Shown one piece after another: positions 1 through 45,855 of a stretch of 45,855 nt of DNA (positions within the stretch are counted from its first letter, which is position 1; each line of letters begins with the position of its first letter). The stretch covers positions 1 to 45,855 of the IMG/VR virus record IMGVR_UViG_3300020129_000030, one strand, 5' to 3'. The notes beneath the pieces were generated by a model, which had not been told where the DNA came from, ran no database searches, and saw only the letters and a program-made list of their open reading frames with translations. This DNA comes from a virus. Both the position numbers and the translations under genes were made by a program.

Positions 1-15
1 CCCGAAAGGACCCCG

Positions 16-231
16 ATGAAGAAGCAGCACCAAGTGAAGATGAAGTCGAAGGCCAAGGTGGTCGTCCCCGTCACCGGGGGTGGCCCGGTTGTCGCGTTCG
101 ATCAGTACGCCTCGGCGCACCTGAAGCGGCACGCGAAGAACATCCCGTCGCAGCAGGCGTTCGTCAAGCCGGGGTCCCGCAAGATGGTCGAGGCCGATGA
201 CTTCGCCGCTGGCACCCGCGAGGCGGCATGA
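16..231 (+). CDS. Small basic protein of unknown function
   Basis: 71 residues, lysine-rich at the N-terminus (KKQHQ, KMKSKAK), no recognised domain and no membrane segment. The ATG follows an AAAGGA ribosome binding site at 5-10. It is the first gene after the RNA polymerase gene if the map is circular, so it would be first in the transcript from the promoter at 45837. Its stop overlaps the next start (ATGA at 228-231), indicating translational coupling. The basic N-terminus might bind nucleic acid, but that is a guess. Confidence 0.65.
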   Translation: MKKQHQVKMKSKAKVVVPVTGGGPVVAFDQYASAHLKRHAKNIPSQQAFVKPGSRKMVEADDFAAGTREAA

Positions 232-416
232 AGACCACCACCACTGCTACCGCTGTCAAGTTCCGACCCTACACCGTAACGCTCACGTTCGAGTCGGCTG
301 CCGAAGAGTTCGATGCCATCAAGGACCTCGTCCCCACCTTCGGTACTGCGCTCGAGCCTCTCTACAACACGCTGTGCAAGATCGCGAAGAAAGCGGGGAG
401 ACCCACTGATGAGTAA
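228..416 (+). CDS. Small protein of unknown function
   Basis: 62 residues, starting in an ATGA overlap with the previous gene and ending in an 8-base overlap with the next. The N-terminus is threonine-rich, followed by a mixed strand/helix composition with no motif I recognise. Tight packing in the class II-type operon and GC-rich third positions like its neighbours support it as a real gene. Confidence 0.6.
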   Translation: MKTTTTATAVKFRPYTVTLTFESAAEEFDAIKDLVPTFGTALEPLYNTLCKIAKKAGRPTDE

Positions 417-675
417 AGCGTCCAACCAATTGCCACACGTCAGTGCCGCGAAGGCCGTCGAAGTCGCATTCCTGGCCCTCGATGGTGTGCAGCAGTGCGA
501 GCCGGGTGAGGTCCTCGCGGGCATCACCTTCCTCTGCTACCTGATGCACCAACAACTCGGACTGAGTGTGTCCGACACCTTCAATCAGTCGCAGCGCAGG
601 TACGACATCGTCGACACCTACTTCAAGCGCGAGGCACAAGCACTGAGCGACTACATCAACGGAGAGATGCGATGA
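409..675 (+). CDS. Small protein of unknown function
   Basis: 88 residues from ATG 409. A longer reading from 313 is open, but it would overlap the previous gene by about 100 bases, so 409 with a GGGGAG ribosome binding site (396-401) is preferred. The middle (about residues 33-55) has a helical, cysteine-containing hydrophobic stretch; no family recognised. The stop overlaps the start of the next gene at 672. Confidence 0.6.
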   Translation: MSKASNQLPHVSAAKAVEVAFLALDGVQQCEPGEVLAGITFLCYLMHQQLGLSVSDTFNQSQRRYDIVDTYFKREAQALSDYINGEMR

Positions 676-827
676 ATGTGTACGCAAAGGTTATTGATCT
701 TCCGCCACCCCCGAAGACCATCGTCATCGAGATGAGTGAGGCCGAGGCGCGGAAGTTCATGGCTTGGATGGGCAATCAATGCGGCTACTTTGACCTGTTC
801 CAACGCCTCCAACGAGCGCTGGCGTGA
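672..827 (+). CDS. Small protein of unknown function
   Basis: 51 residues read from ATG 672 (ATGA overlap with the preceding stop). It contains a run of four prolines at residues 11-14, then a mostly helical segment. The stop TGA at 825-827 overlaps the GTG start of the next gene. No function can be assigned. It is supported by overlapping start/stop architecture on both sides. Confidence 0.55.
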   Translation: MNVYAKVIDLPPPPKTIVIEMSEAEARKFMAWMGNQCGYFDLFQRLQRALA

Positions 828-973
828 CCTACACCGACTACCTGATCAAGCACGCACGCCGGTACTGGTCTCGCGGCCAGCATCTCCCCGGCCCCCTGTT
901 CCACGAAATGCTTCGAGCCAAGCTGGACGTTGACGGTCTTGAAGAACTCTACATGAAGAAGGATGCAGACTGA
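824..973 (+). CDS. Small protein of unknown function, GTG start
   Basis: 49 residues starting at GTG 824 in a GTGA overlap with the previous stop and ending at TGA 971-973, which overlaps the ATG of the SSB gene. The protein is short, charged and probably helical (ends ...LEELYMKKDAD). No family recognised. Without it there would be an unexplained gap in an otherwise fully overlapping operon. Confidence 0.55.
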   Translation: MTYTDYLIKHARRYWSRGQHLPGPLFHEMLRAKLDVDGLEELYMKKDAD

Positions 974-1671
974 TGGCTGAGAAGCGCACCAAGAAACCGA
1001 AGCTCCCGACGTTCGTGACCCCGAAGGGCACCGCACGTTGGGCGTATCTCACGAAGCCCGACACTCAGTTCAACGCCGAGGGTGACTACAAGGTCACGCT
1101 GGTGCTGCCGAAGGATGACGCAGACACCGAGGCACTCCTGAGCAAGCTCAAGCCTCTGCACAACGAGGCTGTCAAGCAGGCCAAGGATGCCTTCGCGAAG
1201 AACCCGAAGAACAAGAACAAGAAGTTCGACAAGAAGATCAACCCGTTCTTCACGGATGAGACCGACGACAACGGTGACGCCACCGGCAACGTGCTGATCA
1301 ACTTCAAGCGCAAGGCATCGGGCACTCGCGAAGACGGTTCGTCTTGGACCGCGAAGCCTGACCTGTTCGACGTGAAGGGCGTGAAGCTCGACCCGTCGGC
1401 GCGTGTCTTCGGCGGCTCGAAGATCAAGGTGCAGTTCGCCGTCAAGATTTACGACTCGCCTGCGTTCGGTGCTGGCATCAGCCTGATGCTGAACGGCGTG
1501 CAGGTCATCAAGCTGGTCGATGGCGAGCGTGACGCAGGGTCCTACGGGTTCGGTGACGAGTCTGATGACGAAGACTCCGACGTTGACTCCACTACGTCTG
1601 ACGACACTGACACTGACACCGAAACTGGCGACGGCACGACAGAGGCAGGTCAGGCCGGTGACGATTTCTAA
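973..1671 (+). CDS. Single-stranded DNA-binding protein, T7 gp2.5-like
   Basis: 232 residues. The N-terminal 180 residues look like the OB-fold of T7 gp2.5-type SSBs (FVTPKGTARWAYLTKPDT near residue 14, then a lysine-rich loop around 75-87). The last 45 residues are a long acidic tail rich in D, S and T that ends in DDF. In T7 gp2.5 an acidic tail with a terminal phenylalanine contacts the polymerase and helicase and competes with DNA for the binding cleft; the same arrangement is visible here. It sits directly before the endonuclease gene, as in T7. Its 3' end overlaps the proposed GTG start of that gene. Confidence 0.9.
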   Translation: MAEKRTKKPKLPTFVTPKGTARWAYLTKPDTQFNAEGDYKVTLVLPKDDADTEALLSKLKPLHNEAVKQAKDAFAKNPKNKNKKFDKKINPFFTDETDDNGDATGNVLINFKRKASGTREDGSSWTAKPDLFDVKGVKLDPSARVFGGSKIKVQFAVKIYDSPAFGAGISLMLNGVQVIKLVDGERDAGSYGFGDESDDEDSDVDSTTSDDTDTDTETGDGTTEAGQAGDDF

Positions 1672-2071
1672 CCGGCGCAGACGGAACCCGGGACTAGCTC
1701 TCGGGTTTCGTTCTGGTCTCGAAGCTGAAGTGATGGAGCAGATCAAGAAGAAGGAAGGGGTGGTGAAGTACGAGACCACCAAGATCGAGTACGTCGTGCC
1801 AGAACGCTTGGCAAAGTACACCCCCGACTTCGTGCTTCGCAACGGCATCATCATCGAGACCAAGGGTCGCTTCGTCACCGCCGACAGGCAGAAGCACCGA
1901 CTGATCAAAGCGCAGCACCCGCATCTGGACATTCGCTTCGTGTTCACCAACCCCAATCAGCGCATCAGCAAAACGTCGGCAACGACCTATGCCATGTGGT
2001 GCGAGCAGTACGGGTTCCGGTACGCGAAGAAGACTGTGCCCGATGCGTGGTTCAAGGAGACAACGTGTTGA
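1658..2071 (+). CDS. Endonuclease I, T7 gp3-like Holliday-junction resolvase
   Basis: 137 residues. In T7, gp3 cuts branched DNA (junctions and replication intermediates), helping host DNA breakdown and resolution before packaging. FRSGLE, YTPDF and the ETKG motif are all present. With the GTG start at 1658 the catalytic residues fall at E22, D57, E67 and K69, each exactly two more than T7 E20, D55, E65 and K67, which supports this start. The frame stays open further upstream inside the SSB gene, but that would add a non-homologous extension. It overlaps the SSB stop by 14 bases. Confidence 0.9.
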   Translation: MTISNRRRRNPGLALGFRSGLEAEVMEQIKKKEGVVKYETTKIEYVVPERLAKYTPDFVLRNGIIIETKGRFVTADRQKHRLIKAQHPHLDIRFVFTNPNQRISKTSATTYAMWCEQYGFRYAKKTVPDAWFKETTC

Positions 2072-2244
2072 ACAACCTCGTCACTGGAATCATGCTCGTC
2101 GGGACCCTCACAGGGTTAGCCGGGTGGATCAACAACATCATCTGGACGTGTCACCAGACTGAACTCGGTCAGGTTGCGTTCGGCATTATCGGCGTGATCG
2201 TCGCCGTCGTGGGTGCTGCCCACGGTATCTATCTCTGGTTCTGA
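2065..2244 (+). CDS. Small membrane protein, two predicted TM segments
   Basis: 59 residues from GTG 2065, chosen because AAGGAG lies at 2054-2059 with 5-base spacing; a longer frame from 1996 has no such signal. Two hydrophobic segments are visible, about residues 4-22 and 38-57, separated by a short polar loop. The position corresponds to where T7 carries its lysozyme (gene 3.5), but there is no amidase motif. It could be an accessory lysis or membrane protein; the function is unknown. Confidence 0.6.
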   Translation: MLNNLVTGIMLVGTLTGLAGWINNIIWTCHQTELGQVAFGIIGVIVAVVGAAHGIYLWF

Positions 2245-2510
2245 TGCGCGGCACACGCGCTAAGGCCCTGCGTCGAGCGGTCTCGTCATCAGTCCCCATC
2301 GCCGCATACGCGGAAGCACAGTACGCCGAGGTCCCGCACACCCGCCGCTCGGTGGTGCTACTCAAGGACCACACGCTTCGCACGCTGAAGCCGACCGACA
2401 AGGTACCTGAGGGTGCGAAGCTCTACGCAGTGACGTGGACGTGGCGACTCGCGAACAACTGCACTCGCTACTTCACCCAACGATTCAAACGCTACTGGAA
2501 GAGAGGATGA
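2244..2510 (+). CDS. Small basic protein of unknown function
   Basis: 88 residues, strongly basic (many R and K at both ends), starting in a TGATG overlap with the membrane protein and ending in an overlap with the next gene. No recognised domain. The charge would fit nucleic-acid binding but nothing else supports that. Confidence 0.6.
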   Translation: MRGTRAKALRRAVSSSVPIAAYAEAQYAEVPHTRRSVVLLKDHTLRTLKPTDKVPEGAKLYAVTWTWRLANNCTRYFTQRFKRYWKRG

Positions 2511-2749
2511 GCAGAGTGAATCTCGAACCGCAAGCGAAGGCAGTCCTTGACCATCTGATGCTTCACGGGTCAGTCACCAACATGGAAGCGAACGTCGTCC
2601 TGAAGGTTCGCTCGGTCAGCCGTCGCATCACCGACATCTCTCGTGCTGGCTACACCATCGCGAAGAAGGTGTGCCATGACACGACCGGCCAACGGTACGT
2701 CAGGTACATCCTGGGCGAATACAAGCGCGGGCTGAATGTTGGGTTCTGA
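2507..2749 (+). CDS. Winged-helix DNA-binding protein (HTH_39-like)
   Basis: 80 residues from ATG 2507, in overlap with the previous stop; the frame open from 2435 is rejected as too deep an overlap. The body resembles the small helix-turn-helix family common in phages (HTH_39 from memory): helix AKAVLDHLMLHGSVTNMEA, a recognition-like helix RSVSRRITDISRAGY, and a short wing. Such proteins may regulate transcription or assist replication. Here it lies directly before the primase-helicase gene and overlaps it by 14 bases. Confidence 0.65.
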   Translation: MSRVNLEPQAKAVLDHLMLHGSVTNMEANVVLKVRSVSRRITDISRAGYTIAKKVCHDTTGQRYVRYILGEYKRGLNVGF

Positions 2750-4328
2750 ATCCATCGTTGTCAACAAGGGACCGTGCCCACTAGAAGGTTGCGGGAGCAG
2801 CGATGCTTTCGCCACCTACGATGACGGGCACGGTCATTGTTTCTCATGCGGCAGGACTGTCCAGTCCGTGACCCCATCCACCAAACGTGGACAGAGGAAA
2901 AAATTGGACAAGGAATTGATCGAAGGCTCTGCCCGTGACCTGCCGAAACGCGGGATCACAGAGGCAACCTGCATCAAGTGGGGCTACACCGTAGGCGAGT
3001 ACAACGGCAAGCCTGTTCAGATCGCAACGTACCGCAACGAGAAGGGCCAGCCCGTAGCACAGAAGCTTCGGTTCGCTGACAAGACCTTCACGATCCTGGG
3101 CGACGCAAAGCACATGGGTCTGTACGGTCAGCACCTGTGGCGTGACGGCGGCAAGATGATCGTCGTGACCGAGGGTGAGATAGACGCTCTCTCCATGTCG
3201 CAACTGCAGGGCAACAAGTGGCCTGTGGTCTCGCTGCCTAACGGCGCACAGAACGCCCCTAAGGCAATCAAGAAGGCACTCGAGTGGCTCGAGCAATTCG
3301 AGTCCGTGGTGCTGATGTTCGATGACGACGAGCCGGGACGCAAGGCAACCGCTGAGTGCGCCCTGTTGTTCACCCCGGGCAAGTGCAAGGTGGCCCGCAT
3401 CGCAGGCTTCAAGGATGCCAACGAGGCACTGCAGGCTGGCAAGGGTGCCGCGGTGATCGATGCCATGTGGGGTGCGAAGGTCTATCGCCCCGATGGCGTG
3501 GTCTCTGTCGGTGACGTAGCTGAGAAGGCGAAGCAGTCCATCCCTATTGGGGACCCTTGGCCGTTCGAGCAGATGACCAAGTGGACGCTCGGTCGCAGAC
3601 CAGGAGAACTCTATGCTTTCGGCGCGGGGACGGGCGTTGGCAAAACAGACTTCTTCACGCAGATCATCGCTTCCGACATTGAAGCAGGGCACACCTGCGG
3701 GGCGCTCTACCTTGAGCAGAACCCCGTGGAGACAGTGCGTCGCGTATCAGGAAAGATGGTCGGGAAGGTACTCCACGTCCCGGGTGCCTGCACGGACCAA
3801 GAGAGGGAGCAGGCAGTGTCTGCTCTCGATGCAACGAACCGGCTGTATCTGTACGACCACTTCGGGTCCTCTGACTCGGACCTGATCCTGCAACGCATCC
3901 GCTACATGGTGGTGTCGCTCGGCTGCACGCGCATCTTCCTCGATCACCTGACTGCACTGGTGGCGCAAGAGGAAGACGAACGTAAGGCCCTCGACTCGAT
4001 CATGTCGAAGCTTGCGGGGCAGGCGCAGGAGCTTGGTCATATGCTCCACTTCATCTCGCATCTGGCAACGCCCGAGGGCAAGCCACACGAGGAAGGTGGA
4101 CGCGTGATGATACGGCACTTCCGTGGTGCTCGCTCCATCGGGTTCTGGTCGCACTTCATGTTCGGTCTCGAGCGCAATCAGCAGGCCGACGACGAAGAGG
4201 AACGCTCCCGCACTACGCTGCGCTGCCTGAAGGATCGCAACACTGGCGCAGGTACGGGCAAGACGATGGGCATCACCTACGACTACGAGACCGGGATGTT
4301 GCTGCCGTTCAACAACGAGGGGTTCTGA
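2736..4328 (+). CDS. Primase-helicase, T7 gp4-like
   Basis: 530 residues (T7 gp4 is 566). Domains in order: zinc-binding primase domain with C14, C19, C35 and C38; TOPRIM RNA-polymerase domain around residues 140-200 with EGEIDALS and the acidic DDDEPG motif; linker; RecA-like hexameric helicase with Walker A GAGTGVGKT (K303) and a downstream FLDHLTAL strand. The protein would unwind DNA 5'-3' and make primers at the fork with the polymerase, SSB and exonuclease encoded nearby. The start overlaps the HTH gene by 14 bases. A TTG with a good ribosome binding site lies just after the zinc domain and may give a short form. Confidence 0.93.
   Translation: MLGSESIVVNKGPCPLEGCGSSDAFATYDDGHGHCFSCGRTVQSVTPSTKRGQRKKLDKELIEGSARDLPKRGITEATCIKWGYTVGEYNGKPVQIATYRNEKGQPVAQKLRFADKTFTILGDAKHMGLYGQHLWRDGGKMIVVTEGEIDALSMSQLQGNKWPVVSLPNGAQNAPKAIKKALEWLEQFESVVLMFDDDEPGRKATAECALLFTPGKCKVARIAGFKDANEALQAGKGAAVIDAMWGAKVYRPDGVVSVGDVAEKAKQSIPIGDPWPFEQMTKWTLGRRPGELYAFGAGTGVGKTDFFTQIIASDIEAGHTCGALYLEQNPVETVRRVSGKMVGKVLHVPGACTDQEREQAVSALDATNRLYLYDHFGSSDSDLILQRIRYMVVSLGCTRIFLDHLTALVAQEEDERKALDSIMSKLAGQAQELGHMLHFISHLATPEGKPHEEGGRVMIRHFRGARSIGFWSHFMFGLERNQQADDEEERSRTTLRCLKDRNTGAGTGKTMGITYDYETGMLLPFNNEGF
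2893..2906 (+). promoter_or_regulatory. Possible internal translation start for a short helicase form
   Basis: AGAGG at 2893-2897 is followed after 6 bases by an in-frame TTG (2904-2906), codon 57 of the primase-helicase. It lies immediately after the zinc-binding domain. T7 gene 4 has an internal start at codon 64 giving the primase-less 56-kDa form, so the position is what one would expect. No ATG exists in this stretch. Only the motif is seen; use of the TTG is inferred. Confidence 0.4.
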
Positions 4329-4432
4329 TGAAACGTGGCTTACAGATAGTCGGAGCCGTAGTGGCTGGCGTGCTCTTGGCCGCTGCGATCAAGTTAGCCA
4401 TCTGGTCAACCCTCATGTCACTTCCGATATGA
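4328..4432 (+). CDS. Tiny single-TM peptide
   Basis: 34 residues, ATG 4328 overlapping the helicase stop. After a KRG start, about residues 6-25 form one hydrophobic helix rich in V, A, G and L. The stop overlaps the next start (ATGAG at 4429). Unknown function; a small membrane peptide of this kind could be a lysis or host-interaction accessory. Supported by start/stop overlaps on both sides. Confidence 0.5.
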   Translation: MKRGLQIVGAVVAGVLLAAAIKLAIWSTLMSLPI

Positions 4433-4578
4433 GTGCTTGGCTGATTGCCCTGTCGGGCCTGATCTACATCGCCGTCGCGATTGACCAAGCGATCAAGCAC
4501 AACTGGCCGCTGTGCATCGGGTACGGTGGGTACGCCTTCTCCAACATCGGGTTCTACATTCTCGCGAAAGGATCGTGA
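4429..4578 (+). CDS. Small membrane protein
   Basis: 49 residues from ATG 4429. A hydrophobic N-terminal helix (about residues 3-17) is followed by DQAIKHNW and a glycine/tyrosine-rich second hydrophobic part (about 29-46). This resembles small uncharacterised membrane proteins common in phage replication operons. It overlaps its neighbours at both ends. No function assigned. Confidence 0.55.
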   Translation: MSAWLIALSGLIYIAVAIDQAIKHNWPLCIGYGGYAFSNIGFYILAKGS

Positions 4579-4736
4579 TGATTAGCCGCTTCGGCACTGT
4601 GTATTTGGATCGCCTATCGAGTGGGCATTGGTGGGTGCGGCGAAGCGATGCTACTGCAGCAATTATCTGCGCGGCCCTTACTTCACTGTGCATCGGGATA
4701 GTTATCGGTGTGGCCTTTCCAGGGGTACTTCGCTGA
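4578..4736 (+). CDS. Small membrane protein
   Basis: 52 residues from ATG 4578, preceded by AAAGGA at 4566-4571. The frame is open from 4512, but that start lies inside the previous gene. One hydrophobic segment lies at about residues 25-48. The stop codon overlaps the start of the DNA polymerase gene (TGATG), so it may be coupled to polymerase translation. Unknown function. Confidence 0.55.
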   Translation: MISRFGTVYLDRLSSGHWWVRRSDATAAIICAALTSLCIGIVIGVAFPGVLR

Positions 4737-6577
4737 TGTTGATCTTCGACTGCGAGACCAACGGATTCCTGAAGGACCTCACCACCATCCATTGCCTAGT
4801 CATCTACGACACCGCGACTCAGAAGTACACACGGTACAGCAACGATCCGCGTTCGTCGGGGGTGGCACTCCATACAGGTCTCGCAGCCTTAGCGTCAGCG
4901 GAAGAAATCGCTGGTCAAAATGCTCTGAAGTTCGACATCCCCGCGATCCAGAAGGTGTACCCCGACTGGATCACGAAGGCTAAGGTGTACGACACGCTGA
5001 TCTACACCCGGCTCGGCTACCCTGACATCAGCAGCATCGACGAGAAGCTTGTACGCGCTGGCAAGCTCCCCGGGAAGTACTACGGGGCGCACAAGCTGGA
5101 AGCCTGGGGCTACCGGATGGGTGTGTTGAAGTCCGAGTACACCGGGGACTTCGCTGAGTGGTCACAGGAGATGGAAGACTACTGCGAGCAGGACGTGCGC
5201 GTGACCGTGGCGCTGTGGGACAAGGTCAGCAAGCTGCAGATCAGTCCCGAGGCACTGCAACTTGAGCACGACGTGACTCGCATCATCGCGAGGCAGGAGC
5301 AGAACGGTTTCTGCTTCGACGAGAAGGCGGCACTCGCGCTGCTCGCAACGCTGTCGAAGGAACGACTCGCACTCGAAGACGATCTGAAGGCTCGCTTCGG
5401 ATTCTGGTACGCCAAGGATGGCGAGCTAACGCCCAAGCGTGATGATGCGAAGCTGCATCGCACTGAGGGCGCACCGCTCACGAAGATCAAGCAGGTGTAC
5501 TTCAACCCGTCCTCTCGGCATCACATTGCCCGGGTGCTGATCAAGCAGTTCGGATGGAAGCCTAAGACGCTCACACCCACCGGCCTGCCGGAAGTGAACG
5601 AGGCCACACTGAAGACCGTGCGGCACCCCGAGGCTGCGACGCTGCTGCGCTACATCATGGTGGACAAGCGCATCGGGCAGATCGCTGAGGGCAAGGAAGC
5701 GTGGCTCAAGTACGTTGTCGGCGGGAAGATTTACGGCAGCGTGAACACACTCGGCACCGTGACCGGACGCATGGCGCACTCCCACCCGAATCTCGGGCAG
5801 GTGCCTGCGTCGTACTCGGAGTACGGCAAAGAGTGTCGTGCCCTGTTCCACGCTCGCCCAGGTTGGTCACTCGTTGGCGCTGACGCTGACGCATTGGAAC
5901 TCCGCGGACTCGGTCACTTCATGGCTAAGTACGACGGTGGTGCGTACGTCAAGACGATCCTCGAGGGCGACAAGAAGCTCGGCACCGATATGCACTCGGT
6001 GAACGCTCGCGCCATCGGCCTCGATCCGAAGCAGGTGTACCGGGCGACAGAGACCGGGCGTGATATGTCGAAGACGTGGTTCTACGCCTTCATCTATGGC
6101 GCAGGTGACGGCAAGCTTGGCACGATCCTCACCGGCAAGAAGAACCCGGCAGCAGGTAAGCGCAGTCGCGCAGCCCTGATGAAGAACTTGCCTGCTCTCG
6201 GCAAGACCGTGGATCACATCAAGACGTACGCGAAGCACCACAAGAAACTTCCCGGCATCGACGGGCGTGTGTTGCACGTTCGCTCGGAGCACTCCGCACC
6301 CAACACACTGATTCAATCTCTCGGTGCGGTGGCAATGAAGAAGGCCCTTGTCATCCTCGACAACGAACTCCAGCAGAAAGGACTGATACCGAATGATGAC
6401 TACGAGTTCTGCGTTAACGTCCACGATGAGTGGCAAATCGAGTGCCGACCGGAGTTGGCTCCGCAGATTGGCGAGCAGGCTACGTCAGCTATTCGCCGCG
6501 CAGGAGAGCACTATAAACTTCGCTGCCCACTTGACGGGCAATACGTCGTGGGCAGAACGTGGGCGGACACTCACTAA
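4736..6577 (+). CDS. Family A DNA polymerase, T7 gp5-like
   Basis: 613 residues (T7 gp5 is 704). The N-terminal 3'-5' exonuclease begins with FDCETNG (D6, E8). The polymerase domain has motif A with D383 (DADALELR in place of the usual DASGLELR), motif B KTWFYAFIYGAG and motif C HDE (H563, D564, E565). The segment between FGFWY and FNPSSR, which in T7 holds the thioredoxin-binding loop, is only about 30 residues here against roughly 70, so host thioredoxin is probably not the processivity factor. ATG 4736 is chosen because T7 gp5 also begins directly with the exonuclease motif; the frame open from 4628 lies in the upstream gene. Confidence 0.93.
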   Translation: MLIFDCETNGFLKDLTTIHCLVIYDTATQKYTRYSNDPRSSGVALHTGLAALASAEEIAGQNALKFDIPAIQKVYPDWITKAKVYDTLIYTRLGYPDISSIDEKLVRAGKLPGKYYGAHKLEAWGYRMGVLKSEYTGDFAEWSQEMEDYCEQDVRVTVALWDKVSKLQISPEALQLEHDVTRIIARQEQNGFCFDEKAALALLATLSKERLALEDDLKARFGFWYAKDGELTPKRDDAKLHRTEGAPLTKIKQVYFNPSSRHHIARVLIKQFGWKPKTLTPTGLPEVNEATLKTVRHPEAATLLRYIMVDKRIGQIAEGKEAWLKYVVGGKIYGSVNTLGTVTGRMAHSHPNLGQVPASYSEYGKECRALFHARPGWSLVGADADALELRGLGHFMAKYDGGAYVKTILEGDKKLGTDMHSVNARAIGLDPKQVYRATETGRDMSKTWFYAFIYGAGDGKLGTILTGKKNPAAGKRSRAALMKNLPALGKTVDHIKTYAKHHKKLPGIDGRVLHVRSEHSAPNTLIQSLGAVAMKKALVILDNELQQKGLIPNDDYEFCVNVHDEWQIECRPELAPQIGEQATSAIRRAGEHYKLRCPLDGQYVVGRTWADTH

Positions 6578-6758
6578 CGTCCTCGAAGCAATCCATCGCG
6601 ACGGTCCCCTCTCGCTCAACTCAGACTACGCACGCAAGTACCCGCGGCACATTGCGGCCCTTGCGTCGATGGGCCTGATCACTTCGCTACTCAACGGACT
6701 GCCTACGAATCATTGGCGCTGCACTGGCGCGGCAGTCGTGTACCACCTGAAAGGATGA
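6531..6758 (+). CDS. Small winged-helix-like protein, start uncertain
   Basis: The conserved-looking part (about 60 residues ending at 6758) reads TNVLEAIHRDGPLSLN, then RHIAALASMGLIT, like a small winged-helix domain with a strand at the end. The start is unclear: TTG 6531 gives 75 residues but has no good ribosome binding site; ATG 6429 or 6393 would overlap the polymerase gene by 149-185 bases. An AGGAG at 6502-6506 faces only an ATA. I place it at 6531 tentatively. It may regulate or bind DNA; unknown. Confidence 0.5.
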   Translation: MTGNTSWAERGRTLTNVLEAIHRDGPLSLNSDYARKYPRHIAALASMGLITSLLNGLPTNHWRCTGAAVVYHLKG

Positions 6759-6759
6759 A

Positions 6760-7287
6760 ATGTTCGGTCTGATTCCGTGGTGGGTGAAAGCTCTTGCTGT
6801 CGTTGCGTTGGTGATTGGCCTGCTGGCCTACAAGACGCACTATGACAATGGACTGCGCGAAGAGGGTAGGCAGGAAGTGATCACCAAGTACCGCGCCCGT
6901 GTTGCTCAACAGGTCCTCGACTACGGTGTTGCCGTGGATCGTGCGACCGCAGCCGAGAAGGATAGAGATGCCGCACTCCAAGCAAAGCATGACGCGGACA
7001 ATGCGCTTGCCATTAGCGTTGCTCACGCTGATGTCTCTGTGCCTAACGATCTTGCCAGGGTGCTCAACGGTCTCGCCAGTGGCGGACGCAGTGATGCCCC
7101 CGCTCCCACCGCGAGCAGTGAAGCCGTTCCCACCGTTCCCGCAGCCACGGTCTACGACGCAAACGACATCGCCCGGTGGCGTGTCCAAGTAGAGCAAGCC
7201 TACGACAGCGTCAACGCCGACGACCTCATGTGTCGTGAGCGGTACGACGCTGCTCGTGCCGTGCAGGCTCACACGCCACAGCAATGA
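6760..7287 (+). CDS. i-spanin (Rz-like inner-membrane lysis protein)
   Basis: 175 residues. One N-terminal transmembrane helix (about residues 6-23, after MFGLIPWW) is followed by a long charged, alanine-rich periplasmic region (about 27-90) likely to be coiled coil, then a proline/alanine linker and a helical C-terminus. This is the layout of Rz-type i-spanins, which join with an outer-membrane lipoprotein to fuse the two membranes in the last step of lysis. The diagnostic point is the o-spanin gene embedded in the +1 frame (6968-7192). ATG 6760 is preceded by AAAGGA (6749-6754). The stop overlaps the holin start. Confidence 0.85.
   Translation: MFGLIPWWVKALAVVALVIGLLAYKTHYDNGLREEGRQEVITKYRARVAQQVLDYGVAVDRATAAEKDRDAALQAKHDADNALAISVAHADVSVPNDLARVLNGLASGGRSDAPAPTASSEAVPTVPAATVYDANDIARWRVQVEQAYDSVNADDLMCRERYDAARAVQAHTPQQ
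6968..7192 (+). CDS. o-spanin (Rz1-like outer-membrane lipoprotein), embedded
   Basis: 74 residues, wholly inside the i-spanin gene in another frame. The start at ATG 6968 has AAGGA at 6958-6962 with 5-base spacing; ATGs at 6989 and 7001 are alternatives. The signal sequence has basic residues (K5, R10, R13), a hydrophobic run and a lipobox ILPG-C with C32 as the lipidated residue. The mature part of about 43 residues is very proline-rich (PPLPPRAVKPFPPFPQP), a hallmark of Rz1 proteins. It would sit in the inner leaflet of the outer membrane and bind the i-spanin across the periplasm. The embedded arrangement matches the lambda Rz/Rz1 pair. Confidence 0.85.
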   Translation: MPHSKQSMTRTMRLPLALLTLMSLCLTILPGCSTVSPVADAVMPPLPPRAVKPFPPFPQPRSTTQTTSPGGVSK

Positions 7288-7574
7288 CAGATGAAGTCGC
7301 TGCCCCTACCGCTGAAGAGGATGAGAAAGTAGAAATCATCACCGACAGCGGTAGGTTCAACTCGTGGTGGCGTCCGCTGATTGGTTGGGTCTGCGCCGCA
7401 ACTCTGGCGTACGACTTCCTCGTCTACCCGCTGATGCAGTGGTACGTCGCATGGCGACACCTTGAAGTGGTGCCGCCCCCGCTCTCAACCGACTCGTTGA
7501 TCAGCCTTGTGCTCGGGATGCTTGGTCTCGGTGCGATGCGTTCGTTCGAGAAATACAAAGGGATCGCTCGATGA
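7284..7574 (+). CDS. Holin-like membrane protein (3TM gene-transfer-agent holin type)
   Basis: 96 residues. An acidic N-terminus of about 25 residues precedes WWRPLIGWVCAA, a hydrophobic stretch (about 31-52), a proline-rich turn (PPPLSTDSL) and a C-terminal hydrophobic glycine-rich helix (LVLGMLGLGAMR) ending FEKYKG. This pattern is typical of the GTA_holin_3TM family (from memory). It would form the inner-membrane lesion that times lysis. It overlaps the i-spanin stop by four bases, so spanin and holin are one cassette, although no endolysin gene accompanies them. Confidence 0.75.
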   Translation: MTDEVAAPTAEEDEKVEIITDSGRFNSWWRPLIGWVCAATLAYDFLVYPLMQWYVAWRHLEVVPPPLSTDSLISLVLGMLGLGAMRSFEKYKGIAR

Positions 7575-7729
7575 TGAACCCCGCTTCAGTCTCGAAGAAA
7601 GAGGCTGAGTTGTTGGTGGCGCACTACAAGGTAGAGGTCGCCCGTTGGGGACCCGAAGAGCAACACCTGATCGATGCAGCGAACCAGCACCTGTTCTACT
7701 GGTCGTGCATCCTCGCTGAGTTCGTCTGA
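7571..7729 (+). CDS. Small protein of unknown function
   Basis: 52 residues from ATG 7571 (ATGATG; the second ATG is an equal alternative). Helical, with aromatic residues near the C-terminus (HLFYWSCILAEFV). Overlaps the holin stop and the next start. In this position, just after the holin, it could belong to the lysis cassette, but no lytic motif is visible. Confidence 0.5.
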   Translation: MMNPASVSKKEAELLVAHYKVEVARWGPEEQHLIDAANQHLFYWSCILAEFV

Positions 7730-7962
7730 TGGACCCGGTGATCCAGATCAAGTCCATCGAATACAAAGCGATGGTCGATGCGATGGAGCTTGCCAGCGGA
7801 GAGTTCGATCTGATTCACGAGATGCTCGACATCGTGCAGATACCCCGCACCATCGATGACGAACGGTTGTCGGCGTCCCAACGCCTGTCCCACTACATCC
7901 AAGCGAACAGGACCTATGGCAACCTCATCAAGAAAGTCACAGGGGGTAACGCTCCTAATTGA
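7729..7962 (+). CDS. Small protein of unknown function
   Basis: 77 residues from ATG 7729 in overlap with the previous stop. Acidic and helical (KAMVDAMELASGEFDLIHEMLD), with no known motif. Its 3' end overlaps the presumed start of the exonuclease gene by 47 bases. Unknown function. Confidence 0.5.
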   Translation: MDPVIQIKSIEYKAMVDAMELASGEFDLIHEMLDIVQIPRTIDDERLSASQRLSHYIQANRTYGNLIKKVTGGNAPN

Positions 7963-8683
7963 CGCCGACGTGCTGGCGTACACCGCGGCCAACGGTGAGC
8001 AACCGATCTACGATTGGGGCGATGGTGTCACGAGTGTGTCAGTGGGCACACTCGAGGATGGGATAGCGGACGTACTACGCGAAGTGGAGAGGCTCAAAGA
8101 GAAGCTCCACGCTGACCGTGTGGTGCTCTGTCTATCCCATCCTGGGACACGCTTCCGCGAAGCGATCCTGCCGTCGTACAAAGCCAACCGTGTCACTAAG
8201 CCGCTGCTCGTGGACCCTATCCGCGATGCACTGGTGACGCAGCACGGCGCAGTGCGTCGCCCGGGTCTCGAGGGTGACGACGTGATTGGTATCTATGCCA
8301 CGCACCCGTACCTGATCCCCGGCCCGAAGGTGGTCGTGTCCATCGACAAGGACATGAAGCAGATTCCCGGGGTGCTCTACAACCCCGGCAAGGACACGCT
8401 GACGAAGATCAGTCGAGAAGAGGCGGACTACTACCACTTCTTCCAGACGCTCACAGGGGACCCGACAGACAACTACAAGGGTCTCCCAGGGTGTGGGCCT
8501 GTGGGTGCAGCGAAGATTCTCTCAGGGAATGACGGAGCTTGGCCTGCCATCGTCGAAGCCTACAAAGCCAAGGGCCTCACCGAAGCTGACGCACTGGTGC
8601 AAGCACGCGTGGCTCGCATCCTTCGTTCAACCGACTACGACTTCAAACGAAAGGTACCGATCCTGTGGCAACCACAAAGATAG
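7916..8683 (+). CDS. 5'-3' exonuclease, T7 gp6-like (PIN/FEN fold)
   Basis: 255 residues with this start. Seen in order: LLIDADVLAY with the first metal aspartates, a helical arch region, EGDDVIGI, SIDKDMKQ, and the helix-three-turn-helix DNA-binding segment GDPTDNYKGLPGCGPVGA. These are the conserved blocks of T4 RNase H/T7 gp6/Pol I 5' nucleases. It would remove RNA primers and degrade host DNA. The start is uncertain: ATG 7916 adds 14 residues before LLIDAD and has AGGA only 3 bases away, while the natural-looking start at LLIDAD has only an ATT (7958). The 3' end overlaps the next gene by 19 bases. Confidence 0.88.
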   Translation: MATSSRKSQGVTLLIDADVLAYTAANGEQPIYDWGDGVTSVSVGTLEDGIADVLREVERLKEKLHADRVVLCLSHPGTRFREAILPSYKANRVTKPLLVDPIRDALVTQHGAVRRPGLEGDDVIGIYATHPYLIPGPKVVVSIDKDMKQIPGVLYNPGKDTLTKISREEADYYHFFQTLTGDPTDNYKGLPGCGPVGAAKILSGNDGAWPAIVEAYKAKGLTEADALVQARVARILRSTDYDFKRKVPILWQPQR

Positions 8684-8940
8684 CGATCTTCCACGGTGGG
8701 CCGTTCGACCGGCACCAGAACGTGGTCGAGCGGTTCACGCCGACTGTGGAGTTCGCCGTGTTGGAGCCGCTGCGGGTGCCGCACGCTGAAAGCCAAGATC
8801 AATTTATTCTCCCAAGTCGCGCCATCTATCGCACGTTCACTCGCCCCATTCCAATACGGCAGGTGTGGGAGTTTGACGCTCGGTGGCAGTACATCCCCGA
8901 TCAGGAAGTGGCGCTCTACGTGTACGTGGGCACGCGATGA
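8665..8940 (+). CDS. Small protein of unknown function
   Basis: 91 residues from ATG 8665, overlapping the exonuclease end by 19 bases. It starts KIAIFHGGPFDRHQ and has several beta-strand-like stretches, ending VALYVYVGTR. The HGGP/DG-type start is seen in small uncharacterised phage proteins. Function unknown. The stop overlaps the next start (ATGA). Confidence 0.6.
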   Translation: MATTKIAIFHGGPFDRHQNVVERFTPTVEFAVLEPLRVPHAESQDQFILPSRAIYRTFTRPIPIRQVWEFDARWQYIPDQEVALYVYVGTR

Positions 8941-9371
8941 GTTGGCACACACGCCGACTCTACGCCCTCGAGAACGAGTACCTGCGACTGCCTGACTGCT
9001 CCCTTAACGAACTTCGCGACCTCATGGTCGACGTGTGGAACCGCCACGCCCCTGTGCGCTGGCGCAGTACACCACCCAAGCTCGAGTTCGGAGCAGGCAC
9101 GATGATGAACGGGCAAGTGTACTCGTACGCCGAGGGCAGGACACGCATCGTTCTCGTTGAGGACAACCGCGACAAGGCGACTCTCATTCACGAGATTACC
9201 CACACGCTTCGCAACGGAGATGTCACGCATGGCCCACGATTCGTGTCGCGATACTTTGGCCTGCTCGTTGATGAAGGTGTTGCGGCACTCGAGTACCTCA
9301 CGCTTGCGGCAACCCGTCATCGGCTCGACCCCCGCTGGATTCACCACTTCGACAAGGAACGAAATGGCTGA
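8937..9371 (+). CDS. Putative zinc metallopeptidase (HExxH)
   Basis: 144 residues from ATG 8937 (ATGA overlap; the longer frame from 8883 lies in the previous gene). The centre holds LIHEITH, an HExxH zinc motif, followed by THGPRFVSRYFGLL, which may give the third zinc ligand, as in SprT/WLM-like and phage M78-like minimal peptidases. No signal peptide or membrane anchor, so it would act in the cytoplasm. It could process a phage or host protein. A peptidoglycan peptidase is possible given the missing endolysin, but no binding domain supports it. Confidence 0.6.
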   Translation: MSWHTRRLYALENEYLRLPDCSLNELRDLMVDVWNRHAPVRWRSTPPKLEFGAGTMMNGQVYSYAEGRTRIVLVEDNRDKATLIHEITHTLRNGDVTHGPRFVSRYFGLLVDEGVAALEYLTLAATRHRLDPRWIHHFDKERNG

Positions 9372-9867
9372 CACGCAAGACCATCAGAAGTACCCGTACT
9401 TTGAACTTGGCGAGAGGGGCGAACTTGTGCTCTTGGCCGACAAGCCGAAGCAGGGGTTCATCCCCGCTGCGATGCTTGGAATCGGCGGTGCGCCAACTCG
9501 CGCAACCACGTTGCCGGAAGCAGCGGCAGACCGAAAGAAGTTCCCCGTAGCCAGTGGTGTACTCGACTACTTTCCCGATGCGCTAGTAGCAATCTCGCAT
9601 CTGTCATTCAAGGGGAACGAGCAGCACAACCCTGGCAAGCCGCTGCATTGGGCACGGGGCAAGTCGAACGATCACTCCGACACGATGCTCCGTCACTTCC
9701 TGCAACGCGGGACACTCGACACCGATGGCGTCCGTCACAGCGTGAAGATGGCGTGGCGTGCTCTGGCGTTGCTTCAGGAAGAGATCGAGAAGGAACGCCC
9801 CCATACCTACTGCGTCCGTTGTGACAGCCATCACACGACGCAGCCCTGTCCCCATGCCAATATCTGA
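9364..9867 (+). CDS. dATP/dGTP diphosphohydrolase-like protein
   Basis: 167 residues from ATG 9364, with AAGGAA at 9354-9359. Residues around 55-140 contain RKKFPVASGVLDYFPDAL, NEQHNPGKPLHWARGKS, DHSDTMLRHFL and DTDGVRHSVKMAWRALALLQ, the signature of the phage family annotated as dATP/dGTP diphosphohydrolase N-terminal (PF18909 from memory). A C-terminal CVRCDSHHTTQPCPH stretch looks metal-binding. The enzyme would change the purine nucleotide pool, and the HAD nucleotidase encoded 290 bases downstream fits the same task. No PurZ-like gene is present, so a 2-aminoadenine genome is not implied. Confidence 0.75.
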   Translation: MADTQDHQKYPYFELGERGELVLLADKPKQGFIPAAMLGIGGAPTRATTLPEAAADRKKFPVASGVLDYFPDALVAISHLSFKGNEQHNPGKPLHWARGKSNDHSDTMLRHFLQRGTLDTDGVRHSVKMAWRALALLQEEIEKERPHTYCVRCDSHHTTQPCPHANI

Positions 9868-9958
9868 TGACGTTCTTGCTGGATGGGCACTGATCGTTCT
9901 GGTGCTCATCGTCGGCGGCATCATCGGCCTGTTTGAAGACAAACCCCCAAGGGAGTGA
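9854..9958 (+). CDS. Tiny single-TM peptide
   Basis: 34 residues from ATG 9854, inside the end of the previous gene by 14 bases. One strong hydrophobic helix (about residues 8-27, WALIVLVLIVGGIIGLF) and a charged tail EDKPPRE. Unknown function. The longer frame from 9758 is rejected because it lies within the diphosphohydrolase gene. Confidence 0.5.
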   Translation: MPISDDVLAGWALIVLVLIVGGIIGLFEDKPPRE

Positions 9959-9959
9959 G

Positions 9960-10160
9960 ATGGCACGAGCGTCCTACATCTATCTGGTCCCTCGTCCCGG
10001 CATCGATCCTACGGAAGCTCGCGAGGTTTGCTCCGAGGATGTGTATGCAGCGTTCACTGTAAAGCACGAGGCACTCTCATTCTGCAGGATGTGTGAACTG
10101 CCTCAGCGATTGTTCCGGTTACCGGACGGACGCCTTGAACAAGGAGTATGGATCGAATGA
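9960..10160 (+). CDS. Small protein of unknown function
   Basis: 66 residues from ATG 9960 with AAGGGAG just upstream; the in-frame ATG 9933 lies in the preceding gene. Contains CRMCELP near residue 46. No family recognised. The stop overlaps the start of the nucleotidase gene (ATGA at 10157-10160). Confidence 0.5.
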   Translation: MARASYIYLVPRPGIDPTEAREVCSEDVYAAFTVKHEALSFCRMCELPQRLFRLPDGRLEQGVWIE

Positions 10161-10714
10161 GATTCGGCATCGACCTCGACGGCGTCTGCTACCAGTGGGA
10201 CAAGACAGCCCGCTATATGCTGCGCGAAGTGCTGCCCGACAGTCAGTACAAGTCCCCTGTAGGACCCCTAAGCCAAGAGTCCCAAGATTGGGACTACATC
10301 GAGCGGCACGTCAGCAAAGAGGACTGGCAGTGGCTGTGGACCGAAGGCGTGCGCCTCGGCCTCTTCCGCCACGGTCACCTGTACCCCGGGACGATCAAGT
10401 ACCTGCACGCCCTTGCGTCCCTTGGGGAACTCATTGTGATCACCCATCGCCCCAAGTCGGCAGTCGAAGACACGCTGGCGTGGCTGGTGTACCAGCAACT
10501 CCCGCTCTCTGGCATCCACATCCTGACCAACCAGGAACCGAAGACGAGCGTGAAGTGCGACGTGTACATCGATGACAAGCTCGAGAACGTCATCGCCCTC
10601 GCGACGACCGGTGCTCGCGTGTACCTGATGGATCGTCCGTGGAATTACGGACTGACGCCAGCAGGGGTTGTCCGAGTGTTTGGCTGGAAAAATTTCTACG
10701 ACGAAGTCCGTTAG
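10157..10714 (+). CDS. HAD-family 5'(3')-deoxyribonucleotidase-like protein
   Basis: 185 residues. Motif I is GIDLDGV with D6 and D8 as nucleophile and acid/base; motif II is VITHRP around residue 95; motif IV is VYIDDKLEN around residue 137. These place it in the HAD superfamily near NT5C-type nucleotidases found in many phages, which dephosphorylate deoxynucleoside monophosphates. ATG 10157 gives the ATGA overlap; ATG 10148 is in frame three codons earlier but sits only 1 base after AAGGAG. It is the last gene before the structural promoter and likely acts with the diphosphohydrolase. Confidence 0.75.
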   Translation: MRFGIDLDGVCYQWDKTARYMLREVLPDSQYKSPVGPLSQESQDWDYIERHVSKEDWQWLWTEGVRLGLFRHGHLYPGTIKYLHALASLGELIVITHRPKSAVEDTLAWLVYQQLPLSGIHILTNQEPKTSVKCDVYIDDKLENVIALATTGARVYLMDRPWNYGLTPAGVVRVFGWKNFYDEVR

Positions 10715-10721
10715 CCACCTA

Positions 10722-10754
10722 CCCCGCGGGCCGCACCAGTTGTGGCTCCCGGGG
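10722..10754 (+). terminator. GC-rich hairpin before the structural promoter
   Basis: CCCC (10722-10725) and GGGG (10751-10754) close an imperfect hairpin with an inner GGG/CCC and GCAC/GTG pairing. Only a short T-containing stretch follows. It separates the replication operon from the promoter at 10762 and could terminate or attenuate the upstream transcript. No clear U-tract, so this is a weak call. Confidence 0.3.
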
Positions 10755-10761
10755 ATTTCTA

Positions 10762-10790
10762 GGGGTAAACGCTGATAGACGCACTACCCC
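10762..10790 (+). promoter_or_regulatory. Phage RNA polymerase promoter (copy 1, structural genes)
   Basis: GGGGTAAACGCTGATAGACG followed by CACTACCCC. It is one of four near-identical copies (others at 36757, 43244 and 45837). The GAC-G-CACTA part resembles the GACTCACTA core of T7 promoters, and all copies lie upstream of genes in the same direction. It would drive the portal-to-terminase block. That the cognate enzyme is the window's own RNA polymerase is inferred. Confidence 0.8.
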
Positions 10791-10804
10791 CGAAGGAATT
10801 TCTC

Positions 10805-11014
10805 ATGGACGTAGCAATCGGCCACATGGTGTCCGCTGACTTACTCGCGGCCCTCAAAGAGTTCTTCCCGCTTCAACGCCCGCAAGCAACCGACAACGAG
10901 CGCACGATCTGGATCAAGTCGGGGAACCAAGAGGTCATCGAGTTTCTGCAACGGCAGTTCGATGATTCGATCAATCAAGCATTGGAGAACTCCAAGGATG
11001 TGTCTCGCCCCTAA
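10805..11014 (+). CDS. Small protein of unknown function, first gene of the structural block
   Basis: 69 residues from ATG 10805 with AAGGAA at 10793-10798. It reads as two helices with a charged strand between (ERTIWIKSGNQEVIEFLQRQ). Lies 15 bases after the promoter and overlaps the next gene by 17 bases. Possibly a head-assembly accessory in the place of T7 genes 6.5-7.3; nothing specific is visible. Confidence 0.55.
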   Translation: MDVAIGHMVSADLLAALKEFFPLQRPQATDNERTIWIKSGNQEVIEFLQRQFDDSINQALENSKDVSRP

Positions 11015-11189
11015 GCCGCCGCAGATGCCGGTGCAGCAACCGCTGCCCCCGACAGCCGCGCCGGTAGCACCTGAGGCTCCCGCGGATTCCAGCTTGGCAA
11101 ACCCGCGAGCCGCGGCATCAGCACGCCGTAACCTTCGCATCGATCTGAATACCGGAACGGGTGGCAGCGGTCTAGCTATCCCGCAGTAG
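10998..11189 (+). CDS. Small proline/alanine-rich virion-associated protein
   Basis: 63 residues from ATG 10998 (GGAG at 10984-10987). The first half is rich in P, Q and A after MCLAPKPPQ; the second half has ARRNLRIDL and a glycine-rich end GGSGLAIPQ. Proteins with this start and end are often found just before the portal gene in podophages and are thought to be minor head proteins. Role inferred from position and pattern only. Confidence 0.6.
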   Translation: MCLAPKPPQMPVQQPLPPTAAPVAPEAPADSSLANPRAAASARRNLRIDLNTGTGGSGLAIPQ

Positions 11190-11196
11190 GCTGACC

Positions 11197-12744
11197 ATGA
11201 GCCTAAAGAACCGGTATCAACAACTCCTCACTTTTCGCGAAATCTATCGCCTCCGTGCGATTGACTGCGCGAAACTGTCTATCCCGACGATGTTCACCCT
11301 GCAAGCTGAAACGCAGGGCGTGCGCTTCCCGACACCTTGGCAATCAATGGGTGCCCGTTGCGTGAACAATCTCGCGGCCAAGCTTCTCCTCACGCTATTC
11401 CCCCCTAACGCCCCGTTCTTTCAACTTGCAATCGACGACTTCCAGATTCAGAAGATGACCGGCCAAGCAGGTCTCCGTGCTCAGGTCGATGAAGCTCTGA
11501 ACAAGATGGAACGTGCGGTTGCGACAGAGATTGAAACTTCGTGTACTCGTCCAGCATTGTTCGAGGCACTGAAGCAACTGATCGTCGGTGGGAATACGCT
11601 TCTTGTTGTCGCCCCAAACAATCGCATCCGTGTCTACAAGTTGTCGCACTTCGTCTGCAAGCGAGACCCCGCTGGCAATCCTTTGGAAATCGTAACGAAG
11701 GAAGCTATCAGCCCGCTCGAGCTTGGTGACGAACTGCGTGCTGCGCTGAACATCGCGAGTGGCAACGGTCCCCCGAAGCCTGACGATTCTCTCGACCTGT
11801 ACACAGGTTGGCGGCTCGTGCAGATGGGTGGCTCCGCGATCTGGAAGGTGCATCAAGAAATCAACGATCAAGTTCTGCCCAACTCCAACGGGTCCTACCC
11901 GAAGGACAAGTGTCCCGCCTTACCGCTGCGCTGGAACTCCCTCGACAACGAGGACTACGGGCGCGGCATCTTCGAGGAATATCTGGGTGACTTCAAGTCG
12001 CTCGAGGGTCTGCAGAAGGCTATCGTGCAAGGGGCAGCGGCTGCGGCCAAAATCCTCTTCCTCGTCAAGCCCAACAGCACCACGAAGAAGTCGACGATCA
12101 CCGAGAGTGAATCCGGCGACGTGATGTCGGGCAACGCTGAGGACGTAACTGTCCTGCAGATGAACAAGTACAACGACTTCAAGGTCGCGCTGGACACTCG
12201 CAATGAAATCATCAAAGCGCTGTCGTTCGCCTTCATGCTCAACACTGCGGTGCAGCGTGACGGGGAGCGTGTTACTGCGGAAGAAATCCGCTACATGGCG
12301 CAGGAGCTTGAGTCCTCCCTTGGGGGCGTCTATTCGACGCTTTCTGCGGACCTTCAGCTTCCTCTGGTCGAAGTCCTGATGGGCAATATGCAGCGTGCTG
12401 GTCGGCTCCCAACTCTCCCCAAGGGGACAGTCAAGCCGATGATCACGACTGGTGTTGCTGCTATCGGACGTGGCTCAGACTCTGCGAGGCTCGACTCGTT
12501 CCTGCAGAAGATCGAACCGCTCGGCCCGACCGCACTCGCCTACCTCAACATGGGCGACATGATCAAGCGTGTCGGCACTGGTGAAGGTATCGACATGGAC
12601 GGCCTCGTCAAGCCAGATCAACAGGTCCAGCAAGAGCAGCAGCAGCAAGCGATGCAGGAAGCTGCAACGAAGGCTGCACCCAACATCGTGAACAAGGGCG
12701 CTGAGATGATGCAGGCCCAACAAGGAGCACCGGCCAATGGCTAG
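11197..12744 (+). CDS. Portal (head-tail connector) protein, T7 gp8-like
   Basis: 515 residues (T7 gp8 is 536). The N-terminal region LTFREIYRLRAIDCAKLSIPT and TPWQSMGARCVNNLAAKLL are typical of T7-type connectors; later blocks include LPLRWNS, RDGERVTAEEIRYMAQELE and a glutamine-rich C-terminus (residues about 472-490). The protein would form the dodecameric vertex through which DNA is packaged and to which the tail attaches. It sits directly before the scaffold and capsid genes, as in T7. Confidence 0.92.
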   Translation: MSLKNRYQQLLTFREIYRLRAIDCAKLSIPTMFTLQAETQGVRFPTPWQSMGARCVNNLAAKLLLTLFPPNAPFFQLAIDDFQIQKMTGQAGLRAQVDEALNKMERAVATEIETSCTRPALFEALKQLIVGGNTLLVVAPNNRIRVYKLSHFVCKRDPAGNPLEIVTKEAISPLELGDELRAALNIASGNGPPKPDDSLDLYTGWRLVQMGGSAIWKVHQEINDQVLPNSNGSYPKDKCPALPLRWNSLDNEDYGRGIFEEYLGDFKSLEGLQKAIVQGAAAAAKILFLVKPNSTTKKSTITESESGDVMSGNAEDVTVLQMNKYNDFKVALDTRNEIIKALSFAFMLNTAVQRDGERVTAEEIRYMAQELESSLGGVYSTLSADLQLPLVEVLMGNMQRAGRLPTLPKGTVKPMITTGVAAIGRGSDSARLDSFLQKIEPLGPTALAYLNMGDMIKRVGTGEGIDMDGLVKPDQQVQQEQQQQAMQEAATKAAPNIVNKGAEMMQAQQGAPANG

Positions 12745-12865
12745 CGCTATCCCAGTTTCGTTCGACACGAACAAGCCCGCGGCACCGGACAAGGAGCAGG
12801 CCCCTAAGCCCGCCCCGACTCCGGTGCCGGTCACCGGGCACAACGCCACGAGGCAAGACCACTAA
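12737..12865 (+). CDS. Small proline-rich protein of unknown function
   Basis: 42 residues from ATG 12737, overlapping the portal stop by 8 bases, with AAGGAG at 12722-12727. It is rich in P, A and K (APKPAPTPVPVTG) and probably disordered. The stop overlaps the next ATG (TAATG). Likely a minor or linker protein; too short to classify. Confidence 0.5.
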   Translation: MASAIPVSFDTNKPAAPDKEQAPKPAPTPVPVTGHNATRQDH

Positions 12866-13092
12866 TGGCTATCCGCAAAGTCAACGTGCAGCCCGCCGTC
12901 GACAAGAATGGCGTACCGCTGCCGCCCGACTACGTCACGCAAGTCCGTGAGAATCTCGGGTCCCCTTCGGACTACACGAGTGAAGGCGAAACGTCTGAGC
13001 GTAAAGTCGAGATGGATGTCATGTCTCGCAACGCTGAAGGCAACTCCGTGATTGTTCCGCACGTCCACACGTTTACGCGAGTCGACCACTAA
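12865..13092 (+). CDS. Small protein of unknown function
   Basis: 75 residues between portal and scaffold, starting in a TAATG overlap and ending in another. Contains NGVPLPPDYVTQVRENLGSPSDY and a histidine-containing end (VPHVHTFTRVDH). No family recognised; the position suggests head assembly. Confidence 0.55.
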   Translation: MAIRKVNVQPAVDKNGVPLPPDYVTQVRENLGSPSDYTSEGETSERKVEMDVMSRNAEGNSVIVPHVHTFTRVDH

Positions 13093-13967
13093 TGGCTGAA
13101 ACGCAAGCTGCTGCCGCAACGACAACTCCTGTCGCTGCTCCTGCCCCGGTACCCGGCTCTGCTGAGTACACCGCTGCTATGGCGGCGAAGGGTGCGAACA
13201 CCGTAGTCACCAACGCTGATGGCACAACCATCGCACCCGCTGCTCCCGTCGCGGCACCGGCCAAGGCTGCACGTCCTGCCCACGTTCCCGAGAAGTTCTG
13301 GAATGCGGACAAGGGTGAAGTCAACGTCGAGGCCCTGGCAAAGTCATACACGGAACTCGAGAAGGCGAAGCCTGCTCCTGCTGCCGATCCGACGAAGCCC
13401 GCGGAGAGCAAGCTCGGCATCCCCCCTGCGGACCCCAATGCGGCTGTCGCTGCTGCCGGTCTCGACATGGCGGCGCTGCAGACCGAGTTCACCGCCAAGG
13501 GTGACCTGACTCCCGAGTCGTACGCAGCGCTGGACAAGGCTGGCATTCCGAAGCCGATGGTCCAAGCGTACATCGAAGGCCAGAAGGCCCTTGCTGCTCA
13601 GTACGACGCTGAGGCGTTCACCACTGCCGGTGGCGAAGACAACTACGGCAAGCTCACTGCGTGGGCGAAGACTGGCCTGACGGCTGACGAACAGACTGCG
13701 TTCAATCGCGCTGTAACGTCGGGCGATAGGCCGCAGATGAAGCTCGCTGTGGCGGGACTGAAGTCCCGCTACGAGCAGAACTTCGGTACGACGCCCAATC
13801 TCGCACAAGGCACCGCTGGCACCGCTTCTGGTGACGTGTACGCCTCGGCCCGTGAGATGACGACCGACATGAAGAACCCGCTCTACAAGACAGATGCGGC
13901 GTACCGCGCAAGGGTGGAAGCCAAGATTGGCCGCTCGCCTGCGCTCGGCACGGTGTTTACCCGCTAG
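13092..13967 (+). CDS. Scaffolding (capsid assembly) protein, T7 gp9-like
   Basis: 291 residues, alanine- and proline-rich for the first 80, then EKFWNADKGEVNVEALAKSYTELEKAK, a block typical of podophage scaffolds, followed by a helical acidic middle (AVAAAGLDMAALQTEF, ALDKAGIPKPMVQAY) and a C-terminal segment that would contact the shell. Lies between portal and capsid genes as expected. It would be inside the procapsid and leave at DNA packaging. Confidence 0.88.
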   Translation: MAETQAAAATTTPVAAPAPVPGSAEYTAAMAAKGANTVVTNADGTTIAPAAPVAAPAKAARPAHVPEKFWNADKGEVNVEALAKSYTELEKAKPAPAADPTKPAESKLGIPPADPNAAVAAAGLDMAALQTEFTAKGDLTPESYAALDKAGIPKPMVQAYIEGQKALAAQYDAEAFTTAGGEDNYGKLTAWAKTGLTADEQTAFNRAVTSGDRPQMKLAVAGLKSRYEQNFGTTPNLAQGTAGTASGDVYASAREMTTDMKNPLYKTDAAYRARVEAKIGRSPALGTVFTR

Positions 13968-13969
13968 TC

Positions 13970-14305
13970 ATGTGGGCATGGTTCCGCAACAAACGTGAAG
14001 CGGCAGCGCTCAATACGACGCTGCTTGCCCTACTCATCGAACTCATCTCAAGGAATGAAATGGCCTCTGCTGACCTCAGCAAGTTGTCCGCCGTCATCGA
14101 CGAACTCGCGAAGCGCGGAAGCGTTCTCAGTGCGGATGTCGCGGCGCTGATCACCGAAGTTCTCGCCCTGCGTGCTGGTGTGGATCAGCCCGCTGTCGAC
14201 GCCCTGCAAGCCAAGGCGCAAACCGTGCTGGATGGTGTCAACCAAAGCATCGGAAGCGCTGAAGCGACTGTGCCCCCGGCACCCGTCGTTGCCCCGGCTG
14301 CGTAA
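13970..14305 (+). CDS. Small helical head-region protein, two possible starts
   Basis: 111 residues from ATG 13970, or 81 from ATG 14060. The shorter form has the stronger ribosome binding site (AAGGAATGAA directly before it) and begins MASADLSKLSAVIDELA; the longer adds a hydrophobic helix (TTLLALLIELI) but has no clear site. The body is helical and alanine-rich with a PPAPVVAPAA tail. Similar small helical proteins lie beside capsid genes in many podophages. Function unknown. Confidence 0.55.
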   Translation: MWAWFRNKREAAALNTTLLALLIELISRNEMASADLSKLSAVIDELAKRGSVLSADVAALITEVLALRAGVDQPAVDALQAKAQTVLDGVNQSIGSAEATVPPAPVVAPAA

Positions 14306-14332
14306 GTCAACTCCAACTTCCGAAAGTCCCCA

Positions 14333-14884
14333 ATGGATATCTCCCTCCACGGTACTCCCCCGGTGGGAGCATCCGTAACAAGCGGCACAATCTCCACGTT
14401 CTCAGCAGTCGGTGCGGGTGACGTAACGATCAACACTGTCGCGATGCCTGCGATGGGCGCTGTAGCGTCCGCCGCTGCTCGTTGCGACCAGATCGTCGCT
14501 GCGATCAACTCGATGCAGAACGTCACCGGCATCCTCGCTGTCAAGGTTACGACCACCACGTTCAAGCTTCAGGCATCTGTCGCAATCGTGGTCGCAGCGC
14601 TTGGCGGCACGGCAACGCTGGCGAACACCGGCCTCACCGCTGGTACGACTGCTCTCGGTGCGATGTCGATCCTCGACACGCGCAAGCAGTTCGGCACCAA
14701 CAAGACGCCGAGTGCTCAAGACGTGGTCAAGGTCGGTAACGGCTGGATGACTGTCGCCAATGCTCTCGAGCTTGGCCTGCTTGTCGTCGTGAACGGCAAC
14801 CCCGTTGACGGTGGCTTCGATGATCGCGCAGGCATCATCGAGCAGACGCAAGCGGCGCAGACACCGACCCGTGTCGACGCGTAA
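14333..14884 (+). CDS. Putative virion protein, beta-rich
   Basis: 183 residues rich in A, T, V and G. Residues 15-95 (GTISTFSAVGAGDVTINTV ... CDQIVAAINS ... VTGILAVKV) recall the repeated strand pattern of flagellin-hook IN-type motifs. C-terminal part includes KVGNGWMTVANALELGLLVV. Lies between scaffold and capsid; a decoration or head-fibre role would fit, but this is inference. The start has GAAAG at 14321-14325 as a weak site. Confidence 0.5.
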   Translation: MDISLHGTPPVGASVTSGTISTFSAVGAGDVTINTVAMPAMGAVASAAARCDQIVAAINSMQNVTGILAVKVTTTTFKLQASVAIVVAALGGTATLANTGLTAGTTALGAMSILDTRKQFGTNKTPSAQDVVKVGNGWMTVANALELGLLVVVNGNPVDGGFDDRAGIIEQTQAAQTPTRVDA

Positions 14885-14976
14885 TGACGTAACCGGAGAT
14901 GCGCTTATCTCGAAGCCCGCCAGCGATCTGTATCGCAGCGGGTGGGATCGCATCTTCGCCCAACCCAAGGAAACAC

Positions 14977-15345
14977 ATGAATCGATTCTTCGTTGCCCTG
15001 GTTGCTCTCGCCCTGTCGCTGAATGTCACTCTGGCATTTGCGGGCAAGGGAGACAAGGACCAGAAGAAGTATAACGGCCAGACGATCAACTGTAAGAAGT
15101 TGACCGGCATGGACGTTGCGTGGTTCGCTGAAATCGGCGGTGCTCCGCTCGGCGCTGTATGCGCGGCTGGCACCTACCCGTCCAACGACACGATCAACTC
15201 GGTCGAGGCGGGCAACGCCCCGTACTTCGTGCTGAAGGATGCCATCGACAACAAGGGCTACAAGCCCTCTGCCGATATGGTCAGCGTCAACGCTGCCTAC
15301 AAGGCGTTCAAGAACGCACAGTCGAAGGCGAAGCCCCAGAAGTAA
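14977..15345 (+). CDS. Secreted periplasmic protein of unknown function
   Basis: 122 residues from ATG 14977, chosen because AAGGAAA lies just upstream and the product then begins with a Sec signal peptide: MNRFF, a hydrophobic core (VALVALALSLNVTLAF) and a cleavage site AFA-GKG. The in-frame start at 14899 would bury it. The mature part has two cysteines (about 39 and 62) that could form a disulfide and a lysine-rich end. A secreted protein among head genes is odd: it may act on the infected cell surface, for example in superinfection exclusion, rather than in the virion. Confidence 0.65.
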   Translation: MNRFFVALVALALSLNVTLAFAGKGDKDQKKYNGQTINCKKLTGMDVAWFAEIGGAPLGAVCAAGTYPSNDTINSVEAGNAPYFVLKDAIDNKGYKPSADMVSVNAAYKAFKNAQSKAKPQK

Positions 15346-15361
15346 TCTCTGAGGAACGGTG

Positions 15362-15493
15362 ATGACGCTAGCAATGAGCATCATCGTTCTGAAGAAACTC
15401 GGATCGCTTGTGTACTTCGGCATCTGGTTTGCACACCCCCTCCATCCCTTCGAGGGTGGACCTAGTCACGATTCTCGCGGCCCTGCACGATAG
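15362..15493 (+). CDS. Possible small membrane peptide
   Basis: 43 residues from ATG 15362 with GAGGAA at 15351-15356 (5-base spacing). A hydrophobic stretch covers about residues 3-25 (SIIVLKKLGSLVYFGIWFA), then a short polar tail. It directly follows the secreted protein gene and could be co-translated. The good ribosome binding site is the main support. Confidence 0.4.
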   Translation: MTLAMSIIVLKKLGSLVYFGIWFAHPLHPFEGGPSHDSRGPAR

Positions 15494-15756
15494 GATCGAA
15501 GTCGAGCATCGTGACGATACGTCGGCGGGCGCGTCAGCCCCGCACCCTATTTGCTTTCCCCTTAGGCCCCTTCCGGTTTCTACAGGCTGGCCTGAGGTTT
15601 CTCTCGCAAGCTCAACCGCATCGCAACCTTGGCCCGACCGCAGTTCCCCGAGGGGAGCTACCTAAGGACAACCCTGCGTGTCGTTGTGAGTGAACTTCGA
15701 GTGACCCCACCCCGTGCTCCTGCACGGATCACTCAACACTCATCGAGTAACACACC
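15494..15756 (+). other. Non-coding leader of the major capsid gene
   Basis: 263 bases without a convincing reading frame. It contains TAAGGACA at 15663-15670 before a four-codon GTG frame, and a strong hairpin at 15699-15734. No phage promoter copy was seen here. It is probably a structured 5' leader that sets capsid expression or mRNA stability. Confidence 0.45.
15699..15734 (+). promoter_or_regulatory. Two-part hairpin upstream of the capsid gene
   Basis: An outer stem GAGTGA/TCACTC encloses an inner perfect stem CCGTGC-TCCT-GCACGG. It ends 22 bases before the capsid ATG. No T-run follows, so it is unlikely to be a terminator; it could stabilise or be processed in the mRNA. The capsid ATG lacks an obvious Shine-Dalgarno sequence, so this element may matter for its translation. 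Confidence 0.5.
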
Positions 15757-16704
15757 ATGAGCAATGCAACAGTTCTGAACCTAGGCCAGATTAACGGCTC
15801 AGGCTCGACGACTGCCCTGTTCCTGAAGGTGTTCGGTGGCGAAGTCCTGACGGCGTTTGAAGAAGCCAACGTCGTGATGGACAAGCACACTGTCCGCCAA
15901 ATCAGTTCGGGTAAGTCGGCGCAATTCCCGGCGACGTGGAAGGTCTCGGCGTCGTATCACACGCCCGGTACCGAAATCGTCGGCCAAGCTTCCAACCTCG
16001 CGGAACGTGTCATCAACATCGACTCCATCCTGCTCGCCTCGGCATTCGTGGCGAACATCGATGAAGCGATGGCGCACTTCGAGGTCCGTGGTGAATACGC
16101 CAAGCAGTGCGGTCTGGCGCTGTCGTACCAGTGGGACAAGAACGTCCTGCAGGTCGGTGCGCTGGCTGCGGCGGCTTCGGCCACTGTCACCGGTAGCTTC
16201 GGCGGCTCGACCCTTACGTCGGCCACCACGCTGTATCGCACTTCCGCCACTGACCTTGCCGCGGGCATCTACGCCGCTGTGCAAGCGATGGACGAGAAGT
16301 TCATTCCCGAAACGGACGAGAAGAATACGTTCGTTCGTCCCGCGCAATACTACCTGCTTGCCCAATCGACGGCGCTGATCAACCGCGACTGGATGGGCCA
16401 GGGTTCGTACGGCGACGGCAAGATTCTCCGTATCGGTGGCTCGCCCATCGTGAAGACGATGCACTTGCCTATCACCGACCTGTCGGGTTCGGAACAAGGC
16501 AACAACACCTACCTGGGTGACTTCTCCAAGGTCGCGTTCCTGACGATGACCAAGGATGCTGTCGGCACGGTCAAGCTGCTCGACCTCGCGGTCGAATCGG
16601 CTTACGACATCCGTAGGCAAGGCACCCTGATGCTGGCGAAGTACGCCATCGGGCACGGCATTCTGCGTCCCGAGTGTTCGGTTGTCGGTAAGACCACGAC
16701 CTAA
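15757..16704 (+). CDS. Major capsid protein, T7 gp10-like
   Basis: 315 residues (T7 gp10A is 345). Blocks typical of HK97-fold podophage capsids are visible: ALFLKVFGGEVLTAFEEANV, SGKSAQFPATWKVSASYHTPG, HFEVRGEYAKQCGLALSYQWD and a C-terminal VESAYDIRRQGTLMLAKYAIGHG. The hexamers and pentamers of this protein form the icosahedral shell. It is followed by a strong terminator, as gene 10 is in T7. The upstream sequence CGAGTAACACACC has no clear ribosome binding site. Confidence 0.93.
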   Translation: MSNATVLNLGQINGSGSTTALFLKVFGGEVLTAFEEANVVMDKHTVRQISSGKSAQFPATWKVSASYHTPGTEIVGQASNLAERVINIDSILLASAFVANIDEAMAHFEVRGEYAKQCGLALSYQWDKNVLQVGALAAAASATVTGSFGGSTLTSATTLYRTSATDLAAGIYAAVQAMDEKFIPETDEKNTFVRPAQYYLLAQSTALINRDWMGQGSYGDGKILRIGGSPIVKTMHLPITDLSGSEQGNNTYLGDFSKVAFLTMTKDAVGTVKLLDLAVESAYDIRRQGTLMLAKYAIGHGILRPECSVVGKTTT

Positions 16705-16726
16705 TCGTTGGTCTGAGCTACATCCC

Positions 16727-16768
16727 AAGGGAACCCTTAGTGGCGACACTTTGGGTTCCCTTCTTTCT
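16727..16768 (+). terminator. Strong terminator after the capsid gene
   Basis: A perfect 10-bp stem AAGGGAACCC/GGGTTCCCTT (16727-16736 with 16753-16762), a 16-base loop and a pyrimidine/T-rich tail CTTTCTC. It lies 22 bases after the capsid stop, the place of T-phi in T7, and would reduce but not abolish transcription into the tail genes. Confidence 0.75.
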
Positions 16769-16788
16769 CGACCCCACAGGAAACAATC

Positions 16789-17676
16789 ATGGCTTTCAGA
16801 AACTACATCGGCAACGGTGTGGGCAACTCGTACGACGTGCCGGATAACGGGATCGTCACGGGTGTCACGGTGGCAGGTGTCGCCGTCCCCTTCACGTTCT
16901 CGTATCCCAACGGCAAGCTCGTGCTGCCCAACTCGACGCCCGCTGTCGGTGCACTCGTCGCCGTAGCGTATACCCCGGGTGCGTCACAGAACCCGGTTCC
17001 GTTCCAGACCGACATTCCGCTGATCATCGCTCCGACTGGTTCGTTCGCGAACAACGGTGTGCTCACTTCGGGTACTGCCAATCCGGCTACCTACCTGAAG
17101 ACGTACACCTGGTTCCCCGCGGGCGCAATCGTCGCTGCCGGTGCTGCCGGTTGGTACTACACCGAATGGTCGACCACGACCGCTGCCATCGTTTACAACA
17201 ACGTATGGGATGGTGTGAGCGAGCCTCTCGTTCCTGCCACCAAGGTTGCGTTCGTCACGACCGGCCCGGGTGCCTTCACTGGCCCGACGACCGAAGCGGC
17301 GTACATCACCGTCAATCAGCCCGCTGCCAATCCGTTCTCGCGCTTCCGGTTCAATGCCGACTTCGCGATGACGAACAACGCGGGTGCCAAGGTGTGCAAC
17401 CTTCGCATGAACACCGTGGCAGGCACGGTCATGTCGGCGTCCACGCTGACCTCGTTTGCCCACGCTCGTACCGAAGCAACTATCGCCAACACTGGCGTTG
17501 CTGACAAGCAGCGTGTGTTCAGCGAGACCACGACCGCGGCTGCGGTTGCCCGTTCCACTCCTGCGCTTCAAGCCGAGACCCTGTCGACGTCCTTCGCGTT
17601 CGCCATCTGTGTCTCCAAGGCGACTGCGACTGACGTTGTGGTTATCGAGCGTGTCGTGCTCGAGCAGCTTCGCTAG
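16789..17676 (+). CDS. Putative minor capsid or head-fibre protein
   Basis: 295 residues, rich in A, T, V and aromatic residues, mostly beta-strand in pattern. The N-terminal part (NYIGNGVGNSYDVPDNGIVTGV and a run FTFSYPNGKLVLP) resembles small domains in phage adhesins; the C-terminal half could be a lectin-like or Ig-like domain. It sits between two terminators directly after the capsid gene, so it may be a decoration or fibre protein, or the counterpart of a T7 gp10B-type minor product. No family identified with confidence. Confidence 0.55.
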   Translation: MAFRNYIGNGVGNSYDVPDNGIVTGVTVAGVAVPFTFSYPNGKLVLPNSTPAVGALVAVAYTPGASQNPVPFQTDIPLIIAPTGSFANNGVLTSGTANPATYLKTYTWFPAGAIVAAGAAGWYYTEWSTTTAAIVYNNVWDGVSEPLVPATKVAFVTTGPGAFTGPTTEAAYITVNQPAANPFSRFRFNADFAMTNNAGAKVCNLRMNTVAGTVMSASTLTSFAHARTEATIANTGVADKQRVFSETTTAAAVARSTPALQAETLSTSFAFAICVSKATATDVVVIERVVLEQLR

Positions 17677-17683
17677 TAAATCC

Positions 17684-17711
17684 CTGACCCTCGCAAGGGG
17701 GTCAGCCCCTT
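17684..17711 (+). terminator. Terminator-like hairpin before the tail genes
   Basis: CTGACCC (17684-17690) pairs with GGGTCAG (17699-17705) around TCGCAAGG, followed by CCCCTTTCT. Located 8 bases after the stop of the previous gene. The T-tract is short, so termination is probably partial. Confidence 0.6.
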
Positions 17712-17726
17712 TCTCTAAGGATCGTT

Positions 17727-18305
17727 ATGACTGTCTCGCTGATGACTCAGCTTGATGCGGTGAACAAGTGCCTCGAAGGCATTTGGGAAACGCCTGTGAG
17801 CACGCTCGAATCCTCAGGCATCGAGTCTGTGGCTTCGGCAAAGCGAGTCTTGAATAGCGTCCTCCGCAGTGTTCAATCCCGCGGGTGGGCCTTCAACACT
17901 GACGACGATCTCGTCCTCACGCCTGACATCAATGGCTTCATCCAGCTTCCCGACAACACCCTCGAGGTGAAGACGCAGGGAGTGGATGCATACAAGAACT
18001 ACGTTCAGCGTGGTCAGCGGCTCTACGACCGCGTCAATCACGTCTTCACCTTCACCCAGGCTGTACACGTTCGACTCATCTCGCTGCTCGACTTCGAGGA
18101 CCTCCCGTCCTGCGCTCGCGAGTACATCGGCCTAATGGCCGCTCGTGCGTTCGTCGACAAGTGGCTGCAGAAGTCCACCCCTACGGCAATCTCAATGGAA
18201 GAAGCGGAAGCCCTCCGCGACCTCGAGGAGTCCGAAGGACAGACACACAGCAGCAATATGTTCAACGACTCGTGGTCGGTGTCTTCGACTCTCGAAAGGA
18301 TGTAA
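17727..18305 (+). CDS. Tail tubular protein A, T7 gp11-like
   Basis: 192 residues (T7 gp11 is 196). The start MTQLDAVNKCLEGIWETPVSTLES and the VNSVLRSVQSRGWAFNTDDDL-type block are characteristic of podophage gp11; the C-terminus has KAARAFV-like helices and an acidic SMEEAEALRDLEE. It would form the dodecameric ring (gatekeeper) under the portal. The ATG at 17727 has TAAGGA at 17716-17721. The tail tubular B gene follows 4 bases after its stop. Confidence 0.9.
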   Translation: MTVSLMTQLDAVNKCLEGIWETPVSTLESSGIESVASAKRVLNSVLRSVQSRGWAFNTDDDLVLTPDINGFIQLPDNTLEVKTQGVDAYKNYVQRGQRLYDRVNHVFTFTQAVHVRLISLLDFEDLPSCAREYIGLMAARAFVDKWLQKSTPTAISMEEAEALRDLEESEGQTHSSNMFNDSWSVSSTLERM

Positions 18306-18309
18306 TTCC

Positions 18310-20652
18310 GTGGGCCTCGTTAATCGTCCTATTCCGTCATTCGTTGGCGGGGTCTCACAACAACCCCCGTCAATCCGGCACCCCTCGCAGGTTGAGAAGC
18401 TGGAGAACATGGTCCCGTCCATCGCCGCGGGACTTCGCCGCAGGGCAGGGACCAAGCACGTCAGCGCCCTCCCTACGGGAAATTATACGAACGCCTTTGT
18501 TCACACCATCGACCGCGGTACGGCAGGCTCCACAGACGAGCGCTACCACGTCGTGATCGATCAGGGTGACCTCAAGGTCTTCGACTTCAACGGTGCTCAG
18601 AGGACCGTAAGTTTCCCCAATGGGAAAGCTTATCTCACCTCAGCGATCCCCCCGGGGACCCCTGCGCGTGAATCCTTCTCCGCGACTTCGGTGGCCGACT
18701 TCACGTTCATCGCGAACAAGTTCGTCAAGCCTGCGCTGACTCCGCACACCCCCGGCACGATCCCTCAGCGACTCTATGTGATCGTCAAGGTGGGTGTGGT
18801 GAACTCCACCTACACCATCACGCTCGATGGCACGCCGTACTCCTACACCATCGGTGACGGTGCTGGCGTCAACAAGACGACCACCATCGCCGCGGGCCTC
18901 GCTGCCCTGATCCCCGGTGGCTTCACTGCCACGGTGCAGGACAACCTCATCACCATCGCCAAGGCAGCGGATGCTGCGTTCACTTGGGCTGTCTCCGACT
19001 CGTACGGCAACCAAGCTCTCTTCGCGTTTACCGATCAGGTGAACCGGTACGAGCAGCTTCCCGCCATCTTCGTCGAAGGCCGCGTCATCCAGGTGAAGGG
19101 TGATCCCAACAACTCTGACACGTCGTTCTACGTCCTGTGGCAGAAGCGGGACACTGACGCTGGTGGCGTGTGGATCGAGTACGTCGCGAACAACATCGAC
19201 TGTGCTATCGATCCGACCACGATGCCGTGCGAGCTTATCCGCAACTCCGATGGGACGTTCACGTTCCAGCAGGCTGCGTGGAAGGCTCGTGAGGTAGGCG
19301 ACGAGAAGTCCGCGCCGAAGCCTTCGTTTATCGGCTCCCCGATTCAGGAAGTGTTCTTCACACGCAACCGTCTTGGCTTCCTCGCTGACGAGAACGCGAT
19401 CATGTCCGCGGTCGGTGACTACTTCGAGTTCTGGCCCGCCACCGTGCGAGCAGTGCTCGACTCCGATCCGATCGATATCTCTGCGTCGACCACCAAGGTC
19501 ACGTTCCTGCGCCACGTCGTCCCGTTCCAGAAGACGATGATGGTGCTCTCGGACAAGATGCAGTTCCGTCTGATTGGCGAACCCACGCTCACGCCCAAGT
19601 CGGCTAGGCTGGACCCGTCCACTCTGTTCGAGGTTGACCCGCGCTGCAAGCCTGCGCTGATGGGCCGCAACATCTACTTCCCCACGCCCCGTGGTGACTT
19701 CACAGCACTCCGTGAGTATTACTACGACGAGTTGAGCATTGGTGACGATGCAGAAGACACGACGGCTCACGTTCCCGCGTACATCCCGCAAGGTGTGTTC
19801 CGCCTCTCGGCAGGTCTCACGGAGAATCAAATCTTCGCGCTGACCACGCAAGAGCGCAACGCGATCTACATCTACAACGTGTTCTTCAGCGGTAACCAGA
19901 AGGACCAGTCGGCGTGGCACAAGTGGGTCTTCGATCCTAGTGACGTGATCCTCTCGGCTGATGTATTCGGCACGACGATGGCGCTACTGATCCAGCGTGG
20001 TGACACCTGCTACTTCGAGACTCTCGAGTTGAATGACCTCCCGACTTCCCCGGCCAGCTACACGATGTGTTTGGATCGTTGGAAGCAGTTCGGCTCGGGG
20101 ACGTACGACCCTCGGCAGAAGATGACCTTCTGGACGCTCCCCTATACGCTCCCCTTGGATGCCGTTCCGGTGGTCGTGCTACTCGACGCTCCCGGTGCCA
20201 TAGAGCAGGGACTCATTCCTGACTTCTATGGTGGCAACAGCATTGGCCTAAAGGGCGACTACCACAACACCAACGTCGTCATCGGGACGAAGTACCTCAG
20301 TCTCGTGCGCCTCTCGGAGCAGTTCTACCGCGATCCGAAGAGTGAAGCGATCATCGCTGGTCGCTTGCAGTTGCGTGACATCGTGATCCAGTTCGCTCGC
20401 GCTGGCTTCTTCCAAGTGCGGGTCTCTCCGCGTAGTCGTGACGTAAGCACCTACACGTTCTCAGGGAAACCCTTGGGGCTGTCGGCGCTCACCCTCGGCA
20501 TCGAAGTGATCCAGGCTGGAAGCTTCCGCGCATCGATCATGGCTCGGTCCAGCGAGGTCGACATCGACTTCATCAACGACTCCCACCTGCCCGGTGCGTA
20601 TCTCTCGGCAGAGTGGATTGGCAACCTCGCTATGCAAGCCCAACGCCAATGA
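18310..20652 (+). CDS. Tail tubular protein B (nozzle), T7 gp12-like
   Basis: 780 residues from GTG 18310 (T7 gp12 is 794). AAAGGA at 18295-18300 and the family's usual start (PIPSFVGGVSQQPPSIRHP, residues about 7-25) fix the start; a frame open from 18145 lies in the previous gene. Later blocks include IQEVFFTRNRLGFLADENAIMS and KFLRHVVPFQ-type sequence, and a C-terminal beta region. It would form the hexameric nozzle at the tail tip through which DNA leaves. Confidence 0.92.
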   Translation: MGLVNRPIPSFVGGVSQQPPSIRHPSQVEKLENMVPSIAAGLRRRAGTKHVSALPTGNYTNAFVHTIDRGTAGSTDERYHVVIDQGDLKVFDFNGAQRTVSFPNGKAYLTSAIPPGTPARESFSATSVADFTFIANKFVKPALTPHTPGTIPQRLYVIVKVGVVNSTYTITLDGTPYSYTIGDGAGVNKTTTIAAGLAALIPGGFTATVQDNLITIAKAADAAFTWAVSDSYGNQALFAFTDQVNRYEQLPAIFVEGRVIQVKGDPNNSDTSFYVLWQKRDTDAGGVWIEYVANNIDCAIDPTTMPCELIRNSDGTFTFQQAAWKAREVGDEKSAPKPSFIGSPIQEVFFTRNRLGFLADENAIMSAVGDYFEFWPATVRAVLDSDPIDISASTTKVTFLRHVVPFQKTMMVLSDKMQFRLIGEPTLTPKSARLDPSTLFEVDPRCKPALMGRNIYFPTPRGDFTALREYYYDELSIGDDAEDTTAHVPAYIPQGVFRLSAGLTENQIFALTTQERNAIYIYNVFFSGNQKDQSAWHKWVFDPSDVILSADVFGTTMALLIQRGDTCYFETLELNDLPTSPASYTMCLDRWKQFGSGTYDPRQKMTFWTLPYTLPLDAVPVVVLLDAPGAIEQGLIPDFYGGNSIGLKGDYHNTNVVIGTKYLSLVRLSEQFYRDPKSEAIIAGRLQLRDIVIQFARAGFFQVRVSPRSRDVSTYTFSGKPLGLSALTLGIEVIQAGSFRASIMARSSEVDIDFINDSHLPGAYLSAEWIGNLAMQAQRQ

Positions 20653-21110
20653 TCCATCTGCCTACGACAGTGTTTGACTGTAACGAGCTTGTCGCCAACC
20701 TTAGGACCCACGATAGGGCCGAGGTGGTGGCGGCTCGTGGCAGCATGATCACTGCGCTCGACTTGTGGGCCAGTGTGGAGAAGTGCGACGAGCGCTTCTC
20801 AGTCTTCAGCGGTGACGGTCTCATCTGTATCTACGGACTGGCACAGCATCCTACCCACCCCCACGTCGGCGTGGTGTGGTTGCTCGGCACTCCGCTTCTC
20901 GACCGGCATATGTTCTCCCTGTGCCGTGAGGCGAAGCTGATGCTCGCTCAGTGGCACAAGCAGTACGCAGTCCTCACCAACATGACCGACCAGCGGAACC
21001 GCCGCATCCTGCGGTGGCTCAAGTGGCTCGGCTTCAAGTTCGTCAACGAGGTTCCAATCGGCCCCGAGGCGATTCCCTTCATCATCTTCCAGAGTGTCCG
21101 CCATGTGTGA
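20649..21110 (+). CDS. Internal virion protein A, T7 gp13-like
   Basis: 153 residues from ATG 20649 (ATGA overlap with the nozzle stop; the frame from 20613 is rejected). It has the GNAT-like pattern of podophage gp13 proteins: RGSMITALDLWASV, ICIYGLAQ, VGVVWLLGTP, and a C-terminal NRRILRWLKWLGFKF followed by IPFIIF. T7 gp13 is needed for correct virion assembly. It overlaps the next gene by 8 bases. Confidence 0.75.
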   Translation: MIHLPTTVFDCNELVANLRTHDRAEVVAARGSMITALDLWASVEKCDERFSVFSGDGLICIYGLAQHPTHPHVGVVWLLGTPLLDRHMFSLCREAKLMLAQWHKQYAVLTNMTDQRNRRILRWLKWLGFKFVNEVPIGPEAIPFIIFQSVRHV

Positions 21111-21636
21111 TCCGGTAACAATCACCACGCTCGCTATCTCAGCGGTGTCGGCGGCGGCTTCGTATCAAGGTCAGAGGAACGCTGCGAACCTGCAGCAACA
21201 GCAGATCACCGCCAACGTCAATGCCAATCAGTCGGCGTTGCAGGTGCAACAGAATCAGGTCAACGAGCAATCCACTCAGCAGATGAGTGAGCGTGCCAAG
21301 GCTGCAATGATTGAGCGTGGTCGCTTCCTCGCAATCTCTGCGGACTCTGGTCTCGGGGGCAACGCTCAGTCGCGTGGTCTCAATGACATCCAGTTCGGTG
21401 AATCAACCGACATGGCAACGCTCGAGGCCAACAGGCTCGACACGTCAGCACAGTTGAACCGTGACTCGGTCAGCCAAGTGCGCCAAGGCAATCAGTACCT
21501 CGCATCGATTCGCGAACCTTCGCTACTCGGTGCTGGCCTGCAGATCGCAGGCTCGACCCTCAGCGCATACGGCTCGCAGAACCGGCCAAGCGTCAAGGTA
21601 GACCCCGGCCTCGGTGGCGGGGCCGCTGCACCATAA
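21103..21636 (+). CDS. Internal virion protein B, T7 gp14-like
   Basis: 177 residues from ATG 21103 (T7 gp14 is 196). It begins MCDPVTITTLAISAVSAAASYQGQ, a hydrophobic helix as in gp14-type proteins, followed by a long glutamine-rich coiled-coil region (about 25-75) and a glycine-rich C-terminus. In T7, gp14 inserts in the outer membrane as the first part of the DNA ejection tube. The order gp13-gp14-gp15-gp16 is kept here. Confidence 0.8.
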   Translation: MCDPVTITTLAISAVSAAASYQGQRNAANLQQQQITANVNANQSALQVQQNQVNEQSTQQMSERAKAAMIERGRFLAISADSGLGGNAQSRGLNDIQFGESTDMATLEANRLDTSAQLNRDSVSQVRQGNQYLASIREPSLLGAGLQIAGSTLSAYGSQNRPSVKVDPGLGGGAAAP

Positions 21637-21654
21637 CCAACGAAAGAGTGACCC

Positions 21655-22704
21655 ATGCCCCGTAGTTTCGGCTCAACCCGTCCCACGATGCCCCTGCCCG
21701 ATATCGGCGGGGATCGCGGCGCTGCGGGTCTGCAGGTCGTAGCGCAGCCTAGCGATCCTGTCGGTGTCATGGCGCGGCCCGCGGATCAGGGGTCCGAGTT
21801 GGCGCAAGCCCTCGCATCCCTGAACCCCGGCATCCATCATCTTCTCTCGCAGCAGAGTGACGAGAACGCCAAGGCGCAGTTCGAGCTTGGTGCTCGAGAC
21901 CGCATGATGCAAGAGGACAACGCCCCGGTCGCAATGACACCGGAGCAGAATCCGTATTGGCAGCAAGGCTACATGAAGCAGCACGGGGTCCTCGCGGGCC
22001 AGCAGGCCGTGCAGCAGATGAAGGATGACTTCGCTGAACAGCACACTCAGCCGGGGTTCAACCCTGACCAGTTCTTCACCGCCCACGCGCAGGCGCAACT
22101 GGCGGGGATGTCCGACAAGGACGCACTCGGCACGATGCTGCCGCAGATGGACCGGGCGAAGGGTGAACTGACTGCCGCATGGGGTCAGTACAACCTCTCC
22201 AAGATTCGCGAAGGTCGCGAAGCGGGACTGCTCCAAGACGCTTCGGGAACACGTCAACAGATTTCTTCCGAGACCGATCCTGCCGTACAGCGTTCGCTCT
22301 ACGAAGAGTATCTGTCGCGGACAACGCAAGACGGGCACATGACGAAGCCTGAGGCTGCGCGTGCCCTCGTCACCGACTACCTCGCCAACGCTTCTTCGCT
22401 GAAGCCCGAAGCCTGGGACTGGATGCGCCGTGTCGACGAGACCGGTACGTCAGTCGCTATGGTCTCGAGTGGCAAGGAAGGTGTCTCGCTCGACAATGAA
22501 ATCGCTCGTGGGCAAGCGGAGTCCATCCGTGCCCAACACGAAGCGATGAAGGCCGCGGCTACAGCGCACAACATTCAAGACAGCGCCGTCTACGCAAACC
22601 TTCTGGAGACCAATCCTCTTGCCCTCGGGGACGCGACCAAGTACGTCCTCGACCGTGCTGGCCCTCTCGGTCGCTACGATACGCCTGAGAAGGTCGAAGG
22701 CTGA
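21655..22704 (+). CDS. Internal virion protein C, N-terminal part (T7 gp15/phiKMV gp36-like), ends at in-frame TGA
   Basis: 349 residues, mostly helical with many Q, A and D. The stop TGA at 22702-22704 is in the same frame as the downstream 608-residue reading frame, and the 117 bases between stop and the next ATG are open and protein-like. Together they would give a 997-residue protein, the size class of gp15/gp36 ejectosome components with a C-terminal lysozyme. So this is probably the first part of one gene, interrupted by a real or erroneous stop. The ATG at 21655 follows AAAGAG. In the virion it would be ejected into the periplasm. Confidence 0.75.
   Translation: MPRSFGSTRPTMPLPDIGGDRGAAGLQVVAQPSDPVGVMARPADQGSELAQALASLNPGIHHLLSQQSDENAKAQFELGARDRMMQEDNAPVAMTPEQNPYWQQGYMKQHGVLAGQQAVQQMKDDFAEQHTQPGFNPDQFFTAHAQAQLAGMSDKDALGTMLPQMDRAKGELTAAWGQYNLSKIREGREAGLLQDASGTRQQISSETDPAVQRSLYEEYLSRTTQDGHMTKPEAARALVTDYLANASSLKPEAWDWMRRVDETGTSVAMVSSGKEGVSLDNEIARGQAESIRAQHEAMKAAATAHNIQDSAVYANLLETNPLALGDATKYVLDRAGPLGRYDTPEKVEG
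22702..22704 (+). other. In-frame TGA splitting the internal virion protein gene
   Basis: Context GAA GGC TGA ATC AAG, with A as the base after the stop, a weak-termination context. The frame is open on both sides for over 1 kb. Possible explanations: UGA readthrough, a point mutation of a TGG (Trp) codon, an assembly error, or two separately translated proteins with restart at 22822. Other long genes here carry no internal TGA, so a changed genetic code is not indicated. Confidence 0.7.
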
Positions 22705-22821
22705 ATCAAGCAGATCATCGACAAGCAGCAGAAGTTCACTGGTGCCCAAGCGAAGCTCGCGAACATCGAGAAGTTCGGCGCACTGCTCCCCGACGCGGAG
22801 CTTGAAGGTGAAGAAGGAACG

Positions 22822-24648
22822 ATGGCGAAGAAACTGTTCCAAGAGAAGTATTTCACTCCTCTCTGGAATCAGACCAACCCCAACGATCCTAAGTCGATAG
22901 CGCAGACGCTGACGACTTCGCTGCAGGTCTACGACAAGTTCCACATTCTCGATCCGCACGTTCAGGGGATGCTGAAGAATGCGGAACTCGTCGGGATGCA
23001 AACCAACGATGACGGCAAGGACGAACTCTCCACGCAGCAACGCACGTCGTTCTCGCTGTGGAAGTCGATTGCCCAATCATCGAATCCGCAGTTGCTCAAG
23101 GACATGGACCCGAAGGCTCAGACCCTTTACTCCACGTTCGACGACCTCAGCAAGCATATGCCGGAAGCCGACGCATGGCGCATCGCGAAGCACATGGCGA
23201 CGCCGGATGCGAAGGAAGCCGTTGCAGCGCAGTGGCCCCATGAGGTTGAACTCAATCTGTCTCAGAACGTGCAGTCCGATCTTCAGCACTACGGTGGTGG
23301 CGTTTACAACAACGGCCTCGCCGCTCAGGACGTGATCCGCCTCGCGAAGATCAAGACCGGCATGGTCAACCTCGCTCCGAAGCAAGCAGTGGAGCAGGCC
23401 CTGGCCGAGTACAAGCAGACGCACGTCTTCGATGGTCAACACACCTACGTCGAGATTCCTGTCGATGCCAACCGCGACGAAGTCACCACGAACATCAAGC
23501 AGTACGCAGCCGATGCCGTGGCAGCACTGAAGCAGGGCAACCGCAAGAACGATCCGTACACGATCCAGTTGTTCGGGTCGGGAGCTAACGCGCAGTACCG
23601 TGCTCTCGATGCAATGGGTCACGACATCGTTCCGCCGCAGACCATGCAGCAGTTGCGGGATCGCGTCGCTGAAGTGGCGGTGACCTCGCCGGTATCGATC
23701 TACGACGCTGACAAGTTGAGCAAGCAGTTGGATGCCACGACGGTGACCAACGGTGCCTTCCCCTCAGCGCCCTCTAGCGTCACCCCTGGTGGACCTGAGC
23801 CGGTCACGCCGCAGCAGGCTTCCGAGTATTCCGCGCAGCGTCTTCTCGAGCTTCGCATCAAGGGGCCGAAGAACGGTGGCATCACCACTGAGCAGTATCA
23901 GAAGTTGATGGACCTTCGCCAGCAGAAGGGGCAAGACGATCTGCAGCAGGCACTCCAACGTGCCAAGCAAGCGCAGCAGACGTTCAGCGTGCCCGGTGCT
24001 GATGACATCCTCAACGGCAAGACCAACTTGCAACTCGGCGCTCAGACACCGCAACCTGGAGGTTTCAACTTGCAGACGAAGGACTACACGCTCCAAGCAC
24101 TTAGCAAGGGCGACCTCGACTTCGCGTTAACTTCCGCGGGCGAGGGTCTCAAGCTGTCGGTCAGCAATGATCCGAATCAGCGGGACAAGACCATCGGTCT
24201 CGGCTACAACCTGAGTGCCCGGTTCCCCGGTGAGATCGCCACTGACTTCAAGCGTGCCGGTATCGACCAGAGCCGTATTCCTGACATCACTGCCGGGAAG
24301 GCGTCGATCACGCCGCAGGAAGCCATGCGCCTCTATGCAGTGACGAAGGACCAGTACGTCGGTCGTGCCAAGCAATACTTTGGCGATGGTTGGGACAAGC
24401 TCCCCGACAACGTCAAGTCGGTGCTGACTGACATGGCGTACGTCGGCAACAAGCGTGGTACGAACTACGACCAGATGGTAGACCTGATGCGTCAAGGCAA
24501 GTTCGATGACGCCTCGAAGCTGGTCGACTCGACGTACACCGTCAAGGACGACCCGACCGTGCATCACAACATCCGTCGTGTGAATCTCTGGCGCGGGATG
24601 ATGGCAGGGACGGACACGTTCCAACAAATGATCGAAAAGGGAGTGTAA
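22822..24648 (+). CDS. Internal virion protein C, C-terminal part with GH24 lysozyme domain
   Basis: 608 residues from ATG 22822 (GAAGGAA directly upstream, so restart is possible). The frame continues from the preceding 349-residue part. The last 180 residues match T4-lysozyme-type GH24: EGLKLSVSNDPNQRDKTIGLG gives E441, D450 and T457, spaced like T4 E11, D20 and T26. In phiKMV the gp36 ejection protein carries the same kind of C-terminal lysozyme, used to open the peptidoglycan for DNA entry. It is also the only muralytic domain I can see in the whole genome, so a second role in lysis is worth asking about. Confidence 0.85.
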   Translation: MAKKLFQEKYFTPLWNQTNPNDPKSIAQTLTTSLQVYDKFHILDPHVQGMLKNAELVGMQTNDDGKDELSTQQRTSFSLWKSIAQSSNPQLLKDMDPKAQTLYSTFDDLSKHMPEADAWRIAKHMATPDAKEAVAAQWPHEVELNLSQNVQSDLQHYGGGVYNNGLAAQDVIRLAKIKTGMVNLAPKQAVEQALAEYKQTHVFDGQHTYVEIPVDANRDEVTTNIKQYAADAVAALKQGNRKNDPYTIQLFGSGANAQYRALDAMGHDIVPPQTMQQLRDRVAEVAVTSPVSIYDADKLSKQLDATTVTNGAFPSAPSSVTPGGPEPVTPQQASEYSAQRLLELRIKGPKNGGITTEQYQKLMDLRQQKGQDDLQQALQRAKQAQQTFSVPGADDILNGKTNLQLGAQTPQPGGFNLQTKDYTLQALSKGDLDFALTSAGEGLKLSVSNDPNQRDKTIGLGYNLSARFPGEIATDFKRAGIDQSRIPDITAGKASITPQEAMRLYAVTKDQYVGRAKQYFGDGWDKLPDNVKSVLTDMAYVGNKRGTNYDQMVDLMRQGKFDDASKLVDSTYTVKDDPTVHHNIRRVNLWRGMMAGTDTFQQMIEKGV

Positions 24649-24654
24649 CAACAC

Positions 24655-27600
24655 ATGGCCGATCTCCAGTTCCAGTATCAAGATACACAGGCAGGGGATC
24701 GTGCTCAAGCGGCGGCAGAGGAACAGGCAACTGCTCCTAAGCCGCCCATCCCTGACTTCGGTTCGCTAGTCTCGGCGCAGTGGCGGCAGAATGCCATGAC
24801 GCCGACGCTCGTGCAGAAGTTGTTCGGCCCGGGTGAAGACACACCCAACCCCGACTTCTACACGACGCCTGAGATGCTTCAGGAAACGCAGAAGAAGAAC
24901 AACTTCCCCGATGAGTGGATGCAATCCTACATCGGTGCGAAGTCACAGAATATGTACGACCACATCACCGACCAGTTGGTTCAGAAGCGTACTGACGATC
25001 AGACGCTCGCTGCTGGTCGTGGCTTCAGCACGATTGCTGGCGCTACCACAATGGCCGATCCCGTCGAGGCAATGATCTACGGCGTCGGTGGTGGTGTGGG
25101 TTGGGCCGCGAAAGGTACGCGACTCGCTCGAGTATTCAAGGCGGGGCTGGCTAACGGCACCGCGGCATACTCGGTCGAGAAGTACCTCACGGAGCAGCAG
25201 GACCAACGCGATCCGCACGACGCAGCGATGGCAGGCTTCACAGGCTTCCTCCTTGGGGCACCCCTTGGACTCCTCTCGCCCGCCGAGAACGAACTCCTGC
25301 GTGCCGGTGCTCGCGACGCTTACACGTCAACACAGTTGCAGAAGATCAAGGGCGATGGTATGCCCCTCACCCCCGCGGGTGAGATGCGCCTAGTCCGCGC
25401 ACAGGGTCCGTACACGGGCGAGAAGTTCACCCCGCCGACTCCGTCACTCTCGGCAGAGGAAGCTCGCGCCCAAGCGCTGAAGAACCTGACGCCGACGTTC
25501 GAGCAGGAGCTTCAACCGCTCCGCGGCGAGTTGGACATCAACGAAGCCAAGACCATGCAGGACCAGGGTCTCAGTGGCTTCACCGGACAACTGCGTGATC
25601 TGGCTGAGGCGAATCAGGCCGAGGCTGATCATGTCGCGCTACAGAACGGTCAGGTGCCCGCACGCTTCGAGGATCGCGTCGCTGCAGAAGCGGCCAATCT
25701 CCAGAAGGGGATGCAACGCAAACCCCTGGCAGGTGCCCTCGGTGAAGCCTACCCTGACACCGGCCCGCTCACCTTCGAGCACCCTGAGAACCTCTCGCCT
25801 GAAGCTATGGCTCGGCGTGAAGAACTCGGGCAGGCTGCATCCGATGTAGCCGACTCGGGGTTCCTCGGGGGTTCCGTAGGTGCCGCGCAGGTGGGCGAAG
25901 TGCCCGACGTGCGGTCAGCGAAACTCTGGCTCGGCAACCCGTTCACCGGGAAGCCGATGACTGTCTTCGGCAAGAAGATTCCGATCCGGTGGGACTACCG
26001 GGCAATGTTCGAGCGTAGTGACAATCCTATGGCTCGGAAGATTGGTCGCCTGTTCGCAGCAGAGTCTGTGGGCATGGAAGGTCACTACGCAGTCGAGCCG
26101 ACAGTATCCGAGTTGGCGCAGTTGCGGATGATGAAGGATGGCGGGCAGTACGTCCTCGAGCAGCGCAAAGCTTGGGACGCATACTCGAAACGCATGGGCT
26201 ATGGCTGGAAGCAGCGTAGCCTTGCGGGTCCCGAAGCCGCCGACTTCTTCAAGTCCGTGACTGACATCGTCAACGGTGACAGACAACTCGCGGAGTCGAT
26301 GCCCGAAGCGGCAGGCTTCGCGAAGGTGCAGCAGAAGTTGCAGGACGGGCTGTACGAAGACAACGTAAAGCTCGGCGTTCCGCATGACGAGCAGGGCATC
26401 AAGGACTACATGATGCGCCGTGCCAACTACGATGGCATCAACCGCATGAGAGCAGAGCACGGTCCTGATCGTGTCCTCGACCTCGTGAAGAAGGCAGTCA
26501 TTGCCCGCGGTGGTGTCACTGACGAAGGTGCGGAGCGTGTGGCGAAGCAATGGTTCACGCGCACCACTCGTCGTCAGTTCGACCCGAAGGCGCAGTCAGC
26601 CTTTATGACTTCGACCGACCGTGAAGCTCTCGTCAAGTCCGTGATGGAAGATGCAACCCTTCAGGACCCCGAGAAGGAAGCTTTGCTCGACCTCTTGGGC
26701 ACGCTGCCTGAGAAGCAACCGACTGTCGAGTCCTCACGCATGAAGGCACGCATCTCGCTCGATCCCAACTACTCCATTACCTACAAGGACGCCAACGGTG
26801 TCGACAAGGTAATGTCGATGAAGGATATGTTCGAGCGTGACTCTCGTACGCTGTGGGCGCAATACTCACGGCAGATGAGTGGCCTGTACGGTCGCGCCAA
26901 GCTCGGCATCAAGAGCGACGCAGACTTCGAGAAGCTCATCAGCGATATGCACGACTGGCACGCTGCTAACGGCAACCCTGCCGATGCAGAGGCCATGAAG
27001 GCACTCGATACGCACGCGCACGATCTCAACGACTTCGTGCTCGGCAAGCCGATGGGCGGGGGCAACCCCAACTCCCGGTGGGAGCGAACGTACCGTGTAA
27101 TGCGGGACATGAACTTCATCCGGCAGTCAGGCTCGTTCGGCATGGCGCAACTTCCCGACATGGGTCAGCTCGTCGGCTTCACAGGCTGGCGTGCGATGGG
27201 TCAGCAGATGCCCGAGTTGGAGAACATCATCAAGCTCGCGAAAGCCGGTCAGATGGATGACCAGCTTCAGCGTGACTTGGTGAACATCTTCGGCGGCGGC
27301 ACCGAGATGCACCAGCACAATCCGATCTGGAAAGACATCAGCGAGTTCACTCCCGACTCGGGCTTAACCAAGCTCGAATCGATGACACGCACTGGCGCAA
27401 ACGCCATGTCGTACGCGAACGGGATGATGGGCGTGCGGACGTTCGAGAAGACCATTGCCGGTCGCGCTATCGCGCAGCGGTTGATGGACTACGCCAACGG
27501 CACTCAGAAGATGGGTGCTGACATGGTGAAGCGTCTTGCTGCCGAAGGCTTAGGCGAAGACACGCTCGAGCAGGTCCTCGACAGGTTCCGCACACACGGG

Positions 27601-28326
27601 ACTGTGGAGGGTCCATCGAAGAAGCTGACGCACCTGGATGTGGAGTCGTGGGCGAAGCAGTCCCCGAAGTCCTACGATGCGTTCCAGTTGGCGATGTTCC
27701 GTACCACGCGTCGGTTCATCCATGACTACACGATTGGAGAGACCGGCCCCTGGATGCACACCATCCTCGGACGACTGCTCACGCAGTTCCGCCACTTCAA
27801 CTTGGTGGCGTGGTCGAAGCAAACGCTCTACGGTGTCCACCACTTCGGACCTTCAACGCTGCACGGTTGGATGATGTCCGCGCTGATGGGCGGCTTGTCG
27901 TACACCGGGTTAACCGCGATGAACTACGCGAACAATCCCGAGGAACTAGCAAAGCGGCTGTCACCCGACCACATTGGTATCGGAGCACTCAGTCGTGCTA
28001 ACTGGTCCTCAATCGTTCCGATGACTAGCGGCACCCTGTCTTCGATGATGTTCAACTCGAACCCGTGGGAGTTCGGGCGTGCCTCAGGTCTCGACCAAAA
28101 CGTCGTTACCGGCAACCCGTACTACGACCTCGTCTACAACAAGGCTTACGGCACGATGCGAAGCGCTGCTCAGTCGGCGTTCACCAACGACTACGTCTGG
28201 ACGCAGCACGATGCACGCAACTCGATGCAAATGCTTCCCAACCTCTACGGGATGCAGAACCTGATCCACTCAGTAACGGGCAATCTCCCGAAGAGCAACT
28301 ATCTTCGGCAGGGTCTGAAGCAGTAG
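24655..28326 (+). CDS. Internal virion protein D, T7 gp16/phiKMV gp37-like
   Basis: 1223 residues, the largest protein, matching the size and place of T7 gp16 (1318). It is largely helical with a hydrophobic stretch around residues 125-200 (IYGVGGGVGWAAKGTRLARVF, AGFTGFLLGAPLGLLSP) that may cross the inner membrane. No N-terminal transglycosylase motif like that of T7 gp16 is evident; that activity seems to have been moved to the gp15-like protein. The C-terminal part contains RTTRRFIHDYTIGE and HFNLVAWSKQTLYG. It would form the inner part of the ejection tube and pull DNA into the cell. Confidence 0.85.
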   Translation: MADLQFQYQDTQAGDRAQAAAEEQATAPKPPIPDFGSLVSAQWRQNAMTPTLVQKLFGPGEDTPNPDFYTTPEMLQETQKKNNFPDEWMQSYIGAKSQNMYDHITDQLVQKRTDDQTLAAGRGFSTIAGATTMADPVEAMIYGVGGGVGWAAKGTRLARVFKAGLANGTAAYSVEKYLTEQQDQRDPHDAAMAGFTGFLLGAPLGLLSPAENELLRAGARDAYTSTQLQKIKGDGMPLTPAGEMRLVRAQGPYTGEKFTPPTPSLSAEEARAQALKNLTPTFEQELQPLRGELDINEAKTMQDQGLSGFTGQLRDLAEANQAEADHVALQNGQVPARFEDRVAAEAANLQKGMQRKPLAGALGEAYPDTGPLTFEHPENLSPEAMARREELGQAASDVADSGFLGGSVGAAQVGEVPDVRSAKLWLGNPFTGKPMTVFGKKIPIRWDYRAMFERSDNPMARKIGRLFAAESVGMEGHYAVEPTVSELAQLRMMKDGGQYVLEQRKAWDAYSKRMGYGWKQRSLAGPEAADFFKSVTDIVNGDRQLAESMPEAAGFAKVQQKLQDGLYEDNVKLGVPHDEQGIKDYMMRRANYDGINRMRAEHGPDRVLDLVKKAVIARGGVTDEGAERVAKQWFTRTTRRQFDPKAQSAFMTSTDREALVKSVMEDATLQDPEKEALLDLLGTLPEKQPTVESSRMKARISLDPNYSITYKDANGVDKVMSMKDMFERDSRTLWAQYSRQMSGLYGRAKLGIKSDADFEKLISDMHDWHAANGNPADAEAMKALDTHAHDLNDFVLGKPMGGGNPNSRWERTYRVMRDMNFIRQSGSFGMAQLPDMGQLVGFTGWRAMGQQMPELENIIKLAKAGQMDDQLQRDLVNIFGGGTEMHQHNPIWKDISEFTPDSGLTKLESMTRTGANAMSYANGMMGVRTFEKTIAGRAIAQRLMDYANGTQKMGADMVKRLAAEGLGEDTLEQVLDRFRTHGTVEGPSKKLTHLDVESWAKQSPKSYDAFQLAMFRTTRRFIHDYTIGETGPWMHTILGRLLTQFRHFNLVAWSKQTLYGVHHFGPSTLHGWMMSALMGGLSYTGLTAMNYANNPEELAKRLSPDHIGIGALSRANWSSIVPMTSGTLSSMMFNSNPWEFGRASGLDQNVVTGNPYYDLVYNKAYGTMRSAAQSAFTNDYVWTQHDARNSMQMLPNLYGMQNLIHSVTGNLPKSNYLRQGLKQ

Positions 28327-28334
28327 CAAGACTC

Positions 28335-28359
28335 CCTCGGGCGCAGGTCAGGCCCGAGG
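28335..28359 (+). promoter_or_regulatory. Perfect hairpin before the first tail fibre gene
   Basis: CCTCGGGC/GCCCGAGG, an 8-bp perfect stem with a 9-base loop, 8 bases after the stop of the gp16-like gene. A C-rich rather than T-rich stretch follows, so termination is doubtful. The tail fibre ATG 23 bases later has no clear Shine-Dalgarno sequence, a combination also seen at the capsid gene. Confidence 0.45.
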
Positions 28360-28382
28360 CCCCATTCCCCCAACGGTCCCCT

Positions 28383-30893
28383 ATGGCTTACTCCAACGTC
28401 ACCTATACCGGCAATGGTTCGCAGCAGAACTTCGCTGTACCGTTCCCGTACCTTGATCCTTCGCACGTTGCTGTGACCGTCAATGGGATCGCAGCGGCGT
28501 TCGTGTGGCTGAACCCCAACACTGTCCAGATCACTGCGACCCCGGCGAACAACGCTGTGGTCCTGATCGCTCGGAACTCCAACCGACAGGCCCGCCTCTC
28601 GAGCTACGAAGACGCACAGGTCCTGACCGAAGCAGCGATGGACTTCGATGCGCTGCAACTGTTCTACGTCGCGCAGGAAGCCTTCGACGCTGTGGCCTCA
28701 GCCGCGGTCGGTGGCGATATGCTCCGTTCGATGAACCTCTCGGACGTGTACGACCTCAACGCTGCTCGGCTCAACCTCGGTGCTCTGGCGAAGGCCGGGG
28801 ACTCGATGGCTGGCCCTCTGTTCCTCGCGGGTGCCCCAGGCTCCCCTAACGAAGCTGCAACGAAAGCTTACGTCGACTCAGTGCTCGGCACGGTCGGCGC
28901 AGTGTCCAGCGTCAACGGACGCGCAGGCGTCGTGGTGATCAACTCAGGGGACGTAACGGGTGCCCTAGGGTTCAGCCCGGTCAACAAGGCTGGCGACACG
29001 ATGTCCGGTCTGCTGCTCCTCTCGGCGGACCCGGTGGCTGCGCTCGGCGCTGCGACCAAGCAATACGTCGATGCCCATGCGGGCGGCGGCGGAAGCACGA
29101 ATGACTGGACCTTCCCGGCAGCGGCCACTTCAACGGCCACCGCGACGGTCAACAAGACTCAGGCCCCGGCTGCACTGAATGATGGCGTGGCTGACATCTC
29201 ATTCCTCCGCAATGGCGGGGTGAGCGTGTATGGCTGGAAATACAACTTCGCAGTCACCGCGGCAGTGGGCGCAGGCGTCACCGACGTGGGCACCCATGTC
29301 TACGCTCGCTCTACTGCGATCAACGGTGGTGGCCTCATGGGTCACCGTGTGGTCGCTGCGGGTCCCAAGACGAACACCGGCAACTGGTTCGTCGGTGCGA
29401 TGCAGCTTGCTCCCTTCGAGCGCTTCGCGGACTCCGGTCTGCTCACAGCACTATCGGGACACAAGACGACCTATGGTCTCTCAATCCAACCCGCGTACAA
29501 CGAGGATGCCGGTGATGGCGCAGTCGCAGGATTCAACGTATCCGCTGGTGTGGCGTTCTCCAAGTCCACCACCGGCAGCGTCAAGCTCTGGACTGGACTG
29601 CTTGCTGAGACAGATAGTATTGCTCCAGGTGGTCACTTCGCGTACCTCAACGGTGGCTCCACGTCGGGCAGCGCCCCGGCCTCAGCCATGTTCCTTGCTG
29701 GCGACTTCGACAAGGGTATCGACTTCCGTAGTGCAACGCTGACTGATGTTGGTGGTGCGATTGCTGTGTGGCTCGCTCAGGGCCAGCAGATCAACTACGG
29801 TTCGGTCTCCAAGATTTACGAAGACGTGAGTGGCAACCTCACCTTCTCCGACTCGATTGCTGGCGCTCACACGCTCGCAGCCCTGGCGGCAGGTGGTGGC
29901 GGTTCGATCCTCTCGACGAACAACACGTTCACCGGCAACAACATCTTCAACAAGAACGATGCGGTCAACGCACCGACCGTTCTGGTTGAGTCGCTCGCGC
30001 AGGGTGCGCTGTCGGCTGGCGGCATTCTCGCCACCGGCTACACGACCTCGTTCGACGTTCGCAAGACCGCGCTTATCTCGGAAGCTGCTGCAGGGTTCTA
30101 CTCGACAGCGGCGTACATCCAGCACAAGGTCACTGGCAACACGACCGTTAACGCTGGCTCCGCGGGTCTCCGTGTCGCACTCGATACGACGCAGACTCGC
30201 ACCGGGTCGGTCACCAACGACGCCACCGCGGTCTACGCTGGTCTGCGTAACGCTGGCACGGATGTGGGTGGCTTCGGCTACCACGTCGATGCCTACCACG
30301 CAGCCTCGGGCAGCAACTCGGTGACGTATGGCTACAGCGCCGAGATGTACCGCACCACGACCGCGGGCTTCACCATTGGCTACCGTCTGCAAACTCTGGA
30401 CGCTGGCTTCGGTGGTGGTCAAGACAACGACTATGGGTTCGCTGCGATCCCCGGTGGGGGCACCACGAAGTTCAAGTCAGTGTTCGCTGGCGGCATTGCT
30501 GAAGTTGGCGTGCTCTCCTGCAACCGCGGTCTGGACTTCCGGTATCTCTCGCCGTCAGTGTCTTCGATCACGATCCCGAGTGACACCGCAATGTTCTGGG
30601 ATACGGGCGAAGGCATCAGCCAGAAGTTCAAGTCGAGCACGGGTGACATCGAGTTCTCCAACCTCGGGACACAGCACTTCGGTCTCGGGATGTCGAACGG
30701 TGTGCTCAAGCAGTGGGACGGTACCAACGGTGCGTTCGGTGACTACTATGTCGACGCAGCGGGTACGCAATCTGCGGTCCTCAGCGTTCGCTCGGGTGCC
30801 CGCACGTCTGCTCCTGCGAACCCTAGCTCGATCTCCAACTGGCTCGTCATCAAGCTCGACGGAACCAAGTATCGTCTTCCACTCTACCTGTAA
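28383..30893 (+). CDS. Tail fibre protein 1, T7 gp17-type N-terminus
   Basis: 836 residues from ATG 28383. The first 150 residues have the tail-attachment domain of T7 gp17 type: YTGNGSQQNFAVPFPYLDPSHV, then LIARNSNRQARLSSYEDAQVLT and QLFYVAQEAFDA. The shaft has fibre repeats (TKAYVDSVLGTV, AGDTMSGLLLLSADPVAALG-type). The C-terminal half is beta-rich and presumably binds the receptor. A second fibre (31815) has the same N-terminal domain. The frame open from 28065 overlaps the previous gene, so 28383 is preferred although no ribosome binding site is obvious. Confidence 0.85.
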   Translation: MAYSNVTYTGNGSQQNFAVPFPYLDPSHVAVTVNGIAAAFVWLNPNTVQITATPANNAVVLIARNSNRQARLSSYEDAQVLTEAAMDFDALQLFYVAQEAFDAVASAAVGGDMLRSMNLSDVYDLNAARLNLGALAKAGDSMAGPLFLAGAPGSPNEAATKAYVDSVLGTVGAVSSVNGRAGVVVINSGDVTGALGFSPVNKAGDTMSGLLLLSADPVAALGAATKQYVDAHAGGGGSTNDWTFPAAATSTATATVNKTQAPAALNDGVADISFLRNGGVSVYGWKYNFAVTAAVGAGVTDVGTHVYARSTAINGGGLMGHRVVAAGPKTNTGNWFVGAMQLAPFERFADSGLLTALSGHKTTYGLSIQPAYNEDAGDGAVAGFNVSAGVAFSKSTTGSVKLWTGLLAETDSIAPGGHFAYLNGGSTSGSAPASAMFLAGDFDKGIDFRSATLTDVGGAIAVWLAQGQQINYGSVSKIYEDVSGNLTFSDSIAGAHTLAALAAGGGGSILSTNNTFTGNNIFNKNDAVNAPTVLVESLAQGALSAGGILATGYTTSFDVRKTALISEAAAGFYSTAAYIQHKVTGNTTVNAGSAGLRVALDTTQTRTGSVTNDATAVYAGLRNAGTDVGGFGYHVDAYHAASGSNSVTYGYSAEMYRTTTAGFTIGYRLQTLDAGFGGGQDNDYGFAAIPGGGTTKFKSVFAGGIAEVGVLSCNRGLDFRYLSPSVSSITIPSDTAMFWDTGEGISQKFKSSTGDIEFSNLGTQHFGLGMSNGVLKQWDGTNGAFGDYYVDAAGTQSAVLSVRSGARTSAPANPSSISNWLVIKLDGTKYRLPLYL

Positions 30894-30902
30894 GGAGTCG
30901 CC

Positions 30903-31583
30903 GTGCCAGTTTCAATTCAGCGGCTCATGCAGGATGCAGCGGATGCCGAAGCTCAGGTCCGTGCAACGCCCCCGCCGATTCCTGCGGGGCTGGCAACAAT
31001 CGCCACAAGTGGCGCGGCATCGGACCTAACCGGAACGGTGCCTGCCACGAAGGGCGGATCGTTGGTGTTGTTGCAGACCTACGCACCCGCGAACGTCCTG
31101 ACGGTTGATGTCACCTCCGTGATAACGGGGACCTATGACGAATACGTCATCGACTTCCTCAACCTGTTGCCAGCGACGAATGCGGTAGCTTTGAACTTCA
31201 CCCTGTCGACCGACAACGGTTCAACTTGGTTGAGCGCGAACTACAGTTACGCGCACAGCATCGTGGTCCAGCCTGGGTCAGCAGTGACCTCGGGTGGGTC
31301 CTCGTCCGCTGCAACTATTCAACCTGTTGCCTCAGCACTGGCAACATCCCCGCTGATTGGTACCAGTGGCTCGATCAAGCTCTTCGATCCACGGAACACC
31401 AGCTTCGGCAAGCACATGATGTACGACCTGATCAATCAGGCGTCGACTGACAGTCTGCTCCGCAAGATCAGCGGCTTCGGTGCAAACAGCACCTTGTCCG
31501 CGGTAACCGCACTGCGCTTCCAGTTCAGTTCGGGAAACATCCTCTCAGGCAGCGTCCGAGTCTTCGGCGTCGCCAAATCGTAA
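30903..31583 (+). CDS. Tail fibre-associated protein, possible receptor-binding or adhesin
   Basis: 226 residues from GTG 30903, with AAGGAG at 30892-30897. N-terminus helical (RLMQDAADAEAQVRA), then a beta-rich region (VDVTSVITGTYDEYVIDFLNL, FTLSTDNGSTWLSANYSYA) ending SGSVRVFGVAKS. Such C-terminal blocks are common in phage tail proteins that carry a carbohydrate-binding domain. It starts 7 bases after the fibre stop and probably belongs to the adsorption apparatus, as a fibre tip or a branching partner. Confidence 0.6.
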   Translation: MPVSIQRLMQDAADAEAQVRATPPPIPAGLATIATSGAASDLTGTVPATKGGSLVLLQTYAPANVLTVDVTSVITGTYDEYVIDFLNLLPATNAVALNFTLSTDNGSTWLSANYSYAHSIVVQPGSAVTSGGSSSAATIQPVASALATSPLIGTSGSIKLFDPRNTSFGKHMMYDLINQASTDSLLRKISGFGANSTLSAVTALRFQFSSGNILSGSVRVFGVAKS

Positions 31584-31601
31584 CCTTCCTCAAGGACCCT
31601 C

Positions 31602-31811
31602 ATGGACCGCATTCAAGTCGCCAAGCTCGCCGTCGAAAACAACGCCCTGCAACTCGAGAACATCCGCCTCAGCATGGAAGTGCTGAAGGGCAACGGGCGT
31701 GAATTCATGGCGCAGCAACCGGCGCTCTTGGCTGAACTGAAGGCCGCGCAAGACGAAGCCGCTGAAGCCGCGAAGCCTGCGGATGCACCGGCAGCGCCCG
31801 CCACGGAGTAA
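31602..31811 (+). CDS. Small coiled-coil protein of unknown function
   Basis: 69 residues from ATG 31602 (AAGGA at 31591-31595). The first 50 residues are heptad-like (NNALQLENIRLSMEVLKGN, LLAELKAAQDEAAEAA), the end is alanine/proline-rich. Located between two fibre genes; could be a fibre-assembly chaperone, but nothing besides position supports it. Confidence 0.55.
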   Translation: MDRIQVAKLAVENNALQLENIRLSMEVLKGNGREFMAQQPALLAELKAAQDEAAEAAKPADAPAAPATE

Positions 31812-31814
31812 CCC

Positions 31815-33374
31815 ATGACTTACTCCGTTGCTCAGTACACCGGGAACGGAAGTCAGTCAAACTTCGCAATCCCGTTCCCGTTCATCTCGCGGGACCATGT
31901 AGTCGTCGAAGTTAACGCCATCACCGTGACCCCGACGTGGATCACCGATGGTCTCATCTCGATCAGTCCTGCGCCAGCCAACGGCGCGTTGATCCTGATC
32001 TTCCGTAGCTCTAACCGCAGCGGCCCCCTGGTCGACTTTCAGGATGCACAAGTCCTGACTGCTGATGCGCTGGACGTTGCCAACCTGCAGGCGATCTACA
32101 TCGCGCAGGAAGCATTCGATGCCAGCCTTACCGCGACGGGGAGTGACGAACTCTCCGCTGCGGTGGCCGCGGCGCAAGGCTATGCCGCGTCTGCAAACAC
32201 GTCAGCAACAAGCGCTACGTCCTCAGCCTCATCGGCCTCGACCAGCGCAACCAATGCCGCAGCCTCAGCGACGGCGGCAGGTGCCTCAGCGTCCGCTGCT
32301 GCAGCCTCTGCCACGACGGCGGCGGGCTTCGCTACGAGTGCTCTGCTCAAGGCGAACAACCTGTCGGACCTCGTCAGTGCCTCGACGGCGCGGACGAACC
32401 TGGGTCTCGGCACCGCCGCTGTGGTAGCGCTCACCGCGCTGCTGCAAGCGTCGAACAATCTGTCGGATGTCACGACTCCCGCTACAGCCCGTACCAACCT
32501 GGGTCTCGGGACCTCAGCAACTCACGCATCCACCGACTTCCTGCTGGCTGCGAACAACCTCTCCGACGTTACCGCGGCAACTGCGCGGACGAACCTCGGA
32601 CTCGGTGCTATAGCTACCCACCCGACCACGGACTTCGTGCAGACGGCGGGCGACACGATGACAGGTGTGCTGACCTCAAACGTCGCGGAGTCGGGTGGTG
32701 TTGCCATCTTCGCCAAACTCAAGAACTCCACCGCGGCGAACGCCAACGGTTCGCGATGGGCATGGCAAGCAGGGCACGTCACCACCAAGGACTACCTCGC
32801 GCTGATGCCGCTCGATGACACCGATACCGGCACCACAGCGGTGTTCCGCATCTGGCGCACCGGCACGACGATCGGTCAGGTCGAGTGGCGCAACGGCGCA
32901 CGCTGCACCTTCGGCAGTGTCACGGACGACGGTGTGTCCAGTCTTCAGGCCGACACCTTCTCACTAACCGGCACGACCACGATGTCGATGGTCAGCGGAA
33001 CGATGACGTTGACGGGTACCAATGTCGACAAGGCTGCGACGATCACGTTCCAAACGGAGTTCGATAATGGCACCGTCGGCGCATCCAAGACGATCAACTG
33101 GGGTGCCGCGCAGTACCAGAAGATGCTCTGCACGGCGTCGACCAACTTCACGTTGACCTTCACCGCTGGCACGGGTCCCGCTGTGTATCACCTTAAGATC
33201 ACCCAAGCCTCAACAGGGGCCGGTTCAGTGATGACCCTGCCCGCTGGCAAGTGGCCCGCTCGGTATCTCGCGGCGGACAAGCTGCTCTCCACTGCCGTCA
33301 ACAAGGTGGACCTGCTGGTCGCCAAATGGGACGGCTCAACGTGGTGGTACTCACTCGAGAAGGATTGGGCGTAA
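31815..33374 (+). CDS. Tail fibre protein 2, same attachment domain as fibre 1
   Basis: 519 residues. The N-terminal 110 residues align by eye with fibre 1 (YTGNGSQSNFAIPFPFISRDHV; FRSSNRSGPLVDFQDAQVLT; LQAIYIAQEAFDA), so both would compete for or share the same tail site. Residues about 115-180 are an A/S/T-rich coiled-coil stalk; then three repeats of NNLSDV...TARTNLGLG; the C-terminal region of about 200 residues is beta-rich. A later KWDGSTWWYSLEKDW end is common in tail fibres. A phage with two such fibres may recognise two receptors or have a branched fibre. Confidence 0.8.
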   Translation: MTYSVAQYTGNGSQSNFAIPFPFISRDHVVVEVNAITVTPTWITDGLISISPAPANGALILIFRSSNRSGPLVDFQDAQVLTADALDVANLQAIYIAQEAFDASLTATGSDELSAAVAAAQGYAASANTSATSATSSASSASTSATNAAASATAAGASASAAAASATTAAGFATSALLKANNLSDLVSASTARTNLGLGTAAVVALTALLQASNNLSDVTTPATARTNLGLGTSATHASTDFLLAANNLSDVTAATARTNLGLGAIATHPTTDFVQTAGDTMTGVLTSNVAESGGVAIFAKLKNSTAANANGSRWAWQAGHVTTKDYLALMPLDDTDTGTTAVFRIWRTGTTIGQVEWRNGARCTFGSVTDDGVSSLQADTFSLTGTTTMSMVSGTMTLTGTNVDKAATITFQTEFDNGTVGASKTINWGAAQYQKMLCTASTNFTLTFTAGTGPAVYHLKITQASTGAGSVMTLPAGKWPARYLAADKLLSTAVNKVDLLVAKWDGSTWWYSLEKDWA

Positions 33375-33377
33375 GCC

Positions 33378-34061
33378 ATGTCAACTATCACCCGTGTAGG
33401 TACTGACGCGACAGCGAATGCAAGTGCCACTCCGGTGTCACCAACGTACCCCACGGGGATCGCTGCGGGAGATATGCTCATTATCACGGTCGCCGTCAAT
33501 GGCACCGGGACGGTGACTACTCCCGCAGGCTACACCCTGATGGACACACTCACCGAGAACGTCTTGGTTGTACGAGAGTACGCCAAGATCGCCTCGGGTT
33601 CCGAGACTGGTGCGCTGGCAATCGCTTTCGCCACCGCAACCGGTGCTGTCGCCACGATCAAGGCTCGTCGATCCTCAACAGGTTTCGACACAACGCTGGC
33701 GAACAACTTCTCCACGTTCAAGCACGACGTTAATACCGGCACGATCACCACGATCACCACAACCGCTATGACTGGCGTGCCTGTTGGTGCGTGGCTGGAA
33801 GCGCACGGCGGTGCGAACAAGGCTGTCACGTCCGGTGTAACCGTAACCGTTACAGGTACCAACTGGACTGAACGTACTGACGATGTGAACAGCACCACGG
33901 CACGAACTGCTCTGGACACTGCAGACAACACCACAGACACCGGCACGGCGAACTCTTGCATCTTCACTTGGAGTGGGGGTAATGACAACGTCGCTGCCAT
34001 TTCTTACTACATCTTTGGTCTCCCCGCGAAAGCCGGGAACACCTTCTTCTGGTCAATGTGA
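33378..34061 (+). CDS. Putative tail fibre-tip or adhesin protein
   Basis: 227 residues, threonine- and valine-rich (GTGTVTTPAGYTLMDTL, VTVTVTGTNWTERTDD), beta-sandwich-like, ending NTFFWSM. It starts 4 bases after fibre 2, and the pattern is that of small phage adhesins that cap a fibre. No enzyme motif seen. Function inferred from position. Confidence 0.55.
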   Translation: MSTITRVGTDATANASATPVSPTYPTGIAAGDMLIITVAVNGTGTVTTPAGYTLMDTLTENVLVVREYAKIASGSETGALAIAFATATGAVATIKARRSSTGFDTTLANNFSTFKHDVNTGTITTITTTAMTGVPVGAWLEAHGGANKAVTSGVTVTVTGTNWTERTDDVNSTTARTALDTADNTTDTGTANSCIFTWSGGNDNVAAISYYIFGLPAKAGNTFFWSM

Positions 34062-34062
34062 C

Positions 34063-34326
34063 ATGGACCCTACTACTGTTGCAACCGCTCTTGGCATCGT
34101 CAACACCCTGCTGATCGCGGTGTTCGGCCATGTCTACAGGAGCATCTACATGGAACGCAAGGAACGCACCAAGTCGGTAGCCGACCTCGACACTCAAGTC
34201 AACAACTTCCGCGCTGAAGTACCGACGCACTACGTCCGCAAGGAAGACCTCCGCGAAGATATGCAGTACCTCAAGACACGAATCGACGCGGTGTACGAGC
34301 ACGTCTTGGCACAGGGTCGCAGATGA
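34063..34326 (+). CDS. Small membrane-anchored coiled-coil protein
   Basis: 87 residues from ATG 34063. A hydrophobic N-terminal segment (about residues 4-25, VATALGIVNTLLIAVFGHVY) precedes a charged helix region (MERKERTKSVADLDTQVNNF, KEDLREDMQYLKTRIDAVYEHV). It occupies the place of T7 gene 17.5 (holin) before the small terminase gene; haemolysin-XhlA-like or a second holin/antiholin is possible. It overlaps the small terminase start. Confidence 0.5.
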   Translation: MDPTTVATALGIVNTLLIAVFGHVYRSIYMERKERTKSVADLDTQVNNFRAEVPTHYVRKEDLREDMQYLKTRIDAVYEHVLAQGRR

Positions 34327-34622
34327 GCCGCGATAAGGCCGACGTAGAATTCCTGGCTAACCTGCACGCTCTTCTCGCTGACGACTTCCTCGAGCTTCTC
34401 ACGAAGGGTCGTCTGGTCGAGGTCAAGGATCGCGAGACCGGTGAAGTGGAAGTGGTCAGGATGAAACCCGACGCTGCCACCTACAACCAGATTCGCCAGT
34501 TCCTCAAGGACAACCACATCGACACAGCCCCCGGGAAGTCCAAGAAGCTCCTCAACATCGCCGCTGCACTGCCTTTCGGGGACGATGAGGAACTCCCGGG
34601 GGACCCCAAGGGGATGCACTAA
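34323..34622 (+). CDS. Terminase small subunit, T7 gp18-like
   Basis: 99 residues (T7 gp18 is 89). Helical N-terminus (ADVEFLANLHALLADDFLELL), then VRMKPDAATYNQIRQFLKDNHID, a stretch found in podophage small terminases, and an acidic end. It would recognise the packaging site and stimulate the large subunit, encoded 440 bases downstream. It overlaps the previous gene by four bases. Confidence 0.8.
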   Translation: MSRDKADVEFLANLHALLADDFLELLTKGRLVEVKDRETGEVEVVRMKPDAATYNQIRQFLKDNHIDTAPGKSKKLLNIAAALPFGDDEELPGDPKGMH

Positions 34623-34769
34623 ACCCTTGCGGAAACAGGCTGACATTAGCCGCTGCTGGTTGGACAAACCCTAGCAGGTATCCTAGGTAGCACCCCCTCC
34701 CGTAGAATCGATCCTAAGCGGTTCTACGCAGTCTCATGCAGTAACCCATTGATCTACAAAGGAACCCAT
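34623..34769 (+). other. Intergenic region with an inverted repeat
   Basis: 147 bases without a gene. CGTAGAA (34701-34707) and TTCTACG (34722-34728) form a 7-bp stem with a 14-base loop. ATGCAGTAAC at 34736-34745 recurs at 45819-45828 and, inverted, at 43187-43196. Possible regulatory or packaging signal; no phage promoter copy here. Confidence 0.35.
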
Positions 34770-34964
34770 ATGCCATTCCCCCTCATCGCCTTCCTGGCTG
34801 TCGTCGCCGTGATCGTCGTCCTCGCGTTCAAGAACCGCGCCCGTATCGCCGCGGAAGCTGTCCGTGAAGCCGCCCAAGGTGACGCTGCAGCCGCCAAGGT
34901 GAAGGCCACTGTCGACGCAATCGACGGGACCGTCGCTGCCGTCAAGGACGTGGTGACCAAGTAA
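34770..34964 (+). CDS. Small membrane-anchored helical protein
   Basis: 64 residues from ATG 34770 with AAAGGAA just upstream; an in-frame TTG at 34749 is rejected. One N-terminal hydrophobic helix (PLIAFLAVVAVIVVLAF) followed by an alanine/lysine helix (ARIAAEAVREAAQGDAAAA). It lies between the terminase genes where T7 has its Rz genes; the spanins are elsewhere here, so the role is unknown. The stop overlaps the next start (TAATG). Confidence 0.55.
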   Translation: MPFPLIAFLAVVAVIVVLAFKNRARIAAEAVREAAQGDAAAAKVKATVDAIDGTVAAVKDVVTK

Positions 34965-35065
34965 TGTGGGACATCATTGTTGACGTGCTGGCCCTGGTTG
35001 GAGCTTGCACCGTCTTCGTCCTAGCGGTCAGCCTCTACAACTTCATGTTCAGGCAACGACCGTGA
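34964..35065 (+). CDS. Tiny single-TM peptide
   Basis: 33 residues from ATG 34964. Nearly the whole peptide (about residues 4-26) is hydrophobic (IIVDVLALVGACTVFVLAVSLY). Its stop overlaps the GTG start of the large terminase gene (GTGA at 35062-35065). Unknown function. Confidence 0.5.
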   Translation: MWDIIVDVLALVGACTVFVLAVSLYNFMFRQRP

Positions 35066-36762
35066 AGCTCAGACCTGTAGCCGCGGCACTTGCCGAGGAA
35101 CGGGTCAAGGGTGATTTCAGGAACTTCCTCTTCCTCATGTGGAAGTTCCTGCGACTCCCCGACCCCACAGAGGTCCAGTACGACATAGCCGAGTACCTGC
35201 AGTCTGGTCCGCGTCGTCGTATGGTCCAGGCGTTCCGTGGTGTCGGGAAGTCGTGGATCACTGCCGCCTACGTTCTGTGGCGGCTATTCAAGAACCCCAA
35301 CGAGCGCGTGCTCGTCATCTCAGCCTCGAAGGACCGGGCTGATGCCTTCTCGATCTTCGTCAAGCGTGTGATCGCGGAGTGGGACTTGCTCGAGGACCTG
35401 CGCCCTGAACCCGGGATGCGCGACTCGAACATCGCCTTCGACGTGGGTGGCTCAGAAGCTCACCAAGCTCCCTCGGTGAAGTCCATCGGGATCACCGGCC
35501 AGATCGCAGGGTCCCGGGCAACGATCATCGTCCCCGACGATATCGAGATTCCCAAGAACTCCCTCACGGCACTGATGCGCGAGCGGCTCGCTGAGTCGAT
35601 CAAGGAGTTCGACGCTGTGCTCACCCCGGGTGGTGAGATTGTCTACCTCGGCACTCCGCAGACCGAGATGTCCGTGTACAACGTCCTGCCGGAACGTGGC
35701 TACGACGTACGCGTGTGGCCTGCTCAGTACCCCGGCGCAGTGACGCCCACCTTGTCGCCCCTGTTGGCCGCTAGGCTGACCGCTGATCTGGCCGGTATGA
35801 AGGACAAGCCGACCGACCCTGCACGCTTCACGATCATCGATCTGATGGAGCGTCAGGCGTCCTACGGTCGCTCAGGCTACGCCCTGCAGTTCATGCTCGA
35901 CACGACGATGTCGGATGCGAACCGCTACCCGCTCAAGCTCTCCGACCTCATGGTCATGGGCCTGACTCCCGATCTGCTCCCGGTGAAGCTCGCCTGGGGC
36001 AGCGGCCCCGACCAAGTCCACAAGGACCTCCCGGTCGTGGGGCTGACAGGAGACCGCTGGAACCGGCCTCTGTTCATCGCGAGGGACGAGAAGGGCAACA
36101 CGCAGTTCGTCCACCCGCAGGGTGTGATGATGGCTATCGACCCCTCGGGCCGCGGCAAGGACGAGACAGGGTACGCCGTAGTCGCCATGTGTAACGGCCT
36201 GCTCTACGTCCTCGCCTGCGGTGGCCTTGCTGGCGGTTACAGCGACGAGACCCTGCAGACCCTGGCTAACATCGCCAAGCGCTTCAAGGTGACGTGGATC
36301 AGGATCGAGCCTAACTTCGGTGACGGGATGTTCGACAAGCTCTTCGCACCGTTCCTCGCGAGGACCTACCCCTGCACCATCGATCCAGATGCACCGCGGT
36401 CGTCAGTGCAGAAGGAGAAGCGGATCATTGACATCCTCGAGCCTGTGTTCAACCAGCACCGCATAGTGTTCGACGAGTCCATCGTCCACTCAGACTTCAA
36501 GACTGAAGACCCGAAGTACCAGTTGTTCTACCAGATCACCCGCATCACTCGAGACCGAGGGGCACTGGGACAGGACGACAGGGTCGACGCCCTTGCTCAA
36601 GCAGTTGGGTATTGGGTCGAGGTCATGGACAAGGACACCGACAAAGTGGTGCAGGAGCACAAGGACGCACTGCTCGACGAGGAGTTGAACAAGTTCATGG
36701 GTCAAGTCTTGGGCTACACCCCTAGGGGACCCAATGCGTTACACCTTGGGTTCGATGGGTAA
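35062..36762 (+). CDS. Terminase large subunit, T7 gp19-like
   Basis: 566 residues (T7 gp19 is 586) from GTG 35062. The ATPase has Walker A FRGVGKSW with K63, a Walker B-like IIVPDDIEIP, and a coupling motif; the C-terminal nuclease has MMAIDPSGRGKDETGYAVV (D360) and GQDDRVDALAQ near residue 505. It would pump DNA through the portal and cut the concatemer. A frame open from 35005 is rejected because the GTG gives the typical ...VKGDFRNFLFLMWKFLRLP start region. A phage promoter copy overlaps its stop codon. Confidence 0.93.
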   Translation: MKLRPVAAALAEERVKGDFRNFLFLMWKFLRLPDPTEVQYDIAEYLQSGPRRRMVQAFRGVGKSWITAAYVLWRLFKNPNERVLVISASKDRADAFSIFVKRVIAEWDLLEDLRPEPGMRDSNIAFDVGGSEAHQAPSVKSIGITGQIAGSRATIIVPDDIEIPKNSLTALMRERLAESIKEFDAVLTPGGEIVYLGTPQTEMSVYNVLPERGYDVRVWPAQYPGAVTPTLSPLLAARLTADLAGMKDKPTDPARFTIIDLMERQASYGRSGYALQFMLDTTMSDANRYPLKLSDLMVMGLTPDLLPVKLAWGSGPDQVHKDLPVVGLTGDRWNRPLFIARDEKGNTQFVHPQGVMMAIDPSGRGKDETGYAVVAMCNGLLYVLACGGLAGGYSDETLQTLANIAKRFKVTWIRIEPNFGDGMFDKLFAPFLARTYPCTIDPDAPRSSVQKEKRIIDILEPVFNQHRIVFDESIVHSDFKTEDPKYQLFYQITRITRDRGALGQDDRVDALAQAVGYWVEVMDKDTDKVVQEHKDALLDEELNKFMGQVLGYTPRGPNALHLGFDG

Positions 36763-36780
36763 ACGCTGACAGACGTATAG
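36757..36780 (+). promoter_or_regulatory. Phage RNA polymerase promoter (copy 2), overlapping the terL stop
   Basis: GGGTAAACGCTGACAGACG then TATAGAGGAC. The TAA of the terminase gene is inside the element. It matches copy 1 for about 18 of 20 bases and then shifts to TATAGAGG, closer to the T7 TATAGGGA start. It points into the palindrome cluster and the early region; it may make a transcript across the genome ends or serve replication or packaging. Confidence 0.75.
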
Positions 36781-36789
36781 AGGACACTA

Positions 36790-36861
36790 AGGTGTTACCT
36801 AGGTGACACCTAGGTTTACCTATAGGTGTTCTCTAGGTAGTCGTAGATATAGGTGACACCT
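36790..36861 (+). repeat. Cluster of AGGT/ACCT palindromes
   Basis: AGGTGTTACCT (36790-36800), CCTAGGTGACACCTAGG (36798-36814, 8-bp arms about one A), TAGGTTTACCTA (36811-36822), TAGGTGTT (36823-36830) and AGGTGACACCT (36851-36861). Further ATCACCT copies follow to 36910. Part of it recurs at 43275-43307 with nearly the same spacing. It looks like an array of binding sites for a dimeric protein, or a processing signal. Which protein binds is unknown. Confidence 0.75.
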
Positions 36862-36899
36862 TAGGTACCACACTGGCACACCTCAGAATCACCTCAGGA

Positions 36900-37088
36900 T
36901 CACCTATGGGGTCCCGAAGGGGGCTGATCGTCATGCCCCTCGATCCTGTCGACGATCTTGTGCAGAGCATCGGCCACCCAGTGCCAGCGATGGTCCTGGG
37001 TGTCCCGCACCTTTAGCACCTCGAGCAAGCGATCCATCGAGTTCACGAACCTCGAGCGTGCCTGGGTGCGTGTCTCCTGTGGGTCCAT
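36900..37088 (-). CDS. Possible minus-strand small protein
   Basis: 62 residues. Codon use is protein-like, with helices DRLLEVLKVRDTQDHR and HWVADALHKIVDRIEGHDD. It would be the only minus-strand gene in the genome and lies just beyond the palindrome cluster. No ribosome binding site precedes its ATG (upstream minus-strand sequence CTCACCTGC), so it may be chance. A leftward gene here would suit a regulatory switch region. Confidence 0.3.
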   Translation of the reverse strand: MDPQETRTQARSRFVNSMDRLLEVLKVRDTQDHRWHWVADALHKIVDRIEGHDDQPPSGPHR

Positions 37089-37393
37089 GCAGGTGAGATT
37101 GAGCCAATGCAGCGAAGTTCAAGTGTAAACGTCACAAAAATGCGTGGAGGTTGGCGAGCCGAGCCGAGCCGGGATTCCCCCCATCGGCCCTCCTGGTTCT
37201 CGGGGTGGTCGGCTAGGGATGGTCGACCGGCCGACAGGGGTGATTAACGTCACACTCGCACGGCACACCAAGTGCTAGAGCATTGATTGTACACGGTATG
37301 CACTAGCTGATACAGCAAGTGCTAACCCTATGGGCACTCCATCGTGGCACGCAAGGGGCGCATAGGGGGTCGCAAGGGGTCGCGTGGATGATT

Positions 37394-37424
37394 CGAGCGT
37401 GCGTCTGCGCTCGGGGTATTTTTT
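37394..37424 (+). terminator. Possible rho-independent terminator
   Basis: CGAGCG (37394-37399) pairs with CGCTCG (37408-37413) around TGCGTCTG; GGGTATTTTTT follows with a run of six T. It lies in the gap upstream of the early genes and could stop read-through from the promoter at 36757. Confidence 0.5.
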
Positions 37425-37488
37425 GTCTTGCAACCCTTTGGGCACTCCTGCGGCACACCAATCGCACACCCAATCGAGCCACCAAGGG

Positions 37489-37547
37489 GTGACGCACAGC
37501 GGCAGTCACTGACGTTTTACGCGCAATGTGACGCACAGCGGCAGTCA
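37489..37547 (+). repeat. 20-bp direct repeat
   Basis: GTGACGCACAGCGGCAGTCA occurs at 37489-37508 and again, identical, at 37528-37547 (39 bases apart, start to start). It lies about 130 bases before the first early gene. It may be a control element for early transcription or replication. Confidence 0.8.
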
Positions 37548-37680
37548 TCAATAACCGTGCCAATTGGTCAAGTGTATGATTTACCTGGATTTTGTTGTAT
37601 TGGCACAGTCAGTGCATCATGTATCGGTGCAGAAACCCATTAATCATAGTGACAGACGCCCAACAATCGGAGTAAACATC

Positions 37681-37851
37681 ATGCCCCGCTCTGAATACGC
37701 CGCAAACGTAGCACTCGCAGATGCAATCAGCATTGCCCAATCGCTGCCCGATGCACTCGCAGACGCGATCATAGCAACACTGCGCGATGATGATGCGGAC
37801 CTAGTGCAGAGAATCCGCGCCGACCGCAAGCGTGCGTTTCTGTTCGCCTAA
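37681..37851 (+). CDS. Small early protein of unknown function
   Basis: 56 residues from ATG 37681; a start at 37564 is open but gives a non-coding-like extension. Helical with alanine/aspartate-rich segments (NVALADAISIAQSLPDALADA, then DDDADLVQRIRADRKRA). CGGAGTAAACATC precedes the start. It is the first of the small early genes; in T7-type phages this is the place of host-takeover proteins. No family recognised. Confidence 0.55.
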   Translation: MPRSEYAANVALADAISIAQSLPDALADAIIATLRDDDADLVQRIRADRKRAFLFA

Positions 37852-37860
37852 CGTAGCACC

Positions 37861-37882
37861 TAGCGCATTAGACCGTGCGCTA
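37861..37882 (+). repeat. Intergenic TAGCGCA hairpin, copy 1
   Basis: TAGCGCA-TTAGACCG-TGCGCTA, 10 bases after the preceding stop. First of four copies (37861, 39008, 39474, 39989) that share both arms, an 8-base variable loop and the leading CGTARC. The arms are kept while the loop varies, which points to an RNA or DNA hairpin. Confidence 0.8.
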
Positions 37883-37909
37883 GCTAGTACGTTAGCAAAG
37901 GGGTTTCAA

Positions 37910-37963
37910 ATGAATCGATACAGCACATTCGGCTACTTGCTCTGTCAATCGGTGAACGCATGA
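37910..37963 (+). CDS. Possible 17-codon leader peptide
   Basis: ATG 37910 follows AAAGGGG; the frame reads MNRYSTFGYLLCQSVNA and its TGA (37961-37963) overlaps the ATG of the next gene at 37960. The next gene has no good ribosome binding site of its own, so this short frame could couple its translation. Too short for protein-level evidence. Confidence 0.4.
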   Translation: MNRYSTFGYLLCQSVNA

Positions 37964-38661
37964 AGTATCACCTAACGCCAATCAGCAGGAATGCTAAGAC
38001 TGGCCCAATACCGGTCAGCACTAGCAGTGCGGAAACGTGCCCCGATGTTTGCCCGTTCAAGCGTGACACTACGGTAAACGGGTGCTATGCCGATGGCGGG
38101 CCGCTCGGGATGCACTGGCAACAAGTGACCAAGGGAAAGCGCGGCACAGACTGGCCCGAATTTGTTGCCAGCATTGCAGCGTTACCGGACGGTCAACTGT
38201 GGCGGCACAATCAGGCGGGTGACCTACCGGGCGTTAATGATGCTCTGGACACTGAGGCATTGGCGCAGCTAGTCGCAGCGAACAAAGGAAAGCGTGGTTT
38301 CACCTATACGCACAAGCCTTTGAACACTGACAGCGAGCGGGACGCCATTAAACGGGCTAACGCTGACGGTTTCACGGTCAACCTATCAGCTAATAGCTTG
38401 GCGCACGCTGACGCACTGGCGGGCCTAGAAATAGGGCCTGTTGCCGTGGTATTGGATGCTGCCCAAACGGTCAACACATTGACGCCTAGCGGGCGTAAGG
38501 TTGTAGTGTGCCCTGCGACGCAACGGGATGACGTATCGTGCGCTAGCTGTCAACTGTGCCAGCGTCAGCGCAGCGTGATTGTAGGCTTTCCGGCTCATGG
38601 AGCTAGCGCCAAGCGTGCGACGCGTATCGCAGTGAGTTACAAGGGACGTGATTTGGTGTAA
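37960..38661 (+). CDS. Cysteine-rich phage protein of unknown function (DUF7227-like)
   Basis: 233 residues. Two cysteine groups are visible: ETCPDVCPF with GCY (about residues 27-42) and a later VVVCPATQRDDVSCASC followed by QLC (about 183-200). Between them are GQLWRHNQAGDLPG, GFTYTHKPL, GFTVNLSANSL and, at the end, VGFPAHGASAKRA. This pattern belongs to a widespread uncharacterised family in phages and plasmids (DUF7227 from memory). The cysteines suggest a bound metal or iron-sulfur cluster. Function unknown; here it is an early gene, so a role against the host or in DNA metabolism is possible. Confidence 0.7.
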   Translation: MKYHLTPISRNAKTGPIPVSTSSAETCPDVCPFKRDTTVNGCYADGGPLGMHWQQVTKGKRGTDWPEFVASIAALPDGQLWRHNQAGDLPGVNDALDTEALAQLVAANKGKRGFTYTHKPLNTDSERDAIKRANADGFTVNLSANSLAHADALAGLEIGPVAVVLDAAQTVNTLTPSGRKVVVCPATQRDDVSCASCQLCQRQRSVIVGFPAHGASAKRATRIAVSYKGRDLV

Positions 38662-38677
38662 CCTAGCAGTTAACGCA

Positions 38678-38695
38678 TTGAACTAACCCGAAGGG
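38678..38695 (+). promoter_or_regulatory. Start-associated sequence, copy 1
   Basis: TTGAACTAACCCGAAGGG, 7 bases before the ATG at 38703. One of five copies (38678, 39069, 39505, 40033, 40783) with consensus TTGRACTAACCMRAAGGRG. The last part is the Shine-Dalgarno; the conserved first part is longer than ribosome binding needs. The stem-loop is only partly present here (ACCTAGC...ACGCA). Confidence 0.75.
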
Positions 38696-38702
38696 CTTAG
38701 GT

Positions 38703-38999
38703 ATGTACAAGGCAATCGACGGTAAAGAGCATCTGAAAATTCTCGCGCTAGTGCCAAGCGTACGCGAGCAGGTATGCCACCACCAAAGCGCCAGCTACAA
38801 CGGACGTATGCCACTGACCGGGCGTCTGGTCTGTCATATGTGCGGGACTGAAGTGGAAAGCGTACCTGAGCCTGTCATGCGCTGCCCGGGCAAGGTTCGC
38901 CGCGATGGTACAGAGTGGGGCGGTCGGCCAATGGCACGCTGCGACCGTCACTGCGGTTTCTGGTGTTCCGTGGAATGGGTAGAGAAGCACTCGGCCTGA
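38703..38999 (+). CDS. Small early protein with zinc-ribbon-like cysteines
   Basis: 98 residues. CHMCGTEVES and VMRCPGK then CDRHCGFWCSVEWV give several Cys/His pairs of the zinc-ribbon type. No enzyme motif. It begins after a start-associated sequence. May bind a host or phage regulatory partner. Confidence 0.6.
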   Translation: MYKAIDGKEHLKILALVPSVREQVCHHQSASYNGRMPLTGRLVCHMCGTEVESVPEPVMRCPGKVRRDGTEWGGRPMARCDRHCGFWCSVEWVEKHSA

Positions 39000-39007
39000 C
39001 GTAGCCT

Positions 39008-39031
39008 CTAGCGCATGGTGACGTGCGCTAG
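39008..39031 (+). repeat. Intergenic TAGCGCA hairpin, copy 2, with two further hairpins
   Basis: CTAGCGCA-TGGTGACG-TGCGCTAG (8-bp arms). It is followed by GATGC-GAAG-GCATC (39034-39047) and ATCGGTC-GCGTG-GACCGAT (39051-39069), so three hairpins lie in a row before the start-associated sequence at 39069. Confidence 0.8.
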
Positions 39032-39068
39032 GTGATGCGAAGGCATCCCAATCGGTCGCGTGGACCGA

Positions 39069-39087
39069 TTGAACTAACCCGAAGGGG
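39069..39087 (+). promoter_or_regulatory. Start-associated sequence, copy 2
   Basis: TTGAACTAACCCGAAGGGG, 5 bases before the ATG at 39093. Same element as at 38678. Confidence 0.75.
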
Positions 39088-39092
39088 TAACA

Positions 39093-39464
39093 ATGAAACA
39101 ATCGATTCTGCACGGTTCGCACCTTAAGCACGTCCGCATCTGGCTGCATCGCGACAACCGGCCTGCTACGGTTCGCGGGTATGACGTGCGGCCTGAGGCA
39201 TTTACTCAGGTGCCGTTTGGCGTGATGCCTTGTCACGTTCACAGGGACTACTTCAACGACGGTCGCAAGGCCAAGACGTGGGCGGTAACTGACTCGCTGA
39301 CCGGTGCCTGTGTCACGCACGGTCAACCGTCGGCGGATGCTGCCATCTATCGGGCGGCAATGATCCTGAGCGGCAAAACGCTCGCGGTGTATCACGAAGC
39401 GCAGCGCAAGTGCTTGGACACTCAGACCAAGCTCGCACTGCAAGGGCTGGCAATCGCTGCCTAA
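39093..39464 (+). CDS. Early protein of unknown function
   Basis: 123 residues. Basic N-terminal half (HLKHVRIWLHRDNRPATVRG), a middle segment TWAVTDSLTGACVTHGQPSADAA and a helical end (YHEAQRKCLDTQTKLALQGL). Start preceded by three hairpins and a start-associated sequence. No recognised family. Confidence 0.6.
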   Translation: MKQSILHGSHLKHVRIWLHRDNRPATVRGYDVRPEAFTQVPFGVMPCHVHRDYFNDGRKAKTWAVTDSLTGACVTHGQPSADAAIYRAAMILSGKTLAVYHEAQRKCLDTQTKLALQGLAIAA

Positions 39465-39473
39465 CGTAGCCTG

Positions 39474-39495
39474 TAGCGCATCGGAAGGTGCGCTA
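39474..39495 (+). repeat. Intergenic TAGCGCA hairpin, copy 3
   Basis: TAGCGCA-TCGGAAGG-TGCGCTA, 9 bases after the preceding stop (ACGTAGCCTG between). Same arms and loop length as the other copies. Confidence 0.8.
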
Positions 39496-39504
39496 TTGAG
39501 TACG

Positions 39505-39523
39505 TTGGACTAACCAGAAGGAG
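39505..39523 (+). promoter_or_regulatory. Start-associated sequence, copy 3
   Basis: TTGGACTAACCAGAAGGAG, 5 bases before the ATG at 39529. Identical to the copy at 40033. Confidence 0.75.
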
Positions 39524-39528
39524 AAGTG

Positions 39529-39771
39529 ATGCTACTGAAAACTGAATGGTTCAAAGGCATGGATGGCGAAGCGCAGGTGCCTGGGCAAGTAGAGGCGGCA
39601 GGCGAAGTCCTCGAACGTGAGGGATTCGCGCTCCCTGGTGACGGTGTGGACATGGCAATAGCTGCCTGTCTGCCCAACAGCGCGGACGCGGAAACGCTCG
39701 TGAGGCACCTGGGCTACATCATCAACGAGTTGTCGAAGTTTCGCACCAATGTGATTCGGGGGACGGAATGA
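39529..39771 (+). CDS. Early protein of unknown function
   Basis: 80 residues from ATG 39529 (a GTG at 39526 is one codon earlier in frame). Acidic and helical (GQVEAAGEVLEREGF, ETLVRHLGYIINELSKF). Stop overlaps the next start (ATGA at 39768). Unknown function. Confidence 0.55.
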   Translation: MLLKTEWFKGMDGEAQVPGQVEAAGEVLEREGFALPGDGVDMAIAACLPNSADAETLVRHLGYIINELSKFRTNVIRGTE

Positions 39772-39980
39772 TCAAAGCACCCTTTGACCGTCCTGACTTG
39801 TTCGTCGGGTCCCATCGGCCCGCAGTGGGTCGCCCGCCACACTTTCACCTGCGCTCGGGACTGTCAGTGACACAGCAAGTGATAGCGCTGCAGTTGGTCG
39901 AGGCTGAGTATCCCGCGCTTGGCTACGGCACTAGCTTGGACCCGACTAACAACGTGATCAGGACGTACAGCGCGGACTGA
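39768..39980 (+). CDS. Early protein of unknown function
   Basis: 70 residues, in ATGA overlap with the previous gene and therefore probably coupled. Contains PFDRPDLFVG, several histidines and SVTQQVIALQLVEAEYPALG. No family recognised. The next repeat unit begins 9 bases after its stop. Confidence 0.55.
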   Translation: MIKAPFDRPDLFVGSHRPAVGRPPHFHLRSGLSVTQQVIALQLVEAEYPALGYGTSLDPTNNVIRTYSAD

Positions 39981-39988
39981 CGTAACAG

Positions 39989-40012
39989 GTAGCGCATGGC
40001 GACGTGCGCTAC
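39989..40012 (+). repeat. Intergenic TAGCGCA hairpin, copy 4
   Basis: GTAGCGCA-TGGCGACG-TGCGCTAC, with 8-bp arms; the outermost pair differs from copy 2 (G/C instead of C/G) but is kept complementary. Compensatory change of that kind supports a paired structure. Confidence 0.8.
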
Positions 40013-40032
40013 AGGGTACGAAGTCGTAGAAG

Positions 40033-40051
40033 TTGGACTAACCAGAAGGAG
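40033..40051 (+). promoter_or_regulatory. Start-associated sequence, copy 4
   Basis: TTGGACTAACCAGAAGGAG, 4 bases before the ATG at 40056. Confidence 0.75.
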
Positions 40052-40055
40052 AACC

Positions 40056-40274
40056 ATGAAACCGAAACGCAAACCCCTTGGGTCCCCTGTGGAGTCACCA
40101 CAGTACCCCAAAGCTCGCACGCAACGGGGCACCGTGGTCGAGGTAGTGATGCACCAAGGGTGCGGCCTTATGCGTGTCGAGTGGGACGGGCACATCGGTG
40201 TCTGTCACGCCGCGGCACTCGAAGGGCTGACGCCTGAGGATCAGAAACGCATCGATGCAATGGAGAAAGCATGA
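40056..40274 (+). CDS. Early protein of unknown function, SH3-like pattern
   Basis: 72 residues from ATG 40056; the in-frame start at 39996 would overlap the repeat unit. The centre RGTVVEVVMHQGCGLMRVEWDG reads like a small beta-barrel of SH3/KOW type, followed by a helix. Overlaps the next gene by four bases. Function unknown. Confidence 0.55.
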   Translation: MKPKRKPLGSPVESPQYPKARTQRGTVVEVVMHQGCGLMRVEWDGHIGVCHAAALEGLTPEDQKRIDAMEKA

Positions 40275-40597
40275 CAACCACAAAGGAACTGTTGCAGCAA
40301 GCGAAGGATGCTGGTGCGACGTTTGGTGAGTGCATAGAAGTCTTCGGGATCAAGCGCGACTCGGACCCGATCACCAAAACCGCTTTCGATAAGTATCACC
40401 GTGAGGGTGAGCTTGAGATTGACGAAACCACGGTGCGCTCGGGCAGTGATGACGACGGCGACTACGTCCTAGCGTGGGTGTGGGTCTACAACAGCGACGT
40501 TACACGCCTCTGCATGGAATGCGGGGACATTCTCGTTCACGACTACTCAGGCATTCCGTACTACTGCGAAACGTGCGACCGCGAGGTGGTCCTGTGA
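40271..40597 (+). CDS. Early protein with C-terminal zinc ribbon
   Basis: 108 residues. N-terminal helix (TTTKELLQQAKDAGATFGE), an acidic middle, and at the end CMECGDILVHDYSG with YYCETCDREV: two CxxC knuckles of a zinc ribbon. Overlaps both neighbours (ATGA and GTGA). Likely binds nucleic acid or a protein partner; role unknown. Confidence 0.6.
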   Translation: MTTTKELLQQAKDAGATFGECIEVFGIKRDSDPITKTAFDKYHREGELEIDETTVRSGSDDDGDYVLAWVWVYNSDVTRLCMECGDILVHDYSGIPYYCETCDREVVL

Positions 40598-40782
40598 CCC
40601 CATTCAACACCAAGGTGACCCGCGTCACCAACAAGGAGTACCGCACGGACGGCGGCAAGGTGCGAGCGATAGCAGTCACGCTCGGGCCTGCTGACGTGAT
40701 CGAGTTTCGCCCACTGCGCGGCAAGGCAGTAACGCTGCCGGTGGAACACCTGTACTGGCTGGCGGTTCGCGCCGCTGTCTGA
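40594..40782 (+). CDS. Small early protein of unknown function, GTG start
   Basis: 62 residues from GTG 40594 (GAGGTGG upstream), in overlap with the previous stop. Beta-rich (VRAIAVTLGPADVIEFRPLRG). No family known. Starts within the previous gene's stop codon, so translation is coupled. Confidence 0.5.
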   Translation: MTPFNTKVTRVTNKEYRTDGGKVRAIAVTLGPADVIEFRPLRGKAVTLPVEHLYWLAVRAAV

Positions 40783-40800
40783 TTGAACTAACCCAAAGGA
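40783..40800 (+). promoter_or_regulatory. Start-associated sequence, copy 5
   Basis: TTGAACTAACCCAAAGGA, immediately after the preceding stop and 9 bases before the ATG at 40810; no hairpin lies between. Confidence 0.7.
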
Positions 40801-40809
40801 CATACGACC

Positions 40810-41094
40810 ATGAAGAAAACCATCCTGTTCGCCGCGATCCTGGCAGCGTCCATGAACGCCAACGCGACGCTGTTCTGTGACGGTGACAACACCCCGGGGA
40901 TCGTGACGTGGAACGTGGGCCAGAACACCGACGCCATGCACGCCTTGAGCTTCGACACCGGAGTGGAGTGCTTCGCCACTGGCGCTGAACTGCACTTCAT
41001 ACAACAGAACTACCCGGGCCTTCGCAACAGGCTCAACGTGAAGTTCATCAACTGGTACGGTGAGGACGCGCAGTTCATCGTGGGCAACCTGTAA
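40810..41094 (+). CDS. Secreted early protein of unknown function
   Basis: 94 residues. MKKTILFAAILAASMNANA is a textbook Sec signal peptide with an ANA cleavage site. The mature part of about 75 residues has two cysteines (C23 and C53) suited to a disulfide. No domain recognised. An early-expressed periplasmic phage protein could block re-infection. It is the second secreted protein of the phage, unrelated by eye to the one at 14977. Confidence 0.65.
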   Translation: MKKTILFAAILAASMNANATLFCDGDNTPGIVTWNVGQNTDAMHALSFDTGVECFATGAELHFIQQNYPGLRNRLNVKFINWYGEDAQFIVGNL

Positions 41095-41164
41095 GCGGCA
41101 CTAAGGGACGTTGGGCGTCAGTTAGTTTCTGACAACACTCGGACAAGCGACTTACAACACAGGC

Positions 41165-41213
41165 ACGCATCGTGCTACCTACCTCCCGAGGCGAGGTTCG
41201 TGGTACGATGCGT
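41165..41213 (+). repeat. Inverted repeat upstream of the regulator region
   Basis: ACGCATCGTGCTACC (41165-41179) faces GGTACGATGCGT (41202-41213), with a 3-base asymmetry in the arms and a GC-rich centre containing CCTCCCGAGGCGAGG. It lies in a 233-base gap between the early genes and the MarR-like gene. It could be an operator or an RNA hairpin; no T-run. Confidence 0.5.
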
Positions 41214-41327
41214 CAGTGGTGCATGAGTCGAGCCGGGGGCTAGTTCGTATCATCATTGCGGAACGGTGACCATCCTACAGGCCATAAGCCTGAACCACCG
41301 GGGTCCGACCAACCTGAGGGAGCCGGG

Positions 41328-41651
41328 ATGTACTTTATGTCAATGGGTTTCGAGTTGTTGGTTTGTCGTGCGTTTATAGAAGGGAGAAGGTACTATGCTC
41401 AGATCGATGATGGCACAGTCGAAATCGGGTGCGGTCCTATCTTCATCTCGGCATCAAGAAGCAGTCGGGACGCATCAGGCGGCACATGGGGAGAGAGCAG
41501 TGACTTCGATAAACTCTGTCGGGCTTTCGAGGCTGATGGAAGCGTTGAGGATACTGCGCGAGGCGACGGGGAATGCAGAGTTACAGATGCAGACTATGGT
41601 CACCTTCGTGTACATCGCGCAGCGACACCCCAACGAGGTTCCATCGGGTGA
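41328..41651 (+). CDS. Doubtful small protein overlapping the MarR-like gene
   Basis: 107 residues from ATG 41328 with GAGGGAG upstream. The first 60 residues (GFELLVCRAFIEGRRYYAQ, DDGTVEIGCGPIFI) are protein-like and the DNA is locally more AT-rich. The last 50 residues run out of frame through the MarR-like gene. Either a real overlapping gene, or a decayed one. An alternative start for the regulator (ATG 41395) also lies here. Confidence 0.3.
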   Translation: MYFMSMGFELLVCRAFIEGRRYYAQIDDGTVEIGCGPIFISASRSSRDASGGTWGESSDFDKLCRAFEADGSVEDTARGDGECRVTDADYGHLRVHRAATPQRGSIG

Positions 41652-41868
41652 GATTGAAAAACTGCTAGGCATCGCGCAGACCACGGTATCACGCAACCTG
41701 CAGTACCTAGGGAAAGGTCAGCGCGACGCGAAAGGGAACGTGGTCCTCGGTGGGTACAAGCTCATCGAAACCGCTGAGGACCCGTTCTACCGCAAGCGAA
41801 AGCTGTCGAAGCTCACAACGAAAGGCGAGGGCGTGGCTGCGAAGATCGCGGCTGCGCTTTCGTTCTAA
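41500..41868 (+). CDS. MarR-like winged-helix regulator, candidate lysogeny repressor
   Basis: 122 residues from GTG 41500 with GGGGAG at 41488-41493 (6-base spacing). An ATG at 41395 with its own site would add 35 low-complexity residues. The pattern is MarR-type: helix LSRLMEALRILREATG, HTH VPSGEIEKLLGIAQTTVSRNL, and a wing with YRKRKLSKLTTKGE. It lies 138 bases before the integrase gene, the usual place for a regulator of lysogeny. Its operators are not known; the AGGT/ACCT palindromes at 36790 and 43275 are candidates. Autoregulation through the inverted repeat at 41165 is possible. Confidence 0.75.
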   Translation: MTSINSVGLSRLMEALRILREATGNAELQMQTMVTFVYIAQRHPNEVPSGEIEKLLGIAQTTVSRNLQYLGKGQRDAKGNVVLGGYKLIETAEDPFYRKRKLSKLTTKGEGVAAKIAAALSF

Positions 41869-41878
41869 AAGGGATGTT

Positions 41879-42007
41879 ATGACTGCGAAGATGTTGTTGT
41901 ACAAGGCAATCTACGGGGGCCGTCTGACTTTGCTGCAGACTCTCCGAGTCAACTTCTATTGCTGGCGCACTTGCCGTCCTTACTTTGTTCCCGTACGGGG
42001 ACGCTGA
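41879..42007 (+). CDS. Small basic protein of unknown function
   Basis: 42 residues from ATG 41879, with AAGGGA at 41869-41874. Rich in R and aromatic residues (YKAIYGGRLTLLQTLRVNFYCWR). The stop overlaps the integrase start (TGATG at 42005-42009), so it could be an excisionase-like accessory, but no HTH is visible. Confidence 0.45.
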   Translation: MTAKMLLYKAIYGGRLTLLQTLRVNFYCWRTCRPYFVPVRGR

Positions 42008-43020
42008 TGCCACTACTCAATCGCAACGGTGTGTTCTACGCGGACTTCCGAAGGCGGGGCGGGGGTCTCATCTCCTGCCGCACGCGTGACAAGCTGCAAG
42101 CAGAGCAGGAGTACGCGAGGCTGCAGCTAGCGCTCGCTGAGGGCAGGGCCGTAACGGGCATGGTTACAGGCACCACGCTCGGGCAGGCGTTCGACATGGC
42201 TGAGAAGATGCAGTTCAGGAAGCTCAAGTCGAGTCGCACCCTTGGGTTCCATCGCAAGGCAATCGCAAGTGCAATCCCCGAGGACACCCCTTTGGCCGAC
42301 ATATCGGTCGACCATGCGTCCACCCTGGTCGCCGCGCTCGAGGGCAAGGGGAACGGACTGGCAACCATCAACCGCACCATGCAGACGCTAACGCGTGTGT
42401 TGGGACTCGCGGTCGAATGGCGGATGCTCGACTCAGCACCGAAGCTTCCCCGCTTCAAGGAATCTCGGGGGCGCATCCGTGTGATCGACTACGCTGAAGA
42501 GAAGGCTATCTGTGCCGAGTTCGAGCGCATCGGGAAGCACGAGATGGCGCTGCTGGTCACGCTGCTGATCGACACCGGCCTGCGCCTCGGGGAGTACCTG
42601 CACCGCGAGCGCATGGCCTACCACAAGGCGAAGAGCATGGTCGAACTGTGGGAGACCAAGGCAGGCACCGGACGCACCGTGCCGCTGACTCCGCGGGCCG
42701 CTGCTGCCCTTGAGGCACTCCTTGCGACCCCGAAGCTCACCAAGGACCAGATCGAGTCACGGTGGCAGACCATGCGCCGGAACATCGGCATGGCCGGGGA
42801 CAAGCAGTTCGTGATCCATGCGCTGCGCCACACCTGCTGCACGCGCCTGTGGCAGTCGGGGAAGCTCCAGGCTGCACACATCATGGCGTGGATGGGCCAC
42901 AAGGACCTGAAGACCACGATGAGGTACACCCATCTGGTCCACGCTGATCTGGTCGTCGGTGCCGATGCACTCGCGCATGGGTTCGCGCAGGCCAGTGAGC
43001 AACTGCAACGCGTCGAGTGA
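42007..43020 (+). CDS. Tyrosine recombinase (phage integrase)
   Basis: 337 residues from ATG 42007. N-terminal arm-binding/core-binding region (residues 1-160), then the catalytic domain with R193 (DTGLRLGE), K218 (ETKAGTGRTV), H271-x-x-R274 (HALRHTCCTRL), H298 (GHKDL) and nucleophile Y307 (MRYTHL). All the conserved tyrosine-recombinase residues are present, so the protein is probably active. A copy of a tRNA-Leu 5' half lies 120 bases downstream as the presumed attP. An integrase of this kind in a T7-type genome suggests a lysogenic option, as proposed for marine podophages such as P-SSP7. Confidence 0.92.
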   Translation: MPLLNRNGVFYADFRRRGGGLISCRTRDKLQAEQEYARLQLALAEGRAVTGMVTGTTLGQAFDMAEKMQFRKLKSSRTLGFHRKAIASAIPEDTPLADISVDHASTLVAALEGKGNGLATINRTMQTLTRVLGLAVEWRMLDSAPKLPRFKESRGRIRVIDYAEEKAICAEFERIGKHEMALLVTLLIDTGLRLGEYLHRERMAYHKAKSMVELWETKAGTGRTVPLTPRAAAALEALLATPKLTKDQIESRWQTMRRNIGMAGDKQFVIHALRHTCCTRLWQSGKLQAAHIMAWMGHKDLKTTMRYTHLVHADLVVGADALAHGFAQASEQLQRVE

Positions 43021-43140
43021 CGCGCTTTGAACCCAACTGTGACGCGCAAGTGTGTGACGTGGTGCATAGACCCATGCGGAAGAGGGTACGGCAACACCGT
43101 TTCCTCTTCTGGATCAGTCTGTTGTATGATCTGTGACGAG

Positions 43141-43185
43141 GCCCAGATGGCGGAATTGGTAGACGCACTAGGTTCAGGTCCTAGG
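43141..43185 (+). other. Putative attP core: 5' half of tRNA-Leu(CAG)
   Basis: Starts GCCCAGATGGCGGAATTGGT, with the class II leucine D-arm (GCGG...AGACGC) and a perfect anticodon stem CTAGG-TTCAGGT-CCTAG carrying CAG. After position 43185 the sequence stops resembling a tRNA: no T-arm or matching 3' acceptor strand, so it is not a working tRNA gene. A tRNA fragment just after an integrase gene is the classic attP arrangement. P-SSP7 has a similar 42-bp tRNA-Leu match next to its int gene. Confidence 0.85.
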
Positions 43186-43243
43186 AGTTACTGCATGGAT
43201 TCAAGGGCCTGTCCCCGACTGTACCACGTCACACGCGAAACAG

Positions 43244-43270
43244 GGGGTAAACGCTGATGAACGCACTACC
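43244..43270 (+). promoter_or_regulatory. Phage RNA polymerase promoter (copy 3, before its own gene)
   Basis: GGGGTAAACGCTGATGAACG followed by CACTACC. Same element as at 10762 with TAGA changed to TGAA. It lies 98 bases before the polymerase gene, so the enzyme could transcribe its own gene (positive feedback), subject to the palindromes and hairpin in between. Confidence 0.75.
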
Positions 43271-43274
43271 CCCG

Positions 43275-43307
43275 GGTGACCCATAGGTTTACCCCATAGG
43301 TGTTACC
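43275..43307 (+). repeat. Second copy of the AGGT/ACCT module
   Basis: GGTGAC (43275), TAGGTTTACC (43284-43293), TAGGTGTT (43297) and AGGTGTTACC (43298-43307). The first two are 9 bases apart, exactly as at 36802 and 36811. It sits between the promoter and the terminator-like hairpin of the polymerase gene. Confidence 0.75.
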
Positions 43308-43341
43308 AGAGGTTCTCGAAAGGGAGCCTCTGGTTTCGTTT
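43306..43341 (+). terminator. 12-bp hairpin with GAAA tetraloop before the polymerase gene
   Basis: CCAGAGGTTCTC-GAAA-GGGAGCCTCTGG forms a 12-bp stem (two G-T pairs) with a GNRA loop, then TTTCGTTTG. It has the form of an intrinsic terminator, placed between the phage promoter and the polymerase start. It could limit self-amplification or be an mRNA-processing or 5'-stabilising hairpin. Confidence 0.65.
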
Positions 43342-43367
43342 GACCTTACCTACTAGGGAGCGCATGG

Positions 43368-45815
43368 ATGGAACAAGCAACACCTGAATTGATGAGAAGG
43401 GAATGCGAGCTTGAGAAGGAAGCGGTGGGCCTAGGTCAAGGCCGCTACTACTCGACCCTCGCAGCACGAGGGCTGGAAGAGTCGCAGCCGGGTGGCTGGA
43501 TGATCAAGAAGATGATCACCCCGCTGGCTGCGGAGATTACACAGTGGGTCAAGGACGCTGAGGACGGCAAGGCGTCACGCAACGCGGGGTTGGCACTGTT
43601 CCTCAGCCAGTTCGACCCGTTCGACGTGGCGTTCATCACCGCACGCAAGGTGGTCGCCTCGTTCGACGGCACAGGTCGGCTCACGAACGCTGCAATGGGA
43701 CTCACCCGTATGCTGGAAGAGGCCAGCATGAGTGACGCACTACGCAAGGCCGACCCGAAGGCATGGAAGCGGCTGCAGACGAAGATCGAGCGGTGCCCGT
43801 ATCCCAACAAGCGCTACATCCTGACCCGCAAGGCGATGGGACAGGCACAAGTCAAGCGCATCTCGTGGTCCCTCACGGATCGCGTTCGACTTGGTGTCCA
43901 CCTGATCGCGCTGTGTGCGGACACGTCCGGTGCATTCACCATCGAGGCGAGGTTCGTCAACAAGAACCACTCGGTGAACTTCCTCGTCCCGCATCAAGAG
44001 ACTCTCGACAAGCTGGCCGAGGCTCACGAGCGGTGTGCGCTGAACTCACCCTGGTACCTGCCGATGGTCGTACCCCCGCGCCCGTGGACCACGCTCCGCG
44101 ACGGTGGCTACCTCGACACGCGTGGTCTTCGCCGGTGGTTGGTCAACAGTCACGCGCTGGACAAGAGCTACATCGAGGCACTGAAGGAAGCACCGATGCC
44201 GATGGTCTACGAGGCAGTCAACGCTGTGCAGGCGACGCCTTGGCGCATCAACCGGCGCGTGCATGAAGTGTTGCGTGATCTGTGGGACGCAGGCAGTACG
44301 CTCGGGAAGCTCCCGGCTCGCGACAATCTGCCGCTGCCGTCAGCACCGTGGACCGATGAGCCTGACCACGACACCGACGAGTACAAGGCGCACCGCGCAT
44401 CACTGGCCCGCACCCACGAGGCCAACGGCAAGCTCCGCGGCAAGCGGCTGGCGCTGCAGAGTAAGTTGTACGTCGCGGACAAGTTCTCCGAGTACGACGC
44501 GATCTACTTCCCGCACTGCGTGGACTTCCGCGGTCGCCTGTACCCCGTGCCACCCCTTGTGAACCCTCAGGCGGACGATACAGGCCGCGCTATGCTCGAG
44601 TTCGCAGCCGGTGTGGAACTCGGTGAGGATGGCGCATGGTGGCTCGCGATCCACGGAGCCAACACCTTCGGGTTCGACAAGGTGCCGTTCGACAACCGTG
44701 TGCAGTGGGTCGAGGAACACCAAGACGCAATCCGCGACTCCGCGCTGAACCCGCTGGACGGTGAACGCTTCTGGTGTGGTGCTGACGATCCGTTCATGTT
44801 CCTAGCGTTCTGCTTCGAGTGGGCCAAGCTGCAGGATTGGGTCGGCTCGGGTCAGCCGCAGGAGCAATTCTCGTCGCACCTGCCGGTGGCATGGGACGGC
44901 TCATGTAACGGTCTACAAAATTTTAGCGCCATGTTGCGTGATCCAATTGGCGGTGCAGCCACAAATCTCGTCCCCTCTCCCACGCCTGCGGACATTTATC
45001 AGCGCGTGGCTGACGTAGCATCGGCACAGGTCGAGCGTGACGCAGCGAACGGCGAAGTGAATGCCGTGTACTGGAAGGGCAAGGTCGCACGCAAGATCGC
45101 GAAGCGCCCGACCATGACACTGCCGTATGGCTCGGGTCGCTACGGGTTCCGCGATCAACTGCGGTCGGAGTTGCAGAAGATCAGGCTTGACGAGGGTCAG
45201 TCGTACATCAAGGGCGACGAGTTTCTCTGCTCCATGTATCTCGCCAACGTGCTGTACGACGCGCTGAGTCAGGTGGTGGTAGCCGCACGCACTGCGATGG
45301 ACTGGCTGAAGGACGCGAGCAAGCCCGTCGCCGCGGCAGGGATGCCGGTGCGTTGGACTGCACCCACCGGGTTCATCGTGCAACAGGAGTACCACGAGCA
45401 ACTCGGGCAGGTCGCCAACTGCACTGTCGGGGGCAGGCGTTATCAAGTCCTGGTTCACATCACCACGGACAAGATCGACAAGCGCAAGCAGGCGCAAGGC
45501 ATCAGCCCCAACTTCGTTCACTCGCTCGACGCCGCGCACCTGATGCGGACGGTGAGCCTGTGTCGCGAGGCCGGGGTGGTTGACTTCGCTATGGTCCACG
45601 ACTCATACGGCACGCACGCTGGCAACGCTGCGATCATGCACGCCAAGCTACGCGAGGCATTCGTGGCGCAGTACAGTGGCAACGTGTTGGCGGACCTGCG
45701 GCTCGAGCTTCTGCAGCAGGTGCCTGAGGCCGACCGAGACAAGGTGCCGGGGGTGCCACCCCAAGGCGACTTGGACCTGACCGCAGTCTTGCAGTCGGAG
45801 TATTTCTTCGCCTAA
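43368..45815 (+). CDS. Phage single-subunit RNA polymerase, T7 gp1-like
   Basis: 815 residues (T7 is 883) from ATG 43368 with AGGGAG at 43355-43360; an ATG at 43364 leads to a stop after eight codons. Motif A WDGSCNGLQNFSAMLRD has D510 (T7 D537); motif B KRPTMTLPYGSG has K579 and Y587 (T7 K631, Y639); motif C MVHDSYGTHAG has D745 (T7 D812). The enzyme should be active and would read the four promoters in the window. Its position just before the replication genes (in circular order) is that of T7, not of phiKMV. Codon use around motif A is more AT-rich than the rest. Confidence 0.95.
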   Translation: MEQATPELMRRECELEKEAVGLGQGRYYSTLAARGLEESQPGGWMIKKMITPLAAEITQWVKDAEDGKASRNAGLALFLSQFDPFDVAFITARKVVASFDGTGRLTNAAMGLTRMLEEASMSDALRKADPKAWKRLQTKIERCPYPNKRYILTRKAMGQAQVKRISWSLTDRVRLGVHLIALCADTSGAFTIEARFVNKNHSVNFLVPHQETLDKLAEAHERCALNSPWYLPMVVPPRPWTTLRDGGYLDTRGLRRWLVNSHALDKSYIEALKEAPMPMVYEAVNAVQATPWRINRRVHEVLRDLWDAGSTLGKLPARDNLPLPSAPWTDEPDHDTDEYKAHRASLARTHEANGKLRGKRLALQSKLYVADKFSEYDAIYFPHCVDFRGRLYPVPPLVNPQADDTGRAMLEFAAGVELGEDGAWWLAIHGANTFGFDKVPFDNRVQWVEEHQDAIRDSALNPLDGERFWCGADDPFMFLAFCFEWAKLQDWVGSGQPQEQFSSHLPVAWDGSCNGLQNFSAMLRDPIGGAATNLVPSPTPADIYQRVADVASAQVERDAANGEVNAVYWKGKVARKIAKRPTMTLPYGSGRYGFRDQLRSELQKIRLDEGQSYIKGDEFLCSMYLANVLYDALSQVVVAARTAMDWLKDASKPVAAAGMPVRWTAPTGFIVQQEYHEQLGQVANCTVGGRRYQVLVHITTDKIDKRKQAQGISPNFVHSLDAAHLMRTVSLCREAGVVDFAMVHDSYGTHAGNAAIMHAKLREAFVAQYSGNVLADLRLELLQQVPEADRDKVPGVPPQGDLDLTAVLQSEYFFA

Positions 45816-45836
45816 TCAATGCAGTAACGCATGGGT

Positions 45837-45855
45837 GGGGTAAACGCTGATAGAC
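45837..45855 (+). promoter_or_regulatory. Phage RNA polymerase promoter (copy 4), cut by the window end
   Basis: GGGGTAAACGCTGATAGAC, identical to the first 19 bases of copy 1. The window begins with CCCGAAAGGACC, like the CCCGAAGGAAT that follows copy 1 at 10789. So the two window ends probably meet here, perhaps with about 8 bases missing (the GCACTACC part), and the promoter drives the replication operon from gene 16-231 on. Confidence 0.8.

Follow-up and report, generated by a model that had tools for sequence, protein, structure and literature searches.

The window analysed here is the whole virus record of 45,855 bases, and it displays a T7-type gene order. Genes for an ssDNA-binding protein, primase-helicase, DNA polymerase, head-tail adaptor, head assembly protein and major head protein are followed by those for a tail protein, an internal virion protein, a tail fiber and the terminase large subunit. 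The early region comes next, and the end of the window holds a regulator, an integrase, half of a tRNA gene and an RNA polymerase (Table 1). With its single-subunit T7-type RNA polymerase and T7 gene order, the phage is T7-like (Autographiviridae), and the polymerase, ssDNA-binding protein, primase-helicase and structural genes bear out the T7-type assignment of the initial annotation. It has no near phage in the collections searched: no relative found has a polymerase more than 46% identical to its own. Integrase, tRNA half and polymerase follow one another without a break, and the record therefore represents the unintegrated form; this contiguity of integrase, attP and polymerase rules out a prophage end. 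A search for a terminal repeat in the window found none.

Two proteins of the early region may be recorded here. One, encoded at 37960-38661 (+) close to the start of the region, matches DUF7227 (E=2.3e-92), a match that assigns no function. The other, a 94-aa protein encoded at 40810-41094 (+), carries an N-terminal signal-peptide-like stretch, MKKTILFAAILAASMNANA, and is without a Pfam or PHROG match. Of the early proteins tested, none could be recognised as an excisionase.

Table 1. Features of the regulator-integrase-attP-polymerase region (window coordinates).
Feature	Position	Strand	Remarks
MarR-fold winged-helix regulator	41500..41868	+	122 aa, GTG start; in-frame ATG upstream at 41395
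Tyrosine integrase	42007..43020	+	337 aa; R193, K218, H271, R274, H298, Y307
Candidate integrase arm-type sites, TGTGAC/GTCACA (n=4)	43038, 43053, 43132, 43228 (span 43038..43233)	+, +, +, -	
-10-like hexamer, TATGAT	43125..43130	+	ten bases before tRNA half; weak, no good -35
attP core, tRNA-Leu(CAG) 5' half (nt 1-44)	43141..43184	+	ends at 3' side of anticodon stem
Putative phage RNA polymerase promoter, GGGGTAAACGCTGAT motif	43239..43262	+	between attP and polymerase gene
Intrinsic terminator	43305..43334	+	13-pair stem; between attP and polymerase gene
T7-type single-subunit RNA polymerase	43368..45815	+	815 aa; Pfam RNA_pol, E=3.4e-116

The regulator and integrase are both well defined at the level of sequence and fold. 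The regulator matches the transcriptional regulator family PHROG_9665 (E=2e-20) and aligns at 32-33% identity with LUZ100 gp10, the RHEph21 MarR protein and the HTVC019P regulator. Its AlphaFold model has a mean pLDDT of 90, and among PDB structures its fold is matched best by MarR and MepR (probability 1.00), in keeping with the winged-helix, MarR-like protein that had been proposed before the integrase. A MarR-like regulator adjoining the integrase, a trait of temperate-type T7-like phages, is thus present in the window. The integrase matches Pfam Phage_integrase (PF00589, E=2.6e-15) and the PHROG integrase family (1.2e-32), and the six catalytic residues named in the initial annotation are invariant across 12 aligned integrases, those of the window and of 11 T7-like phages. 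Identity to these 11 is only 25-32%, and a search of IMG/VR for close integrase relatives returned none. The gene stands directly before that of the T7-type polymerase and keeps all six residues of a complete tyrosine recombinase.

The attP core matches the 5' half of tRNA-Leu(CAG). The identity and position of this fragment, after the integrase, are as first described, with its length corrected from 45 bp to 44 bp exact: it runs from nucleotide 1 of the mature tRNA as far as the last base of the anticodon stem. No complete tRNA was found in the window by ARAGORN, and the exact 45-bp pattern was not found in IMG/VR. Among 200 sampled genomes of the Methylovorus order (Burkholderiales), 15 have complete tRNA-Leu(CAG) genes that match all 44 bases, well above the 30-bp host match that the initial annotation had sought. 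On this comparison the attP appears identical to part of a host tRNA gene, the 15 genomes representing the order of the likely host. Judged from the sequence, an exact 44-bp match that starts at the first base of a mature tRNA lies far beyond chance.

These matches point to a likely host in Burkholderiales. A Pseudomonas-type host is less likely, since every match in that family carries one mismatch (43/44, in 32 of 59 genomes). A Xanthomonadales-type host is disfavoured by the tRNA, with none of 151 genomes of the Stenotrophomonas order matching the half at up to one mismatch, though prophage polymerases there are close. Similarity of phage DNA was also searched for a sign of the host, and only tRNA pieces matched. 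Other candidate or comparable attachment sites were set aside. The tRNA-Leu(CAG) genes near T7-like prophages in Sphingomonas are complete and lie 9 kb from the polymerase, with no attachment shown; the RHEph21 fragment proved to be a complete tRNA-Leu, and TRX32-1 is likewise annotated with a complete tRNA-Leu.

Several signals surround the core. The motif TGTGAC, picked after inspection, occurs four times around it, where its frequency across the window predicts 0.13 sites; it is also dense between integrase and polymerase in three other loci (L007, L081, L094). The -10-like hexamer TATGAT was left uncalled by a strict promoter scan. A tRNA rebuilt at attR would depend on this phage-side hexamer for its transcription, and P-SSP7 has TATAAT upstream of its own tRNA half where the window phage has TATGAT. 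The hexamer would also permit the half itself to be transcribed for some other purpose, as a tRNA decoy or regulatory RNA, and no support for that reading was found beyond it. Such a role is highly improbable, as the integrase is adjacent and the end of the fragment coincides with the anticodon stem, the place of recombination in related phages.

The GGGGTAAACGCTGAT motif has four copies genome-wide, at 10757, 36751, 43239 and 45832 (+), located before the head genes, at the terminase end, and on either side of the RNA polymerase gene. These sites score 31-38, while nothing in 20 shuffled sequences scores above 13.7, and they are probably the cognate promoters of the window polymerase. Separately, runs of TAGGTGACACCTAGGTTTACCTATAGGTGTT-like near-palindromes occur at 36780-36870 and 43281-43306. 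Both runs contain TAGGTTTACC, in two exact copies with none in shuffled sequences, and the near-palindromes are possible operators of the regulator.

The initial annotation had called for a search for integrated relatives, and these turned out to be common. A scan of bacterial genomes covering 84,980 species by polymerase alignment found 171 polymerase relatives. The closest are prophage polymerases, 42-46% identical, with Methylovorus (46%) and Stenotrophomonas (45%) foremost. Integrases were sought in some of the genomes with polymerase relatives. Of the prophages whose two ends share a contig, all 20 have the integrase at the end away from the polymerase, at a distance of 37-43 kb, the layout that recombination at a site between the two genes must produce. 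Most of these prophages show tRNA halves at their ends, and a regulator homologue precedes the integrase in all 15 integrase loci checked in a first set. The integrase frame contains a stop codon in three prophages (G019:C7:276264, G1206:C13:564958 and G014:C17:35569), suggesting that these have decayed. In two Vampirovibrionales stretches (L075, 8316-9719; L105, 6181-7017), two or three tandem regulator homologues stand directly before a T7-type RNA polymerase, and no integrase was found within the fetched sequence.

Three solutions to the disruption of the tRNA gene are seen. In the first, the phage carries a 3' half: the prophages of Methylovorus sp. MM2, whose polymerase is the closest found, and Pseudomonas putida HAI-2 are integrated at tRNA-Leu with polymerase and integrase at opposite ends, their attP being the 3' half of tRNA-Leu(TAG), present as direct repeats of 60 and 55 bp, respectively, with the complete tRNA beside the polymerase. 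Direct repeats of 49-98 bp containing tRNA sequence also occur in Rhizobacter, Stenotrophomonas, Marinicella and a related MAG. Among these, the T7-like prophages of Stenotrophomonas and the related MAG have tRNA-His repeats of 49-50 bp (L102/L222, L130/L229), and the target tRNA therefore varies within the group.

In the second solution, the host tRNA-Leu is cut at the anticodon loop, with its 5' half by the polymerase and its 3' half by the integrase, and a complete tRNA-Leu of the same anticodon lies close to the integrase. Both features hold in 11 of 11 prophage pairs of this type (L072/L194, L074/L200, L077/L199, L092/L196, L096/L203, L104/L198, L108/L204, L118/L197, L120/L202, L135/L193 and L142/L206). 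This pattern corresponds to tRNA-dependent lysogeny as named in mycobacteriophages (PMC10865867), and it has also been noted for a Fonsibacter phage (PMC6811365). That scheme combines a short core with a complete phage tRNA of the same isotype; the window phage has instead a 44-bp rebuilding core and an incomplete tRNA. The third solution, a carried 5' half, is represented by the window phage and P-SSP7.

The genome samples searched held no integrated copy of the window phage and no prophage at tRNA-Leu(CAG). Of 399 genomes from the likely host order, only 3 had a polymerase relative, and no such relative was found in small samples of two families with exact tRNA matches.

The distribution of attachment sites also bears on whether the tRNA half has any present role. 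It might be a relic of an old imprecise excision, with integration, if any, taking place elsewhere, and an origin of this kind was proposed by the LUZ100 authors for the tRNA-Leu near the integrase of that phage (PMC10134795). A relic is very unlikely here, given that the fragment keeps all 44 bases and the exact boundaries of the tRNA, that it sits between integrase and polymerase, where 20 of 20 mapped prophages open, and that P-SSP7 has the same half in the same place.

Taken together, these features very probably constitute an integration and lysogeny-control cassette of a T7-like phage, comprising a MarR-type regulator, an integrase, attP and the RNA polymerase, whose insertion would rebuild tRNA-Leu(CAG). 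The integrase would recombine attP with the host tRNA-Leu(CAG) gene, most likely in the anticodon stem-loop common to both. Since attP carries the 5' half, the junction on the integrase side would restore the gene: attR would read integrase, phage 5' half and host 3' half, with phage DNA upstream of the restored tRNA, while attL would retain only the host 5' half, beside the polymerase. Joining the phage 5' half to a host 3' half in silico gives a complete tRNA-Leu(CAG) by ARAGORN; the attL and attP sequences give none.

The same event may act on the lytic programme. Integration would place the polymerase at the opposite prophage end from the early genes, regulator and integrase, and this separation should help silence lytic expression. 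In the free phage, read-through of the early region by the host polymerase would start expression of the phage RNA polymerase, which could then amplify itself from its own putative promoter at 43245. The integration competence of the phage is well supported. We infer the stability of the lysogen, and likewise the crossover point, the switch logic and repression by the MarR-type protein. Of the compact lysogeny module envisaged in the initial annotation, the integration cassette is supported, and it may allow stable lysogeny.

Integration could take place and yet not last, as in P-SSP7 and S-TIP37, with the phage essentially lytic and the cassette serving as a safety net. The window shares the 5'-half attP design of P-SSP7, and T7-like cyanophages integrate at low frequency and transiently, without forming stable lysogens (PMC8776855). 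The relatives examined include no 5'-half-type prophage, those seen being of the 3'-half or split-tRNA type. On the other hand, the nearest polymerase relatives are stable-looking prophages in bacterial chromosomes. A MarR-fold regulator adjoins the integrase, a point that is not decisive, as P-SSP7 is annotated with one too. We regard transient integration as a serious, though not the favoured, possibility; it overlaps with the integration and lysogeny-control cassette proposed above, because that reading leaves stability open.

A broader pattern may be advanced tentatively, and we consider it rather less than probable at present: T7-like temperate phages may follow an either/or rule for the tRNA they enter, with integration that cuts the polymerase from the early genes forming part of the switch. 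The first option suggested by the data is to carry half of a tRNA, from which the host gene is rebuilt: the 5' half for the window phage and P-SSP7, the 3' half for the Methylovorus and P. putida prophages. The second is a short core with a complete replacement tRNA of the same anticodon, as suggested by the split-tRNA prophages (11 of 11). As attP always lies between integrase and polymerase, integration itself would separate the polymerase from the early genes. This would offer another reading of tRNA-Leu genes beside integrases, as replacements for a host tRNA broken by integration and not leftovers of imprecise excision.

The T7-like phages able to integrate thus gain a member whose host is probably in Burkholderiales; its attP indicates which group the host belongs to and which gene is the target. 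In the context of phage therapy, the window phage is a further T7-like phage that cannot be assumed to be strictly lytic.

Such cassettes have precedents, and their novelty was overrated in the initial annotation: the combination of integrase, MarR-like regulator and tRNA-Leu in T7-like phages is already published for P-SSP7, pelagiphages, Pasto and LUZ100. Cassettes of MarR-type regulator, integrase and RNA polymerase with tRNA-Leu are described in LUZ100 (PMC10134795), in P-SSP7 and S-TIP37 (PMC8776855), and in pelagiphages. RHEph21 (a Rhizobium phage), Pasto and HTVC019P (a pelagiphage) resemble the window in having a regulator and integrase before a T7-type RNA polymerase. Unlike the window phage, RHEph21, Pasto and uv-Fonsiphage-EPL carry a complete tRNA-Leu; the last integrates in tRNA-Leu through an 11-bp core (PMC6811365).

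The Pseudomonas phage LUZ100, whose terminase is 56% identical to that of the window, also places a MarR-like regulator and integrase immediately ahead of its RNA polymerase, with a phage-specific promoter before the polymerase. LUZ100 has a terminator after the integrase, and the promoter and terminator between attP and polymerase in the window resemble this arrangement. The control proposed for LUZ100 combines terminator read-through, polymerase autoactivation and repression by the MarR-like protein (PMC10134795). Its tRNA-Leu is complete and lies on the opposite strand between regulator and integrase, whereas the half tRNA of the window follows the integrase. The best terminase match (57.7%) is the Limnohabitans phage YIMV22061, which shares the order integrase, tRNA-Leu and RNA polymerase. 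Its host genus belongs to Burkholderiales. It differs from the window in having a complete tRNA-Leu(TAA) on the opposite strand and an integrase only 29% identical.

The closest parallel at the attachment site is the Prochlorococcus phage P-SSP7. P-SSP7 and S-TIP37 have the same order of regulator, integrase, attP and RNA polymerase as the window. Site-specific integration into tRNA-Leu has been demonstrated by PCR for both, and in S-TIP37 it requires both the integrase and attP (PMC8776855). The comparison with P-SSP7 made in the initial annotation is exact: its attP is the 5' half of tRNA-Leu(TAA), on the same strand, ending at the anticodon and lying between integrase and RNA polymerase. 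The two phages differ in the gene entered, tRNA-Leu(TAA) of a cyanobacterial host for P-SSP7 and, for the window phage, tRNA-Leu(CAG) of Burkholderiales.
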